Assembly (NCBI RefSeq): GCF_000023845.1
Contig: NC_013170.1
Coordinates: 558,001-622,000 of the forward strand
Source: Cryptobacterium curtum DSM 15641
GTDB taxonomy: Bacteria; Actinomycetota; Coriobacteriia; Coriobacteriales; Eggerthellaceae
Direction of reading: 5' to 3'
DNA length: 64,000 nucleotides
Shown here: piece after piece, positions 1 to 64,000 of the stretch
Layout: the number at the start of each line of letters is the position of its first letter
How positions within the stretch are numbered: position 1 is the stretch's first letter
Notes under the pieces: generated by a model
The model's input: the letters and a program-made list of their open reading frames with translations, nothing else
What the model was told of the DNA's origin: nothing
Databases searched by the model: none
Position numbers and translations under genes: made by a program

Positions 1-1
1 G

Positions 2-1036
2 CGCGACACGCTCGCGGGCCGTATGACCAATGGCGTGCTCTCTATTGAAGAGCTTGGCATGACGCTTGAAGAATTACGATTGATCGACCGCGTCTATATT
101 ATTGCGTGTGGCACGAGCTATCATGCGGGTCTTATTGCGCGTCAGCTTATAGAAGGATGGTCCCGCATTCCGGTTGAGGTAGAGGTTGCGAGTGAATTTC
201 GCTATCGCAACCCCATTATTACACCGTCTACCCTGGTAGTTGCCGTGTCTCAATCGGGCGAGACGGCTGACACGCTTGCTGCCATTCGCGATGCGCGCAT
301 CAAAGGAGCCAAGGTCTTCGGTATCACAAACGTTATTGGAAGTCCGGTCGCGCGCGAATCCGATGGCGTCATTTACACGAAGGCAAATAAAGAAATTGCA
401 GTGGCTTCTACCAAGTCATTCTTAGGCCAGGTGGTAAGTCTGACCCTGCTAGCGATGGTGTTCGCGCAAGCAAAAGGGAAGCTTTCTATTCCTCAGATTC
501 GCCTCCTCTTCAAGGAGCTTGCCGATACGGCTGAGCAGATCGAAATGGTTCTTTCTGATACCACCGATATCGATCGCGCAGCGCTGGCCTGTAAAGATGC
601 TCATGATGCGCTGTTTATTGGCCGCGGAATGGGCGCAGCCATCTGCTACGAGGGTGCTCTTAAACTCAAAGAGATTAGCTATTTACATGCTGAGGCTTAT
701 GCGGCGGGCGAAATGAAGCATGGTCCGATTGCTCTTTTGACAGATGGATTCCCCGTTATTGCGGTAGCAACTCAATCGCCCGTTTATGACAAGGTCGTTT
801 CCAATATTCAGGAAAGCAAAGCACGTGGTGCGCTGGTTATTGCTGTGGCAACTGAAGGCGATGAAGAAATCAGTCGATATGCTGATTATGTCATGTACGT
901 ACCAAAGGTGCGTGATGCGTTTTCACCCATTATTGCTTCGGTGCCGTTGCAGTTATTTGCCCGAGCTGTTGCTATCGCTCGTGGTTGCGATGTTGATAAA
1001 CCGCGCAACCTGGCAAAGTCGGTGACTGTTGAATGA
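2..1036 (+). CDS. glmS: Glutamine--fructose-6-phosphate aminotransferase, C-terminal part (partial)
   Basis: The reading frame is open from the first bases, so the 5' end lies outside the window; about 344 residues remain. GlmS makes glucosamine-6-phosphate from fructose-6-phosphate and glutamine, the entry to peptidoglycan amino-sugar synthesis, in the cytoplasm. The visible part holds the two SIS sugar-isomerase domains, with ACGTSYHAG near the start, SQSGETADT around residue 80, and the canonical ending KPRNLAKSVTVE. The N-terminal glutaminase domain is missing only because of the window edge. The stop overlaps the start of acpS (ATGA), so the two are probably translationally coupled. Confidence 0.96.
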   Translation, partial: RDTLAGRMTNGVLSIEELGMTLEELRLIDRVYIIACGTSYHAGLIARQLIEGWSRIPVEVEVASEFRYRNPIITPSTLVVAVSQSGETADTLAAIRDARIKGAKVFGITNVIGSPVARESDGVIYTKANKEIAVASTKSFLGQVVSLTLLAMVFAQAKGKLSIPQIRLLFKELADTAEQIEMVLSDTTDIDRAALACKDAHDALFIGRGMGAAICYEGALKLKEISYLHAEAYAAGEMKHGPIALLTDGFPVIAVATQSPVYDKVVSNIQESKARGALVIAVATEGDEEISRYADYVMYVPKVRDAFSPIIASVPLQLFARAVAIARGCDVDKPRNLAKSVTVE

Positions 1037-1770
1037 GCGAGCGCCCCATCGATACTGATGCCAGCTCCGGCGTTGATACCGCTGCCGACAGTAATGCCAG
1101 CATCGACACCGACACTGATATCAATGCCGGTGTCAACACCAATATCGATGCCGATGCTGGTACCAACCCCGACACCAATGCTGCTACTGCCGTCCCAGAA
1201 TCAGACCCAGCCACTTCGGCCGAGCGTATTATGCGCAGTGCTGCCACTCCGCAGGCGACCGCTGGTGCGGTAGGGCTGGGGGTTGACCTGGTCAATATCG
1301 AACGCATGCAAAAGGTCATCGGTCGTTCTCCCACTTTTACAACGCGTGTGTTTACCGTCGATGAGCGTGCCTATTGCGATTCAACTGCGCAGCCGCATGT
1401 TCACTATGCCACGCGATTTGCCGCGAAAGAAGCGGTTCTTAAGGCACTTGGTACGGGCATTGCCCAGGGTATTGCACCGGCCGATGTCGAAGTGGTTCGC
1501 TTATCAACAGGTGCACCAAAGGTGCGCTTGCACCGCCGTGCTGCCGAACTCGCCAAGCACAAAGGCGTGCGTGATATTCCCTTGTCGCTGTCGTATACCC
1601 ATCTTGATGCAGTGGCGTGCGCCATGGTTATTACTGACGATTCACAGCGTGCGCAGGCTGAACGGGTTGATCCCATGGAGGAATTGATGCGGCAGTTTAA
1701 AGAAGCGCGCACGTGGCTCGACGATATTCCAGCTCCTATTTCCAATCAGACGGAGGCACTTGCACAATGA
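1033..1770 (+). CDS. acpS: Holo-[acyl-carrier-protein] synthase with low-complexity N-terminal extension
   Basis: AcpS transfers the 4'-phosphopantetheine arm of CoA to acyl carrier protein. The conserved domain begins at about residue 78 with GLGVDLVNIERM and contains RFAAKEAVLKALG, which carries the metal- and CoA-binding residues; the domain is of normal family length. The first ~70 residues are an extension of Asp, Asn, Thr, Ala and Gly written in six-residue periods, which is not part of the family. An alternative ATG at 1231 would remove it, but the ATGA overlap with glmS favours 1033. The C-terminal ~30 residues are also beyond the domain. The next gene overlaps by ATGA. Confidence 0.92.
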   Translation: MSERPIDTDASSGVDTAADSNASIDTDTDINAGVNTNIDADAGTNPDTNAATAVPESDPATSAERIMRSAATPQATAGAVGLGVDLVNIERMQKVIGRSPTFTTRVFTVDERAYCDSTAQPHVHYATRFAAKEAVLKALGTGIAQGIAPADVEVVRLSTGAPKVRLHRRAAELAKHKGVRDIPLSLSYTHLDAVACAMVITDDSQRAQAERVDPMEELMRQFKEARTWLDDIPAPISNQTEALAQ

Positions 1771-2645
1771 GATCGTATGATGCATCGTCGCTTGCACAGT
1801 TGTTGCCGTATCCTCAGCGCGAGGCAAATAAGTACACGCGCGGAAAGCTGACGCTGCTGGTGGGGAGCCGAACCTATCCTGGTGCCGCGGGCTTGGCTGC
1901 CCTGGCAAGCCAGCGAGCAGGTGCTGGCTATTCTGAAGTCTATGTTGAGGACTCTGTTGTCTCGCAGCTTCAGATCTATCATCCTTCGCTTGTTGTGAAG
2001 GAATGGAGTGCGTGGGACATGACTGACGAGGTTGCTTCAACCGCTAAGCGCCCCCATGCCTATGTGGTCGGTTCGGGGTTCGATTCCCAGGATCCATTTA
2101 TTGCTGGTATTACGCATCGCCTGCTCAAGCGCGCGCAAGCGCCCGTTTTGGTGGATGGTGGCGCACTCAAGCTGATGCCTGCGCGCAAGATACGCGATCT
2201 CTGCAAACGCCGCTATGAAAAAGGGTTTGCTACCGTTATCACGCCCCATGGGGGAGAAGCAAAAGTGATGGCATCAGTGTTTGCGCTGCCCACCGATGAC
2301 CCAGAAGAACTTTCTTTAACACTTTCCCAGGCATATGGTGCCATTACTGTCTTAAAGGGCCCCGATACCTATATATCGGACGGCGACTCGACGTATCGGA
2401 TGGAAGAAGGCACCGCAGCTCTATCCAAGGCCGGCACTGGTGATGTGCTTGCGGGCGTCATTGGTGCGTTTATGGCGCAAGCGATGGATCCGGTTGATGC
2501 GTGCGTGCTTGGCACAACCTTGCATGCGCGCTCGGGCGTATTAGCCGCCCGCGATTTGGGTCCGATCTCGGTTTGTGCAGAGGACGTGATACAGTATCTT
2601 CCGCAGGCAATACGTGCTCTTGAAAATGAAAGAACCGTATCGTGA
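1767..2645 (+). CDS. nnrD: ADP-dependent NAD(P)H-hydrate dehydratase
   Basis: A ribokinase-fold repair enzyme of the YjeF C-terminal family, which dehydrates damaged NAD(P)HX back to NAD(P)H using ADP. Visible features are KLTLLVGS near the N terminus, the TPHGGE motif in the middle, and the nucleotide/catalytic segment AGTGDVLAG followed by a helix rich in Ala. The start at 1767 gives an ATGA overlap with acpS; an upstream in-frame start at 1713 would run 58 bases into acpS and is less likely. The protein is 292 residues, the size of a stand-alone dehydratase, so the epimerase half of the bifunctional YjeF protein is not fused here. Confidence 0.9.
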   Translation: MRSYDASSLAQLLPYPQREANKYTRGKLTLLVGSRTYPGAAGLAALASQRAGAGYSEVYVEDSVVSQLQIYHPSLVVKEWSAWDMTDEVASTAKRPHAYVVGSGFDSQDPFIAGITHRLLKRAQAPVLVDGGALKLMPARKIRDLCKRRYEKGFATVITPHGGEAKVMASVFALPTDDPEELSLTLSQAYGAITVLKGPDTYISDGDSTYRMEEGTAALSKAGTGDVLAGVIGAFMAQAMDPVDACVLGTTLHARSGVLAARDLGPISVCAEDVIQYLPQAIRALENERTVS

Positions 2646-2745
2646 TCTGCGGTTGAAAGTAGCTCAGGATACTAATATATCTCTATTAGAGAGATCTAAT
2701 TGAAAAGCAGTAGGTGGATGGCATCAGGATGGAAGAAGGGTAATC

Positions 2746-5456
<2,711 letters not shown>

Positions 5457-5495
5457 GCTGCCACTGGTCAAGCTACCAATGCTACCGATGTACAG

Positions 5496-5510
5496 TAGAA
5501 TCGGCTTTGT
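5496..5510 (+). promoter_or_regulatory. Possible leaderless promoter of tlyA
   Basis: A TAGAAT -10-like hexamer at 5496-5501 ends nine bases before the tlyA ATG, the spacing expected when transcription starts at or next to the start codon. There is no convincing ribosome site in front of this ATG. Leaderless mRNAs are common in Actinobacteria. No good -35 element is seen, so this is tentative. Confidence 0.35.
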
Positions 5511-6317
5511 ATGACAGCCCGAAGCGATACTCATACAAAGAGGGCATCAGCAGCAACGCCAAAAGGGCAGTGTCGATCGACTTCATTGCAACGCATGCGG
5601 CTTGATGATGTGCTTGTTGAGCGTGGCTTTGCAGATGATCGCGCAGCTGCTTTGCGCATTATTATTGCCGGCGAGGTAAAAGTAGACATGCAGGTTGCCA
5701 AAAGTGCAGCCATGCATATTGCGCCTGACAGTGCGCTTGAAGTGAAATCCCATAGTCGCTTTGTATCGCGGGGTGGCGAAAAACTACAGGCGGCTCTTGA
5801 GGCATTTGATCAACAAGTAGAAGGTCTGCGCTGCATTGATGTTGGCTCATCGACAGGCGGTTTTTCAGACTGCTTGCTTCAGGCGGGAGCCCGTGCGGTT
5901 ACCTGCGTTGATGTCAATTACAGCCAGCTTGCTTGGTCTGTGCGTACCGACACGCGTGTTACGGTGTTTGAGCGCACTAATATACGGCAAGCCGATCCAG
6001 CTGTGCTCGGTGCGCCATTCGATCTTATCGTTGCTGACCTTTCGTTTATTGGGCTTGCTCGCCTTGCGCGGGTATTTGCACGTCTTGGACAAGAGGGTAG
6101 TGTTTTTATTGGGTTAGTGAAACCTCAGTTCGAAAGCAAGCAAGGCGAAGCCGATGGTGGCGTGGTGACTGATGAAGCGGTACGGCTCCGTACAGTGCAC
6201 GAAGTGGAAGACGCCCTGGCAACAGCTGGATTTACGGTAACGGGTGTTATTGAATCGCCCATTACCGGAAAGCGTTCTGGCAATGTTGAATACCTGGTGC
6301 GCGCCGTGCTGAAGTAA
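5511..6317 (+). CDS. tlyA: TlyA-family rRNA (cytidine-2'-O)-methyltransferase
   Basis: TlyA methylates the 2'-OH of cytidines in 16S and 23S rRNA. An S4 RNA-binding domain begins at MRLDDVLVERG (residue 29) and includes IIAGEVKVD, followed by the FtsJ/RrmJ-type Rossmann methyltransferase domain with KLQAAL, the SAM loop DVGSSTGGFSDCLLQ, and DLIVADLSFIGL. Residues 1-28 are a basic, poorly ordered extension; a start at 5595 (M29) would match the usual family start. The 268-residue size is normal. It lies 54 bases after ligA and faces the minus-strand deacetylase gene. Confidence 0.92.
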   Translation: MTARSDTHTKRASAATPKGQCRSTSLQRMRLDDVLVERGFADDRAAALRIIIAGEVKVDMQVAKSAAMHIAPDSALEVKSHSRFVSRGGEKLQAALEAFDQQVEGLRCIDVGSSTGGFSDCLLQAGARAVTCVDVNYSQLAWSVRTDTRVTVFERTNIRQADPAVLGAPFDLIVADLSFIGLARLARVFARLGQEGSVFIGLVKPQFESKQGEADGGVVTDEAVRLRTVHEVEDALATAGFTVTGVIESPITGKRSGNVEYLVRAVLK

Positions 6318-6381
6318 AGCACTGAGGTAAGCCTACACTCTGCGTTCTCCAAGACCAGTACGTCACAGTGTACAAAAGCAC

Positions 6382-6417
6382 TGCAAGGTGGCTTAAAACG
6401 AGTTAAACCACCTTGCA
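6382..6417. terminator. Stem-loop between convergent genes, likely bidirectional terminator
   Basis: A perfect 10-bp inverted repeat, TGCAAGGTGG (6382-6391) and its complement at 6408-6417, with TTAA/TTAA able to extend the stem inside. It sits between the ends of tlyA and the minus-strand deacetylase. The minus-strand side is followed by a short T-rich run (GCTTTTG); the plus-strand side has no U tract. Confidence 0.5.
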
Positions 6418-6533
6418 AACATTGCAAATATCAAAGTACTCACAAGCTTGGTACCGTTTAGCACTCGTTTGAGCTGATGCTTAAGGTAATGTGCTATTAC
6501 GAGGCACGCTTAAATGCGTGGTATTGTGAGCAA

Positions 6534-8255
6534 CTAATTACTTTGCTGCTGGGCTTTCTTGTGATACTCCCAAAGCTCTTCAATAGTGACAAAGCGATAC
6601 CCTTGTTCACGCAGTTTTGGTAGAGCATCCGCAACTGCTTGTACGGTTTGACTGCGATCTCCGCCGCCGTCGTGCATAAGAATGACGTTTCCTGGCTTTG
6701 CCGACAGAATGGCTGATTCAATTTTTGCAGCGCCAGGACGGCGCCAGTCTTCAGTGTCGATATTCCAGTCAACTTCGACATCGACATAAGGATGCACGAT
6801 CTGGGCAGTCTCCAGTGAATAGTTGCCTCCGGGCGTGCGCACAATTTTATTAGCCTCAACGCCCGTGGCATCGGTGATAGCCTGCTGTCCCTTGACGATT
6901 TCGTTGATCTGCTCATCTTCAGTCATATAGCCAAGGTTGACGCCCTTGCCACTTCCTGCTGCATGATCCCATGTGTGGCTCGATACCTGATGACCGCTGT
7001 CATATTCGCGTTTAACCAGATCGCCACCACCAGGAGTGTCACCAATACGATTGCCAACAACAAAGAAGGTTGCTTTGGCATTATTTTGATCAAGAATGTC
7101 GAGCAGCTCGGCCGTTTGATCTTTCCAGGGGCCATCGTCAAATGTCAGTGCGATAACTTTCTCACCACCCGTGTCGATGCTGTACCGAGTGAGCGTGGGG
7201 TTAACAGGCTCTTTGACAACCTGGTTGTCGACGGTAATGCCTGATGTTTTGCCTGTGCGGGTAGCGGCAATGCCGTCAGCTGCCTCGCCGACAACCTCAT
7301 GGAAGGCACCGCGCGTTCCATCGTCAACCCACTGAGAAGGGATTGGCTTGGTTGTCTCGGTATAATCCTCTGTTTTATCGGCGCCATCGGTAATGGTGAG
7401 TGTACTGTTTTCTTTTACGCCAGCATTTCCATTGACTGCCTGTCCATCGAGCGTTGCGGTAAAGGTCTCACCGCCCGTCTGGTCGATAACTGATCCATCA
7501 ACAGCAAGCAATCGACCAGGGGATACATTTACATTTTGCGATTTTACAATAGCGGATACATTCGAGCCACGATCGACAGTTGTCATTTTGCCATTTAAGG
7601 TAATGCTAATCGGGGAGAAGAGCATCCACCAGCATACAATGGCAACAACGCCAGCTGCTATAAGAACAAAAAATATTTTGACGCCAATGCCAAGATGCTG
7701 TCGACTGTGTGCAGCGGCCATATTATAGTCGCGGATATGTGCGCCAACCGGTACAAACGACGACCCTTGCTCGGTTGATTCTTGATAGGATTGCGCATGG
7801 ACAGCGGCGGCAGGGTTGCTGCCCGACATAGCACTAGGTGCTTTGACATTATCGCCCTGTGCAGCGTTAGGTGCTGCAGTGTTGTTGCCCTGAGCAACAG
7901 CAGATGCTGATTCAACAGAAGAAACCTGAGAAATAGGCGCACGATGCTGACGCGGTTCCCGTGTAGCGGAACTGGTTTCATGTGCGAGATTGTTTTCCGA
8001 CGATATAGACGCATGAGCTGTAACCTGTGGGTCGGGAACCGAGGTGAGATGGGGCCTCTGACCTCGATACGAGTCTTTTGGCATTGTCTCTGGCTGGCTT
8101 GTAACAGGCGGGAACGAAGCGGTATCTTGGTCGTGTGTTGAAGGAAGATTTCCCTCCGCTTCAGCATTGTGCTTCTCTCGTTCGGTACGCTTTGTCCGCT
8201 TATGGACAACAGGACGTTCGCGATGGTGATTTTCGTATTTACTCTGTTCTTCCAT
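6534..8255 (-). CDS. Membrane-anchored polysaccharide deacetylase (NodB domain)
   Basis: A 573-residue protein. The first ~180 residues are hydrophilic and repetitive and probably cytoplasmic; one membrane segment (IFFVLIAAGVVAIVCWW) follows near residue 200, then a linker of ~150 residues with beta-rich character, then a C-terminal NodB deacetylase domain outside the cell. The domain shows LTFDDGPWKDQT (catalytic Asp and metal-binding Asp) near residue 370, SSHTWDHA (metal-binding histidines), RTPGGNYS, and ILMHDGGGDRSQT near the end. Such enzymes de-N-acetylate peptidoglycan or another cell-surface glycan; the substrate cannot be read here. The N-terminal region holds 11-residue repeats with 33-bp units. 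Confidence 0.9.
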   Translation of the reverse strand: MEEQSKYENHHRERPVVHKRTKRTEREKHNAEAEGNLPSTHDQDTASFPPVTSQPETMPKDSYRGQRPHLTSVPDPQVTAHASISSENNLAHETSSATREPRQHRAPISQVSSVESASAVAQGNNTAAPNAAQGDNVKAPSAMSGSNPAAAVHAQSYQESTEQGSSFVPVGAHIRDYNMAAAHSRQHLGIGVKIFFVLIAAGVVAIVCWWMLFSPISITLNGKMTTVDRGSNVSAIVKSQNVNVSPGRLLAVDGSVIDQTGGETFTATLDGQAVNGNAGVKENSTLTITDGADKTEDYTETTKPIPSQWVDDGTRGAFHEVVGEAADGIAATRTGKTSGITVDNQVVKEPVNPTLTRYSIDTGGEKVIALTFDDGPWKDQTAELLDILDQNNAKATFFVVGNRIGDTPGGGDLVKREYDSGHQVSSHTWDHAAGSGKGVNLGYMTEDEQINEIVKGQQAITDATGVEANKIVRTPGGNYSLETAQIVHPYVDVEVDWNIDTEDWRRPGAAKIESAILSAKPGNVILMHDGGGDRSQTVQAVADALPKLREQGYRFVTIEELWEYHKKAQQQSN

Positions 8256-8309
8256 TGGGTACAGTCTTCCCTTATCTTGCGCCTACATATCCCTACGAGG
8301 GCTTATTTA

Positions 8310-9674
8310 CTAATTCTTGAGAGAGTTTAATGGTGCAGGAATACGTCCGCCACGATGGGCAAATACACTTCCTGCATACTGATTGACCGGCATAACGGGT
8401 GCGCTACCGAGTAGCCCGCCAAACTCGAGCGTATCGCCAGCCTTTTTGCCAATGGCGGGAATCACTCGTACCGCGGTGGTCTTGTTGTTGATCATGCCGA
8501 TAGCTGCTTCATCAGCAATAATGCCGAAGATAGTTTCAGGTGTTGTATTGCCGGGGATGGCTATCATATCAAGCCCGACACTGCAGACGCAGGTCATGGC
8601 TTCAAGTTTTTCAAGAGAAAGGGTGCTATCTTGTGCCGCGCGGATCATCCCGGCATCTTCGGAAACAGGGATAAAGGCACCCGAAAGCCCACCAACGCTG
8701 CTTGAGGCCATAACGCCACCCTTTTTTACACAGTCATTGAGCAGGGCAAGTGCCGCTGTCGTGCCCGGTCCACCGCAGCGACCCACACCGATTGTTTCAA
8801 GGATATCGGCAACACTATCGCCAATAGCGGGGGTGGGGGCGAGCGACAAATCAAGTATGCCCTGTTGATATCCAAGGCGGTCTGCTGCTTCGCGCGCCAT
8901 CAGTTCACCAACGCGCGTGATCTTAAACGCCGTTGCTTTAATAGCTTCGGCGATCTCAGTCATGCTGGCGCTTTCAGGCAAATCGGCTAAGACGTTACGC
9001 ACTACACCGGGTCCGGAAACGCCCACGTTGATAACCTCGTCGGCTTCTCCAGCGCCATGGAAAGCTCCCGCCATGAACGGATTATCTTGTACGGCGTTTG
9101 CAAATACGACGAGCTTTGCGGCGCCGATAGAATCATGTTCGGCAGTTTGTTTGGCGCACGCGATAACGGTGTTGGCCATTTTCCAGAGGGCATCCATGTT
9201 GATGCCGGCCCGCGTTGAGGCAACATTTACCGAACTACAGACGAAATCGGTGGCGGAGAGGGCAGCAGGAATCGAATCCATGAGCACCTCATCGGCTCGT
9301 GTTGCTCCTTTTTGTACAAGAGCAGAAAAACCTCCGATGAAATTAACGCCGACAGCTTTTCCCGCTTTGTCCATTGCCTCAGCAATGGGGGTGAAATCGG
9401 TGGCTTTCGTGGCAGCACATATTTCAGCAATTGGTGTTGTCGAGATGCGCTTATTGACGATAGGAACGCCGTATTCGCGTTCGAGCTGCTCGGCAGTTGG
9501 TACGAGGTTTTCAGCTGCGTGGGTCATACGGTCGTAGACCTTACGAGCCATTATATTGATGTCTTCATCGGTGCAGGAGCGAAGGTTTAACCCGAGGGTG
9601 ATCGTGCGGACATCCAGGTGTTGCTGGCTGACCATCGCGAGTGTTTCTGATACCTCTTCGGGGGTAATTTGCAT
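8310..9674 (-). CDS. UPF0210 (DUF711, PFL-like) protein
   Basis: A 454-residue member of the UPF0210 family, recognised by the N-terminal [14 protein letters not shown], central [14 protein letters not shown] and [20 protein letters not shown], and the C-terminal [13 protein letters not shown]. The fold is related to pyruvate formate-lyase-like proteins but no enzyme activity is established. In many genomes the gene follows a small ACT-domain gene (UPF0237); no such gene is visible immediately upstream. An AGGAG ribosome site precedes the ATG. It is divergent from the symporter gene. Confidence 0.88.
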
Positions 9675-10007
9675 GAGCTCCTGTCCTTTCGCGCTACCTT
9701 ATAATTTTCTTTTCGGTAGTTGGTCGCTAGGCTATCAGACATTTTGCTGGTAGACGAACTAATTCAGTATATACCCTTATTACTTCGCATTGAGTATTGT
9801 CTCGCTAACGGTAAGGTCATACGCCCACTCGTCTGTAAGCCTATTCATTGCTTTTACCAATCCGCTCGGGTGATACGTCGTATTGCGAGAAGCATCGAAG
9901 CGATTAAGTCGGCTATACTAGCTAGGCTTGTCTGCTTGGTAAGGCCCTTTACAGACCGTACGACGATGGCAAGCCGATGGTAACCTCCTAACCCATGAGG
10001 GGTGGAA
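9675..10007. other. Intergenic region between divergent genes
   Basis: About 330 bases with no convincing ORF. A TATACT -10-like hexamer occurs at 9914-9919 on the plus strand, without a clear -35 element. It should carry the promoters of both the UPF0210 gene and the symporter. No strong inverted repeat was seen. Confidence 0.4.
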
Positions 10008-11345
10008 ATGCAAAACTCGAAGTCTCAAGCGCAACCGTGGTTTAAAAAGATCGGCACAACTGGCTGGATTTTTATCGGACTTGTTCTCGGCATCATTGTG
10101 GGCGTTCTTTGCAACGTGTTTGTGCCAAACGAATCGGTTCTGTTTACCTACGGAGTCAACGGTGTGTGCTACGTCGTTGGCAAGGGGTTCATTCGCTTAA
10201 TGCAGATGTTGGTGGTGCCGCTTGTGTTTTGTAGCATCGTGTGTGGTGCTGCCAGTATGGGCTCGGGTGCCATGCTGGGGCGTGTGGGCGGTCTTACTAT
10301 TGTGATGTATATCCTAACCACCCTGGTCGCCATTACACTAGCACTTGGGGTTGGCTTTCTGGTTAATCCTGGTATCGGGCTTGACCTTGGCTCTATCGCT
10401 CAGGTGGAACTCAAGACAAGCGCTTCTACTTCGGTAGCAGATACACTCCTTAACATTATTCCTTCTAATGTCGTTGATGCCATGGCTAATGGCACTATGC
10501 TGCAGATTATCTTCTTTGCGCTGGTACTGGGCTTTTTGTTAGGGAAGTTGGGAACACGCGTTGATGTGGTCAATCGCTTCTTCCACCAGTTCAACGACAT
10601 TATGATGTCGATGGTGTCTCTCGTGTTGGCAGTGGCACCGATTGGTGTGTTCTGCCTGATTGTTAACACGTTTTCTAATCTTGGTTTGGCGGCACTCTTC
10701 CCCTTGGCCAAGTATGTGGGTGGCACCTACATTGGTCTCTTTGTGCAGCTATTCATTACCTATCTGCTGTTGTTAGCACTGGTGGCTCGTGTAAATCCAC
10801 TGCGATTCTTCCGCAAGATGTTGCCGGTTATGGGCTTCGCTTTTGCTACGTCATCAAGTAATGCGACAATTCCTTTAAATATGGAAACGCTCGAAAAGAA
10901 AATTGGTGTTGACCCGCAGATATCGTCGTTCACTATTCCGCTTGGCGCAACCATCAACATGGATGGTACGGCCATCATGCAGGGTGTTGCGGTCGTGTTC
11001 GCTGTTCAGGCGTTTGGTATCGACCTTGGATTTTCTGGGTATCTGACGGTTATTCTTACCGCGACACTCGCTTCCATCGGCACCGCTGGCGTACCGGGTG
11101 TTGGCACTATTATGCTGACGATGGTGTTCCAGTCCGTGGGGCTGCCCGTTGAGGGTGTTTCGATGCTTATGGGCGTTGACCGTCTGGTTGACATGGGCCG
11201 TACGACAATCAACATCACGGGTGATGCCGTTGTTACTACCTGTGTGGCGCGCATCAATAATATGTTCAATCGCGATCTCTTCAATAAATCCGACGGAGAT
11301 ACCGGCCAAGATAGCGGGTCTACTTCTGCTCCAACTGCAGCTTAA
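10008..11345 (+). CDS. Dicarboxylate/amino acid:cation symporter (DAACS family)
   Basis: A 445-residue secondary transporter related to GltP/DctA, importing acidic amino acids or C4-dicarboxylates with Na+ or H+. About eight membrane helices and two re-entrant loops are predicted. Diagnostic motifs are the serine-rich re-entrant loop ATSSSNATIPLN, the substrate/ion segment GATINMDGTAI, and the C-terminal GVDRLVDMGRTTINITGD. The start at ATG 10008 is preferred to an in-frame GTG at 10002 because the GAGGGG ribosome site ends at 10002. Substrate specificity cannot be fixed from sequence alone. Confidence 0.9.
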   Translation: MQNSKSQAQPWFKKIGTTGWIFIGLVLGIIVGVLCNVFVPNESVLFTYGVNGVCYVVGKGFIRLMQMLVVPLVFCSIVCGAASMGSGAMLGRVGGLTIVMYILTTLVAITLALGVGFLVNPGIGLDLGSIAQVELKTSASTSVADTLLNIIPSNVVDAMANGTMLQIIFFALVLGFLLGKLGTRVDVVNRFFHQFNDIMMSMVSLVLAVAPIGVFCLIVNTFSNLGLAALFPLAKYVGGTYIGLFVQLFITYLLLLALVARVNPLRFFRKMLPVMGFAFATSSSNATIPLNMETLEKKIGVDPQISSFTIPLGATINMDGTAIMQGVAVVFAVQAFGIDLGFSGYLTVILTATLASIGTAGVPGVGTIMLTMVFQSVGLPVEGVSMLMGVDRLVDMGRTTINITGDAVVTTCVARINNMFNRDLFNKSDGDTGQDSGSTSAPTAA

Positions 11346-11348
11346 GGT

Positions 11349-12104
11349 ATGGAATTTCTTATTGTCTGCCCTCTTGCGTTTCTCGCAGGTTTTGTTGACG
11401 CTATTGCCGGTGGCGGCGGACTGATATCTCTTCCCGCTTTTTTGTTTGCGGGCCTTCCAGTGCACGCCGCCATTGGCACCAATAAATTATCAGCGAGTAT
11501 GGGTACCGCAGTAGCAACCATTCGCTATGCACTGAGTGGCTATATGGTGTGGCCGCTTGCGGGCGTTGGTATTGCTATGGGGCTACTAGGTTCGTGGAGC
11601 GGCTCGAATCTAGCACTGCTTACCGATGATACAGCCTTTAAACTGATCATGTTGGTCATCTTACCTTTTGTGGCATTTCATGTGCTGCGAACAAAGGATT
11701 TGAGTGCTCAGGCAGATCATCCCTATTCCTTGGTGCCCTCATTAGTTATTACGGGCATTATCGCTGGGGTTGTAGGAATTTACGATGGTTTCTACGGACC
11801 GGGGACTGGTACCTTTCTCATGCTTCTTTTAACGGCAGTCGGGCATCAGGACATCAGGTGTGCTGCGGGGACAACAAAAGCTATTAACATTGCCACAAAC
11901 ATTTCTGGGTTGGTGGTATTCCTTGTAAATGGTGTGGTATGGCTGCCCTTAGGACTTGCTGCTGGTGCGTTTAGTATTGCTGGTAACTGGATAGGGGCGG
12001 GGCACTTTACAAAGAAGGGTTCTGCGATCACTCGACCTATCATGCTGGTGGTTATCGTTCTGTTTGCCATCAAGTTGGTTGTCGATCTTATTACATCACT
12101 TTAA
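11349..12104 (+). CDS. TSUP-family (TauE/SafE) membrane transporter
   Basis: A 251-residue protein with about eight hydrophobic helices and the internal two-fold repeat typical of the TauE/SafE family: FVDAIAGGGGLISLPAF near the N terminus and its counterpart GIYDGFYGPGTGTFL in the second half, plus IGTNKLSASMGTA. Members move sulfite, sulfonates or other small organic anions; the substrate is unknown here. It starts three bases after the symporter stop, so the two probably form one operon. Confidence 0.87.
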   Translation: MEFLIVCPLAFLAGFVDAIAGGGGLISLPAFLFAGLPVHAAIGTNKLSASMGTAVATIRYALSGYMVWPLAGVGIAMGLLGSWSGSNLALLTDDTAFKLIMLVILPFVAFHVLRTKDLSAQADHPYSLVPSLVITGIIAGVVGIYDGFYGPGTGTFLMLLLTAVGHQDIRCAAGTTKAINIATNISGLVVFLVNGVVWLPLGLAAGAFSIAGNWIGAGHFTKKGSAITRPIMLVVIVLFAIKLVVDLITSL

Positions 12105-12156
12105 ATTATTCGCGCCATAGGTTGTCTGCACGAAGCTAATTATTTCTCTCTTTCTC

Positions 12157-12217
12157 TTGACTGCTATTACGGTTATCGATATATTATGTTTAACGATATA
12201 ACAGTTAACGATATATC
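12157..12217 (+). promoter_or_regulatory. Promoter of the padR operon with three TTAwCGATATA repeats
   Basis: TTGACT (12157-12162) and TATATT (12180-12185) are separated by 17 bases, a good sigma-70 type promoter. Three copies of TTA(A/T)CGATATA lie at 12173, 12190 and 12205, the first overlapping the -10 element and the others just downstream. An opposite-strand relative (CGTTATA) follows at 12224. This arrangement looks like an operator for self-repression by the PadR protein encoded next. Confidence 0.65.
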
Positions 12218-12247
12218 AGGCTTCGTTATAGGGAGAAAGGAGAGAAA

Positions 12248-12619
12248 ATGGCTTATACGAAAGATCCTAGCGCACTTACTGAGCCAACGTTTTATATCCT
12301 TTTGTGTTTGCATGAGCCGCGCCATGGATATGCGATTATGCAGCACGTTCACGAGTTGACAGAGGGGCGTGTGAACATCGGGGCGGGCACACTCTATGGT
12401 GCCCTCAACTCACTAATTGAAAAGGGCTGGATCCGTGCTGCAGATGCTAGCCAATCTTCTTCGCGTCGTAAGCAATACATTGTTACCGACGAGGGAAAAC
12501 AAGCTTTCTTAGCAGAGGTCAAACGACTTAGTAGTCTTATTGCTGATGCGCAGGACGTTGTGGGCGGTATAAACACAAACAGTATGGAATTAAACAGTAC
12601 GAATTCTTCCGATTTTTAA
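12248..12619 (+). CDS. PadR family transcriptional regulator
   Basis: A 123-residue winged-helix protein. The PadR domain covers residues ~12-95, with FYILLCLHEPRHGYAIMQHV (helix 1 and start of the wing region), INIGAGTLYGALNSLIEKGW-like recognition helix, and the RRKQYIVTDEGKQAF beta-wing. PadR proteins are dimeric repressors released by ligand. An AAGGAGAG ribosome site precedes the ATG. It is followed after 31 bases by a DUF2812 gene, a pairing common in Firmicutes and Actinobacteria, where the partner is a membrane protein. Confidence 0.92.
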   Translation: MAYTKDPSALTEPTFYILLCLHEPRHGYAIMQHVHELTEGRVNIGAGTLYGALNSLIEKGWIRAADASQSSSRRKQYIVTDEGKQAFLAEVKRLSSLIADAQDVVGGINTNSMELNSTNSSDF

Positions 12620-12650
12620 ATCAGGCAAGACCTACAGGAAGGGAGCCATC

Positions 12651-13226
12651 ATGAGTACAAATATCACTATGAGCACTACTCTTAAAAAGACGTTCACTGA
12701 TTTCTCAGCGGAAGAAGCATGGCTGAATGAAATGAGTGCTAAAGGCCAAGCTCTTGTTGCTTATCGTGGTATGAGCGGCTATACGTTTGTTGCTGCAGAA
12801 CCAGGTGCTTGGCAGTATGCAATCGAGATACTTGATGGAAAGGGAACAACGCGCGATAACTATCTTTCATTTCTCAAGGATGTGGGTATAGAAGTTGTAT
12901 CTATTTACGCGTGTCGCGCATATCTGCGCAAGAAGAACGACGGTGTCCCCTTTGAGCTTCATAGCGATTTGAAATCTCGTCTTGAACAGGCTCAAAAGGG
13001 GAATATTCCATGGACGAGTATACCACTATCGCAGGTTGTCTTAGCGCTCATACTGATTACAAGCGTTTTTAGCCAAGTGCCAGAGTCTTCAAATGTTGCG
13101 AAGGGCATCGTTATCGGTATGGCAATCATTCTTGTTACTGTGGCTGCTATTGAATTCTTTATTTATGGCAAGCCTTATCGCCGTCGTATTCGTGAGCTTA
13201 AACAAGCAATCATGATTAAGGAATAA
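12651..13226 (+). CDS. DUF2812 domain membrane protein
   Basis: A 191-residue protein. The N-terminal half has the DUF2812 pattern of aromatic residues and short strands (EEAWLNEMSAKGQALVAY, then YAIEILDG); the C-terminal part has two predicted membrane helices (residues ~125-145 and 150-170) and a basic tail. Proteins of this family are usually encoded beside PadR regulators; their function is unknown. An AGGAAGGGAG ribosome site lies upstream. It probably shares the PadR-controlled promoter. Confidence 0.8.
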   Translation: MSTNITMSTTLKKTFTDFSAEEAWLNEMSAKGQALVAYRGMSGYTFVAAEPGAWQYAIEILDGKGTTRDNYLSFLKDVGIEVVSIYACRAYLRKKNDGVPFELHSDLKSRLEQAQKGNIPWTSIPLSQVVLALILITSVFSQVPESSNVAKGIVIGMAIILVTVAAIEFFIYGKPYRRRIRELKQAIMIKE

Positions 13227-13252
13227 TACTGAATGTATTAACGGTTTTTTTT
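13225..13252 (+). terminator. Weak terminator-like hairpin with T tract
   Basis: AATAC and GTATT form a five-base stem (13225-13239), followed after a few bases by eight T residues. The stem is weak, and this may simply mark the end of the padR operon before the convergent DUF364 gene. Confidence 0.3.
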
Positions 13253-13281
13253 GACCCTTATTTTTATGGCTTGTGAAATTG

Positions 13282-14052
13282 TTAGTCCTGTGGCGTCCAG
13301 AAGAACTTCTTAATACCAGTACGCCACTGTTCTTTGGTGCCACCTTTAATGGATGCTTTAGCTGGTTCTTTATCAACAACCACGCTGCCAGCGATCGCTT
13401 GCGCTCCCGCTTCTGCAAGTACTACCGAAGGAATGGCGGACGGTCCGACGACGATGGTTGTTGCCTTTTGCGAGAGCTCAAGCAGACGCGGCATTGTCTT
13501 ATTGATAAAGGTGGTACCAGTCATAAGGACGTAATCCTGCTGGGGCAGTATATATTCGCAGGCTGAATCAGGAGTGTCTAATGGCGAGGCACAATTGCGT
13601 TCGAGCACGGTGACATCGGCGGTAGCGAACATGCTGTTCACATTGGGGAAATGGCCGACAACTGTTACCTTTTCCCCGGTGTAGGATTCTTTTAGTAGTG
13701 TAAAGGGATTGCTTTCCTCGGCGCGACCAACATGTTCAGTGTCAATAAAAGTACCTTTTTCTTCGATAGCTTCACGGCGAGAATACCAGGCATTCAGTGC
13801 AGCAGTTCCAAGGGTTGCTTCTTCGAAATTCCATGATTTAGCAAGCTTCGCAAGGGCATGTAAATCAATAGAACAGGGGTCTTCGCGGAAGGTACGTCGT
13901 CCGCCGCCGCGTACAGCATGCGATATGCCGCAACCACAACCAGCATCGACATAACACCAGTTTGATCCAATGCAGTAGTCAGTTACGGGGATTCCTTCAG
14001 GAACCCCTTCAATCAGCGTGTCGTATATATACCACGGATCCATGTCTGCCAT
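13282..14052 (-). CDS. DUF364 domain protein (DUF4213-DUF364)
   Basis: A 256-residue soluble protein. The N-terminal part resembles DUF4213 (IYDTLIEGVPEG, the cysteine-containing YVDAGCGCGISHA, then LAKLAKSWNFEEATLGTAALNAW). The C-terminal part is the DUF364 Rossmann-like domain (KVTVVGHFPN, VLERN, DYVLMTGTTFINKTMPRLLE, IVVGPSAIP). These proteins are suggested to bind metals or take part in metal chelate or corrinoid metabolism, but no activity is proven. It is transcribed alone, convergent with the DUF2812 gene. Confidence 0.8.
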   Translation of the reverse strand: MADMDPWYIYDTLIEGVPEGIPVTDYCIGSNWCYVDAGCGCGISHAVRGGGRRTFREDPCSIDLHALAKLAKSWNFEEATLGTAALNAWYSRREAIEEKGTFIDTEHVGRAEESNPFTLLKESYTGEKVTVVGHFPNVNSMFATADVTVLERNCASPLDTPDSACEYILPQQDYVLMTGTTFINKTMPRLLELSQKATTIVVGPSAIPSVVLAEAGAQAIAGSVVVDKEPAKASIKGGTKEQWRTGIKKFFWTPQD

Positions 14053-14558
14053 CGACCTTCCTGTCGTCGTCTGTTTTCTCTATTCATAGCATGGATATTC
14101 GCATGGGGGAAGAGGGGTATGTGGCAGCGGTCATGTGGAAGAGACAGCGTGTGGGGGTAGCTATGCGGGAAAGTGGGAAAGAGCGATAGGTGCAACGGCT
14201 GTGTGAAAGGACAACACGTAGCCAAGCGATGATTATGAAAACCGCATTATTCGTGCAGCGGCTATGAAGAGTACGCCTCTTCTGCTTGAAGTGCGCTGGT
14301 CTGGTCGGTACAATCGTTTTTGTACAAATTGTCTAATAGTGTGCATCATGTATAACAACATGACGGATGCATCTGGACAACGGGAGTAGCTCTGTCCATT
14401 TGAGTATCGACTTTTGACGGTTTGTGTGCCGGTTTGCGATACCGGAGTAATGGGCAAGCGGAAAGCTTGGGCGTGCACAGCACGATACAGCTTACAGCGG
14501 CTTTTATGTACAGAGCCTGTGTATTGTGATAGCGGTTGAGCGGAAAGAAAGGCAGTTC
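14053..14558. other. Intergenic region with several palindromes
   Basis: About 500 bases without a believable gene. It contains TTTGTACAAA (14319-14328), an IR of GTACAA/TTGTAC (14308-14325), TCATGT-N6-ACATGA near 14348, TGGACA/TGTCCA near 14374-14398, and CCGGT-N7-ACCGG (14429-14445) lying where a -10 element would follow TTGACG (14414-14419). The last dyad is the best candidate operator for the TetR protein encoded downstream. Confidence 0.4.
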
Positions 14559-15245
14559 ATGCCCCTAACAGTAGAGAAGCCTGTTGCTGTGGTAGCAGAA
14601 AAACCCGTTGCTATTCTTGAAAGTAATCCCACTACAACAGCGCGTACCTGCACTGACAGACGCAGCGCTCGCTCACAAGCGGCCCTCCGCCGTGCCCTGA
14701 TCGAGCTTATTGAACAAGAAGGTCTCGATGCCATTACGGTGGGGGACATCTGTCTGCGCGCCGACTTAACGCGTGGCACGTTCTACAACCACTTTAAAGA
14801 CAAAGAAGCGCTCCTGAGTGCCCTTGAATTCGAAGTCATCGCTGATTTGGAACATTTACAGGCGCGCTTAGCGGATATGAATGTTACTGCATTAGCTTGG
14901 TACGTGGCACGCAAGAAGCCGCTACCGTTTCTTGTGGAGCTGTTCGATTATCTGCGCTTACAAGGCGATTTTCTTCATGCGGTGCTCGGGCCGGGCGGCG
15001 ATGCGAGTTTTGGCGCTCGCCTGCGTGATTCCGTGTGCACCTGCTTAATCGAGTCGATCTTACACGAACAGTATCGCACCAATCCCACGCCATTTGTGGG
15101 CTATTACGTGGCGTTTTTTGCCAGTGCCTATCTTGGTGTTATTAATCGCTGGATCGAAACGGGCATGAAGGAAAACTCCGAAGAGATGGCGCTTATTGCA
15201 CAGCGACTCCTCTTTATTAAGCCAGGCGAATCTATCTCGTTGTAA
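14559..15245 (+). CDS. TetR/AcrR family transcriptional regulator
   Basis: A 228-residue regulator. After ~35 residues, the TetR helix-turn-helix domain runs from [19 protein letters not shown] through [19 protein letters not shown] to KEALLSAL. The C-terminal ligand-binding domain is all helical. ATG 14559 is chosen over GTG 14526 because a GAAAGAAAGG ribosome site lies seven bases in front of it. The gene sits 70 bases before the large activase-like gene and may control it; the effector is unknown. Confidence 0.9.
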
Positions 15246-15315
15246 GACGTATCAAGAAGCCACTTTTTACCGGCCATCAGCGCCTGCAATACGGGAGAAG
15301 AAGAGAAGGAATCCC

Positions 15316-18300
15316 ATGGAAGCAACCGAGAAAACTACTTTGTCAGTACAGGAAAATGTTCCTGAACAGGCTGTCGCATCAGTGCAGGAAAGTGCTCCTG
15401 CCCAATCACCCACAGCAGTACAGGATACCCCGTCTATTCAAGAAGGGACAGCAGTACAGGATACCCAACCTGCCCAAGAGGACGCGACAGCGCAGCACAT
15501 CCCATCTGCCCAAGAGGCTGCGTCAACCCAAAAAGCTATAACGGGTAACTTGCACATTGGTATTGATGTAGGTTCAACAACCGTTAAGCTTGCCATCCTT
15601 GATGATGAAAATCAGGTGCGCTATTCCATCTACCAGCGACACCATGCTGACGTGCGCGCCACCATTGTAGAGGTGCTCAAGAAAGCAGCTGAAGAGTATG
15701 GCGAAGAAACGATGACAACAGCTATCACGGGTTCGGGTGGTCTGCTTTTGGGGCAGTGGCTTTCCATTCCCTTCATTCAGGAGGTTATCGCTAGCAAAAC
15801 AGCTGTTGAAACGTTTATTCCTCAGACAGATGTGGCTATCGAGCTCGGCGGCGAAGACGCAAAAATCATCTACTTTGACAACGGTATTGAACAGCGCATG
15901 AACGGTACCTGCGCTGGTGGTACGGGTGCGTTTATCGACCAGATGGCTGCACTGCTCGATACCGATGCATCGGGTTTAAATGAGCTGGCAGCGCGCCATA
16001 CCATTTTGTATCCCATCGCCAGTCGGTGTGGTGTGTTTGCTAAAACCGATGTACAGCCGCTTTTGAATGAAGGTGCGAAGAAAGAAGATATTTCAGCATC
16101 GATTTTCCAGGCGGTTGTCACTCAGACGATTTCTGGTTTAGCGTGCGGACGCCCGATACGTGGTCATGTGGCTTTCCTAGGGGGTCCCCTTCAATACCTT
16201 CCCGAACTGCGTAAACGTTTTTATGAAACGCTCAATCTTGATGATGAGCACATTATTGTGCCTGAAAATGCTCACTTATTTGTGGCGGCCGGTTGCGCCA
16301 TTGCGGGCATTGGCGAAACTGATCCAGAGCGGCTCAACGATATTGTTGCGCGCCTCGAGAGTTTGGGCGATCTGCAGGGTACCGAAGTGGTGCGCTTACC
16401 GCCACTGTTTGCTAACGACGAAGAATTTCACGAATTTGAACAGCGTCATGCCAAAGAAAAAGTGCGTCGGCGTGATTTAGCGTCGTTTGAAGGAAAGGCA
16501 TTTTTGGGCATTGATGCCGGTTCAACAACATTCAAAGCAGCGCTAGTGGCTGAAGACGGCAGCCTGCTCTGGAGCTATTACACAAGCAACAAGGGCGATG
16601 TTCTCGAGACAGCAAAAGCGGGTGTTCAGAAGCTCTACAACGAATTACCGCGCCATGCTGACGGAAGCTGTCCGGTCGAAATTGGTCATGCCACGGTAAC
16701 CGGCTATGGCGAGGGATTGCTGCTTGAAGCCCTGCGCGTCGATTCGGGCGAGATCGAAACCGTTGCTCATTTGCGGGGGGCACAAGAAATGCTTCCCGAT
16801 GTGCAATTTATTCTCGACATTGGTGGGCAGGACATGAAATGCCTGCGCGTGAAGGATGGCGTTATCGATTCGATCATGCTCAATGAAGCCTGCTCGAGTG
16901 GATGTGGCAGCTTTATCGAGAGCTTTGCTGCCGGTTTGAACCTTCCGGTGCGTGAGTTTGCGGTTACGGCCAATAGTGCCAAGAATCCAGTTGACCTGGG
17001 AAGTCGCTGCACAGTCTTTATGAACAGTCGCGTGAAGCAAGCCCAAAAGGAAGGCGCCACGGTTGGCGATATTGCCGCCGGTTTGGCTATCTCAGTTATT
17101 AAAAATGCGCTGTTCAAAGTTATTAAGATGCGCGATCCGCACGATGTAGGTACGCAGGTTATTGTACAGGGTGGCACATTTTTAAACGATTCGGTTTTGC
17201 GCGCGTTCGAACAGCTTTCGCAGGTTAATGCCGTTCGTCCTGATATTGCTGGCAATATGGGGGCGTTTGGTGCGGCACTTTTGGCGCGCGACCGTTATCG
17301 CGACGCTGTGCGCCGTGCTGAGGCATCGGGTGCTTCTGCCGCAACGGTTACGACAACGCTTTTGGGTTCTGAAGCGCTGTCGGTTCTTTCTCCCACTCAT
17401 CGGACGCTGCGCTGCAAGGCCTGCGGTAATCACTGCTTGCTGACCGTGAACGATTTTGGTGTCGATGAAACCACTGGTAAGCATCGTCGCTTTATTACGG
17501 GAAATCGCTGTGAAAAGGGCTTAGGGCAAGTTTCCGCGCGTTCAGCAGTGCCGAATATGTTTGAGTGGAAGAGTCACCGTCTGTTCGATTACGAACCGCT
17601 TGCCGCCTCAGACGCTCCGCGTGGACGGGTGGGTATTCCGCGTGCACTCAATATGTACGAGAACTATCCGTTCTGGTTTACCTTCTTTACCGAACTCGGT
17701 TTCCGTGTGGAAGTATCCGACCCATCGACCAAAAAGACCTACGAGGCGGGTATCGAAAGTATTCCGTCAGAAAATGCCTGCTACCCGGCAAAAATTTCTC
17801 ACGGTCATATTATGAACTTGCTCGCCAAGCATCCTGACTTTATCTGGATGCCCTGCGCCAAGTGGGAGCGCCAAGAAGATGAGGGCGCGGGCAATCACTT
17901 CAATTGCCCTATCGTTATGAGCTATTCGGAAAGTTTGCGCCTTAATATCGACGAGTTGCATACCTCTGACGTTGCATTTTTGAACCCATTTTTACCCTAC
18001 GATCAGAAGGACAAGCTCAAGAAACGCCTGTATGTGGAACTAGTTGAAAATCACCCCGAAATTATGGCTAAGTATGGCCCTGCGCCGAAGCGCCGCGATA
18101 TTGATCGTGCGGTTGATGCGGCGTGGGAAGAAGATCTCAAGTTCAAAGATGATGTCCACAAGAAGGGCGAAGAAGTCCTGCACTGGATGGAAGAGCACCA
18201 GTCGCACGGTATTGTGCTGGCGGGTCGTCCGTACCACAACGATCCTGAAATTAACCACGCGATTCCTGAATTGCTCTGTGGCTTTGGACTGGCAGTACTT

Positions 18301-20301
18301 ACTGAAGATGCCGTTGCTCATCTGGGTAAACTAGAGCGGCCGATTCGTCTGGTTGATCAGTGGATGTATCATACCCGCTTGTATGCGGCGGCGAAGTTTG
18401 TAACTGAACGTAACGACCTCGATTTAATTCAGCTGAATAGTTTTGGGTGCGGTCTTGATGCACTGACAACCGATCAGGTACAGGAAATACTCGAAGCGTC
18501 GGGCAAGGTGTATACCGTGCTCAAGATTGACGAGGTGTCAAACCTCGGCGCGGCGCGTATTCGGGTACGTAGCTTGCTTGCTGCCCTGAAGGAGCAGCAG
18601 GATGAGCGTGCTGAAGCGCAGAGTGCTCCCAGCTGTCCGGCGGGGGCGTTGGCCGATAAACTCGTGGCTGACTTTGAAGCGCGTCGTGCAGCATCTGATG
18701 GCTCGTTTGAGGCTGAAGCAGCTCGCAAGCTTGTGGCTGCGGGTGTCACGGGCGCGGCAGCCACCGCAGGCGCTACTGCGGAAACTGTACATGAATCGTC
18801 AACCGAGAAAACTGGTGCTCAATCTGAGTCTGGTTCTCAGACATCTGATAGCGTAGCATCAGGCAAAGAGGCTTCTACGATTGCATCGCAGCGCTCATCG
18901 GCTTCGACTGAGTTCCCACGCGTGGAGTTCACGCAAGCCATGAAAGATGCTGGCTACACTATTCTTGCTCCGCAAATGGCACCAATTCACTTTGATCTGC
19001 TGCTTCCTATATTCCGCGCGAATGGTTATAACCTAGAGCTTCTGCCTTCGGTGGACCATGGTGCAGTTGATGCGGGCTTGCGCTATGTCAATAACGATAT
19101 CTGCTATCCGTCTATTCTTGTAACGGGCCAGATTATGGAAGCCGTGACAAGTGGACGATACGACACCGACAAACTTGCGGTACTGATTACGCAAACGGGT
19201 GGCGGCTGTCGCGCAACAAACTACATCAGCTTGATTCGCAAGGCACTGCGCGCAGCGGGCTTGGGGCATATCCCGGTCATTTCGCTCGCGCTGCAAAACA
19301 ACCTTGATGAAAGTAATGAAGGCTTTAAGATTACGCCGTCAATGTTGCAACAGGCGCTGTATGCCCTGTCGTATGGCGACTTGCTAATGACAGCCCTCTA
19401 TCGCTGCCGTCCTTACGAAGCGGAGCCCGGTGCTGCTGAAAACCTCTTTAATCAGTGGATGGCTACCTGTGCGAAACAGATTGAATCAGGTGAAAACCGC
19501 AAGCGCTTTGCCCGCACGGTGCGCGCCATTGTTGACGATTTTGATACTCTGCCGCTGGTGGGCGAGGGAAGCAAACCACGTGTTGGTGTGGTTGGCGAGA
19601 TTCTTGTGAAGTTCCATCCAACAGCAAACAATCAGCTGGTCGATCAGATCGAAGCAGAAGGCTGCGAAGCGGTTGTGCCGGGGCTTATCGAGTTCTTCCT
19701 TTTTGGCATTGCGGGACGTATTTTCCAGAAGGATCCGCTCGGCCGTTCGGGCAAAGGTGCGCTGGCTGCGCGCGGCATCTTGAAGTACATCGAAAGCGTA
19801 CGTCGCCCGGTGTTTGAAGCTATGGAGGCATCGAATCGTTTCGAGCCGCCAACGGATATCTTTACTTTGGCGGATTATGCCGAAGAAATATTGTCGCTGT
19901 GCAACAGCATGGGTGAAGGTTGGCTGTTAACAGCTGAAATGGTGGAACTTATTCGCCATGGTGCGCCGAATATCGTGTGCGCTCAGCCGTTTGCGTGCTT
20001 GCCGAATCATGTGGTGGGCAAGGCCGTTATTAAGGAATTGCGCCGCCGCTATCCAGAAAGCAATATTGTGGCAGTGGATTACGACCCAGGCGCTTCTGAA
20101 GTAAACCAGCTCAATCGCATTAAGTTAATGATTGCGGTTGCGAAGGCAAATTTGGCTGAAGCTGAACAAGACGCCCGTCAGGCACGGACTGCATCCTATG
20201 AAAAACCGCAGCCAGCTTGTGTGGCCTGTGGAATAGATTGGGATATCGAGGCTGCCCGCATTGAAGAAGAGGTTCGACAGCGCGAGCTTGTAAAGAGATA
20301 A
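15316..20301 (+). CDS. 2-hydroxyacyl-CoA dehydratase activase-related giant protein (BcrAD/BadFG, DUF2229, HgdB-like)
   Basis: A 1661-residue fusion. Two ASKHA-type ATPase domains of the BcrAD/BadFG family start near residues 79 ([12 protein letters not shown]) and 395 ([10 protein letters not shown]), each with Cys-containing loops ([28 protein letters not shown]) like those that bind a [4Fe-4S] cluster between subunits. A cysteine cluster CKACGNHC...GNRCEKG follows near residue 700, then a DUF2229 region (~770-1100), a Ser/Ala/Glu-rich linker (~1105-1205), and an HgdB-like domain from ~1213 ([32 protein letters not shown]). True activases inject electrons into dehydratases; the substrate of these fusions is unknown. 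The first 75 residues are Gln/Glu-rich repeats. Start 15316 has a GAGAAGG ribosome site. Confidence 0.9.
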
Positions 20302-20303
20302 AC

Positions 20304-21203
20304 ATGGCTATGGGTACGCTCTTTTTGTGTCCAACTCCACTAGGCAATCTGGGGGATATGACCCCGCGTGCGCTCGATGCGCTTCGTGGGGCCAATACGG
20401 TGCTTGCAGAGGACACGCGGGTAACCGGCAAGCTGCTTGCTGCGTTTGATATCAAGGCACATCTTGAACGGATGGATGAACAAATGTTGTCGCGTAAAGT
20501 CGATCAGATAGTTGATCGGCTTGTGGCAGGAGAAACGATGGCGTTTTGTAGCGATGCTGGCATGCCCGGTGTTTCCGATCCGGGCAGTCGCTTGGTGGCT
20601 GCTGCCCGGAGTGCTGGGGTGTCAGTGTGCGTGCTTCCGGGGGCCACCGCGACCGCAACTGCGTATGTCGCGAGTGGCTTTTCCTGTCCGCGATTTTATT
20701 TCGGCGGTTTCTTCCCCCGTAAAGCGACAGCGGCAACACACCTGCTTGAGTCGGTTGCTTCGCTTGATGCGGTTCTCTTGTTTTACGAAAGCCCTCATCG
20801 CTTGGTTGCAGCTCTTAAGCGTATTGCATCTGTATATCCGCACCGTCGTGTTGCGGTCTGCCGTGAGTTAACGAAAATTCACGAAGAAGTGCAGGTGGGT
20901 TATTCAGGCGAGATCGCAGATTTATTTGCGCATCGAGCTAAAAAAGAACCAATTAAGGGTGAGATTGTTATTGTTATTGATGCGCCAAGTGCCGATGAAG
21001 CTGCCGATAGATGCAAGGATGCTGCCAGCAGTGCCGCCGCCCGGGCCGTTGAGCTTGTTATGAACGAGAGACATTCCTGTAAAGATGCTGCCACCGCGTT
21101 GCAACACGAATTTGGTCTTTCACGTAATGCAGCCTATGAGATTGCTCAACAGGCACGCTCAAGCGGCAATTTCCCTAAAATTACCTCCGATGACCACGAG
21201 TAA
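20304..21203 (+). CDS. rsmI: 16S rRNA (cytidine(1402)-2'-O)-methyltransferase
   Basis: RsmI methylates the ribose of C1402 in the ribosomal decoding centre. The tetrapyrrole-methylase fold is recognised by LFLCPTPLGNLGDMTPRAL, LAEDTRVTGKLL, FCSDAGMPGVSDPGSRLV and VLPGATA, followed by FYFGGFFPRK and the ESPHRL segment. The C-terminal HTH-like extension (SRNAAYEIA) is also present. The 299-residue length is normal. It starts two bases after the activase-like gene, so both are likely on one transcript. Confidence 0.95.
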   Translation: MAMGTLFLCPTPLGNLGDMTPRALDALRGANTVLAEDTRVTGKLLAAFDIKAHLERMDEQMLSRKVDQIVDRLVAGETMAFCSDAGMPGVSDPGSRLVAAARSAGVSVCVLPGATATATAYVASGFSCPRFYFGGFFPRKATAATHLLESVASLDAVLLFYESPHRLVAALKRIASVYPHRRVAVCRELTKIHEEVQVGYSGEIADLFAHRAKKEPIKGEIVIVIDAPSADEAADRCKDAASSAAARAVELVMNERHSCKDAATALQHEFGLSRNAAYEIAQQARSSGNFPKITSDDHE

Positions 21204-21327
21204 ACGGGCAAGAACCGCAATGCCCTTTGTACAATCTGCTGATGCGAGTGATATTCCTCTATCTACGTCGTTGTTTCTCCCTGCATCGCGGTGGACACGT
21301 GAGCAAGATTGGTGTGCCACGGCATGA
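21190..21327 (+). CDS. Possible 45-residue bridging ORF
   Basis: This ORF begins 14 bases before the end of rsmI and its TGA overlaps the ATG of the next gene (ATGA at 21324). The peptide (starts MTTSKRARTAMPF, ends REQDWCATA) matches nothing I recognise. The overlaps on both sides suggest it may be translated, perhaps only to couple ribosomes across the 120-base gap. It could equally be chance. Confidence 0.3.
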   Translation: MTTSKRARTAMPFVQSADASDIPLSTSLFLPASRWTREQDWCATA

Positions 21328-21878
21328 TTGAGGACAACCTAACCTTTGTTGACGGTATTGAAGTGCGTATACATCGCAAGTGCGTCAAGAATTTACGTAT
21401 TCGTGTGGTTGCTCCTGATGGCCATGTGGAAGCCAGCACACCACTATGTATGTCGCGCGCCCAGGTAGAAGCCTTTGTACGCAGTCGCGCTGAGTGGATT
21501 GCGCGTCAACAGCAGCGACTACAGACTTCACCGCAACGAATAGCCGAGCTTGCTTCAAAAGAAGAGTGCGCTGCGTGGCGCGATCTTATTGCAGCACTGG
21601 TGCCCCCGCTGGTAGAAAAGTGGGAAGAAGTGCTCGGGGTGCATGCAGGGTCGCTGGCGTATCGTAATATGCGCAGCAGGTGGGGATCATGTCAGCCAGA
21701 AACGGGGCGCATCTGCATTAATACACGTTTGGCACTGTATCCACCTGAGTGTTTGGAATATGTAGTGGTGCATGAACTTGCCCATTTGCTTGAAGCGAAT
21801 CATGGACCAGCTTTTTATGCCATACTCGACAGGGCATTGCCTACGTGGAAGAGCGCACGCGATAAGCTGCGCTCCTAA
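21324..21878 (+). CDS. YgjP-like (SprT/M48-related) zinc metallopeptidase
   Basis: A 184-residue member of the YgjP family (DUF45). The zinc-binding motif is VVHELAHLLEANHGPAFY near the C terminus (HExxH plus a downstream His). The N-terminal part has the strand-rich KNLRIRVVAPDGHVEASTP pattern and the middle has the conserved RNMRSRWGSCQPETGRI segment. Family members are poorly understood; some act in DNA-protein crosslink repair or nucleotide phosphate hydrolysis. An in-frame TTG at 21309 is another possible start. Confidence 0.87.
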   Translation: MIEDNLTFVDGIEVRIHRKCVKNLRIRVVAPDGHVEASTPLCMSRAQVEAFVRSRAEWIARQQQRLQTSPQRIAELASKEECAAWRDLIAALVPPLVEKWEEVLGVHAGSLAYRNMRSRWGSCQPETGRICINTRLALYPPECLEYVVVHELAHLLEANHGPAFYAILDRALPTWKSARDKLRS

Positions 21879-22084
21879 GCATCCACTTACTTCACACGAG
21901 CTAGTAAAAATTTATGCGAGACTCACAAGGATTCACAAGTCCTATACTGAAGAGCACTGAAACTTCAAAGCACTCGCCGAAAATGTTGCAAACGCCGAAC
22001 GTGCTGACTGACATTTTCCAGCAGATATGCAAACAGGTATAAACCGGTACAAACGGATACAAGAACACGAAGAGGATAGATATC

Positions 22085-23209
22085 GTGGCTGACAATCAAC
22101 GTGAACACATCATTATTCGAACGAGTCTTATTGGCATTATTGGCAACATTGCGCTTGCGGCGGTTAAGGCAGTTATCGGGCTTGTGTCGAATTCGATCGC
22201 TATCGTGCTTGACGCGGTTAATAACTTAAGCGACGCCCTGTCATCAGCAATTACTATTATTGGGGCGAAGCTGGCGGGGCGCACCCCCAATCGTGCTCAT
22301 CCGTTTGGGTACGGGCGGGTTGAGTACTTTAGCACCATCCTCATTGGCGTCATCGTTCTGTTTGCGGGTATTACGTCGCTTCGTGAATCCTTTGGCCGCA
22401 TTATTGCGCCCGAGACTCCTTCTTACGAAACAATTTCACTTGTGGTGATTGCTATCGCTGTTGTGGCAAAGGTTGCGCTCGGTCGTTACTTCACCCTGCG
22501 CGGCAAAGCGGCTTCTTCCGCATCACTGGTTGCTTCTGGTACCGATGCCCTTATGGATGCTGCCATTTCCGCATCTACGCTTGCCGCAGCTCTCGCCTTT
22601 ATCTTCTTTGGCATTTCGCTTGAGGCGTGGCTTGGTGCACTTATTTCGCTGGTTATTATCAAAGCGGGCTTCGATATTTTGCGCGAGGCGATTGGAAAAA
22701 TACTGGGCGAGCGTATCGATGCCGATGTAGCGAGCTCCATTAAGCAGACGGTGTGTAGTGTCAAGGGCGTCCGTGGTGCGTACGACTTAATTCTTACCGA
22801 TTTCGGTCCAGAGCGGCTGTGGGGGAGCATCCATGTATCGGTTGACGAGCACATGACTGCCGAAGAAATCGATTCACTTACACGGCGCATTGAAACTGAG
22901 GTAACCAAGAAGCACCAGGTGTTTCTTCATACGGTTGGTATTTATTCGGCTAATGCATCTGATGTAGCCGACCCCGAGGTAAAACGGGTACGCCAGATAG
23001 TTGAAGAAATTACCAGTGCTCATTCGCATATTAAGGAAGTTCATGGTCTGTTTATCGACCCATCGGTCAAGCAGGTGAGTTTCGACGTAGTGATTGATTT
23101 TGATGCACCTGATCGTCAGGGCGAATGGCAGGAAATTTACTCTGCCGCCAAGCGAGCGCTCCCCGATTATAAAGTGCGCGTTGCTCTCGACGCGGATATC
23201 AGCGATTAG
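22085..23209 (+). CDS. Cation diffusion facilitator (CDF) family transporter
   Basis: A 374-residue exporter of divalent metals such as Zn, Mn or Fe. Six membrane helices are predicted across residues ~10-205, with DAVNNLSDALSS in helix 2 and GTDALMDAAI in helix 5 supplying metal-binding acidic residues (the second His of the classic HxxxD pair is absent or replaced, so the metal is uncertain). The C-terminal cytoplasmic ferredoxin-like domain (VRGAYDLILTDFGPERLWGSIHV) follows, and a second one appears after residue ~290. GTG start with a GAGGAT ribosome site. The 3' end is partly duplicated downstream. Confidence 0.9.
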   Translation: MADNQREHIIIRTSLIGIIGNIALAAVKAVIGLVSNSIAIVLDAVNNLSDALSSAITIIGAKLAGRTPNRAHPFGYGRVEYFSTILIGVIVLFAGITSLRESFGRIIAPETPSYETISLVVIAIAVVAKVALGRYFTLRGKAASSASLVASGTDALMDAAISASTLAAALAFIFFGISLEAWLGALISLVIIKAGFDILREAIGKILGERIDADVASSIKQTVCSVKGVRGAYDLILTDFGPERLWGSIHVSVDEHMTAEEIDSLTRRIETEVTKKHQVFLHTVGIYSANASDVADPEVKRVRQIVEEITSAHSHIKEVHGLFIDPSVKQVSFDVVIDFDAPDRQGEWQEIYSAAKRALPDYKVRVALDADISD

Positions 23210-23298
23210 CCTACCTATAAGGATTAGTTGCCAGCACGTCGAGCCGCACGATTGCTGCTTGATGCGGATGTCAACGATTATCATACCTATAAGGACGA
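23181..23298 (+). repeat. Imperfect duplication of the CDF gene 3' end
   Basis: The block 23181-23226 (end of the CDF gene plus CCTACCTATAAGG) recurs at 23252-23298, about 37 of 47 positions matching. Many differences fall at codon third positions: the first copy reads LDADISD-stop and the second LDADVNDY, continuing in frame. Confidence 0.6.
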
Positions 23299-23549
23299 TA
23301 TAGAGGCGCGCTTGTGGATACTCATTCGCTTGAGTGCCGTGGCTCCTAAGCATTTTGCCACATAATCGGTTCATATCCTCTTCATAGCTATTCTACCTGT
23401 TCAACGCCATTAATCGACTGATACTAAAACACTTTTGCATGACTGGTATGTGTGTGCTGGTAGCGGTATTTTTAGCTCCTTCGCTATAATGGACGGACTT
23501 TTTTGCTCTGAAAGGATTGCTGATTAGTAATACGATCGGGAATAGACGA
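23210..23549. other. Intergenic region
   Basis: About 340 bases. It holds the duplicated block described separately and a TATAAT -10 element at 23485-23490, which probably drives the secreted protein gene; no good -35 box is seen. A short open frame after the duplicated block lacks a clear start. Confidence 0.4.
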
Positions 23550-24632
23550 ATGGTCAAGCGCTTGGTTGGCATTGGCGCTTGTGGTGTCGTGCTAAGTGCA
23601 TTGATATGTATGCAGCTTGCCAGTTCTGCTTATGCCGACACTGACGAGCTATCCGAGCTGCAACAGCAGGTTGAATCAACGGCAAAGGATTACGACGACG
23701 CTCTCGCGCGCCTTGACGATCTCAATGCCCAGATAGCAGAAAACCAGGCACGTCTTGACGAAATTAACCAGAGTCTTCCTGGTCAACAGCAGCGTTCTGC
23801 CGTATCTCTCAAAACGCTGTATATCCTTCAGCAAGAAGGCGGCAGCCTTATTGATCTCGTGTTAGACAGCGAAAGTATTGCTGATTTCATCCAACGCATT
23901 GAATACCTTGACTGCATTCACGATCACAATACCGCTGAAGTGCGCAAGCTCGATGCCCTTAAGAGCGAACTCGAAGCGGTGCAATCTGATCTTTCTTCGC
24001 AGCAGAAAGAAGTTCAACAGGCAGCTGATCGAGCAGAACGAACACTGAAGTCGGCTCAGTCAGCACGTGAAGAAGCTGAACAGCGAGCAATTGCGCTTGC
24101 AGCGGCACAGGCCGCGGAAGCAAAGCAACAGGCTCAAGAAGCTGCGGTTGCACAGGTGGCCACTGAAGCGGGGCAGGATGCCGCTAACACAGCGGTTGAT
24201 AATTCCTCTCAGGACACTTCGGCGAATTACAGCGGTACAGTTAAAAGTGACGACGTCGACTGGTCAAGCGACAAAAAAGCGTTTGTTAATAAATGGTCTG
24301 GCCGTATTGATTCCTACCTTTCAGGGTCACCCCTGGCAGGGCAGGGACAAGTCTTTGCTGAAGCTGCCTGGGATTATGGTGTCGATCCGCGCTGGTCACC
24401 CGCTATTGCTTATAAAGAAAGCAGCTTAGGAGCCCATTGCTTCAAGCCACACAATGCGTGGGGTTGGGGTTCATCAAGCTGGAGCTCTTGGGATGAAGCT
24501 ATTCGTGCGCATGTCTCAGGTTTGGCGCGCATCTATGGTAGTACGTTGACTCCAGAAGCAGCTCGCAAGTACTGTCCGCCGAACTCAACCGATTGGTACA
24601 ACACGGTTCTCTCACAGATGCAATCAATCTAA
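23550..24632 (+). CDS. Secreted coiled-coil protein with C-terminal lysozyme-like domain
   Basis: A ~360-residue exported protein. A Sec signal peptide (KRLVGIGACGVVLSALICM...SAYA) is followed by a long coiled coil (residues ~35-200, rich in Gln, Glu, Ala) like the N-terminal part of CwlO/PcsB-type cell-wall hydrolases. A short linker leads to a C-terminal lysozyme-like fold (GQVFAEAAWDYGVDPRWSPAIAYKESSLG), with the Glu of KESS as the likely catalytic acid. It probably works at the cell wall. ATG 23550 gives a clean signal peptide; an in-frame TTG at 23517 has an AAAGGA directly adjoining it, which is too close. Confidence 0.82.
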   Translation: MVKRLVGIGACGVVLSALICMQLASSAYADTDELSELQQQVESTAKDYDDALARLDDLNAQIAENQARLDEINQSLPGQQQRSAVSLKTLYILQQEGGSLIDLVLDSESIADFIQRIEYLDCIHDHNTAEVRKLDALKSELEAVQSDLSSQQKEVQQAADRAERTLKSAQSAREEAEQRAIALAAAQAAEAKQQAQEAAVAQVATEAGQDAANTAVDNSSQDTSANYSGTVKSDDVDWSSDKKAFVNKWSGRIDSYLSGSPLAGQGQVFAEAAWDYGVDPRWSPAIAYKESSLGAHCFKPHNAWGWGSSSWSSWDEAIRAHVSGLARIYGSTLTPEAARKYCPPNSTDWYNTVLSQMQSI

Positions 24633-24792
24633 TACCTTATTGTCGCTGTCTGCTAAAATTGCCAGTTGCGCAGAATAGGACGTACAGCGCTTCCACTGGC
24701 GGCACGTAGGTTATTCGGCCGCAGACGGTGTAGTGCAGACAAAAGACCGTAGACGCATCATTCGCATCGCGGTCGGAAAGCGAGTTATTCCC

Positions 24793-26373
24793 ATGTCAAA
24801 GGGAACTTTTTCCATCACCACTCCCATTTACTATGTCAATGCTGCTCCCCATTTGGGTACGGCCTACACAACCATAGGGGCCGACGTGCTTTCTCGCTAC
24901 AAGCGCATGGATGGCTACGACGTGGCTTTTGTGGGCGGCATGGACGAACATGGGCAAAAGGTTGCCGATACCGCTGCCAAGAAGGGTATGACTCCGCAGG
25001 CATGGTGCGATTCCATGGAGCCAGCCTTTCTGGATGCATGGAACTTGCTTGACATTACCTACACCGACATCGTTCGTACGACAGAAGAGCGGCAAACGCG
25101 CACAGTGCAGCGCTTCTGGGGCGACCTCTATGAAAAGGGTTGGCTGTATAAAGATAGCTACGATGGCTGGTATTGTGTTCATGAAGAAACGTACTACGCT
25201 GAATCCGACTTGGAAAAAGACGAGGATGGCACGTTTGTGTGTCCCGAATGTCATCGTCCGGTTCAGAAGGCTTCAGGGGAAGAAAACTGGTTCTTCAAAC
25301 TCTCGGAGTTCCAGGATCGCCTGCTTGCGTTCTATGATGAACACCCCGATTTTATTCAGCCTCTTACTCGGCGCAATGAAATCGTATCGTTTGTGAAGGG
25401 TGGCCTGAAGGACCTTTCTATTAGTCGTTCGACGTTTGACTGGGGTATTCCGCTTCCTTTTGATACGGGTCACGTGGCCTATGTATGGGCTGATGCGTTG
25501 CTCGCATACTTTACCGGCATTGGATATGCCGACGAAGCACGGGCAGGTGAATTTGAAGCACGCTGGCCGATGCAGTATCACTTTGTGGGTAAAGACATCA
25601 CCCGTTTTCATTGCGTGATCTGGCCCGCTATGCTTATGGCGGCAGGTTTGCCTATAACGCACAAGGTGTTTGGACATGGCTTTTTGCTGACTAAGGGCGA
25701 AAAGATGTCGAAGTCAAAGGGCAATGGCGTTATGCCAGCCGATCTTGTTCGTATTTTTGGCGTTGACGCGTATCGGTATTACTTTATGAGTGATGTGCAG
25801 TTTGGCCATGATGGCAACATTTCAATGGAGCGCATGGTACAGGTGTACAACGCTGATTTGGCTAACACCTGGGGAAATCTTGTTTCACGTGTCTTCAATA
25901 TGACCGGCAAGTATTTCGACGGCAAGGTGCCTGAAGCACCAAGTAGTGCTGTTGAAAATCCTTTGCGGGAACTCGCGAACAATTTGTATGAGACCTATGA
26001 TGCCTGCATGGCTGCTGTTGATTTTACGGGCGCGGCAGCTGCTGTCCAGCAGCTTGCCAGTCGGGTAAATCTTTATGTTGAAGACAGCGCACCTTGGAAT
26101 CTGGCAAAGGATCCCGCTCGCGCCGATGAGCTTGCAGCGGTTATCTACAATGCGCTTGAAGCCTGTCGTATTATTGCGCTGTTTATGTCACCGTTTATGC
26201 CGCGTACGTCTGACGAGGTCTTTCATCGCTTAAGCCTCGATGCAGCAAGTGATAGTACCGATATTGAATCACAGAGTGCCTGGGGTCTTTTGCCTGCTGG
26301 TAATGCCGTCGAAAAGGGCGAGCCACTGTTCCCGCGCCTGGACCTTGAAGCCATCGATCTCAATCTGGAATAA
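24793..26373 (+). CDS. metG: Methionyl-tRNA synthetase
   Basis: Charges tRNA-Met. The class I signatures are PHLGTAYTT near the N terminus (HIGH-type) and KMSKSKGN near residue 300. A zinc-knuckle region with CPECHRP lies around residues 125-160 and the anticodon-binding helical domain follows. At 526 residues it lacks the C-terminal tRNA-binding (Trbp111-like) domain of longer forms. ATG 24793 fits the family start; a GTG at 24733 would add 20 residues of basic sequence. tatD follows after 13 bases. Confidence 0.96.
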   Translation: MSKGTFSITTPIYYVNAAPHLGTAYTTIGADVLSRYKRMDGYDVAFVGGMDEHGQKVADTAAKKGMTPQAWCDSMEPAFLDAWNLLDITYTDIVRTTEERQTRTVQRFWGDLYEKGWLYKDSYDGWYCVHEETYYAESDLEKDEDGTFVCPECHRPVQKASGEENWFFKLSEFQDRLLAFYDEHPDFIQPLTRRNEIVSFVKGGLKDLSISRSTFDWGIPLPFDTGHVAYVWADALLAYFTGIGYADEARAGEFEARWPMQYHFVGKDITRFHCVIWPAMLMAAGLPITHKVFGHGFLLTKGEKMSKSKGNGVMPADLVRIFGVDAYRYYFMSDVQFGHDGNISMERMVQVYNADLANTWGNLVSRVFNMTGKYFDGKVPEAPSSAVENPLRELANNLYETYDACMAAVDFTGAAAAVQQLASRVNLYVEDSAPWNLAKDPARADELAAVIYNALEACRIIALFMSPFMPRTSDEVFHRLSLDAASDSTDIESQSAWGLLPAGNAVEKGEPLFPRLDLEAIDLNLE

Positions 26374-26386
26374 TCAGGAGTCACCA

Positions 26387-27352
26387 ATGGCATCAGAGCA
26401 GGAAGATCAACCGGTATTTTACGATGCGCTCATTCATCAGCGTCGTCGCCATGGGCACTATCGTACGATTGATGGGCCGCTGCCACCGCTTGAGCATCCT
26501 CTTGCTGATTCACATTGTCATTTAGCATCGCTTTCTCAGCGCGATCTTTCTTTAGCGCGTGCAGCGCTTTGGAAGGTTGACTTCATCTGCGATATTACCG
26601 ACCCTGTAGAAGATGCGGGTCGCACCTATACCCAGCTTCCGGCGTGGGAATTGTCGGCACGTTCCTGGATGAGTGTGATCGCACCGGAAACGGAAGCTTC
26701 TCTATCGCGCATCCGTCTTGCTTGTGGATGTCATCCTCATAATGCGAAAGACTTTACTGAGTTTGTCGAAGCGCGTCTTATTACTCACCTCAAAGATGAG
26801 CGCACATGCTGCGTGGGTGAGGTTGGCCTTGATTACCATTACGATCTATCCCCGCGCGATCTGCAACAGCGGGTTTTTCGCCGACAGATACGCTTGGCCC
26901 ATGAATCGGGTCTGCCAATAGCTCTGCATGTGCGTGAAGCACACGAAGAAGCACTGGCTATTCTTGATGACGAGGGGTTTCCGGCGGCTGGCACCATTCT
27001 GCATTGTTGTTCACTTTCTCCGCACGATTTAGAGCCGTGGCTCGATCGTGGATGTTCTATCGCGTATGGGGGTGCTCTTACCTTTAAAAAGCTCGATGAA
27101 GCGCGCGAGGGCATGAAAATGGTGCCAATCGATCGACTGTTGCTTGAAACTGACTGTCCTTATATGACACCTGAACCGCTGCGTGGTACGGAAAATAGCC
27201 CTGAATTTATCGTGTTTACTGCGGAGCGTCTCGCTGCTGAACGAGGCATTTCCGCAGGAGATGACCGTCGCGACTTTCTTGCGACGCTTCATGCAAATAC
27301 GCTTTCCTTACTCGATCGTCCAGCAACATCATGGCAGACTCACACCTCGTAA
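26387..27352 (+). CDS. tatD: TatD family metal-dependent hydrolase (putative DNase)
   Basis: A 321-residue amidohydrolase-fold protein. Metal-binding and family motifs: LADSHCHL near residue 40, CGCHPHNAKDF, CVGEVGLDYHYD, QIRLAHESGLPIALHVREA, ILHCCS, and LLLETDCPYMTPEPLRG near residue 260. TatD enzymes degrade DNA in vitro and are often beside metG and rsmA, as here. An insert of ~40 residues after the first motif makes it longer than the usual ~260 residues. The end overlaps the next gene by 22 bases. Confidence 0.93.
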   Translation: MASEQEDQPVFYDALIHQRRRHGHYRTIDGPLPPLEHPLADSHCHLASLSQRDLSLARAALWKVDFICDITDPVEDAGRTYTQLPAWELSARSWMSVIAPETEASLSRIRLACGCHPHNAKDFTEFVEARLITHLKDERTCCVGEVGLDYHYDLSPRDLQQRVFRRQIRLAHESGLPIALHVREAHEEALAILDDEGFPAAGTILHCCSLSPHDLEPWLDRGCSIAYGGALTFKKLDEAREGMKMVPIDRLLLETDCPYMTPEPLRGTENSPEFIVFTAERLAAERGISAGDDRRDFLATLHANTLSLLDRPATSWQTHTS

Positions 27353-27921
27353 TGTGCGGCTCGCCAGCCGATGGGATCTGCCGTCGTGCTGCCCAAACGG
27401 CACTGCATCTGTTGGCAGAGCAGCACCCGACCGACGAAGTAAAACTGATTGACGTGGCGGCTCTCAACATGTCCTGGTGTGTTGGATGCAATCGCTGCAA
27501 AGATCTGGGTCGCTGTTTTATGCGTGACGACATGGACGAGGTAATTGCAACACTGTCGCGCGCGAGTAGTCTCTCCGTGGTGGCTCCCGTATATTTTGCT
27601 GGTCCATCTGCTCCCTATAAGGCCTTGCTTGATCGCCTGCAGCCGCTTTTCTGGAATAGGATGCACAATGCTGGAAAAACTGATGTGCGCCGTTCAGCGC
27701 GTTTGCTTGTTGTGGGGCAGGGGGGCGATCCGCATGGGTTTGATCCGCTGGTTGTTTGCACCCGCTCGGCGCTTGCGGTAGCTGGCTTTTTGCTGGATGT
27801 AGTTGAGGCGTGTATCGGCCAAGACGCCGAAGAGATTCTACGGCGTGTTCCCGCTTGGATTGGCTGTAGCCACGATAAGATTGCCGATGAGGTACAAGGG
27901 GGTTTCTCATATGGATGCTGA
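27331..27921 (+). CDS. NADPH-dependent FMN reductase-like flavoprotein
   Basis: A 196-residue flavodoxin-fold protein. The N-terminal strand and phosphate loop (LVMCGSPADGICRRAAQ) and the cysteine segment CVGCNRCKDLGRCFMRDDM are typical of iron-sulfur flavoprotein/FMN-reductase relatives, followed by VVAPVYFAGPSAPYKALLDR. The cysteines may bind a cluster or may be a remnant. Electron donor and acceptor are unknown. It overlaps tatD upstream and rsmA downstream, so all three are co-translated. Confidence 0.85.
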   Translation: MADSHLVMCGSPADGICRRAAQTALHLLAEQHPTDEVKLIDVAALNMSWCVGCNRCKDLGRCFMRDDMDEVIATLSRASSLSVVAPVYFAGPSAPYKALLDRLQPLFWNRMHNAGKTDVRRSARLLVVGQGGDPHGFDPLVVCTRSALAVAGFLLDVVEACIGQDAEEILRRVPAWIGCSHDKIADEVQGGFSYGC

Positions 27922-28801
27922 AGGCGAGCGTCTTTCACCATTGGCGAGCGTTCGTGCGACCCGTGCCGTACTTGAAGCTCATGGTCTGGCAACTAAGAAG
28001 GCCTTGGGGCAGCATTTTCTTATCAACGAAGGAGTAGTCAGGCGCATCTGTGATGTGGCAGAGCTTTCGTGCGAAGATGACATCTTAGAAGTTGGTCCCG
28101 GTATTGGCACACTTACCGTGGCGCTGTTGCATTGTGCGCGGCGGGTGGCAGCTATTGAACGGGATGTTGATCTTCCGGCTGTATTGGCTGAAACCTGCGA
28201 TTTTGCACACGATCGATTTGAGCTCATCAGATGTGATGCCCTGTCAGTGGGCCCAGATGATCTATCGTTTGCGCCAAACAAATTGGTAGCAAATCTTCCG
28301 TATGCGGTGGCTGCTACGCTAGTGCTTGATGTTTTTGAACGTTTCAATTCAATTCAGTCGGCCACGGTTATGGTGCAGTCAGAAGTGGCTGATCGCATGG
28401 CTGCGCACCCAGGAACAAAAAATTATGGTGCGTTTACGGTAAAGTTGGCGCTTTTTGCACATCCGGTAAGCCGTTTTACCGTTGCGCCAACAAATTTTTT
28501 CCCGCCGCCACGGGTACAAAGTACTGTCATACGTCTCGATCGCGCTGAACAAGACAACCTGTCACCAGATGAACGCCGCTGTGCACGCATGATGGCCGAT
28601 GCTGCCTTCGCGACGCGGCGTAAGACCGTCGCCAATTCCTGCCGTGCCTATTTTGCCGGTCGCGTAGATGCGGCCAGTATCGACCAGGTGCTTGCGGCAA
28701 GTAACATCGATCCGCGCAGGCGGGGGGAGTCGCTTTCACTTGAGGAATTTAAATGCCTCGGAAAACAGGCCTATAAAATGGGTCTTCTTTCTCGTCAGTA
28801 A
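27911..28801 (+). CDS. rsmA: 16S rRNA (adenine(1518)-N(6)/adenine(1519)-N(6))-dimethyltransferase
   Basis: RsmA (KsgA) dimethylates two adjacent adenosines near the 3' end of 16S rRNA. Motifs are KKALGQHFLINEGVV, the SAM-binding VGPGIGTLT, the catalytic NLPY (KLVANLPYAVA), and FFPPPRVQSTVIRL, then the C-terminal helical domain with FATRRKTVANSC. 296 residues is normal. Start 27911 overlaps the flavoprotein end by 11 bases. Confidence 0.96.
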   Translation: MDAEGERLSPLASVRATRAVLEAHGLATKKALGQHFLINEGVVRRICDVAELSCEDDILEVGPGIGTLTVALLHCARRVAAIERDVDLPAVLAETCDFAHDRFELIRCDALSVGPDDLSFAPNKLVANLPYAVAATLVLDVFERFNSIQSATVMVQSEVADRMAAHPGTKNYGAFTVKLALFAHPVSRFTVAPTNFFPPPRVQSTVIRLDRAEQDNLSPDERRCARMMADAAFATRRKTVANSCRAYFAGRVDAASIDQVLAASNIDPRRRGESLSLEEFKCLGKQAYKMGLLSRQ

Positions 28802-29193
28802 AAATGTCGTTCAGCCTTTCTAGCTGCTAGACACACTAATTAGTGTCGCGTTATTTTTGGCGATTCATATAGATCGCGGTGGGGCAGAGGCATTGTAATG
28901 GTTCGTGACAGGGCGTTACACCATTAGTAATGGGCTTATTACAACGCTGGCAACAGGCTATTCAGACGTCAGAGAACGAACTTTTCTACCGCTGTTCTCT
29001 TTACCGGTTTTACGAAAGCCGATTTAAAAGCGATTTGCTTATTGCTTGACGATAATATGGAACGCGCGTATAGATACCTCTTTTACCGGTGCTTTTGTGG
29101 GCAAACGTTGACGAGCGTGATAGAATTTCGCGCGTTATACGTGCATCAAGAGATGCATCAGATGATGTATCGGATGGAAAAGAGACCGATTTC
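28802..29193. other. Intergenic region with nested inverted repeats
   Basis: About 390 bases. A perfect palindrome ACACTAATTAGTGT lies at 28833-28846, 30 bases after rsmA, and may help end transcription. Further on, TTGTAAT (28894) and ATTACAA (28938) bracket a dyad CCATTAGTAATGG (28921-28933) and a related half site TAATGG (28896), giving several alternative hairpins. No gene was recognised. Confidence 0.4.
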
Positions 29194-29529
29194 ATGGAAT
29201 TGGAAAAGCAGATTCAGATCATCGACGCGATTCGTACTCATCTTGACGGGCTTGTTGGACAGCGGCTTTCTGTGCGTGCCAATATGGGCCGTTCGAAGAT
29301 TATTGAGTCCGAAGGGGTGCTCGTACAGATCCATCCTCAGTTGTTTATTATGGAAGTGGAACATCGGCGCGGTCGCAAGGCTCGTCAGTCCTACCAGTAT
29401 GTTGATATTCTCACGGGTACGGTCGAGCTGTCACAAGATGGGGAATCCTTGTTCGCTGCTCTTATTAGTGAACTAGCACAAGACCCTGAAGAGCAAAAAG
29501 AACCGATCCTGAGCGTTGCGGAAAACTAA
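29194..29529 (+). CDS. veg: Veg family protein
   Basis: A 111-residue protein of the Veg family (DUF1021), recognised by the basic KGxRV-like core HLDGLVGQRLSVRANMGRSK and the strand pattern LFIMEVE and YQYVDILTGTVEL. In Bacillus subtilis Veg lies near ksgA (rsmA), as here, and influences biofilm formation; the molecular role is unknown. ATG 29194 has a GGAAAAGAGA ribosome site; an upstream in-frame ATG (29089) would add an unconserved 35 residues. Confidence 0.85.
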   Translation: MELEKQIQIIDAIRTHLDGLVGQRLSVRANMGRSKIIESEGVLVQIHPQLFIMEVEHRRGRKARQSYQYVDILTGTVELSQDGESLFAALISELAQDPEEQKEPILSVAEN

Positions 29530-29573
29530 GCAGATTGCGGGTCCGATCTATCGTTTGGAGAGCCGCTTTTCAG

Positions 29574-29602
29574 TTGACAAACAGAGGGTGATACCTCAAT
29601 AT
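29574..29602 (+). promoter_or_regulatory. Promoter of tRNA-Ala
   Basis: A perfect TTGACA (29574-29579) is followed after 17 bases by CAATAT (29597-29602), with TATACT overlapping at 29600-29605. The mature tRNA begins about 30 bases further on. Confidence 0.6.
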
Positions 29603-29634
29603 ACTTTCTCGCTTGCTCGATGCTTACACGCAAT

Positions 29635-29710
29635 GGGGATGTAGCTCAGTTGGGAGAGCGCAGCGTTCGCAACGCTGAGGCCGAGGGTTCGATCCCCTTC
29701 ATCTCCACCA
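29635..29710 (+). tRNA. tRNA-Ala (anticodon CGC)
   Basis: A full cloverleaf can be drawn: acceptor stem GGGGATG with CATCTCC, D arm GCTC/GAGC, anticodon stem CAGCG/CGCTG with loop TTCGCAA (anticodon CGC, reading GCG), five-base variable loop, T arm GAGGG/CCCTT with TTCGATC, and an encoded ACCA end. It decodes alanine. Confidence 0.95.
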
Positions 29711-29719
29711 GGATTTTAC

Positions 29720-29753
29720 AAGTCGCTGATCTGTTTTTGCAGTTCAGCGACTT
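29720..29753 (+). terminator. Hairpin after tRNA-Ala
   Basis: A perfect 10-bp stem AAGTCGCTGA/TCAGCGACTT with an inner CTG/CAG pair and a T5 loop lies ten bases after the tRNA. There is no U tract immediately after the stem, so it is a possible terminator or processing signal. Confidence 0.45.
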
Positions 29754-29923
29754 TCTTATCGTTCCCTTAAGAGACTTAGTGTCTACTATTTTTATATTTC
29801 TCGATATACTTTTATATAAATTTGGACACAAATTGGACACTCGTATTAAAGATTGATTACCGACAGAACTGCCTCATTTAGGTTAGCGTCGGAAGGTCTT
29901 ATACGGCACCAAAAGGAGAAGGA

Positions 29924-30835
29924 TTGGAACAGATTTATCCTCATACGCCAGATAGTGCCCTCTCCTTGCAAAGTGCATATGCCCCATCAGCTGGGTTGGA
30001 ACTGATTCATCCTGATACAATAGACGACTCCCGTCTCGATCCGTATCGTCGTACGTCTGATATGCTTCTCCGCGAGCGTGGCCTTTTCATAGCTGAATCA
30101 GATAAGGTAATTAATCGTGCGCTCGATGCGGGTGTGCATCTACGTTCTTTGTTTTTAGAAGAAAAGTGGCTGGCAAAAACACGACCGGTGCTTGACCGCC
30201 TTGGACACGAACACACTGCCAAGGCAATACCGGTGTTCATCGTGACGCACGAGCAGTTTCGTGCTGTTACTGGCTACGAAGTAACGCGTGGTGCTCTCGC
30301 AGTATTTGAACGCCTAGTACTTCCTAGGCCCGAAGCGCTCCTAAAGAATGCTCGCCGCGTGGCGATTCTCGAAGATATTGTTAACTACACGAACATTGGT
30401 GCTGCGTTTCGAAGTGCAGCGGCACTCAGTATTGATGCGGTTCTTTTAACCCCTTCGTGTCATGATCCTCTCTATCGCCGCGCTGCTCGCGTTTCTATGG
30501 GTACGGTATTTCAGGTACCGTGGACGCGTATTGGTGCTAAAGCGCACAGTGGCAGTACGGGTGATTGGGTCGAGAGTGGCATAGATCTCTTGCATCGGTT
30601 TGGGTTCAAAACCGTTGCGCTTGCTCTTGACGATGATGCGCTTCCGCTAAACGATGCGCGCTTTGCCGCGTGCGAGCGGCTTGCGCTTGTTTTAGGCACT
30701 GAAGGCGATGGTCTTGCGGAGCAAACGCGCATGCTCTGTGATTGGATGGCACGCATCCCCATGGCGCCGGGCATCGATTCTCTTAACGTAGCGGCGGCGA
30801 GTGCAGTTGCCTTCTGGGAGACCCGCATCAGATAG
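29924..30835 (+). CDS. TrmH (SpoU) family RNA 2'-O-methyltransferase
   Basis: A 303-residue SPOUT-class methyltransferase. The N-terminal substrate-binding region (LLRERGLFIAESDKVINRAL) is followed by the three conserved SPOUT motifs: VAILEDIVNYTNIGAAFRSA, LALVLGTEGDGL, and IPMAPGIDSLNVAAASAVAF, which form the trefoil knot. The target, rRNA or tRNA, cannot be told. The start is TTG at 29924 with a strong AAAGGAGAA ribosome site five bases upstream; no better ATG exists. Confidence 0.9.
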   Translation: MEQIYPHTPDSALSLQSAYAPSAGLELIHPDTIDDSRLDPYRRTSDMLLRERGLFIAESDKVINRALDAGVHLRSLFLEEKWLAKTRPVLDRLGHEHTAKAIPVFIVTHEQFRAVTGYEVTRGALAVFERLVLPRPEALLKNARRVAILEDIVNYTNIGAAFRSAAALSIDAVLLTPSCHDPLYRRAARVSMGTVFQVPWTRIGAKAHSGSTGDWVESGIDLLHRFGFKTVALALDDDALPLNDARFAACERLALVLGTEGDGLAEQTRMLCDWMARIPMAPGIDSLNVAAASAVAFWETRIR

Positions 30836-31247
30836 GGCTGCTTCCTTCTGAACCTTGTATTTAAGAGTGCGCACATCTTCGCACGGGCTTATAACTTCAC
30901 ACAGCTAAAAGTTGAGAGTACTTCAAATAATCAAGCACGCACATTTAACGTGTGCAAGCTCTCAAACTCTCTTACAAGATTTGAATGTCTTGACACAAGT
31001 TCTTCCTGTTCATACCTGCTGTATGAGTACATATAGACCGACAATATTGCGGCTTTTTAGGATGTGGTGACGTTACGTCGTGTTATCATGAATATAGCCG
31101 AATTTCCCCCTTAATGGGTGATGGTTCACCAGGGGAATTTCGCTACAGTGGCTTGTGGCCGAAGGCGGACAACAGAGGGATTTTGCAGATATCCGGTTCG
31201 TGCTTCAAGCCAAGGGGAAGTTACGAGATATGTGAAGGAGGTTAGAG
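30836..31247. other. Intergenic region before the cytochrome gene
   Basis: About 410 bases. A nested hairpin lies at 30912-30965 (outer TTGAGAG/CTCTCAA, inner GCACA/TGTGC), possibly ending the upstream gene. TTGACA occurs at 30990-30995 but its -10 partner is weak; TATCAT at 31084 is another candidate. A leader hairpin at 31104-31137 (TTCCCC/GGGGAA enclosing GGTGA/TCACC) lies in the probable 5' untranslated region of the cytochrome gene. Confidence 0.4.
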
Positions 31248-31970
31248 ATGAGCGAGGAAAAGAAGGAGCAAGAAACCACCACGGAACAGACGACCACTGA
31301 AGAGCAGCAGGCAGCTGCAGAGCCCGCTGCAAAGAAAAAGAAGTGGCCAATCATTGTTGGCGTTATCGTCATTGTCGTTGCCGTCGCTGGCATCGGATTT
31401 TGGAATTGGCATAATCAGCCGACGTTCTGCAATGCTTTCTGCCATGAATCCATGAACGCCTACGTAGAAACGTACGAACAGGACGCGAATACGCAGGGTA
31501 CGGACAAGTGGGGGAATGCGGTTTCCAACACAAATGCGATGTTGGCCGTTACCCATAAGGAAGCAGGCGTTAATTGCCTCGGTTGTCATGTACCAACCAT
31601 TACCCAGCAGCTTACTGAGGTCTCTGAGACCATCACCGGTGATTACTACTATCCGCTGGAAGAAGTTGGCACCAAGGCACTCCAGGCAAACTCTGGTCAT
31701 GACGACAGTTCGGGCGACCAGTTCTGCTTGAAGAGTGGCTGCCATGACATGACACGCGAAGATCTCACGCAGGCTACGTCCGGCATGAGCTTCAATCCGC
31801 ATCGTTGGCAGCACGGCGAAACTGAGTGCAGCGAATGCCACAAGTCGCATCGTGCATCAGTGTTCTATTGCACGCAGTGCCACAGCGAAGCAGCAGCTGC
31901 TATGCCTGATGGATGGGTTAACTACTCCGAGGGACAGCAGTTGGAGAAGAACTCCGTGAATGCTTCCTAA
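31248..31970 (+). CDS. NapC/NrfH-like multiheme cytochrome c
   Basis: A 240-residue membrane-anchored cytochrome. A Glu/Thr-rich cytoplasmic N terminus and KKKK precede one membrane helix (residues ~33-54). Five heme-type motifs follow: CNAFCH (C61, three spacer residues), CLGCH (C110), CLKSGCH (C160, four spacer residues), CSECH (C194) and CTQCH (C208). The first is followed by ESM, like the CHxM of NrfH. Such proteins pass electrons from menaquinol to periplasmic-side reductases. The ccm genes that follow would attach its hemes. A GAAGGAGG ribosome site precedes the ATG. Confidence 0.88.
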   Translation: MSEEKKEQETTTEQTTTEEQQAAAEPAAKKKKWPIIVGVIVIVVAVAGIGFWNWHNQPTFCNAFCHESMNAYVETYEQDANTQGTDKWGNAVSNTNAMLAVTHKEAGVNCLGCHVPTITQQLTEVSETITGDYYYPLEEVGTKALQANSGHDDSSGDQFCLKSGCHDMTREDLTQATSGMSFNPHRWQHGETECSECHKSHRASVFYCTQCHSEAAAAMPDGWVNYSEGQQLEKNSVNAS

Positions 31971-32207
31971 ATTCGCATGAGTGCTGGTGAGGGCTGGCAC
32001 ACAGGCGAAACAAGCAAGGGGACCAATCGACTTTATGTCGGTCGGTCCCTTTGTTTTCTGTCAGACGAGATTCTTTACCGAGGCTTTAAGGAGACACGGT
32101 GGGGTTTATTACCCTAATACGATAGCGCAGGCGTACTTTTTCAGGCATACCGCTATAGTAATGGGGATTTGTCTCGATGCAGACTCGAGCAAGGAGAAGA
32201 GGTATCG

Positions 32208-32879
32208 GTGAACGCAAAAACGAAACGACGTCTCGTAGTAGTTACGGGCATCATCGTTATGGTGATGGTCGTAGTACTGGCATTTGTTGCTTCATCGTCA
32301 ACGGCGAAAACCGTATCGGTTGATGAAGCGGCCAGCGGCCAAGTGTCTAACCAGAGAATTCAGGTAACGGGTAACGTCCTGAAAGATTCATATGCCATCG
32401 AAGGTAATACGCTTGCCTTTACTATCTATGATCCGGATAACGCAGAAGCTTCTACGTTGCCGGTGACCTACGATGGTGCTGCGGCATCAACGTTTGGCAA
32501 CGATGTTACTGCTATTTGCACGGGTAAAGTGGGCGACGACGGTGTCCTGCGTGCCACTGAGCTGGTCACGAAGTGTCCTTCCAAATACGAAAGTGGCACA
32601 TCTGCCTTAACTGTTTCGCGGCTTGTTGGTTACGATCAAGGCATTGTTGATAAAACGGTGCGTGTAACCGGTAGTGTGGTTGCTGGTAGCCAGAATGCAG
32701 CTGGTCAAGGTGATCGTTTTGTGCTTGCTGATACGGATGATCCTTCTCAGACAATTTCTGTTATCTATGACGGCGCGGCATCAGATGCAATGCTTGCCGA
32801 CGGTTCCCAGGTAGTGCTTACCGGCAACGTCGGCTCCGATGGAAAATTCTCTGCGACTGATATCGCTTTGCAGAGCTAA
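32208..32879 (+). CDS. ccmE: Cytochrome c maturation protein CcmE, CXXXY type, with second OB-like domain
   Basis: CcmE is the heme chaperone of System I: it takes heme from CcmC and delivers it to CcmF. After one N-terminal membrane helix (residues ~5-25), an OB-fold domain ends with KCPSKY: Cys123 and Tyr127 form the CXXXY heme site used in place of the usual HXXXY. A second, similar domain follows (residues ~140-223; VTGSVVAGS, VIYDGAASD, VLTGNVGSDGK) without a heme site. The GTG at 32208 has a strong AAGGAGAAG site nine bases upstream; a frame extension to 32169 is less likely. Confidence 0.88.
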   Translation: MNAKTKRRLVVVTGIIVMVMVVVLAFVASSSTAKTVSVDEAASGQVSNQRIQVTGNVLKDSYAIEGNTLAFTIYDPDNAEASTLPVTYDGAAASTFGNDVTAICTGKVGDDGVLRATELVTKCPSKYESGTSALTVSRLVGYDQGIVDKTVRVTGSVVAGSQNAAGQGDRFVLADTDDPSQTISVIYDGAASDAMLADGSQVVLTGNVGSDGKFSATDIALQS

Positions 32880-32910
32880 CCTGCTTAAATCAGCAGAAAG
32901 GAAAGAAAGC

Positions 32911-35043
32911 ATGGCGATTTTCGGTCTGATGGGTCTGCTCGTGGCGTTTGCTGGTGTAGCGGTATCCGTTGTGTGTCTTATTGCGGGCATGATAGTACGA
33001 CAGCGTGGTTCTCACAGTACGGGAGAGACAATTCTGTGGGGCGGTCATGTTGCGGTTGTCGTGGCATTTGTTGCCTTAACATTTTGTTGTGTGCTGCTGG
33101 TGGTTGCATTTGTCAGCGGCGATACGAGCATTGAATATGTTGTAAAAGGGTCGAGCAAACAAACAGGCCTGATGGGTACGTTCTTCCGTATTTCAGGTTT
33201 GTGGGAGGGCCGCGAGGGATCACTCCTGTTCTGGGGTTGGCTTATTTCGCTGTTCGCTACGGTGATATCCATACGCGATATGAAGCGGATGGATAAGCTT
33301 GATTCAGTTGCCCTTATCGTGATGCAAATAGTGCTTGCTGGTTTTGTAGGCATCCTCCTGTTTTCCGAAAGCAACAGCCCGTTTGTTGCGATGGCTGCTA
33401 GCTATTTCGATGCCGATGGCAACTTAACTGGTGCAGCGTCGCTGTGGGGTATGAACCCGCTGTTGGAGCACTGGGCTATGGCCGTGCATCCGCCGGCGCT
33501 CTTTATTGGGTATGCGGGCTTAACGGTTCCGTTTGCCTATGCGGTTGCTACCCTGGTGGTTGGTGATTCTTCTGATACGTGGGTGCGCAAATGCCAGCGC
33601 TATTTGATGGTGTCATGGCTGCTGTTAGGTATTGGTATTGGTCTTGGTTCGGTATGGGCCTATGTCGTTCTTGGTTGGGGCGGCTATTGGGGCTGGGATG
33701 CGGTTGAAAACGCAAGTTTGCTTCCGTGGCTTGTTGGCGTGGCCTTAATTCATAGTCTGACGGTTTATCGCCAGCGCGGCGCTTTCAAGCGCTGGAGCAT
33801 TATGTGTGCCTGCATTACCTTTGCATTTGTGGTGCTCGGTACCTTTATTTCGCGTTCAGGCCTCATTCAGTCGGTGCATGCTTTTGCGGGCGATCCCGTT
33901 TCTCTGTACCTGTTTGGCACGCTGATTGTGGTATCGATCCTTGCCGGTGCGATTGGACTGGCGTTTCGATGGAAGCGTTTTGGTGCAAAGTCTGTTTCCG
34001 ACGAAGATGTCGACAGTCTTGCTTCACGTGAGGCGGCGTATTACTTCAACAACGTCATCATGGTGATTCTTGCTGTTCTCATTTGCTATCTCACGGTAGC
34101 AAGCGCACTGCCGCGCTGGTTACCTTTTGGTGGGTCGGCAGTGTCTACTGGCACCTTCGATGCCATTGCTCGACCGCTCGGCATTATCTATTGCGCGGTT
34201 GTTGCCATTTGTCCTTTGCTTGGATGGGCCAAAACCGACCGGGTGCTCTTTTTACGCCGTGCGAAACTGCCAGCTATCTGTGCTGCGGTGCTGTTCATTG
34301 TGTTGATGTGCTACTGGTGGTTCTACCTGTGTCCAACCTACGATGCGGCCGTTGCCGCTGGTGGATCGACCGCTGAAGGTTATCTTGCAGCGGGGCCGGC
34401 CTTCTACTATAAGGGCTTGGCAGCTGTGGGCTTCCTGGTGGCAAGCTTGCTCCTCTTTAACACCCTGTTTATGTGTGCTCGCACCGTGTCGGATTGGTCA
34501 CGTTCGCGTGGGGTTAACCCCGTTGTCGGTTTCTTCAAGATGATCGCGCACAATGCTTCGCGCGTTGGTGGGTTCATTTCACACTTTGCAATGGCTATTA
34601 TTCTGATTGGTCTTATTTGCTCATCAATGTTTGTGACCGAAAAGACGGGCTACATCCCATACGATTCCACGAACGATACGGCACCTGATTTCACTATTCA
34701 GGATTTCACGCTGAAGTACACCGGGAATTCCATCGTGGAAGGTGATAGCGGAAACGATATTTATTACACGGTGGAATATGATGTGTATCGCAACGATTCC
34801 TATGTCGGTCATGTGTCGCCCAATGTACAGCTGGTAAAGTCAACACAACAGACCAAGAGCAATACGGGCGTTATCCATTTTGCTGATGAAGACCTGTTTG
34901 TCATTTACAAAGGAGTCAATGGGAATGGCGCATTTTCGATGGACGTGCGCGTGAACCCACAGATATCGCTGGTATGGGCAGGCTTTGCACTGCTGATTGT
35001 TGGTGCTGGCGTTGCAGCATTTGGTGGACGCGGCCGTAATTGA
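32911..35043 (+). CDS. ccmF: Cytochrome c maturation heme lyase CcmF
   Basis: A 710-residue polytopic membrane protein, the synthetase component that links heme from CcmE to apocytochromes. The tryptophan-rich WWD-type segment WGGYWGWDAVENASLLPW (residues ~254-271) and the flanking HPPALFIGYAG and FVVLGTFISRSG segments are diagnostic. About 14 helices are predicted, with a large extracellular loop (~590-695) before the last helix. The GAAAGGAAAG site and the ATG at 32911 define the start, 31 bases after ccmE. Confidence 0.95.
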   Translation: MAIFGLMGLLVAFAGVAVSVVCLIAGMIVRQRGSHSTGETILWGGHVAVVVAFVALTFCCVLLVVAFVSGDTSIEYVVKGSSKQTGLMGTFFRISGLWEGREGSLLFWGWLISLFATVISIRDMKRMDKLDSVALIVMQIVLAGFVGILLFSESNSPFVAMAASYFDADGNLTGAASLWGMNPLLEHWAMAVHPPALFIGYAGLTVPFAYAVATLVVGDSSDTWVRKCQRYLMVSWLLLGIGIGLGSVWAYVVLGWGGYWGWDAVENASLLPWLVGVALIHSLTVYRQRGAFKRWSIMCACITFAFVVLGTFISRSGLIQSVHAFAGDPVSLYLFGTLIVVSILAGAIGLAFRWKRFGAKSVSDEDVDSLASREAAYYFNNVIMVILAVLICYLTVASALPRWLPFGGSAVSTGTFDAIARPLGIIYCAVVAICPLLGWAKTDRVLFLRRAKLPAICAAVLFIVLMCYWWFYLCPTYDAAVAAGGSTAEGYLAAGPAFYYKGLAAVGFLVASLLLFNTLFMCARTVSDWSRSRGVNPVVGFFKMIAHNASRVGGFISHFAMAIILIGLICSSMFVTEKTGYIPYDSTNDTAPDFTIQDFTLKYTGNSIVEGDSGNDIYYTVEYDVYRNDSYVGHVSPNVQLVKSTQQTKSNTGVIHFADEDLFVIYKGVNGNGAFSMDVRVNPQISLVWAGFALLIVGAGVAAFGGRGRN

Positions 35044-35056
35044 GAAGGAGGCATTG

Positions 35057-35827
35057 ATGGTTAAAGCTCATGCTGATGTTGCAGAAGCGGATAACAATGC
35101 CTCAATGAAGGAAGATAATCCCATACTTTCCCTTGAAGGGGTCAGTAAGGTATTTGGACGCCGCCGAGCAGTTGATAGCATTACGCTTGATGTGCCGCGC
35201 GGTGCCTTTGTGTCGGTTTTTGGCCCGAATGGCGCGGGTAAAACGACACTGTTGCGTATTCTTTCCACCTTATCGCGCCCGACACGTGGCACGGTGCGCT
35301 TGGCTGGCATCGACGTGGTAGCAAATCCCGATAAAGCGCGTGCTCATATTGGGCTTATTTCCCATCAGTCGATGCTTTATGGCGATTTAACTGCTCAGGA
35401 AAATCTTATGCTTTCAGCGCGGCTGTATGGCATCGTTGATGCGTCTGCGCGGGTAGACGAAATGCTTGAAGCGGTTGAGCTATCGCATCGCCGTCTTGAT
35501 GTGACCCGAACCTTTTCGCGGGGCATGACGCAACGCTTAGCTATTGCACGTGCGTTTTTGCATGACCCTGATATCGTGTTTCTTGACGAGCCCTATTCGG
35601 GGCTTGATCCCCATGCGGTTGAAATATTTGACGATCTTATCGAACGCATGCGAGAAAATCGCACCTTTGTCATGGTAAGTCATGACTTAAGCAAAGGGTT
35701 TGCGTCCTGCACGCATGCACTTGTTATGGCGCGTGGACGCAACGTTGCCTATGCGCGCCGCGACGAGATTGACTATGCTGCCTTTGAGGATCTCTATCGG
35801 CATACGGTAGGGATGGGGGTGGCCTGA
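35057..35827 (+). CDS. ccmA: Heme exporter ATP-binding protein CcmA
   Basis: The ATPase of the CcmABCD complex, which powers release of holo-CcmE. Visible are Walker A GPNGAGKTT (residues ~58-66), the ABC signature FSRGMTQRLAIARAF, Walker B IVFLDEPYSGLDP and the switch His in VMVSHD. 256 residues; the first ~30 are a polar extension. A GAGAAGGAGG ribosome site lies at 35042-35051. The stop overlaps ccmB (ATGA-like, one-base overlap). Confidence 0.92.
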   Translation: MVKAHADVAEADNNASMKEDNPILSLEGVSKVFGRRRAVDSITLDVPRGAFVSVFGPNGAGKTTLLRILSTLSRPTRGTVRLAGIDVVANPDKARAHIGLISHQSMLYGDLTAQENLMLSARLYGIVDASARVDEMLEAVELSHRRLDVTRTFSRGMTQRLAIARAFLHDPDIVFLDEPYSGLDPHAVEIFDDLIERMRENRTFVMVSHDLSKGFASCTHALVMARGRNVAYARRDEIDYAAFEDLYRHTVGMGVA

Positions 35828-36540
35828 TGGCAGTTGAAACAAAGACGCCCTCAACCTTCGCGCAGTACCGAACACTCTTAGGTAAAGACCTACGACGTGA
35901 ATTTCGTACAAAAGAGATGCTCACATCTATGGGTATCTACGCGCTGCTCGTGTTGGTGGTATACGGTGCGGCACTTTCGCAGACGGCTTCGGGTTTCGAT
36001 ATTCTCCAGATGTCGGCCGGGCTGCTTTGGGCGCTGATCGTGTTTACGTCACTGCTGGGTCTCAACCGCTCATTTGCGCACGAGCGGGAAAATGGCTGTC
36101 TTGAAGGCATCTTGCTGGTGCCGCTGGACCGGAGCGTTATTTTTTTGGCAAAAGCTACTGGTAACCTGGTCTTTCTTCTGGTGGTTGAACTGATCATTTT
36201 GCCACTATTCGCCTTTTTCTTTCTCACAACTACGACATTGGCTCCAACATGGCCCCTTATTGCAGCGCCGCTCGCACTGGGAACGGTGGGTATTGCCGGT
36301 ATTGGTACGCTCCTTGCCACGATAACGGCTTCGACTCGTGGCAAAGATGTCTTGCTTGCGGTGCTGTTTATCCCCCTGGTGTACCCCTTACTATATGCCT
36401 GCGTTTCGGCAAGTACCGTGGTGCTTGCTGGCGGCGACATCGAAGGGGCATTCAATCTTTCGTTAGCATTAGCGGGTGGCTACGACGTCATCATGCTGCT
36501 GCTCTCGTGGGTTCTCTACGATTTCGTGGTGAGTGCATGA
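35827..36540 (+). CDS. ccmB: Heme exporter permease CcmB
   Basis: A 237-residue membrane protein with six predicted helices; the N-terminal KDLRREFRTKEML before the first helix and the loop SFAHERENGCLEGILLVPLDRS are typical of CcmB. It pairs with CcmA. Its stop TGA overlaps an ATG that opens a 61-codon ORF before ccmC. Confidence 0.92.
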   Translation: MAVETKTPSTFAQYRTLLGKDLRREFRTKEMLTSMGIYALLVLVVYGAALSQTASGFDILQMSAGLLWALIVFTSLLGLNRSFAHERENGCLEGILLVPLDRSVIFLAKATGNLVFLLVVELIILPLFAFFFLTTTTLAPTWPLIAAPLALGTVGIAGIGTLLATITASTRGKDVLLAVLFIPLVYPLLYACVSASTVVLAGGDIEGAFNLSLALAGGYDVIMLLLSWVLYDFVVSA

Positions 36541-36722
36541 CACAATTGCGGCGCGGCAACACAATTCTCTGTCGCGGTATTCCTTGTTGTCGTCTTTCAC
36601 TATGGGCGGGAATTGAGCGTGATTTCGTGGTATCGGCGGAAATGGTGGATGCTACCTGCCGCTATGACACGAGCAGAATGGTATTATTTCCTGACAGCGA
36701 GCTTGTCAGGTTGGCTGGATGA
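36537..36722 (+). CDS. Small ORF between ccmB and ccmC, ATGA-linked at both ends
   Basis: A 61-residue ORF whose ATG overlaps the ccmB stop and whose TGA overlaps the ccmC ATG at 36719. The peptide (MTQLRRGNTILCRG... ending SELVRLAG) is basic near the N terminus, has four Cys residues, and has no membrane helix, so it is not CcmD. I do not recognise it. The overlaps on both sides make translation plausible, either as a small Ccm partner or as a coupling device. Confidence 0.5.
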   Translation: MTQLRRGNTILCRGIPCCRLSLWAGIERDFVVSAEMVDATCRYDTSRMVLFPDSELVRLAG

Positions 36723-37525
36723 CTGATCTGAATAGCTTGATCGCGGATGAAAACAACGTACTGGTATCCATCGATAGGAGGACCATGCACAATAGCTTGG
36801 CCGCACGCCTCACGCCTTTCATGCTTGCCGTGGGGGCTTTGCTGACAACAGCGGGGTTTATTTTGGCGTTCACGACTGCGCCGCCTGTCAATGGCGCTAC
36901 AGTCGATGGGGTTGAAATGATTGGCGACACTCTCGTGTCCAATCAATTGCTCTTTTCGCAGAAGATCTTTTACTTCCATATGCCAGTGGCTATTGCAAGC
37001 TTTTTGGCTTTAGTGGGTACGGCTTACTGCGGAATCCGTTTCTTGGCGAGCCGCGATGCTGCGTGGGATTTGCGCGCTCGGGTATCAACCGAGGTAGCCC
37101 TTATCTTCGTGATTATGGTTATGGCTTCAGGTGAGATGTGGGAGCGTTTCGAATGGGGTGTTTGGTGGACGTGGGAACCGCGTTTGACCACCTATTTCAT
37201 TCTCACCTTATTGGTGATGGGGTATTTCGTTTTACGGGCTGCCGTTGACGAACCAGAACGCCGCGCCGTCTTTGCAAGTGTCTTTGGCATCATCATGTTC
37301 ATTGATGTGCCTATTTGCTTTGCCATCACGCGCCTGGTGCCCTCTGGCGTGCATCCCACCATTTTCCGTACCGATTCGGGGCTTTCACCCGATATGTTGA
37401 TGCCGCTATTACTGGCCCTTTTTGGCATGATGTTTATTGCGTACGGGCTGTATCTTTTGCGCGTGCGCACCGCCGAGCTGGAAAATCGCCTTGAACATGC
37501 TAAAGAAATCCTGGATGAGGAGTAA
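36719..37525 (+). CDS. ccmC: Heme transport protein CcmC
   Basis: CcmC hands heme to CcmE on the outer face of the membrane. Six helices are predicted, with the tryptophan-rich heme-handling segment WGVWWTWEPRLTT and conserved histidines in KIFYFHMPVA and GVHPTIF. The ATG 36719 start gives 268 residues and overlaps the preceding small ORF; the ATG at 36785 has AGGAGG three bases in front and would give a 246-residue protein that begins closer to the first helix. Either or both may be used. Four bases separate it from ccmD. Confidence 0.93.
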   Translation: MTDLNSLIADENNVLVSIDRRTMHNSLAARLTPFMLAVGALLTTAGFILAFTTAPPVNGATVDGVEMIGDTLVSNQLLFSQKIFYFHMPVAIASFLALVGTAYCGIRFLASRDAAWDLRARVSTEVALIFVIMVMASGEMWERFEWGVWWTWEPRLTTYFILTLLVMGYFVLRAAVDEPERRAVFASVFGIIMFIDVPICFAITRLVPSGVHPTIFRTDSGLSPDMLMPLLLALFGMMFIAYGLYLLRVRTAELENRLEHAKEILDEE

Positions 37526-37528
37526 TGT

Positions 37529-37747
37529 ATGAATGCCGTTCTTGAACAGATCTATGCGACGATTCTTCCGTCGGCACCCTATGTGATTGCTGCCTATGCT
37601 TTTATGTGGCTGGCTCTTTTGGCGTATACGGTATTTCTTGCCGTTCGTCTTTCGCGCGCTGAGGCGCAGATGGCACTGCTTGCTGCAGCGCTCGATCGAC
37701 GCGAAACCAACAAGACAGCCGACATCCTTAAAAAGCAGGAGGATTAA
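37529..37747 (+). CDS. ccmD: CcmD-like small membrane protein
   Basis: A 72-residue protein with one membrane helix (residues ~17-40, PYVIAAYAFMWLALLAYTVF), then an arginine-containing amphipathic segment and a charged tail, as in CcmD, which stabilises the CcmABC-CcmE complex. Position directly after ccmC supports the call; the family is too short and variable for motif proof. Confidence 0.75.
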   Translation: MNAVLEQIYATILPSAPYVIAAYAFMWLALLAYTVFLAVRLSRAEAQMALLAAALDRRETNKTADILKKQED

Positions 37748-37750
37748 ACT

Positions 37751-38578
37751 ATGAAGGCGGTTATTCCTGCGGCGGGGATGGGAACTCGCTTTCTACCAGC
37801 AACCAAGGCAGTGCCAAAGGAAATGCTGCCCGTGGTCGACCGCCCGGTTATTCAGTACATTGTGGAAGAAGCGCTCGATTCGGGCGCGGATGAAGTGATT
37901 ATCGTAAACAATCGCACCAAACAGGCGATTGAGCATCACTTTGCGCCCGATGCAGAACTCGAAGCAACCTTAACAGCACGCGGTAAAACTGCGCTGGCTG
38001 AAAAGGTTCAGCATGCGGGCAGTTTGCCAGTGACGTTTGTGTATCAAGATGAAGCACTGGGCCTTGGGCATGCGGTGCATTGTGCGGCTGCTGTCACGGG
38101 TGGGGAGCCATTCTTTGTCCTGTTGGGCGATGTCATTGCTGAAGATGGCAGTATGCTTGCGCGCATGCGTGAGATTTCCGAAGCACACGAGGGCGCCAAC
38201 GTTATTGCAGTGCTTCCCGTTGCACGCGAAGAAGTTAGTCGTTTCGGTGTTATCAGCGGAAGCGAAGTGTCTGCGGGGGTATGGAAGGTAAACAGCCTGG
38301 TTGAAAAGCCCGCCGTTGACGAAGCGCCATCTAACCTTACGGTATTTGGTCGGTATCTGCTGAGTCCGCGCGTCATGGAGCTTTTGGCCGGTGTGGCACC
38401 AGGTGCTGGTGGGGAAATACAGTTGACCGATGCGCTCGATGCGGTTTTAGCAGAAGAAGAGATGTACGCGCTGGTGATTGATGATGATGACGGATTTGAC
38501 ACCGGTACACCAGAGACCTGGCTTGATGCCAATGTGCGTCTTGCTGCGCGATCTCGAAAAGCTCATGATATACGTTAA
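37751..38578 (+). CDS. galU: UTP--glucose-1-phosphate uridylyltransferase
   Basis: GalU makes UDP-glucose for cell-surface glycans. The nucleotidyltransferase signature AVIPAAGMGTRFLPATKAVPKEMLP opens the protein (only part quoted here as AAGMGTRFLPATK), followed by DRPVIQYIVEEA, LGLGHAV, FFVLLGDV, and DGFDTGTPETWL near the end. 275 residues is normal. It begins three bases after ccmD, but functionally seems separate from the cytochrome genes. Confidence 0.95.
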   Translation: MKAVIPAAGMGTRFLPATKAVPKEMLPVVDRPVIQYIVEEALDSGADEVIIVNNRTKQAIEHHFAPDAELEATLTARGKTALAEKVQHAGSLPVTFVYQDEALGLGHAVHCAAAVTGGEPFFVLLGDVIAEDGSMLARMREISEAHEGANVIAVLPVAREEVSRFGVISGSEVSAGVWKVNSLVEKPAVDEAPSNLTVFGRYLLSPRVMELLAGVAPGAGGEIQLTDALDAVLAEEEMYALVIDDDDGFDTGTPETWLDANVRLAARSRKAHDIR

Positions 38579-38945
38579 GTGAGGCGTAAAGGCAAGAGAA
38601 TGGCCCGGGGCTAAAAGGGGAGCGCCACCGGGCCTTGGGAGGGGTGGTACACGTTTTCCGTGTAACCGTATCCGCCGCAAGGGAGGAGAAAGGCGGATAC
38701 CAATCAAACTGAGGAGGGGTTCCTTTCGTTTGATGAATACATTCTACCTGCCGTGCTTGCAGAACTATTGACTGGTGAGTGCGTGTTTTATGTAAGCGGT
38801 TTCAGGATGGTAACGTGACGCTCACCAGAGTGCATCAGCGGCATCAAAATTCTGCTTATGCAGGAATTCACACGCAAGAAATTACGTACCGTGGCAATTG
38901 CTACACATGGCTGTAAACGAGCTTAACCCGCGTCGAAGGAGCACC
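38579..38945. other. Intergenic region between galU and the TIM-barrel gene
   Basis: It holds the four-hairpin region described separately (38602-38734). Downstream, TTGACT at 38768-38773 is a candidate -35 element for the plus-strand gene, but its -10 partner is weak. An AAGGAG ribosome site (38936-38941) precedes the next ATG. Confidence 0.4.
38602..38734 (-). ncRNA. Candidate structured small RNA with C-rich loops
   Basis: Four inverted repeats lie side by side: 38703-38734 (ATCAAAC/GTTTGAT), 38668-38700 (GTATCCGCC/GGCGGATAC), 38646-38667 (GGTACACG with CGTGTAACC, one bulge) and 38602-38634 (GGCCCGG/CCGGGCC). Read on the minus strand, the loops and one linker carry CCCCTCCTC, CTCCTCCC, CCCCTCCC and GCTCCCC, all able to pair with ribosome-binding sites. 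A minus-strand TAGAAT at 38746-38741 would start transcription at about 38734, exactly at the first stem. The last GC-rich stem could end transcription, though the following T run is poor. The plus strand would instead show GGAGG-rich loops. The strand is therefore inferred. Confidence 0.45.
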
Positions 38946-39842
38946 ATGCCTGACATTCAAATGCGCTTCCATCACGATATGCTTACCCTATCGTCTCCGC
39001 TTGAATCGACCCTTATCGCGCAGGGGTTTGATCTATCGTTTGGGGTATCGCTACTTTCGGTGCTCGAACCAGAAGCCGTATCAGCGGCGTTGCGCTTACA
39101 AGTGGCTGCTGGCGCACCCTGTTTGGTAGCGCCGACTGCTGGCGTTACGCACGCGCGTCTTGCTCATCAACGAGCGGCCGATCGCGACATCAATATTGCA
39201 CAGGCGGCAAAATCTTTAGCAACCGCTTTTACAACGCAGCATGTACTGGCAGAAATTGGCGCAACTGGCTTACCGATTGATCCAAATAGCAAGTCTTCGC
39301 TTACCGCTAATCGCGACGAGTACCTGCGCGCTGCGCGGGCGATTGGCGATGCGGATATCGATGCATTCTTTGTTAATGGGCTGACTGGTGCCGCCGATGC
39401 GCGCTGCGCCCTGATGGGTGTACGTCAAGTGTTTGCCACGCCTCTTATTGCTTCAGTTGATGTTAATGAAGAAGGCATTGCGAACGATGGAACAGGTCTC
39501 GAAGACATCGTTGCCGTGATGGCCGATCTTGAAGCTGACGTGGTGGGATTTTGCACTTCGGCTGATAGTGAGGGTGCTGCTCGTCTTGCGCAGCGTGCAG
39601 CACACGCGTGCGATCGACCGCTGCTCGTACAGCTGAATGTTCAAAAGCAGCCATCTTCAACGCTGTTTTCACACGCACGTGGTCAGTTGGATATCCCATA
39701 TGCTGATCCATCGTCCATGGTGCAAGCTGCCGATTGCCTGCGTGCTGCTGGTGCGCAATTTATACGCGCTGTTGGTGCGGCCACCCCTGCATATGCAGGT
39801 GCACTGGCGGCTGCGCTCGCTGGGACCGAACCCATTCGATAA
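38946..39842 (+). CDS. Homocysteine S-methyltransferase-like TIM-barrel protein lacking the zinc cysteines
   Basis: A 298-residue protein whose layout matches the homocysteine-binding methyltransferase family: an N-terminal QGFDLSFG where family members have a conserved Asp/Gly start, LVAPTAGVTHARL in place of the ..TNTF.. segment, DVVGFCTSADS where GxNC is usual, and AVGAATPAYAGAL where the zinc-binding GGCCGTTP is usual. The two adjacent cysteines are replaced, so zinc and homocysteine binding as in BHMT or MetH seems unlikely. The real substrate is unknown. ATG 38946 has AAGGAG four bases upstream. The next small gene follows after eight bases. Confidence 0.6.
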   Translation: MPDIQMRFHHDMLTLSSPLESTLIAQGFDLSFGVSLLSVLEPEAVSAALRLQVAAGAPCLVAPTAGVTHARLAHQRAADRDINIAQAAKSLATAFTTQHVLAEIGATGLPIDPNSKSSLTANRDEYLRAARAIGDADIDAFFVNGLTGAADARCALMGVRQVFATPLIASVDVNEEGIANDGTGLEDIVAVMADLEADVVGFCTSADSEGAARLAQRAAHACDRPLLVQLNVQKQPSSTLFSHARGQLDIPYADPSSMVQAADCLRAAGAQFIRAVGAATPAYAGALAAALAGTEPIR

Positions 39843-39850
39843 GGGGTATG

Positions 39851-40114
39851 ATGCGTCAACCGATTAGCAACATTAATAGAAGTGAAGACTATGGTGTCTT
39901 ACAGCGCCTGGTCAACGAACTGTATGCCCACCGCGAATACGCGAGTCGGCTCGATGTGGTTGTGCTTGCTGAATCTTATGATCTGCCTGCCGACCTTGAT
40001 GAAATAGTCTCGCTGCTTCCTTCGGGTGTCTATATACGTCAAACGCTGTGCGACCAGTTGAATTCGGCAATTACTGGTCATGCCTGGGGGCAGGTATACG
40101 GTACGGTCGAATAA
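39851..40114 (+). CDS. Small protein of unknown function
   Basis: An 87-residue acidic protein (MRQPISNINRSEDYGVLQR..., ending WGQVYGTVE) with predicted alpha helices and no membrane segment. I do not recognise the family. An AAGGGG ribosome site lies five bases before the ATG at 39851 (an ATG at 39848 is too close). It is coupled to the TIM-barrel gene in what looks like a two-gene operon. Confidence 0.6.
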   Translation: MRQPISNINRSEDYGVLQRLVNELYAHREYASRLDVVVLAESYDLPADLDEIVSLLPSGVYIRQTLCDQLNSAITGHAWGQVYGTVE

Positions 40115-40312
40115 ATTATTACTTTTTCCTGCGCTGACAGACAATTGGCTGCAATTCATTGTCTCAATTCGATACGGGCATAAATGTATGCCGCTATGTT
40201 TACTGGGTTATGAGCACCGGATGCGTACTCTGTTTCGCAACAAGCCTCGACACTAGATTATTGGTATTGGCAACGTCTGAGGGGAGCATTCGACTTGCGT
40301 GTGCTGTACTAT

Positions 40313-40344
40313 GAAAAGCCCCGACGTTCATTGAACGTCGGGGC
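40313..40344 (-). terminator. Intrinsic terminator of the small RNA
   Basis: A perfect 12-bp stem with a three-base loop (40318-40344) followed on the minus strand by four T residues (40317-40314). This is a strong rho-independent terminator and gives the direction of the small RNA. Confidence 0.8.
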
Positions 40345-40461
40345 ATGAACCCCACCCCCGCCCGAAGGATGAACCCACCTCAAAAGGTGGGTACTCGCAG
40401 CATGCCTCCTGGCTTTCGCACCGACGGGTACGAATCCCCATTTCGCAGGCAATCTTGAGTT
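40313..40461 (-). ncRNA. Small structured RNA, 6S RNA candidate
   Basis: On the minus strand, TATGAT (40473-40468) is followed seven bases later by a GC-rich structured stretch ending in a strong terminator (stem GCCCCGACGTTC, 40344-40318, then TTTT). Inside, GGGAACTC can pair with GAGTACCC 70 bases later, and an ACCCACC/GGTGGGT hairpin overlaps that partner, so two folds compete; GAACTC can also pair with the 3' GGGTTC. There is no coding potential. The gene for RarA lies next to it, as in some Firmicutes where 6S RNA is near rarA. I do not recognise 6S consensus with certainty, so the class is open. Confidence 0.5.
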
Positions 40462-40467
40462 CCCTGG

Positions 40468-40473
40468 ATCATA
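40468..40473 (-). promoter_or_regulatory. -10 element of the small RNA
   Basis: TATGAT on the minus strand at the right distance from the first stem of the small RNA. No clear -35 hexamer is seen at 17 bases. Confidence 0.4.
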
Positions 40474-40663
40474 GCATCGGTCCATCGCAAAATAGCGGGA
40501 ACGGAAGTGGAGCTACACTGAGTATAGAAGAGCGATTCACACTGATGCAAGACTTGACTTTCTTGGGTGGAATAGGTTGCCCGTATGCGGCGTTTTACTG
40601 TCGGAGAACTTGCAATAGCATTCGGCAGTGGTACTCGTTAATGGTATAAGATAATACGTCATC

Positions 40664-40785
40664 AAGGATGTCTTAGCTGGTGGTAGGTATTTCTGGTATA
40701 GATATCTGAGACGATAGGTATCCCAGATATAGATGTTCAGATTATAGGTGTCAGGGCTATAGATGTCTTTTAGGTTATAGAAACC
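40664..40785 (+). repeat. Array of degenerate 15-bp repeats (TAGRTRT core)
   Basis: TAGGTAT or TAGATGT-type cores start at 40684, 40699, 40715, 40730, 40745 and 40760, a spacing of 15, 16, 15, 15 and 15 bases, with weaker copies on both flanks (about 40666 and 40778). The cores alternate G and A at position 4. The array ends about 50 bases before rarA. Confidence 0.75.
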
Positions 40786-40836
40786 TTCGGCCGTACAGCT
40801 ATAGTCTGCCGTACTTCTTTTAAGAGACAGGTTGGT

Positions 40837-42144
40837 ATGGATACGCTCTTTACCGAAATGGAACAGGAAGCAAAGCGAAAAGCAGCACCGCTTGCGGTGC
40901 GTATGCGTCCGCGTTCTCTTGACGATCTTCTGGGTCAGCAAGAGGCGATTGGCCCAGGCAGTTGGCTGCATGCGGCCATCGCTGCCGATAGTCTTTCTTC
41001 CGTTATTCTGTATGGACCTGCGGGAACAGGCAAAACAAGCATTGCTCATATTATTGCTGAAAGTACAAAAGCTGAATTTGTGGAAGTGTCTGCCATCGGG
41101 GGGACAGTATCTGATTTACGACGCGAAATAGCGGCTGCGGAAAAACGCCTCACGAGCCATGGTATGCGTACGATTTTATTTGTCGATGAGATCCATCGAT
41201 TCAATCGAAGCCAGCAGGATGCGCTGCTTCACGCGGTTGAGGATCGCGTAGTTGTGCTGGTGGGGGCAACAACTGAAAATCCGTTTTTCGAAGTGAATTC
41301 AGCATTGTTATCGCGCTCGCGTATTGTTGAGCTCACGAGTCTTTCCGACGAAGAAATTGCGTCGGTGGTACAACGGGCTCTTGTGGACGAGCGCGGGCTT
41401 GCTGGTGCGTATTCCCTCGACGACGAAGCGCTTGATGCCATCATGCAGGTTTCGGGTGGAGATGCGCGCAGCGCGCTGACAACACTTGAATTAGCCTGTG
41501 ATATGGCCCGTGCGGAAGACACACACGCCATTACCGCGGCAATGGTCAAGAAAGCAGTTCCACATCGAGCCGTGCCGTACGACAAAAATAAAGACATGCA
41601 CTATGACATCGTGTCTGCCTTTATCAAATCGATGCGCGGGAGCGATCCTGATGCAGCTCTGTATTGGCTTGCGCGCATGATCGATGGGGGAGAAGATCCT
41701 CGGTTTATTGCGCGACGCATTCTTATTGCTGCTTCCGAAGATGTAGGCAATGCCGATCCGCAAGCTGTGCTCGTGGCTGCCGCCGCATTTAAAGCTGCCG
41801 AGGTCATCGGCTATCCCGAATGTCGCATCAATTTAGCTCAGGCGGCTGTTTACCTCGCGCTGGCTCCTAAGTCGAATGCGTGCGAAGCCGGTATTGATGC
41901 CGCACTTTCTGAAGTACGAAACGGTCCCGTGCGCGAGCCACCGAGCTACTTACGTGATCGCCATCGTCCGGGGTCAGATCAGTACGGCACCTATCGGTAT
42001 CCCCATAATTATCCGGGCGGTTGGGTTGATCAGCGGTATTTACCCGAAGGTCTCGAACGCGGCTGTTTTTATCACCCCACTGAACGTGGCTGGGAAGCAT
42101 ATCGTGTGGATGCCGCGCGTCGAGATCGCCCTGATGGGGAGTAG
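40837..42144 (+). CDS. rarA: Replication-associated recombination protein A (AAA ATPase)
   Basis: RarA (MgsA) is a clamp-loader-like AAA+ ATPase active at stalled forks. Motifs: RMRPRSLDDLLGQQ at the N terminus, Walker A GPAGTGKTS near residue 67, sensor/Walker B FVDEIHRFNRSQQDALL, ATTENPFFEVN, and the arginine finger region ALLSRSRI. The C-terminal tetramerisation helices (YDIVSAFIKSMRGSDPDAALYWLARM) and YPHNYPGGWVDQRYLP are typical. 435 residues is normal. Confidence 0.96.
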   Translation: MDTLFTEMEQEAKRKAAPLAVRMRPRSLDDLLGQQEAIGPGSWLHAAIAADSLSSVILYGPAGTGKTSIAHIIAESTKAEFVEVSAIGGTVSDLRREIAAAEKRLTSHGMRTILFVDEIHRFNRSQQDALLHAVEDRVVVLVGATTENPFFEVNSALLSRSRIVELTSLSDEEIASVVQRALVDERGLAGAYSLDDEALDAIMQVSGGDARSALTTLELACDMARAEDTHAITAAMVKKAVPHRAVPYDKNKDMHYDIVSAFIKSMRGSDPDAALYWLARMIDGGEDPRFIARRILIAASEDVGNADPQAVLVAAAAFKAAEVIGYPECRINLAQAAVYLALAPKSNACEAGIDAALSEVRNGPVREPPSYLRDRHRPGSDQYGTYRYPHNYPGGWVDQRYLPEGLERGCFYHPTERGWEAYRVDAARRDRPDGE

Positions 42145-42221
42145 ATCTGCGTTTTCGTGTTATGCTGCATTTTCAGGGGAACGTGGGAGTGTCCCACTAA
42201 CGTGGATTGCGGAGGAACCCT

Positions 42222-42899
42222 ATGGATATATCATCATTTGCCCAGGCTGCCTTACCAGTAGTGTTTGCTATCGTCGGTATTGCTTTGGTGGTACTGCTTA
42301 TCGAGTTGGTTAGAACAATACGTTCTGCTCGTACGATGGTGGATTCAGTCAATGAAAAGCTCACACCGACGCTCAGTAACATCGAGAAAATGACTGACGA
42401 TCTTATGCCAGCTATATCAAAGGTCGATCCGCTGGTTGAGCGCGTGCAATTGACCGTTGATGCGGCAAATTTGGAACTCATGCGTGTTGATAAGATTCTC
42501 GAAGATGTTTCAGACGTAACCGATACGGTCTCAAGCGCAACTGATGCTATCGATAACATCACTAAAACGCCCAGCCGCATCGTTACCTCTTTAAGCGAAA
42601 AGGTGCATGGGGCTCTGACAGGCAATAAGCCGTCTTCTCAGTCGGCGCGCTTAGCAGCTGAGCATGCTCGCGCTGAACGTGAGCAAGAAGCAGCAAACGC
42701 AGTAAAGCCATCTACACAGCCGTCTGATGATTCAGGTGCGACTAAGGTCGACGTACAAACCGAAACAACCGAGCAAACTGCGGTGAGCCCACAAGCTGAG
42801 ACAGTCGAACAAACCCAGGTAGGCGCGCAAACCGAAACAAAGCCTTCTGACAGTTCGGCAAACTCAGATTCGACAAATTCAGATACACAGGCTCTATAA
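42222..42899 (+). CDS. DUF948 membrane protein
   Basis: A 225-residue protein with one N-terminal membrane helix (residues ~10-32) and a following helical DUF948 region (VDSVNEKLTPTLSNIEKMTDDL, with repeated V/L heptads). The C-terminal ~75 residues are Gln/Thr/Glu/Ser repeats (QTETTEQTAVSPQ, AETVEQTQVGAQ). DUF948 proteins are envelope-associated and of unknown function. GGAGGA ribosome site; the AI-2E gene follows after four bases. Confidence 0.82.
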   Translation: MDISSFAQAALPVVFAIVGIALVVLLIELVRTIRSARTMVDSVNEKLTPTLSNIEKMTDDLMPAISKVDPLVERVQLTVDAANLELMRVDKILEDVSDVTDTVSSATDAIDNITKTPSRIVTSLSEKVHGALTGNKPSSQSARLAAEHARAEREQEAANAVKPSTQPSDDSGATKVDVQTETTEQTAVSPQAETVEQTQVGAQTETKPSDSSANSDSTNSDTQAL

Positions 42900-42903
42900 A
42901 CCA

Positions 42904-44121
42904 ATGAGTGATCATCGGGCAGAGACGTCTGCTTCATCGCAAGTCTCTAAGTCACCTTCTCTGCAAAGCACCGTAACGAACCCGTGGTTTTATCGCGCGG
43001 CGATGGTATGGGCTGCCATTGGCTCTATTGTGCTGCTCTATCTGTGCGGGCAAGTACTTACTATTCTTGCGGTTCCGGTGGGTATTGCCGTATGGACTGC
43101 GGTGATTGTCTTTTGCTTGAGGAATGTCGTTAATCGCCTTGTCCGTTATATGCCGCGTGCCGTTGCGGTATCACTTTCGTACGTGCTGATGATCGTGGTA
43201 TTTGGGCTTGTGGTATGGCTGATGTCGTCACCATTTTTTGGTATTGGCGCTCAGTTTTCATCCATCATCGAATCAACGCCGCAACTTGCTGGTGAAATAT
43301 CTCGTTGGTATACCGAACTGTCGGGTACCTATCCAGATATTATGCAGAGTCCCCAGGTGGCACAGTGGTTAGTTGACATTCAAAATTCATTGATAACATG
43401 GACGCAACAAGCCGCTTCATCAGGTATTTCTGGTCTCGCAAGTGTGGGTGCATCTGCGGCCAATTCATTCATTTGCATTGGCTTTGCATTGGTGGTGGCT
43501 TATTGGGTACTCCTTGATGCGCCAGCCATGGGGCGTGAAGCATATCGCATCTGTGGTGATGCTCATGCTGCGGAACTGCGTTTTATTCACGAGACATTTA
43601 CACGGGTAGTTGGCGGCTTTATACAGGGAACTCTGCTGCAATGTTTGATCATCATGGTGCTCTGCATGATTGTCTTCTTTGTCTTAGGTGTTCCTAATGC
43701 GATGGCTTTTGCTTTGATCTGCGGCATCTTGAATATTATCCCCGTGGTTGGCCCATGGCTCGGTGGTGTTGCCGCCGCATTGGCTGCTTTATCGGTGGGG
43801 CCGTGGTCAGCCTTGCTGTCGCTGGTCTTTACGATTGCGATTCAGCAGGTGGTGTATACCTTTGTGTCGCCGAAGATTATGTCAAGTTCAGTCGACGTTC
43901 ATCCGATGATCGTCATTATGGCCATGATGTGCGGCTCGGCTCTTGGTGCTCAAATGTCGGGCTTCATGGGCAGTATCACAGGTATGCTGCTTTCCATTCC
44001 TCTTGCCGCTTTTGCAAAGGCGCTGATTGTTCATGTGCTTGAACGACGTACCGGGCGTGCCATTGCCGCTTCAGATGGAGTGCTCTTCAAACAGGAAGAT
44101 ACTCCTCCCGATGCGCGTTAA
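42904..44121 (+). CDS. AI-2E family transporter (PerM/YdiK-like)
   Basis: A 405-residue membrane protein with about eight helices. The PerM family is recognised by RAVAVSLSYVLMIVVFGLVVW near helix 3, the extracellular helical segment, FIQGTLLQCLIIMVLC, LICGILNIIPVVGPWLGG and VYTFVSPKIMSSSVDVHPM. Members include transporters suspected to export quorum signals or to move Na+ and H+; the substrate is unknown here. It is coupled to the DUF948 gene. Confidence 0.9.
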   Translation: MSDHRAETSASSQVSKSPSLQSTVTNPWFYRAAMVWAAIGSIVLLYLCGQVLTILAVPVGIAVWTAVIVFCLRNVVNRLVRYMPRAVAVSLSYVLMIVVFGLVVWLMSSPFFGIGAQFSSIIESTPQLAGEISRWYTELSGTYPDIMQSPQVAQWLVDIQNSLITWTQQAASSGISGLASVGASAANSFICIGFALVVAYWVLLDAPAMGREAYRICGDAHAAELRFIHETFTRVVGGFIQGTLLQCLIIMVLCMIVFFVLGVPNAMAFALICGILNIIPVVGPWLGGVAAALAALSVGPWSALLSLVFTIAIQQVVYTFVSPKIMSSSVDVHPMIVIMAMMCGSALGAQMSGFMGSITGMLLSIPLAAFAKALIVHVLERRTGRAIAASDGVLFKQEDTPPDAR

Positions 44122-44365
44122 TTGCTCATGATTCATGCGGTTATTCCTGCGTCTCATGCCGCTTTTCCTGCTGTGTACTGAATTGCTTTGAATTTCACGC
44201 GTCCGTGGGCTGCAGGAATTGCGAAATCACACCTGCTGCACCTTTTTTCCGTGTAAGCCACGATAGAATGACCTTCAGGCGAAATACAGTGCGCTCAAAC
44301 GCAGTACATGCTGTTAGTGGTCTGCGTATATAAACTATAGACGACGTAGAAAGTACAGAAGAACT

Positions 44366-47011
44366 ATGCACTACATGACTACCGCGGAGATTCGCGAACG
44401 ATATCTGCGCTATTTTGAAAGCAAAGGCTGCAAGCGTATGCCCTCGTCGTCGCTGATTCCTGACGATCCGAGCCTGCTGCTCACCAGTGCTGGCATGGTG
44501 CAGTTCAAGCCGTACTTCCTTCAGCAGAAGCATCTTGAGGCACCTTATATTGGCACTACGACCGCACAAAAGTGCGTGCGCACCAACGACATTGATCTTA
44601 TTGGAACCGACGGTCGTCACTTAAGCTTTTTTGAAATGCTGGGCAATTTTAGTTTCGGTGCTTATTTCAAAGAAGAAATGTGCGCATGGGCTCTTGATTT
44701 TTCCCTTAACGAACTGGGTCTTCCCAAAGAAAAGCTTTACTTTACCGTGTACGAGGATGACGACGAAACAATCGAGATCTGGAAGAATCTCGGTATTGAG
44801 GCGTCGCATATCTCGAAGATGGGCGAAGAGGATAACTTCTGGCGTGCTGGCCCGACTGGTCCGTGCGGTCCGTGTTCTGAATTGTATTACGATCAAGGAC
44901 CAGAGGTTGGGTGCGGTCGTCCCGATTGCGCTCCCGGGTGTGAATGCGACCGATTCCTTGAGTATTGGAACTGCGTATTTACTCAATATGACGCACAAGA
45001 AGACGGCACACTGAAGCCGCTGCCAAAGAAGAATATTGATACGGGCATGGGTCTTGAGCGCATGGCAGCTATTCTGCAGAGCGTTTCGAGCAACTTTGAC
45101 ACCGATGTTCTCCGTGGTCTTGTTGCAGTAGGAGAGCGCCTATCAGGGCGATCCTATGGTGCGTCGGATGCAGACGACCGCGCCTTGCGCGTGATGGCTG
45201 ATCATTCCCGTTCGATGACGTTTATGATTGCCGATGGCATTCTGCCGTCAAATGAAGGGCGTGGCTATGTATTGCGTCGACTGCTGCGTCGCGCGGTTAT
45301 GAAGGGCCATCTGCTGGGTATTGAAGGCGCTTTCCTTGGTTCGTTTGTCGATGAGATCATTCAGGTTATGGGCAGCGAATATGCTGAACTGGTCGAAAAC
45401 CGCGATCTCATTAAGCGTGTTGTTGCTTCCGAAGAAGAACGTTTTGGCTCGACGTTACGCCAAGGGCGCGCTTATTTACAAGAAGCGCTCGACGGTCTTT
45501 CGGGCGGTCTGCTTTCTGGCGAGGTTGCGTTTACCTTGCATGATACCTATGGGTTCCCCTTAGAAGTCACACAGGAGATATGTGCTGAATCTGGTATCGA
45601 GGTTGACGTTGAACAGTTCAATCACCTGATGGACGAACAGCGTTCACGCGCACGGCGCGCTACCCAGGACGATGCTGAAGCAGCGTGGTCTACCTACGAT
45701 GGCTCTATGGCCGCTCTGCTCGAGCAGGTGGGGGCTACTGTTTTTACCGGGTATGACGAAAACAAATCAGCAGGTCACGTACGTGCGTTACTGCGCGATG
45801 GTGAATCGGTTTGCACCCTTTCCGCTGGAGAAGCGGGCTGTGTCGTGCTTGATCGTTCGCCGTTTTATGCGGAAATGGGTGGACAGGTGGCCGACACGGG
45901 CACCATTACATCACCCGATGGCGCCTCGTGCGCGCGTGTGACTGACGTGAAAGCTCCCGAATCGGGTCTTATCGTTCATTATGTTCAGGTTGAACAAGGA
46001 TCTTTTACCATCGATGACGAGGTTATTGGATCTATAGACGTGGCGCGACGTGAGCGCATTCGGCGCAACCACACTGCGACTCATATTCTGCATAAAGTCC
46101 TTTCCGAAGTGCTGGGTAACCACGTGAAGCAGGCTGGCAGTTATGTTGCTCCAAATCGCCTGCGCTTCGACTTTACTCATTTTGAAGCGATTGATCGCGC
46201 GACGCTCGATGAAATCGAAAACGTTGCCAATCGCGTAATTATGGAAGCGCATCCGGTGCATACCTACGAAACCACGCTTGATGAAGCGCGTGAACAGGGT
46301 GTGACGGCGCTCTTTGGTGAAAAATACGGCGAGGTTGTGCGCGTGGTCGATATCGATGGATTCAGTCGCGAGTTGTGCGGCGGTACCCATGTTCGGAACA
46401 CGTCTGAAATTGGATTTGTCAAGATTGTTTCAGAACAGTCGACGGGTGCGAACATGCGCCGTATTGAAGCAGTAACCAGCTTTGATGCGCTTGCTTATAC
46501 CGACCGCATGCGCGACGAACTGCGACAGACAGCTGCCGTGTTTGGCGTGCCCCTGTTTGATGTTAACGAACGCGCAGCTATTGCCACCGAGCAGTTAAAA
46601 ACCTTACAGGCGCAAGCCAAGCGTGCTAAGAAGATTGCGGTTGCTAGCGATATTCGCACGCTGGTTGATAAGGCTATTTCGACTTCACGAGCTGGCTATC
46701 CAGTGCTTATTTATCGTTTGGATGGCATGGATGCGGGCTCTCTGCGCAACACCTGGGATATTGCTCGTGCTCACCTTGGGGAAACCTGTGCTGTCGTGTT
46801 GGCAAGCGATAACGAAGGGAAGCCGCTTATTATGGCTGCCGGCACCGATGCAGCAGTTGCAGCTGGGTTTGATGCTGGTGCCATCATCAAAGAAGTAGCC
46901 GGTGCCATTTCGGGTGGCGGCGGCGGTAAACCATCGATGGCTCAAGCAGGCGGCAAAGATCCAGCGGGGCTGGACGAAGCACTTGATATAGCCCGCCGAA
47001 TGTTGCTTTAA
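44366..47011 (+). CDS. alaS: Alanyl-tRNA synthetase
   Basis: Charges tRNA-Ala. The 881-residue class II enzyme shows the N-terminal RERYLRYFESKGC, SSLIPDDPSLLLTSAGM, FFEMLGNFSFGAYFK, and the aspartate/glutamate catalytic region FWRAGPTGPCGPCSE; the editing domain has the HTATHILHKVL zinc motif and CGGTHV, and the C-terminal oligomerisation domain ends with GGGGGKPSMAQAGGKD. ATG 44366 or ATG 44375 (three codons later) may be used. No T-box leader was found. Confidence 0.97.
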   Translation: MHYMTTAEIRERYLRYFESKGCKRMPSSSLIPDDPSLLLTSAGMVQFKPYFLQQKHLEAPYIGTTTAQKCVRTNDIDLIGTDGRHLSFFEMLGNFSFGAYFKEEMCAWALDFSLNELGLPKEKLYFTVYEDDDETIEIWKNLGIEASHISKMGEEDNFWRAGPTGPCGPCSELYYDQGPEVGCGRPDCAPGCECDRFLEYWNCVFTQYDAQEDGTLKPLPKKNIDTGMGLERMAAILQSVSSNFDTDVLRGLVAVGERLSGRSYGASDADDRALRVMADHSRSMTFMIADGILPSNEGRGYVLRRLLRRAVMKGHLLGIEGAFLGSFVDEIIQVMGSEYAELVENRDLIKRVVASEEERFGSTLRQGRAYLQEALDGLSGGLLSGEVAFTLHDTYGFPLEVTQEICAESGIEVDVEQFNHLMDEQRSRARRATQDDAEAAWSTYDGSMAALLEQVGATVFTGYDENKSAGHVRALLRDGESVCTLSAGEAGCVVLDRSPFYAEMGGQVADTGTITSPDGASCARVTDVKAPESGLIVHYVQVEQGSFTIDDEVIGSIDVARRERIRRNHTATHILHKVLSEVLGNHVKQAGSYVAPNRLRFDFTHFEAIDRATLDEIENVANRVIMEAHPVHTYETTLDEAREQGVTALFGEKYGEVVRVVDIDGFSRELCGGTHVRNTSEIGFVKIVSEQSTGANMRRIEAVTSFDALAYTDRMRDELRQTAAVFGVPLFDVNERAAIATEQLKTLQAQAKRAKKIAVASDIRTLVDKAISTSRAGYPVLIYRLDGMDAGSLRNTWDIARAHLGETCAVVLASDNEGKPLIMAAGTDAAVAAGFDAGAIIKEVAGAISGGGGGKPSMAQAGGKDPAGLDEALDIARRMLL

Positions 47012-47020
47012 GGTGTGCCT

Positions 47021-47443
47021 ATGCGGGTACTTTCACTCGACATCGGTCAGGTGCGCTGCGGTATCGCAATAAGCGATCCGACTGGTCGAGTGGCAAGTCC
47101 GGTCTGTGTACTGCCCTCTGGTGAGGTCATTGGTTGTGCTCGTTCATTCAAACGGCTGCTCGACGACTGGCAGCCCGACCTGTTATTAGCGGGTCTGCCC
47201 TTAACACTTTCTGGTTCTTCTGGTGGGCAAGCGCAGCGTATACGGGCGCAGGCACAGCAGATTGCCGATACAAGTGGGCTGCCCCTTGAGTTTGTTGACG
47301 AACGTCTCAGTTCGCAAGAGGCAAAACGTATGCTACGCGAAGAAGGCCTGACCGAGCGCGATATGCGCGGAAAGATCGATATGATTGCCGCAAGTATTTT
47401 TCTGCAAGCTTGGCTTGACCGACAACGCGCCAAGAAGCGCTGA
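47021..47443 (+). CDS. ruvX: Holliday junction resolvase-like protein RuvX (YqgF)
   Basis: A 140-residue RNase H-fold protein. LSLDIGQVRCGIAISDPTGR carries the first catalytic Asp, LLLAGLPL lies in the middle, and FVDERLSSQEAKRML and KIDMIAASIFLQAWLD supply the other acidic residues. YqgF proteins act in rRNA processing and recombination. ATG 47021 is preferred over GTG 47015 because AAGG ends seven bases before it. It follows alaS directly, a common order. Confidence 0.94.
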   Translation: MRVLSLDIGQVRCGIAISDPTGRVASPVCVLPSGEVIGCARSFKRLLDDWQPDLLLAGLPLTLSGSSGGQAQRIRAQAQQIADTSGLPLEFVDERLSSQEAKRMLREEGLTERDMRGKIDMIAASIFLQAWLDRQRAKKR

Positions 47444-47457
47444 CAGAAGGAGATTCT

Positions 47458-48669
47458 ATGGCCCTGCATCGCCAGGTTACGTATTCATCTCGTCCCAATC
47501 GTGCTGCTCGTATGGCACACGCTAAAGGCGAGCGCCAGTTCCGCACCTATGACACGTCGCTGATTCAGCCACGCCATTCGCGCGGACGACTGATTGTTGT
47601 GGCTCTTGCGGCGCTTCTATTGGTCGCCCTTATTGGTTTTGGTATTCATTCCTGCCTGAAGGCACCTGAAGTTGAGCTTATTGACGAGTCCACATCGGTT
47701 ACCTTCACGATTCCTGAAGGAGCAAGTACCGCCGATATCGCGCGTATCCTGCAGGAGAACCGCTTGGTTGCGCGCGCTTCTGATTTTTCGGACGCGGTCA
47801 AGGCACGGGGTGTTGCTTCTTCACTCAAGCCCGGTACCTACACACTGACGGGCGGCCTTGATGTGTCTGATATTGTCGATACGCTTGTTTCAGGGCCGAA
47901 TTCATCGACGCTTACCATTCCTGAAGGCTATACGCTCGCCCGTACAGCAGCAGCTGTTGAAACGGCAACCGATGGACGTATCAGTGCTGCTGAATTTACT
48001 GCAGCCGCAAGTGACGCCACGGCGTTTTCCGATCAGTTTCCCTTTGTGGCTGAGGCCTACAATGGGTCGCTTGAAGGATTTTTGTTTCCTAAGACCTATG
48101 AAGTGCTTATAAGCGATACGGCCGATTCGCTTATTCGTAAGATGCTTTCACAATACCAATCCGAAACGGCGACTCTTGACTATTCATATGCGTCTGCGGC
48201 GGGTCTTTCTTCCTACGATGTGCTGAAGTTGGCAAGCATGGTGGAACGCGAGGCCGATGATACCAATCGTTCGCGTGTTGCCGGGGTATTCTACAATCGC
48301 CTTGCGGCAAATATGGCCCTGCAGAGTGATGCAACCATTGCCTATCTTGTTGGCGGCGATCCAACACACGACGATTTGTCGATTGCAAGCCCTTACAACA
48401 CCTATTTGAATAAGGGGCTGCCAGCTGGCCCTATTTGTTCACCTGGTCTTGATGCACTTTCGGCGGCGTGTCAGCCTGAACAGAACGATTACCTGTATTT
48501 TTACTTCGTGAAGAATAGCGATGGTTCGATGAGCTATTTCTTTAGTCGCACGTACGAAGAACATCAACAGGCAATTGCTCAAACGCAGGGCAGCGATAGC
48601 GATCAGACGCAAGAAGAGAGCGATTCCAGTGGGGAAGCGCGTGATTCTTCCTCATCTGATGAATCATAG
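47458..48669 (+). CDS. mltG: Endolytic murein transglycosylase MltG (YceG-like)
   Basis: MltG cuts nascent glycan strands during peptidoglycan synthesis. A basic cytoplasmic tail, one membrane helix (residues ~43-63), a LysM-like region (FTIPEGASTADIARIL) and the YceG domain are seen; the catalytic Glu is in LASMVEREADDTNR, and SDATIAYLVGG and SPYNTYLNKGLPAGPICSPG follow. The C-terminal ~30 residues are Ser/Asp/Glu rich. 403 residues; AAGGAG ribosome site. The order alaS-ruvX-mltG is widespread. Confidence 0.95.
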   Translation: MALHRQVTYSSRPNRAARMAHAKGERQFRTYDTSLIQPRHSRGRLIVVALAALLLVALIGFGIHSCLKAPEVELIDESTSVTFTIPEGASTADIARILQENRLVARASDFSDAVKARGVASSLKPGTYTLTGGLDVSDIVDTLVSGPNSSTLTIPEGYTLARTAAAVETATDGRISAAEFTAAASDATAFSDQFPFVAEAYNGSLEGFLFPKTYEVLISDTADSLIRKMLSQYQSETATLDYSYASAAGLSSYDVLKLASMVEREADDTNRSRVAGVFYNRLAANMALQSDATIAYLVGGDPTHDDLSIASPYNTYLNKGLPAGPICSPGLDALSAACQPEQNDYLYFYFVKNSDGSMSYFFSRTYEEHQQAIAQTQGSDSDQTQEESDSSGEARDSSSSDES

Positions 48670-48691
48670 GATGAAATGAGGTGCATCGGGT

Positions 48692-49282
48692 ATGAAACTC
48701 CTTTCACCTGAGCGCTATTTCTCGCGTATATCTGACATTGATATACCTCACGATCTTCTTGACGTGGGCATTTCGCATGTACTGCTCGACTTTGATAACA
48801 CCATTTTGTCGCGCGCAACTCATGATATTCCGCCTGATGCCTTGCGCTGGATTGAACAGGCAAAACAGGCAGGTATCACCCTCTGTATTGTGTCAAACAA
48901 CTGGCATGCGAGCCCGTTTGATGTGGCTCGTACGTTGGATATAGCGGTAGTGGCAAAGGCGTGTAAACCTCTGCCATTCGGCTTGTTGGTAGCACGCGGA
49001 AAAGTAGGGGCACGGAGCAACAATGCAGTGGTAGTGGGTGATCAGTTATCTACCGATGTGTTAGGTGCTCATCTGCTGGGCATGCGTGCTTGGCTTGTTT
49101 GTCCGCTTGCTGAAGAGGACTTGAAGCATACGGTTGCATTGCGTCGTTTGGAACGTTCCCTGATTGGTAGTCGTTTGCCGGAGGGAGCGCCCGCTTGTGA
49201 AGGGTCGTCCTTCGCAGTTGATTACTCGCTGCATTCAGATAGTTTGCAGCCATCAGGTACCAAAGGGGGTACGGCGCAATGA
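48692..49282 (+). CDS. YqeG family HAD IIIA-type phosphatase
   Basis: A 196-residue HAD phosphatase. The nucleophile motif LLDFDNTILSR lies near residue 36, IVSNNW is motif II, and VVVGDQLSTDVLGAHLLGM is motif IV. Members of this subfamily include phosphatidylglycerophosphatases and uncharacterised enzymes. The stop overlaps the next gene (ATGA). It usually precedes shikimate-pathway genes in related organisms, as here. Confidence 0.9.
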   Translation: MKLLSPERYFSRISDIDIPHDLLDVGISHVLLDFDNTILSRATHDIPPDALRWIEQAKQAGITLCIVSNNWHASPFDVARTLDIAVVAKACKPLPFGLLVARGKVGARSNNAVVVGDQLSTDVLGAHLLGMRAWLVCPLAEEDLKHTVALRRLERSLIGSRLPEGAPACEGSSFAVDYSLHSDSLQPSGTKGGTAQ

Positions 49283-50373
49283 AACATATTACGGTGATCG
49301 GTGACGGTGCGTGCGCCCATCTCGTAGCGCAGGCACTTTCTTTTGAGGCTGATTTGCGCAAGGTACCGTGGGACATTCGCTTGCGTGCGCAGGGTGATGC
49401 ACAAGCGCTTCTTGCTGATGCTGAAACGATTGGTATTGTTGCTCCTTTGAGCACTCATGCACGGGCGGCGTACGAAGTGGCTTCAATTCGTGCAGCATCC
49501 TGTCAGGCAACAGGTGCCTGTGATGTTGTGTTGAAGCGCGGGCAAGCGGCTGCGGGAATGTCATCGTGGGGTAAGGCGTTTGTGAGTCTCTTGCGCGAAC
49601 AGGGCTTTAATCTGAACGGTTCGCAGATAGCAATCTGTTCAACAGAACCTGCGGCGGGGTCATTTGCTCTTGCTGCCGCAACAGCTGGCGCAAAGCGAAT
49701 AGTGGTAATCACACCGGATAAAGTACAGGCTGCTCGTGCGGCGCGCGGGTGGGTATCGTCGTGGGGTACCGTACTCGATACTGCCTTTGATTTGGGTCCA
49801 GCCCCCGATGACGAGCGCAGTCTTCACGAGGCGTATCGGTCAACAAATTTTCAATTTGGGAGCTTTGCAACTTCGACAAAAGCATTGAGAAGTTGCGATA
49901 TTGTTCTCTGTCTTCCAGAAGAACAGCCAATTTCATCCGCAAGCGAACATACTACTGATAGTGCTGCTAGTGCCCGAGATATTGTTGCTTACGGTGGAAT
50001 ATCTTCGTCATCTTCAGGCCAATATTCTGCTGAGAGCGTCGTTCGTTCCGACGTCGTTGGCTCCGATACTGATACCAATGTCGTTGCCAGTGTTCGAGAG
50101 GACAGCGATGATAACGCTTACCAAGCGTCATCTTCGATACCGTTCAATTTATTTCATGCTGATCAGGTTGTGCTTGCACCCATTGCTGATGATCCTGTTG
50201 GTATAACTCGCATTACACAAACGGGTGCAACCGTTGTTGATCTGCGATCATGCTGCGATGCGCTGGCTGCATGCGTTATGGTTGATGCATTACACATCGT
50301 GCGCGCCCCGCAGGTATTTTCTTGGCACGAAATGTTTACCAGCATGAGCAGCCGCACCGAGCGCGCGTGCTAG
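49279..50373 (+). CDS. AroE-like protein lacking the catalytic residues, with Ser-rich insert
   Basis: A 364-residue protein placed before aroC and aroB. Residues ~55-150 align with shikimate dehydrogenase: GIVAPLSTHARAAY matches the NVTIPYK region but lacks the catalytic Lys; GACDVVLKRGQAAAGMSSWGKAF matches GAVNTVV...GYNTDGxGF, where the NTDG Asp is replaced (SSWG at 95-98). A Rossmann-like stretch follows (AICSTEPAAGSFALAAATAGAKRIVVIT) with a changed glycine loop. A Ser/Asp/Val-rich insert of ~70 residues (about 220-290) interrupts the C-terminal half. It is probably not an active dehydrogenase; a structural or regulatory role is possible. Confidence 0.6.
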   Translation: MKHITVIGDGACAHLVAQALSFEADLRKVPWDIRLRAQGDAQALLADAETIGIVAPLSTHARAAYEVASIRAASCQATGACDVVLKRGQAAAGMSSWGKAFVSLLREQGFNLNGSQIAICSTEPAAGSFALAAATAGAKRIVVITPDKVQAARAARGWVSSWGTVLDTAFDLGPAPDDERSLHEAYRSTNFQFGSFATSTKALRSCDIVLCLPEEQPISSASEHTTDSAASARDIVAYGGISSSSSGQYSAESVVRSDVVGSDTDTNVVASVREDSDDNAYQASSSIPFNLFHADQVVLAPIADDPVGITRITQTGATVVDLRSCCDALAACVMVDALHIVRAPQVFSWHEMFTSMSSRTERAC

Positions 50374-50376
50374 AAT
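50371..50376 (+). promoter_or_regulatory. Possible extended -10 promoter of aroC
   Basis: TGCTAGAAT (TG-n-TAGAAT) lies at the very end of the AroE-like gene, 36 bases before the aroC ATG, and includes that gene's stop codon. It could give aroC and aroB their own transcript. No clear -35 element. Confidence 0.35.
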
Positions 50377-50412
50377 TTTGTTGCTCAACCAGTGAAGCGA
50401 AAGGCCTATTCC

Positions 50413-51585
50413 ATGGAGTTCATTACGGCCGGCGAAAGTCATGGTCCCTGCTTAACAGCCATCATTAGTGGGGTTCCTTCCGGACTGCGTATTGATGCTG
50501 ACCAGATCGACGCCGATCTTAAGCGTCGTCAGTCCGGCTATGGACGTGGCGCGCGGCAGAAGATTGAACAGGACCGCGTGTCGATAGAGTCAGGCGTTCG
50601 TTTTGGCGTGTCGCTTGGTACACCTATCGCCCTTGTTATTGCTAATCGCGACTGGAAACACTGGACAAACAGGATGGCACCGATTGGTCGTGCACCGGCC
50701 GATTTAGTGCGTGAGGTAACCCCACGACCGGGTCATGCCGATTTGGTGGGCGCACTAAAAAACGATACCGACGATTGTCGCAATATCCTTGAGCGAGCAA
50801 GCGCACGCGAAACAGCAGCTCGTGTTGCAGCAGGTGGTATCGCCAAAGAGCTTCTTGGCGCGCTTGGTGTCGAGGTGTTTAGCTACGTACGTCGCATTGG
50901 GTCGGCAGCGATGGAAGACGAGGTATCGCTTGCTGATATTGCCTCGTATACACCGACTGATATCGAACTTTCTGACGTGCGCTGTCCTTCCCCTGAAGCA
51001 TCTGAAAAGATGAAGGGCATGATTGATGTTGCGCGTATTCAAGGAGAAAGTTTGGGTGGTGAATTTCGCGTGGTCGCCACAGGGCTTATACCTGGTTTGG
51101 GTGACTTTGCAAGTGGTCCTTCTCGGTTGACGGCGCGCATTGGACAGGCACTATTTTCTATTCCAGCAATCAAGGGAGTGGAGTTTGGTCTGGGGTTTAA
51201 GGCAGCTGCCCTGTCTGGGTCGGCTGTGCATGACCCCATTATTCAGTCGACGCGTTCAGGTTTTGGGCGCACAAGCAATAATGCCGGCGGTCTTGAGGGC
51301 GGTATGACGACGGGTTTGCCGTTAGTGGTAACGGCTGCTATGAAACCGATTCCCACCCTGCGCAATCCATTAGCGACAGTAAACATGGATACCATGGAAG
51401 TGGCTCAGGCGAGCCGCGAGCGAAGCGATGTGTGCGCGGTGCCAGCTGCAGCGGTGGTGGCCGAAGCTGAAGTGGCAATGGTACTTGCCGATGCCTATTT
51501 ACAGAAATTTGGTCACGATAACATGGCAGATGTGAAAGCGCATTTGGATCAATACTGCCAGCGCATTAAGACCGCATCAAAGTAG
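50413..51585 (+). CDS. aroC: Chorismate synthase
   Basis: The last enzyme of the shikimate pathway, forming chorismate with reduced FMN. GESHGPCLTAIISGVPSG at the N terminus, RRQSGYGRGARQKIEQD, RPGHADL, the RNILERASARETAARVAAG helix, and SGFGRTSNNAGGLEGGMT and RSDVCAVPAAAVVAE are characteristic. 390 residues from ATG 50413, which has GCGAAAGG eight bases upstream; GTG 50392 would add seven residues. Confidence 0.97.
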   Translation: MEFITAGESHGPCLTAIISGVPSGLRIDADQIDADLKRRQSGYGRGARQKIEQDRVSIESGVRFGVSLGTPIALVIANRDWKHWTNRMAPIGRAPADLVREVTPRPGHADLVGALKNDTDDCRNILERASARETAARVAAGGIAKELLGALGVEVFSYVRRIGSAAMEDEVSLADIASYTPTDIELSDVRCPSPEASEKMKGMIDVARIQGESLGGEFRVVATGLIPGLGDFASGPSRLTARIGQALFSIPAIKGVEFGLGFKAAALSGSAVHDPIIQSTRSGFGRTSNNAGGLEGGMTTGLPLVVTAAMKPIPTLRNPLATVNMDTMEVAQASRERSDVCAVPAAAVVAEAEVAMVLADAYLQKFGHDNMADVKAHLDQYCQRIKTASK

Positions 51586-51598
51586 GACAGGGGGATGT

Positions 51599-52705
51599 AT
51601 GCCGAACGTCAAGGTGGTCGTTAATCTTACCAACGCGCCATCCTACGATGTACGCATCGGAGAGGGGATATCTTCTTCGCTTGGTGAGCGTATACGCTCG
51701 CTCGTGCCCCAGGCAAGTCGTGCCGTTATCATCAGTGATTCAAACGTGGCACCGCTCTATGTACAGCCTATTCGTGCCAGTTTGAAAGAGGCGGCTTTGC
51801 GTCCGCTTGATATTGTTGTGCCAGCCGGTGAACCGTCAAAGAGTATCGAATGTCTCGGCGAGATATGGCGGGCGCTTGCTTCTAAGCAGGTTGATCGCGA
51901 TTGTGTAGTGGTTGCACTCGGCGGTGGTGTCGTGGGTGACCTGGCAGGCTTTGCTGCGGCAACGTATCTTCGTGGTGTGTCGTTTGTACAGGTACCAACG
52001 ACCCTTTTGGCTATGGTTGATTCTTCAGTGGGAGGTAAAACCGGTATTGACTTACCCGAAGGAAAGAATCTTGCCGGATCCTTTTTGCAGCCACGGTATG
52101 TCTGCGCCGATCTTGATACCCTTTCAACACTCGACGGCCGCGAATGGACATGCGGCCTTGGCGAAATTGCTAAATCGGCTGTTATTGATTCTGACGAATT
52201 TTTCTTCTGGTTGGTTGAGCATGCCACTGATATCGCCCAGCGCAAGTCAGATATCGTGCAAGAGGCCATTATGCGCTGTGTGGTCTTTAAGGCTAACGTT
52301 GTCGCAGATGACGAGTTTGAACGTTCAGGGCGCCGTGCTTGTTTGAACTATGGTCATACACTTGGTCATGCTATCGAAACACTGGCGGGTCTTGGCACCT
52401 ATTCTCACGGAGCATGCGTTGCGGAGGGAATGCGGTTTGCTGCCCGACTTGGTGCGGCGCTTGCGGGTGCTTCGCTTGATTTTGTGCACGAACAAGACAA
52501 GTTGCTTGATACGTTAGGGTTGGTGCCGCTTGATTTTTCAGCAGCGGTAGACGACATCATCGACGTTATGAAAAACGACAAGAAATCGCGGGCGGGCAAG
52601 ATTAATTTTATTCTGCCACGCGATGTTGGCTCGTGGACGTTGCAGACAGTTGAAGAAGATGTGCTGCGCGAGCATCTTGATGCATGGGCCCGTTCAAAGG
52701 GCTGA
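51599..52705 (+). CDS. aroB: 3-dehydroquinate synthase
   Basis: The second enzyme of the shikimate pathway, using NAD+ and a metal. Motifs: VIISDSNVAPLY, VVALGGGVVGDLAGFAAATYLRG, VPTTLLAMVDSSVGGKTGID, GEIAKSAVI (partly changed from the usual E-x2-K segment), LNYGHTLGHAIE with metal-binding His, and the C-terminal KNDKKSRAGKINFILPRDVG. 368 residues, single domain with no fused shikimate kinase. It lies 13 bases after aroC. Confidence 0.97.
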   Translation: MPNVKVVVNLTNAPSYDVRIGEGISSSLGERIRSLVPQASRAVIISDSNVAPLYVQPIRASLKEAALRPLDIVVPAGEPSKSIECLGEIWRALASKQVDRDCVVVALGGGVVGDLAGFAAATYLRGVSFVQVPTTLLAMVDSSVGGKTGIDLPEGKNLAGSFLQPRYVCADLDTLSTLDGREWTCGLGEIAKSAVIDSDEFFFWLVEHATDIAQRKSDIVQEAIMRCVVFKANVVADDEFERSGRRACLNYGHTLGHAIETLAGLGTYSHGACVAEGMRFAARLGAALAGASLDFVHEQDKLLDTLGLVPLDFSAAVDDIIDVMKNDKKSRAGKINFILPRDVGSWTLQTVEEDVLREHLDAWARSKG

Positions 52706-52865
52706 TGAACTGCTTATGAGGCGCAGGAAATCAGTGAAGTATCTATCCTAGTGATTTGCCAATGCATCGCCGAGCTGATGTGGTTGTGAGCAGGCTACTT
52801 ATCATTCCGTTACCGATAAACTGCTGACGCATAGTCGCTCGTAATAATTGTTAAGAGGAGATCCC

Positions 52866-54176
52866 ATGTTCGTAAAGCCTTCTGTTCAGTCGGCCGATAC
52901 CGATAAAAGTGCTGTTGTGAATTCATCTGCGGCTGCGCAATCTACTGCGAAGGTGAACGCTGCTGTAAGTGCGGATGTTGCTGTAAGTGAAAATACTACT
53001 GCGAATATAGATACCGCTATGAATAGGGGTGTTGCTATGAGCAAGAATGCCACTGTAAGCGAAAAACGCTTTAATCGACTTGTTGCCACGATGCAGGCAG
53101 AAAAGCTCACGGCGTTCCTTGCGCGCGATACGTCGGATATTACCTGGCTGACCGCTTTTGAGGGAGTGTTCGACGACGAGCAAGCGCATGCGTTGCTCGT
53201 GTCTGCGTCAGATTACTGCCTACATACCGATTCTCGCTATGCGTCTGCCTGTCGTGCGGCGGCACAATCCTCGCCCGTAACGGTGGATGATCGACGAGTT
53301 TCTCATGCATGGTGGGCAGCGGATTATCTGAGTCACGCTGATATACAGCCGACAACAGAAGAACATGTTGCCTTTGGTATTGATGATGGCATCACCCTGG
53401 CGGAATATCGAGTGCTGGTTACTGCTTTTGCAGGTGAACTGCCTGATCTGCAGATTGTTGAGACACATGATGTTATCAAACGCCTGCGTGCAGTAAAAGA
53501 TGCTGGTGAAGTAGTGCGCTTGCGCGCGGCACAAGCTATCACTGATGTAGCGTTCACACATATCGTGTCCTTTATAAAGCCGGGCATGACTGAGCGCGCT
53601 GTGCAGCTTGAATTGGAAGATTTTATGCGGCGCCACGGCGCGCAGGATCTTGCGTTTTCATCCATTGTTGCCAGTGGTGCCAACGGGGCAAATCCTCATG
53701 CCACGCCAGGCGAGGATAAGCTTGAGGCGGGGCAGTGTGTCGTGATGGATTTTGGCGCGCGGGCATGTGGGTACTGTTCCGACATGACGCGTACGGTGTT
53801 TATGGGCGAGCCCGATGCGCATCTTGTACAGGCGTATCGCACACTACGAGAGGCTAACGAACAGGTAGAAGCAATGCTCAAGCCCGGTGTGACAGGGGCA
53901 GAAGCGCACGCGCTTGCAGAAGCTGTGCTTGCTGCTGGAGGATATGGTGGCAAGATGGGTCATGGCCTGGGTCATGGTGTGGGTATCGACATCCATGAAG
54001 AGCCAGTTCTTTCTCCACGCAATACCGCAGTCCTTGAAACGGGCAATGTGGTAACTGTCGAGCCCGGTATCTATCTTGAGGGCGATTTTGGCATGCGTCT
54101 CGAAGATTTTGGCATCATTACCGAAGACGGTTTCGAGGTTTTCACTCGATCAACCCATGAAATGGTTATAATTTAG
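52866..54176 (+). CDS. M24 family (Xaa-Pro type) metallopeptidase with repetitive N terminus
   Basis: A 436-residue creatinase/Xaa-Pro aminopeptidase-like enzyme. Residues ~1-65 are six-residue repeats (for example NAAVSA, DVAVSE, GVAMSK, NATVSE) and not part of the family. The creatinase N-terminal domain (RLVATMQAEKLTAFLARDTSDI) and the pita-bread catalytic domain follow, with metal ligands visible in DFGARACGYCSDMTRT, GHGLGHGVGIDIHEEP and TVEPGIYLEG...RLEDFGIIT. It probably cleaves N-terminal residues before proline. GAGGAG ribosome site; an internal ATG near residue 58 would remove the repeats. Confidence 0.9.
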   Translation: MFVKPSVQSADTDKSAVVNSSAAAQSTAKVNAAVSADVAVSENTTANIDTAMNRGVAMSKNATVSEKRFNRLVATMQAEKLTAFLARDTSDITWLTAFEGVFDDEQAHALLVSASDYCLHTDSRYASACRAAAQSSPVTVDDRRVSHAWWAADYLSHADIQPTTEEHVAFGIDDGITLAEYRVLVTAFAGELPDLQIVETHDVIKRLRAVKDAGEVVRLRAAQAITDVAFTHIVSFIKPGMTERAVQLELEDFMRRHGAQDLAFSSIVASGANGANPHATPGEDKLEAGQCVVMDFGARACGYCSDMTRTVFMGEPDAHLVQAYRTLREANEQVEAMLKPGVTGAEAHALAEAVLAAGGYGGKMGHGLGHGVGIDIHEEPVLSPRNTAVLETGNVVTVEPGIYLEGDFGMRLEDFGIITEDGFEVFTRSTHEMVII

Positions 54177-54305
54177 CGGTTGAGCTTGGGCTCAGAGTGC
54201 GTACGTAACGACGCCGCTGCCTGCTAGTTTGATAGAGCTGGTTGTCTCATGTGATTGAGCGAGGAAAGATAATCTATCGGATTGCACGCAGGGCAAGGAG
54301 GAAAC

Positions 54306-54866
54306 ATGGCAATTTCTACTGCCGATTTTAAGAACGGCATTTGTATTGAGTACAACGGTAAGCTGTGGACAATCGCGGAGTTTCAGCATGTAAAGCCTGG
54401 TAAAGGCGGTGCATTCGTGCGCACAAAGTTGCGTGATGTTCGCAGTGGACGCGTGGTTGAGTACACGTTTAATAGCGGTACCAAGTTTGATAGCGTGCGT
54501 CTTGAAGAACGCAGCATGCAGTATCTTTACACCGATGGCGCTGATTATTACTTCATGGATCCCACAAGCTATGAGCAGATGGGTATTCCCGCCGATGTTG
54601 TGGGGGCGACAGCGCAATGGCTGAAAGAAAATGATGAAGTGACACTGCAGTATGCTGGCGATGAACTAATTAGCTTGACACCAAAGATGTTTGTTGAGTT
54701 AGCGGTTGCTGAAACTGATCCAGGCTTTAAGGGTGATACCGTTCAGGGTGGCACGAAGCCAGCAACCTTGGAAACCGGTGCGGTCGTGCAGGTTCCTATG
54801 TATGTCAACGTGGGTGATGTCCTGCAGATCGATACGCGTGATGGCCGTTTCATTAAACGCGTTTAA
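54306..54866 (+). CDS. efp: Translation elongation factor P
   Basis: EF-P relieves ribosome stalling at polyproline. The three-domain protein begins with ADFKNGICIEYNGKLW; the tip loop HVKPGKGGAFVRTKLR holds Lys33, the residue at the usual modification site. Domain II has KDDE-like KENDEVTLQY and domain III the GFKGDTVQGGTKPATLETG motif. 186 residues; AAGGAGG ribosome site. The pairing with an M24 peptidase directly upstream is common. Confidence 0.97.
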   Translation: MAISTADFKNGICIEYNGKLWTIAEFQHVKPGKGGAFVRTKLRDVRSGRVVEYTFNSGTKFDSVRLEERSMQYLYTDGADYYFMDPTSYEQMGIPADVVGATAQWLKENDEVTLQYAGDELISLTPKMFVELAVAETDPGFKGDTVQGGTKPATLETGAVVQVPMYVNVGDVLQIDTRDGRFIKRV

Positions 54867-54888
54867 TTGCTCATACCAATCGATTGAA

Positions 54889-54915
54889 AAGAGTCGCTTC
54901 GTGCGGCTCTTTTTT
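54889..54915 (+). terminator. Intrinsic terminator after efp
   Basis: AAGAGTCGC and GCGGCTCTT pair (one T-G pair) around TTCGT, followed by T residues to 54915. It lies 22 bases after the efp stop. Confidence 0.85.
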
Positions 54916-55090
54916 GTTAATCTGCTTGGGTCTCGGACCTCGAGGGTATGGATTGTTTCTTTGCAGCTTACTTTCTTTGGCTTGGGCCTTCGGGAAAAGA
55001 GGTAATGAGCTGTATCAACATTCCTTTATTGGACACACTTTTGTTCTTTAACTCTCCTTTACCTCTTCCGTTGCTTCTTTCCTTTACCTT

Positions 55091-55127
55091 GATAAAAAGG
55101 GATTCTGACGTACATCAGAATCCCTTT
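55091..55127 (-). terminator. Intrinsic terminator of the minus-strand surface-protein locus
   Basis: A perfect 13-bp stem (AAAGGGATTCTGA and its complement, 55096-55127) with a six-base loop. On the minus strand it ends in a T run (TTTTTATC), so it serves the surface-protein locus ending at 55181. Confidence 0.85.
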
Positions 55128-55180
55128 CTGGACGTGGTTTACCTTTCAACAATTCCCTGTCTTTGCGACCTATCCGTTAA

Positions 55181-56781
55181 TTAGCTTACGAGCGCGCCGG
55201 AAGAAGCAAAGCGATAAACTGTTCCGTCGATGATCTGCGTGCCGGTAACCATAGCTCCGGATGAACCGAGGTAATACCACGTACCATCGATCTCTTCCCA
55301 GTCAAGGGACATGCCGCCCCAATCCTTGAGGTAGTACCAGCTGCCATCAAGCTGCAGCCAGCCAGTTTGCATCGCACCCGATGCATCAAAGTGGTACCAG
55401 GTGTCATCGACATCCTGCCAGCCGAGGGCCATACCACCCCAGTTTTGGAGGTAATACCAGGTGTTATCGAGTTGCAGCCATCCGGTGACCATTGATCCAT
55501 CGGTGTTGTAGTAATACCAGGTGCCATCAACTTGCTGCCAACCAGTTTGTGGCTGTGGATCGGGTTCGGAGGGGTCATACGGAGTTACTTTGTCAGACCC
55601 CGGATGCTCGCCGGTACCACCCTGAGACGACAGATTCGTTGCCCGTACCTTTACCGTCGGCACCACGCCATCGCCCGCTTGTCCATGGCGGCCGGTAACA
55701 GTCGGATAATCTTCAGGGGCAGATGCGCCGCCGGTGGCTTTGAGAGTGCCGACATCAACAATGCCCACACCGTCAATGCCATGTCCGGCTTTATTCTGGT
55801 AGGACTTGCCACCTGTTGTGATAAGTGTTCCTGCACCCTTAATCTGAGAACCTTCAGACATCACGATGCCCGATCCACCAGCACTTGGGTAAACCTCAAC
55901 GGTGTCGCCACCTGAAATAGTAAGCGTCGAGCCTTCAGAAATGGTAACGGTGCCACTCTTGATAACCATACCGGCTTGTCCAGCGGTTCCAGCCGTACCC
56001 TCGTCGCCCGTAATGGTGACATTACCCTTAATCGTGACGTTGCCATTAACGACAACCGGAGTGGTTGACTCAGGAGCGGTGTAGCTTCCGTCGGTCAGAT
56101 AGTGGGCATGAGAATTGAGGTTTGCATTCTCAAGCGTGCTGCCTTCATTGAGGGTGATAGTGTCAGTCGTGGTCGAACGAGCGCCGGTCGATAGCGTGCC
56201 GCCATTCACCTCAATGGGACCAAAAGCGACCGAATCGTCAAGCGTCAGTTTGGCGCCCTTTTCAACGATCACTTTCACGCTTGAGTTGATCTTCATGTTG
56301 CTGATGGTGACATCGGCGCCAGCCGGTATCGTCAGCGTTTCGCTTGCGTAATCTTTCTTGCCGCTGCCAATTTGGCCATACACACCGGATTCGTGCGAAC
56401 CCCAGATGTGCTTAAGCGTCGTGGGAATAACCGCATTGCCCGTGTTTGCAATTTCATACGGCTCCATATCCCAGCTTTCGGTTCCCGCTGGTAAATCAGC
56501 CAAGCGCTCGGAGAGATTCTTGTTGTTCTCATAGATGCGAAGGTCGACGGAATTGGAGGTTGCGCTTCGTGCTCCGTCGGTTACGGTAGCCTTACCTGGT
56601 ATGTTCCAGCGGCGGCAGGGGTGCCGTTAACGTAAATGGTGTCGTAAATAAGTTGAGCATGCATGCCGCTTCCATCAGGGCTGATGTTGAGCGAAACACG
56701 CGTATTCGGATGTGCCCGTTGGAAGTCAAGGATGGATACTGCTTCGCTGGAGCCTTCGGTTACATACAGCGAAAGCTTATT
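55181..56781 (-). pseudogene. Surface protein with WYY repeats, frameshifted and 5'-truncated
   Basis: The C-terminal part encodes about six ~20-residue cell-wall-binding repeats (GWQQVDGTWYYY, GWLQLDNTWYYL and relatives) after a Gly/Thr-rich adhesin-like region. Upstream, the open frame has no ATG; only TTG 56503 starts it. Reading past 56627 stops. In another frame, the sequence 56781-56594 encodes KLSLYVTEG...VYVNGTPAAAGTYQV and runs directly on to KATVTDGARSATSN in the first frame if one base is restored near 56593. So a one-base deletion breaks an Ig-like domain. No start codon is found before the sequence merges with apbE antisense, so the 5' end was lost. Confidence 0.75.
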
Positions 56782-57730
56782 TTTTGCGTTCGACGTTCCG
56801 TGTTCCCTGACCGTTGCAGCATTTTCGGGCGTTGAAGAAGCGCTTGACTCATGTGTGGCAGAATGCCAACGTTTTGAAGAGATCTTTAGTCATACACGGT
56901 CAACTTCCGAATTAAGCCGTCTGAATGGGGCGCTTGGCATGCCCGTGTCGGTTGATCCTCAGCTTGCCGATCTTTTACGGCTTGCACTGGATTATTGCGC
57001 GGCAACCGAAGGGCTGTTCGATATTACGGCGGGTGAGTTGGCGCATCTTTGGAATTTTCATCGGGCTCAAATGCCGACTTCTGATGATATTCGCCGTGCA
57101 CACTCGCATACCGATTTTCGCCAAGTGCATGTGAATGGTCAGGTGGTCTGTATTGATGACGCTGCTGCGCGAGTGGTGCTTGGTGGCATTGCAAAGGGTT
57201 ACATTGCCGATAAATTGCGTGATGCGCTTCGTGCAGCCGGTATCCGTTCGGCGGCAATAGATCTTGGCGGTGATATTGCGGTACTTGGAGCTCGTCCGGA
57301 TGGAAAACCCTGGGAAGTGCCTGTTGCCGATCCGCGTATCGTTGCAGGTAACGCTGCTTTTGTGCTCGTGTGTGATGCTGCTGTCATTACGAGTGACGTG
57401 TATGAGCGTTTCTTTGAAGAAGCAGGGAAGCGCTTTCATCATATTGTTGATCCGCGTACTGGCTATCCAGCACAAAGCGATCTCGTAGCTGTTAGCGTTA
57501 TTGCCCGTGATGCGCTTGATGGTGATGGATACTCGACGGCACTGCTCATTATGGGTTTGCGCCGTGCTTACGAGTTCGTAGAGGCTCACGATGGAATCGA
57601 GGCATTGTTTTTTAGGGAAAAGGGTGCGCCAATTGCAACGAGTGGGTTGCGCCACATGAAAGCGGCGCAGATATCTGCGCCGCTTGGTGATGAATCCCAT
57701 CCTGTATGGGAGCCCGTTTTTTGCTCGTAA
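56732..57730 (+). CDS. apbE: FAD:protein FMN transferase (ApbE family)
   Basis: ApbE covalently attaches FMN to Thr or Ser of target proteins. Clear motifs are FSHTRSTSELSRLN, GLFDITAGEL, VLGGIAKGYIADKLRDALR, AAIDLGGDIAVLGARPDGKPW, VITSDVYERFF and HHIVDPRTGYPA. The conserved domain starts near residue 15 (FDVPCSLTV). No signal peptide or lipobox is seen, unlike many ApbE proteins. Start is uncertain (ATG 56732, 56684 or 56663), with no good ribosome site at any; the first ~50 bases lie antisense to the surface-protein remnant, so the natural 5' end may have been replaced by rearrangement. Confidence 0.85.
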   Translation: MDTASLEPSVTYSESLFFAFDVPCSLTVAAFSGVEEALDSCVAECQRFEEIFSHTRSTSELSRLNGALGMPVSVDPQLADLLRLALDYCAATEGLFDITAGELAHLWNFHRAQMPTSDDIRRAHSHTDFRQVHVNGQVVCIDDAAARVVLGGIAKGYIADKLRDALRAAGIRSAAIDLGGDIAVLGARPDGKPWEVPVADPRIVAGNAAFVLVCDAAVITSDVYERFFEEAGKRFHHIVDPRTGYPAQSDLVAVSVIARDALDGDGYSTALLIMGLRRAYEFVEAHDGIEALFFREKGAPIATSGLRHMKAAQISAPLGDESHPVWEPVFCS

Positions 57731-57865
57731 ACCAAAGGTAGTTGAGCATATGGTCGAGGCGTTTGGTACCGCAGTCCCTCTAGGTATCTATGTATTCCTA
57801 CCTCTTTACCTCTAGCTCTTTCATTTACTCAAGAGAATTTTGGGTTTAGGTAACTTCAACTGAGC

Positions 57866-59113
57866 TTAGGCGACAGGGGCGGTCTCACGATCGGCACCCG
57901 GGGTATAATCGATACCTTTTTTTGTCCATTCTGCGTACTCAGCTGTAGCGGTGAAGAGCGCGTCGGATGAAGAATTGAGTGCGGTCTCGCAGGAGTCTTG
58001 AATAACGCCGATGATAAAGCCAATGCCGACAACCTGCATGGCAATGTCATTAGGCAATCCCAACAGCGAGCAGGCGACTGGAATCAGCAACAGGCTGCCG
58101 CCTGCAACACCTGAAGCACCCGCTGCAGATACAGCAGCAAGCACGCACAGGATAACAGCGGTAATAAAGTCAACTTGTACACCCATAGTCTGTGCGGCCG
58201 CCATAGCCATCACCGTAATGGTGACGCAGGCACCAGCCATATTGATTGTCGCACCAAGCGGAATAGATACCGAATAGTTGTCTTCGTTGAGACCCAGCTT
58301 GCGGCAAAGTTCAAGGTTGATGGGAATATTTGCAGCTGAAGAACGAGTAAAGAAGGCAGTAATCGCTGAATCACGCAGACAGCGCAGCACCAGTGGATAG
58401 GGATTCTTCTTGATATTGACCCATATCATAAGCGGGTTGGTGATAAAGGCAATCACCAGCATGCAGCCAACAAGCACGAGGATAAGCGCGCCGTATTCCG
58501 TGAAGATACCAAGTCCACTTGTTGATACTGCGTTGTACACCAGACCCAGCACACCGAAGGGAGCAAACGCGATAACCCAGCGGACGACTTTTTGAATAGC
58601 TTCTGCAATGCTATCAAAGACTTGCTTGGTGCCTTCGCTTGCGGTGCGTAGAGCAATACCAACAAGGATAGCCCAGGTAAGAATACCCAAGAAGTTCGCT
58701 TTCGAAAGAGCATCGACCGGATTAGCTACAACGCTTACGAGCAGGTTTGAGATAACTTCAGCAATGCCTGAAGGGGCCGATTTTTCGGCTGCTTCAACAA
58801 GGGTAAGATGCAGTGGGAACAAGTAGCAAGCAAATACGGAAATGATGCCAGCAATAAACGTGCTGATGACATAGAGGATAACCACTCGTTTCATGTTCCC
58901 TACTTTGCTGGCGTTTGCCAGTGCCGCCAAAATAAGGAAGAACACGAGGATTGGCGCAACGGCCTTTAAGGCTGAAACAAACAGAGTCCCCAAGAGTACG
59001 ATAGCTTCGGAGCCTGGCATTAAAATTGCCAAAATGGTGCCGATAATCAATCCGCAAACAATGCGGCCGATGAGGCTCCATTCATTCCATTGATTCCAAA
59101 TTCGTCTTACCAT
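57866..59113 (-). CDS. sstT: Serine/threonine:sodium symporter SstT
   Basis: A 415-residue DAACS-family transporter importing serine and threonine with Na+. Eight helices and re-entrant loops are predicted; diagnostic segments are RSSAANIPINLELCRKLGL, SIPLGATINMAGACVTITVMA, AAGASGVAGGSLLLIPVACSLLGLP and the C-terminal GVIQDSCETALNSSSD. ATG 59113 has a strong AGGAGG site; the open frame continues upstream to 59467 but that part overlaps the promoter of the plus-strand operon and is not coding. Confidence 0.94.
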   Translation of the reverse strand: MVRRIWNQWNEWSLIGRIVCGLIIGTILAILMPGSEAIVLLGTLFVSALKAVAPILVFFLILAALANASKVGNMKRVVILYVISTFIAGIISVFACYLFPLHLTLVEAAEKSAPSGIAEVISNLLVSVVANPVDALSKANFLGILTWAILVGIALRTASEGTKQVFDSIAEAIQKVVRWVIAFAPFGVLGLVYNAVSTSGLGIFTEYGALILVLVGCMLVIAFITNPLMIWVNIKKNPYPLVLRCLRDSAITAFFTRSSAANIPINLELCRKLGLNEDNYSVSIPLGATINMAGACVTITVMAMAAAQTMGVQVDFITAVILCVLAAVSAAGASGVAGGSLLLIPVACSLLGLPNDIAMQVVGIGFIIGVIQDSCETALNSSSDALFTATAEYAEWTKKGIDYTPGADRETAPVA

Positions 59114-59357
59114 AATTCCTCCTGCCAGTTTGCGTGTATACCGACCTATTTTCAATTCACCGCAGGTCGAAGGCAAGCGTTTTCCGTAAAGCCCGTGCGC
59201 TTCAGCGGTCGATGGGCGCCTTGCGGGGTTGGGCGGCGTGACCAAGCGTCGGCAGAGTTGTGTACCTGTCGATGAGATTGCCGCTCCCACGGCGGGCTGG
59301 CGGCTGCTTTCTCTATAATATGGTGTTCGGATATTCGGATAGGCACGAAGGATGAGT

Positions 59358-61262
59358 ATGCCAAAATTGCAACTTATGGATACCACCATCCGTGATGGCC
59401 AGCAAAGTCTGTGGGCGACGCGCATGCCCGTTGGTGACATGTTGCCGATCTTGCCCGCGATGGACAAAGTTGGCTATTGGGCCATTGAGGCCTGGGGTGG
59501 GGCTACATTTGATACCTGCCTGCGCTTCCTCGATGAAAACCCGTGGGAACGCTTGCGCCAGATTAAAGCTAAAACACCCAACACGCGACTTGCGATGCTT
59601 ACACGCGGGCAGAATTTAGTGGGATACAAGCATTATTCGCGCGATATCGTCAATCGCTTTTTGAAGGCAGCTCAGCGCAATGGTGTTGATGTCTTCCGTG
59701 TGTTCGACGCATTGAATGATATTCGCAACGTTACCGATTCAGCTGAGGCGGTAAAAGAAGCGGGCGGCTGGTTTGAAGGGGCAATAAGTTACACTATCAG
59801 CCCTGTTCATACGCTTGACAGCTATCTTGAATATGCACAGCAGCTCAAGGAATTGGGCGCTGATTCCATTGCCATTAAAGATATGGCGGGCATGCTCACG
59901 CCCTATCGTACTGAACGTATGGTGCGTGCACTGAACGATGAAATCGGCTTGCCGGTGCATGTGCACTGCCATTACGTTGGTGGCATGGCGCCAGCTAACA
60001 TCCTTAAGGCAGCCGAAGCAGGAGCTGCTATTGCCGATACAGCAAGTGCTCCGCTGGCGTTTGGTAACAGCCAGCCAGCGGTGGAAATGATCGTAGCGGC
60101 TCTGCAAGAAAGTGCCTTTTCAACGGGTTATGACCTCGATCTTCTGTTTGAAATTGCTGAATATTGGGAAGAAGTTCGTCGACGGACTCATCATAAACGC
60201 GGTGTGTCGAGCCTGACCCACATGAAAGTGTATAGTCACCAGGTTCCCGGTGGCATGATGAGCAATCTTATGGCTCAACTGGAAGTTCAAAATGCCGCCG
60301 ATCGTATCGACGATGTTATGCGCGAGATTCCTAAGGTGCGCGCCGAAGTGGGGTATCCACCTCTCGTAACGCCGATGAGTCAAATTGTGGGTACGCAAGC
60401 AGTGTTCAATGTGATTACCGGCAAACGCTGGGGAGTAGTCTCCAAGGAAATGAAAGACTACATCTGTGGCTATTATGGCAAGGCACCGGGACCTATGGAT
60501 GCCGAAATCGTGAAAAAGGTCGTTGGCGATTCGGCAATTCTGCCACCTGATGTCGCGCCAAGCAGTCTTGTGACCACCACCTACGAAAGCGTGGCAGACG
60601 AAATCGGGGATTTGGCGAAGACCGAAGAAGACGTGCTGATGTACGCCTTATTCCCGAACGAAGCACGTACCTATTTAAGTAAACACCGCACATCTGAAAA
60701 GGTCGATTTCCTTATGGAGGGGGAGTCGAGCGGAACCAAGGAGGACGATTACGTGGATATCAACCAAATTCGCGAGCTTGTTCGTGTCGCCGAGGAAAGC
60801 GGCGTTGGTGAGATCGTTGTCGAAGAAGAGGGTGCGCGTATTGCCGTACGTATGCCAGGCATGATGTCGGTAGCTCCGGCTGCAGTACCGGCGGCAAATG
60901 GAGCAGCGCCTGTTGCGGCTAGTGCCTCTGTTCCCGCGGCAGCACCTGCGGCGCCTGTTGCCGATGCTGCAAATACGCGTCCTGCTTCTTGGAAGCCAGT
61001 ATGTGCACCGATGGTGGGCACCTTCTATGCCGCTCCGGCGCCAGGTGAACCCGCATTTGTATCGGTGGGAGATGAAGTAACCGCTGGTCAAACACTGGCT
61101 ATCATCGAGGCTATGAAGTTGATGAACGAAATTGGTGCCGATGAAATGGGTACCATTCGAGAGGTTTGCATCGAGGATGCTCAACCGGTCGAGTTTGGCA
61201 CCGTCCTGTTTTATCTTGAGCCGCATAACACGGCGGAAGCAACCGGTCCGGAGAGTGCCTAA
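59358..61262 (+). CDS. Carboxyltransferase (pyruvate carboxylase B / OadA-like) fused to AccB-type biotin carrier
   Basis: A 634-residue protein. Residues ~1-460 form the TIM-barrel carboxyltransferase of pyruvate carboxylase/oxaloacetate decarboxylase, with LMDTTIRDGQQSLWATRM, RGQNLVGY, VFRVFDALND, KDMAGML and metal-binding VHVHCHY. From ~470, DINQIRELVRVAEESGVGEIVVEEEG matches the N terminus of AccB, and a Pro/Ala linker leads to the biotinyl domain with PMVGTFYAAPAP and biotin Lys587 in EAMKLMNE. It probably carboxylates pyruvate to oxaloacetate with the AccC encoded next; without beta or gamma subunits, a sodium-pump decarboxylase is less likely. ATG 59358 fits the GAAGG site better than ATG 59352. 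Confidence 0.9.
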   Translation: MPKLQLMDTTIRDGQQSLWATRMPVGDMLPILPAMDKVGYWAIEAWGGATFDTCLRFLDENPWERLRQIKAKTPNTRLAMLTRGQNLVGYKHYSRDIVNRFLKAAQRNGVDVFRVFDALNDIRNVTDSAEAVKEAGGWFEGAISYTISPVHTLDSYLEYAQQLKELGADSIAIKDMAGMLTPYRTERMVRALNDEIGLPVHVHCHYVGGMAPANILKAAEAGAAIADTASAPLAFGNSQPAVEMIVAALQESAFSTGYDLDLLFEIAEYWEEVRRRTHHKRGVSSLTHMKVYSHQVPGGMMSNLMAQLEVQNAADRIDDVMREIPKVRAEVGYPPLVTPMSQIVGTQAVFNVITGKRWGVVSKEMKDYICGYYGKAPGPMDAEIVKKVVGDSAILPPDVAPSSLVTTTYESVADEIGDLAKTEEDVLMYALFPNEARTYLSKHRTSEKVDFLMEGESSGTKEDDYVDINQIRELVRVAEESGVGEIVVEEEGARIAVRMPGMMSVAPAAVPAANGAAPVAASASVPAAAPAAPVADAANTRPASWKPVCAPMVGTFYAAPAPGEPAFVSVGDEVTAGQTLAIIEAMKLMNEIGADEMGTIREVCIEDAQPVEFGTVLFYLEPHNTAEATGPESA

Positions 61263-62614
61263 TGTTTGATAAGGTACTCATCGCCAATCGCGGGGAAGTA
61301 GCACTGCGCGTTATGCGCGCCTGTCGCGAGATGGGCATCAAAACGGTTGCTGTCTATTCCACCGCCGATGCCGATACGCTGCCCGTGCGCTATGCCGACG
61401 AGGCGGTTTGTATTGGTCCTGCGCCGGCAGGCAAGAGTTATCTGGTCATGTCGAATGTTATTGCTGCGGCAAAGACCACCGGCGCGCAGGCGATTCATCC
61501 TGGCTATGGATTTTTGTCCGAGAATGCAGAGTTTGCACGCGCTTGCGCCGACAACGATCTGGTGTGGATCGGGCCAGCTCCTGAGTGCATCGAGCGTATG
61601 GGCGATAAGAGTCGGGCACGTGACACGATGAAAGCATGTGGCGTGCCAACGGTTCCCGGATCGGATGGCACTATCGAGTCGGTCGAAGAAGCGCGTGCGT
61701 TCGCTGAATCGGTGGGTTGGCCGGTGCTTATTAAAGCAAGTGCTGGTGGTGGCGGCAAAGGTATGCGTGAAGTGCATGACCCTGCCGATCTTGAGGCACA
61801 GTTTACTGCTGCGAAGACTGAGGCGCAGGCTGCTTTTGGCAATGATGATGTGTATCTTGAAAAGCTTGTGTTGCGTCCACGTCATGTGGAAATACAGGTG
61901 CTGGCCGATGCTTTTGGCAACTTTGCGGCCCTCTGTGAACGCGACTGTTCTATCCAGCGTCGTCATCAAAAACTTCTGGAAGAAGCGCCCAGCCCCGCGC
62001 TGGATGAAGTCACCCGCACCGCTATGTGCGAGGCAGCTCGTCGTGCTGTTGAAGCGGTGGGTTACCGTTCGGCGGGCACAATCGAGTTTCTTCTTGATTC
62101 TGATAACAAGTTTTACTTCATGGAAATGAACACGCGTGTGCAGGTGGAGCATCCAGTAACCGAAATGATTACTGGTGTTGATATCATTAAGGAGCAGCTT
62201 CGCATTGCCGCAGGTGAAAAGATGCTTTCAGCTTCTCGTGAGCGCTTTGTACCGAATGGCCACGCGATTGAGTTTCGTATCAATGCAGAAGATCCTGACC
62301 AGGAATTTCGACCGTGTCCTGGTACAATTGAGCGACTTGTGGTGCCGGGTGGGCCTGGTGTGCGTATCGAGAGTTATCTTGAGCAAGGTAGCCACATCAG
62401 CCCCTATTACGATTCGTTGATTGCAAAGCTCATCGTGTGGGGGTCCGATCGCGATGAAGCCATTGCACGAGGCAGGCGCGCTCTTTCGGAATTCGTTATT
62501 GAGGGTCCTGGCATCAAGACAACGATTCCGTTTCATCAGCGCGTGCTTGATATTGAAACGTTTAAGGCAGGCAATGCTTGTACTGATTTCATCGAAACGG
62601 AGATGGGAGAATAG
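61262..62614 (+). CDS. accC: Acetyl-CoA/pyruvate carboxylase, biotin carboxylase subunit
   Basis: Carboxylates the biotin of the carrier domain using ATP and bicarbonate. Motifs: KVLIANRGEVALRVMRACREMGI, IHPGYGFLSENAEFA, the ATP-grasp loop KASAGGGGKGMR, EMNTRVQVEHPVTEMITGVD, EFRINAEDP, and YDSLIAKLIVWG. 450 residues is normal. It shares its first base with the end of the carboxyltransferase gene, so subunits are made together. Confidence 0.96.
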   Translation: MFDKVLIANRGEVALRVMRACREMGIKTVAVYSTADADTLPVRYADEAVCIGPAPAGKSYLVMSNVIAAAKTTGAQAIHPGYGFLSENAEFARACADNDLVWIGPAPECIERMGDKSRARDTMKACGVPTVPGSDGTIESVEEARAFAESVGWPVLIKASAGGGGKGMREVHDPADLEAQFTAAKTEAQAAFGNDDVYLEKLVLRPRHVEIQVLADAFGNFAALCERDCSIQRRHQKLLEEAPSPALDEVTRTAMCEAARRAVEAVGYRSAGTIEFLLDSDNKFYFMEMNTRVQVEHPVTEMITGVDIIKEQLRIAAGEKMLSASRERFVPNGHAIEFRINAEDPDQEFRPCPGTIERLVVPGGPGVRIESYLEQGSHISPYYDSLIAKLIVWGSDRDEAIARGRRALSEFVIEGPGIKTTIPFHQRVLDIETFKAGNACTDFIETEMGE

Positions 62615-62617
62615 GTT

Positions 62618-62965
62618 ATGTCCGATCTAAACGTAGAAGGAATGGCACTTGCAGACGGGGTGCTTGAAACCATTATCTCAATTGCAGTGCAAGAAGTAGA
62701 AGGCGTTGCTCGCGTAGGTGGGGCGTCTGCGGCTGGTGGATTGTTCTCGTCGCGCAAAGCAAAACCGGTCACCCGCGGTATTGAGGTTTCAACCGACGAG
62801 GATGATGGCATTGCTGTTTCTGTGCGCATCGAGGTTGTGTTTGGCCAGGTGCTGCCCGAGGTTGCCCAAGCAGTGCGCACTGCGGTTGCCAATGCTGTTC
62901 TTACCCAGGTGGGAGCGCATGTTTCCTCGGTAGACGTCTATATTGACGGTATTCGCTTCGAGTAG
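62618..62965 (+). CDS. Asp23/Gls24 family envelope stress response protein
   Basis: A 115-residue Asp23-like protein with the pattern ADGVLETIISIAVQEVEGVARVGG, a beta strand region VSVRIEVVFGQVLPEVAQAVRTAV and the C-terminal VDVYIDGIRF. These proteins are membrane-associated and linked to cell-envelope stress. In Firmicutes it is also encoded between accC and nusB, as here. Three bases separate it from accC. Confidence 0.9.
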   Translation: MSDLNVEGMALADGVLETIISIAVQEVEGVARVGGASAAGGLFSSRKAKPVTRGIEVSTDEDDGIAVSVRIEVVFGQVLPEVAQAVRTAVANAVLTQVGAHVSSVDVYIDGIRFE

Positions 62966-62974
62966 GGGACCAAC

Positions 62975-63463
62975 GTGGCGAAACGGCATGAGCGTACCCT
63001 TGCGCGACGCATGGCAGTGCAGGTCCTCTATGAGGGCGAGATTACTGATACCCTTGCTTCTGAGATAGTGCTTCGACCCGATGCGGTACCCGATGGGGGT
63101 GCGCTGCCTGCGTATGCAGTCTCGCTTGTTGAAGGTGTCTGCGCTCATCGAGTTGCAATTGATAACAAAATCGCAGCCGCTTCCGAAAACTGGTCGGTTG
63201 GTCGTATGCCGCTTGTTGATCGTGCCATTATGCGGCTGGCGGTATTTGAGATGACCCATTGCGACGATGTACCGCTTTCGGTTTCTATTAACGAGGCGGT
63301 TGAACTTGCAAAGGAATTTGGCGGTGCTGATGATTCGGCGCGCTTTGTCAATGGCATTTTAGGGCGTATTGCCCGTCAGGATAATGAAGACGCCGAACTA
63401 CCTGAGTTGTCGGACATGTCTGACGCTGTTGATGAATCTGATACGGCAGGAGAGAAAGCATGA
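62975..63463 (+). CDS. nusB: Transcription antitermination factor NusB
   Basis: NusB binds boxA RNA with NusE (S10) in rRNA antitermination. The all-helical domain runs from RTLARRMAVQVLYEGEI to the conserved C-terminal VDRAIMRLAVFEMT and VPLSVSINEAVELAKEFGGADDSARFVNGILGRI. The 162-residue protein has a short acidic tail. GTG start with an AGGGG site eight bases upstream. The end overlaps xseB. Confidence 0.94.
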   Translation: MAKRHERTLARRMAVQVLYEGEITDTLASEIVLRPDAVPDGGALPAYAVSLVEGVCAHRVAIDNKIAAASENWSVGRMPLVDRAIMRLAVFEMTHCDDVPLSVSINEAVELAKEFGGADDSARFVNGILGRIARQDNEDAELPELSDMSDAVDESDTAGEKA

Positions 63464-63798
63464 ACGGCACAGGCGCTGATCAAGCCGATGATCTTACCTT
63501 TGAGGGTGTCAACGACCGTCTGACGGAGATTGTTGATGCGGTCTCCAACGATGACATTTCGCTGGAAGAGGCGCTTGATCTCTTTGAAGAAGCCATAGAC
63601 CTAGGCATGCAGGCATCTTCGCTACTTGAAGAAGGTATTGTGCAAGAATCGCCAGATAAAGATAGCGCATTGCATGAAAGTGACGGGGCTGGCATCGCGT
63701 CTAATCCTACTGGCATTAAGCCTAACCCTGTTGACCCTGTTGGTATTGCGTATAACCCTGTTAGCACTACCTCTAACTTCAGTTCACCTGCTGAATAA
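63460..63798 (+). CDS. xseB: Exodeoxyribonuclease VII small subunit with repeat tail
   Basis: XseB partners XseA in single-strand DNA degradation. The helical core is LTFEGVNDRLTEIVDAVSND, ISLEEALDLFEEAIDLGMQASSLLEEG (residues ~8-55). The remaining ~55 residues are a repeat tail with GIASNPT, GIKPNPV and GIAYNPV units of 21 bp, making the protein 112 residues against the usual ~75. No xseA is in the window. It overlaps nusB (ATGA). Confidence 0.85.
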   Translation: MNGTGADQADDLTFEGVNDRLTEIVDAVSNDDISLEEALDLFEEAIDLGMQASSLLEEGIVQESPDKDSALHESDGAGIASNPTGIKPNPVDPVGIAYNPVSTTSNFSSPAE

Positions 63799-63895
63799 CA
63801 GGTACTTGGATTATTTTGCGGATGTGACGTGCCGCAGAAGAATGTATGCCGCAGAAGCATGAAACGTGCAGCGACAACGAAAGGAGGCATGATAA

Positions 63896-64000
63896 GTGAA
63901 TCATAAGCGCATACTAGACAGTATCGAGAGTCCTCAAGACCTCAAAGGTATGAGTGTGTCTGATCTTACCACCCTGTGCAATGAATTACGCACGGAAATG
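63896..64000 (+). CDS. dxs: 1-deoxy-D-xylulose-5-phosphate synthase, N-terminal part (partial)
   Basis: Only 35 residues are present: they begin with GTG 63896 and contain ILDSIESPQDLKGMS and LTTLCNELRTEM, the typical start of DXP synthase (first step of the MEP isoprenoid pathway). An AGGAGG site lies eight bases before the GTG. The xseB-dxs order is usual in bacteria. The 3' part is beyond the window. Confidence 0.85.
   Translation, partial: MNHKRILDSIESPQDLKGMSVSDLTTLCNELRTEM

Follow-up and report, generated by a model that had tools for sequence, protein, structure and literature searches.

A predicted small RNA of four serial hairpins with C-rich, anti-Shine-Dalgarno-like sites in Cryptobacterium curtum and other Eggerthellaceae

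Four adjacent inverted repeats stand between two plus-strand genes of Cryptobacterium curtum DSM 15641, and the question they raise is whether they encode an RNA, from which strand, and what such an RNA would do. The window analysed here is a stretch of 64,000 nucleotides (NC_013170.1, positions 558,001 to 622,000), and all coordinates are given within it. An initial annotation had proposed a minus-strand small RNA presenting several anti-Shine-Dalgarno (anti-SD) loops at once. Our analysis points to a small-RNA gene with a four-hairpin fold on the minus strand at approximately 38734-38590 (~145 nt, both ends predicted), placed on the basis of a covariance model match and synteny. We put at about three in four the probability that this is a stand-alone, trans-acting anti-SD sRNA, the Cryptobacterium member of a wider family, which is driven by an activator and represses a set of mRNAs. 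Good support exists for the family and its structure, for the strand, the synteny and the conserved, exposed motifs, and for a promoter array nearly private to the sRNA; that the minus strand is transcribed into RNA, that its C-rich motifs pair with SD sequences, that this pairing represses, and what kind of activator is involved are what we infer.

The minus strand of 38596-38746 has a minimum free energy of -60.1 kcal/mol, compared with -38.7 ± 3.8 for dinucleotide shuffles (z = -5.58), and all four annotated repeats are present on it as hairpins. Hairpin 1 (38703-38734) carries CCCCUCC in its loop (38713-38719), hairpin 2 (38668-38700) carries CUCCUCCC (38681-38688), with ACCCCUUA often taking its place in relatives, and hairpin 4 (38602-38634) carries CUCCCC (38617-38622). 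Between hairpins 3 and 4 lies a single-stranded linker (38635-38645, unpaired probability 0.93 in the window) with CCCCUCCC at 38637-38644; alignments of the relatives' copies give AUCAUCCCCUCCUUGUG here, nearly invariant. The initial claim that the loops all carry a C-rich motif, as does one linker, is thus right for hairpins 1, 2 and 4 and for the linker, and inexact because hairpin 3 (38646-38667) has a motif-free GAAAA loop. Similarly, the annotated span of 38602-38746 contains the four hairpins, but the feature reaches further, to a promoter array at 38757-38794. In relatives hairpin 4 is terminator-like, with CUUUU directly after it, and the U-run of the window copy is weak; a terminator scan found none at the window copy, although the scan's loop limit of 8 would miss hairpin 4. 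In eight copies from other families of the order the hairpin 2 loop reads GACUCGG, and in Eggerthellaceae often CCCC.

A DNA search returned short matching pieces in relatives, and on inspection three loci held the same four-hairpin unit, one of them twice in tandem. The covariance search suggested with the initial annotation was carried out with two models, both built with the window copy left out, and it recovered homologs with four stems and C-rich motifs. Model R1, from four relative copies, had matches in 99 of the 138 Eggerthellaceae genomes, the window copy among them at E = 1.4e-6 (genome scale); model R2, from 30 copies, matches the window at 38586-38748, minus strand, at E = 3e-13 (window scale). 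R2 has a match in 121 of the 397 genomes searched in the order, comprising 105 of the 138 Eggerthellaceae and 16 genomes outside that family, 13 of which belong to one other family of the order, and the homologs keep the same order of four hairpins. Eggerthellaceae carriers have one to four copies per genome, and carriers include Gordonibacter pamelaeae, Eggerthella sinensis, Paraeggerthella, Rubneribacter, Enteroscipio, Adlercreutzia and Slackia. Cryptobacterium is represented in the genome set by the window's own genome alone. All eight matches in a sample of 296 genomes from the phylum were in Eggerthellaceae, with none in the other actinobacterial genomes sampled. One match lacks the four-hairpin architecture and probably arose by chance.

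Pair changes were counted in a sequence-only alignment (A4) of 30 copies. In nineteen pairs both sides had changed; shuffles, which do not keep the relatedness among copies, averaged 7.8, and none of the 500 reached 19. These changes back hairpins 1 (six of seven outer pairs), 3 (four of six pairs in the homologous stem) and 4 (six of nine inner pairs), so that a lack of compensatory changes among relatives, which the initial annotation had named as grounds for giving up the small RNA, was looked for and did not materialize. Hairpin 2 has no both-side changes in the 30 copies, its cells showing one-side changes or being unpaired and often misaligned. When partners were slid by one to three columns, paired cells fell from 88.7% to less than 50% in every control, a comparison biased towards the chosen structure since that structure was picked from the same sequences; the both-side counts are the stronger evidence. 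RNAalifold by itself predicted hairpins 3 and 4.

The C-rich sites are more numerous than in shuffles and more exposed than other positions. The window copy has four of them (CCCCUCC, CUCCUCCC or CUCCCC), where shuffles average 1.0 (P = 0.003), and their mean unpaired probabilities are 0.58-1.0. Across 103 distinct copies there are 2.9 sites per copy, compared with 1.1 after shuffling, and the unpaired probability is 0.78 at these sites versus 0.38 at other positions. Conserved, exposed anti-SD-like sites, as looked for in a trans-acting anti-SD sRNA, are found here.

The gene neighbourhood is constant. The order at the locus is galU, the sRNA on the opposite strand, a homocysteine-methyltransferase-like gene and rarA. 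The galU-like gene (37751-38578, plus strand; NTP_transferase PF00483, 3.9e-33; TIGR01099 galU, 1e-86, under the curated cut-off) is convergent with the sRNA, and the homocysteine S-methyltransferase-like gene (38946-39842, plus strand; PF02574, 5e-11) is divergent from it. Among 83 loci, galU was seen in 34, the methyltransferase-like gene in 48 and rarA in 16, counts that are lower bounds because most loci span only ~3 kb. In most loci showing these two neighbours, as in the window, both are encoded on the other strand from the sRNA, and this fixed synteny argues that the sRNA is no mRNA leader. A mobile repeat was rejected because the copies stay in one neighbourhood, and a protein-coding reading was set aside as well, stem and linker lengths varying freely with no frame kept, as judged by eye. 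Beside the methyltransferase gene there is a 94-aa ORF (39830-40114), conserved in 28 loci, for which no Pfam or NCBIfam match was found.

Upstream of hairpin 1 the minus strand carries what looks like a dedicated promoter. The TAGAAT noted ahead of the first stem is present at 38746-38741, spaced by six bases and not by the seven first given; it corresponds to a -10 box with the family consensus TATAAT/TATACT. Of the 74 copies, 72-73 agree at positions 3, 4 and 6, the first two bases having been fixed by the search procedure. Ahead of it, TTCACAA, CAC, CATA and TTCAA recur at 11-bp steps in 74 non-redundant upstream regions. In the window this array, TACATAAAACACGCACTCACCAGTCAATAGTTCTGCAA, occupies 38757-38794 on the minus strand, identified by the consensus of the 74 copies and by pattern matches, and its four units are probably activator-binding sites that replace a -35 box. 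The pattern TNCANAAN6CAN9CAN7TNCAA has 98 exact matches in 137 genomes, 93 of them at the sRNA (counted by coordinates); the five others were inspected and have no sRNA there, the window's own genome has a single match, at the sRNA, and the reversed pattern has two. Recovery of the sRNA promoters is expected because the pattern was learned from them, and the informative part is the scarcity of other sites. The array is partly retained in some copies from other families. On this sequence evidence the sRNA appears to have its own promoter and not to be part of a UTR. The 11-bp period brought PhoP to mind, and a PHO box was considered and rejected: the pst promoters in these genomes do not have the array, and the sRNA promoter matrix had no match in the pst regions of seven relatives, so a shared box with the Pho regulon was not found. 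At five loci from several genera a different box, CTTTACTnAGATTTGA..CGACA..CTTTGATG, lies upstream of pstS, and is probably the PHO box of Eggerthellaceae. The pst operon itself lies ~11-30 kb from the sRNA locus in several genera (five genomes).

As to class, the initial annotation had recognized none. Its multiple C-rich, anti-SD-like loops are borne out by motifs conserved in relatives, and no Rfam family reaches threshold, either in the window at the gathering threshold or at the locus and its relatives at looser E. The 6C model has no match in the window at the gathering threshold, nor around the locus up to E = 10. Alpha-r14 (RF02344) scores 16.2 bits at the locus (E = 1.1) against a gathering score of 58.8 and matches none of the relatives up to E = 1; CcsR1 (RF02791) scores 11.4 bits (E = 7.1) against 65.3. 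In NfeR1, an alpha-r14 RNA of Alphaproteobacteria, serial hairpins expose a CU-rich anti-SD motif, the stems diverge while the seeds are redundant, and a conserved stretch lies upstream of the promoter (PMC10746234). Our RNA shares the serial hairpins, redundant anti-SD seeds and conserved upstream stretch, but alpha-r14 has three hairpins, each with CCUCCUCCC, whereas here there are four hairpins, one of them motif-free, and a motif-bearing linker, with mostly CCCCUCC. Rfam describes a conserved CCUCCUCCC motif for CcsR1 too, an RNA of Rhodobacter and thus of another phylum. Closer in phylum (Actinomycetota) and also with C-rich loops is 6C/B11, where either loop of B11 is able to repress an mRNA whose 5' UTR contains a G-tract (PMC10470900); B11 has two C-rich loops in contrast to the four hairpins with CCCCUCC seen here. 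By the tests run on these sequences, the Eggerthellaceae sRNA belongs to neither alpha-r14 nor 6C/B11. The literature, mainly freely readable papers, yielded no description of this four-hairpin family and no described sRNA for Eggerthellaceae; the family could be among the 3161 unnamed motifs of PMC8040213.

By analogy with the alpha-r14 and 6C/B11 sRNAs, this sRNA most likely acts in trans by pairing with G-rich SDs. An activator, which the 11-bp period suggests may be a response regulator of the OmpR/PhoB type, would bind the four helically phased half-sites and switch on transcription, whose start would lie past the -10 box at 38741-38746. The three or four exposed C-rich sites would act as redundant seeds for G-rich SD regions (AAGGAGGGG and shorter), and the pairing would keep a set of mRNAs from being translated. 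No perfect AAGGAGGGGA-ATG site occurs in the window's own genome. Across 48 genomes, a sum made by hand gives ~93 exact AAGGAGGGGA-ATG sites, antisense hits on the sRNA itself among them; the other three bases combined account for 395. A screen in relatives gave 77 usable ORFs downstream of exact AAGGAGGGGA-ATG and 61 from control SDs, with redox and exported proteins abundant in both; the two sets are the same in kind, and no specific regulon emerged because the control genes are redox-rich too. Recurrent matches, named by eye from sequence, were a hydrogenase/Nuo-like large subunit, a 2-oxoacid:ferredoxin oxidoreductase and an acetolactate synthase small subunit, and should be taken as leads only.

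That the search yielded no target set would fit a decoy RNA in which the C-rich sites titrate away some protein, or a second RNA such as a G-rich sRNA, and leave individual mRNAs unrepressed, a role to which repeated similar motifs and one to four gene copies are well suited; we consider this unlikely, the motif being complementary to SD sequences and the studied sRNAs with such motifs acting on mRNAs. About as unlikely is a general translation inhibitor, in which the linker would mimic the 16S rRNA 3' end (AUCA..CCUCCUU) and compete globally for SDs or initiation components. The near-invariance of AUCAUCCCCUCCUUGUG, which we take to resemble the 16S tail, speaks for it. Against it, the extra Cs of CCCCUCC give preference to those SDs that are rich in G, and most SDs called in the window are short, matching over 4-6 bases. 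A plus-strand RNA with GGAGG-rich loops binding protein or the 16S anti-SD, offered initially as the alternative, is highly improbable: that strand folds too, though less well (z = -3.4), and the -10 box, the four stems, the CCCCUCCU motifs and the terminal hairpin and U-run common to relatives all belong to the minus strand.

Returning to the trans-acting anti-SD sRNA, a broader proposal can be made tentatively, and we hold it as doubtful: a clade-wide translational regulator, with a dedicated activator whose essentially only target, through four phased half-sites, is the sRNA gene, and with several 16S-tail-like sites through which the RNA would set the translation of G-rich-SD mRNAs. For Eggerthellaceae, gut and mouth bacteria in which regulatory RNA is little known, the four-hairpin family supplies a conserved sRNA whose seed is clear, together with its promoter and probably a regulator of its own. 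Alongside the alphaproteobacterial and mycobacterial RNAs, it appears to represent one more lineage in which serial hairpins present redundant anti-SD sites, which would point to convergence.
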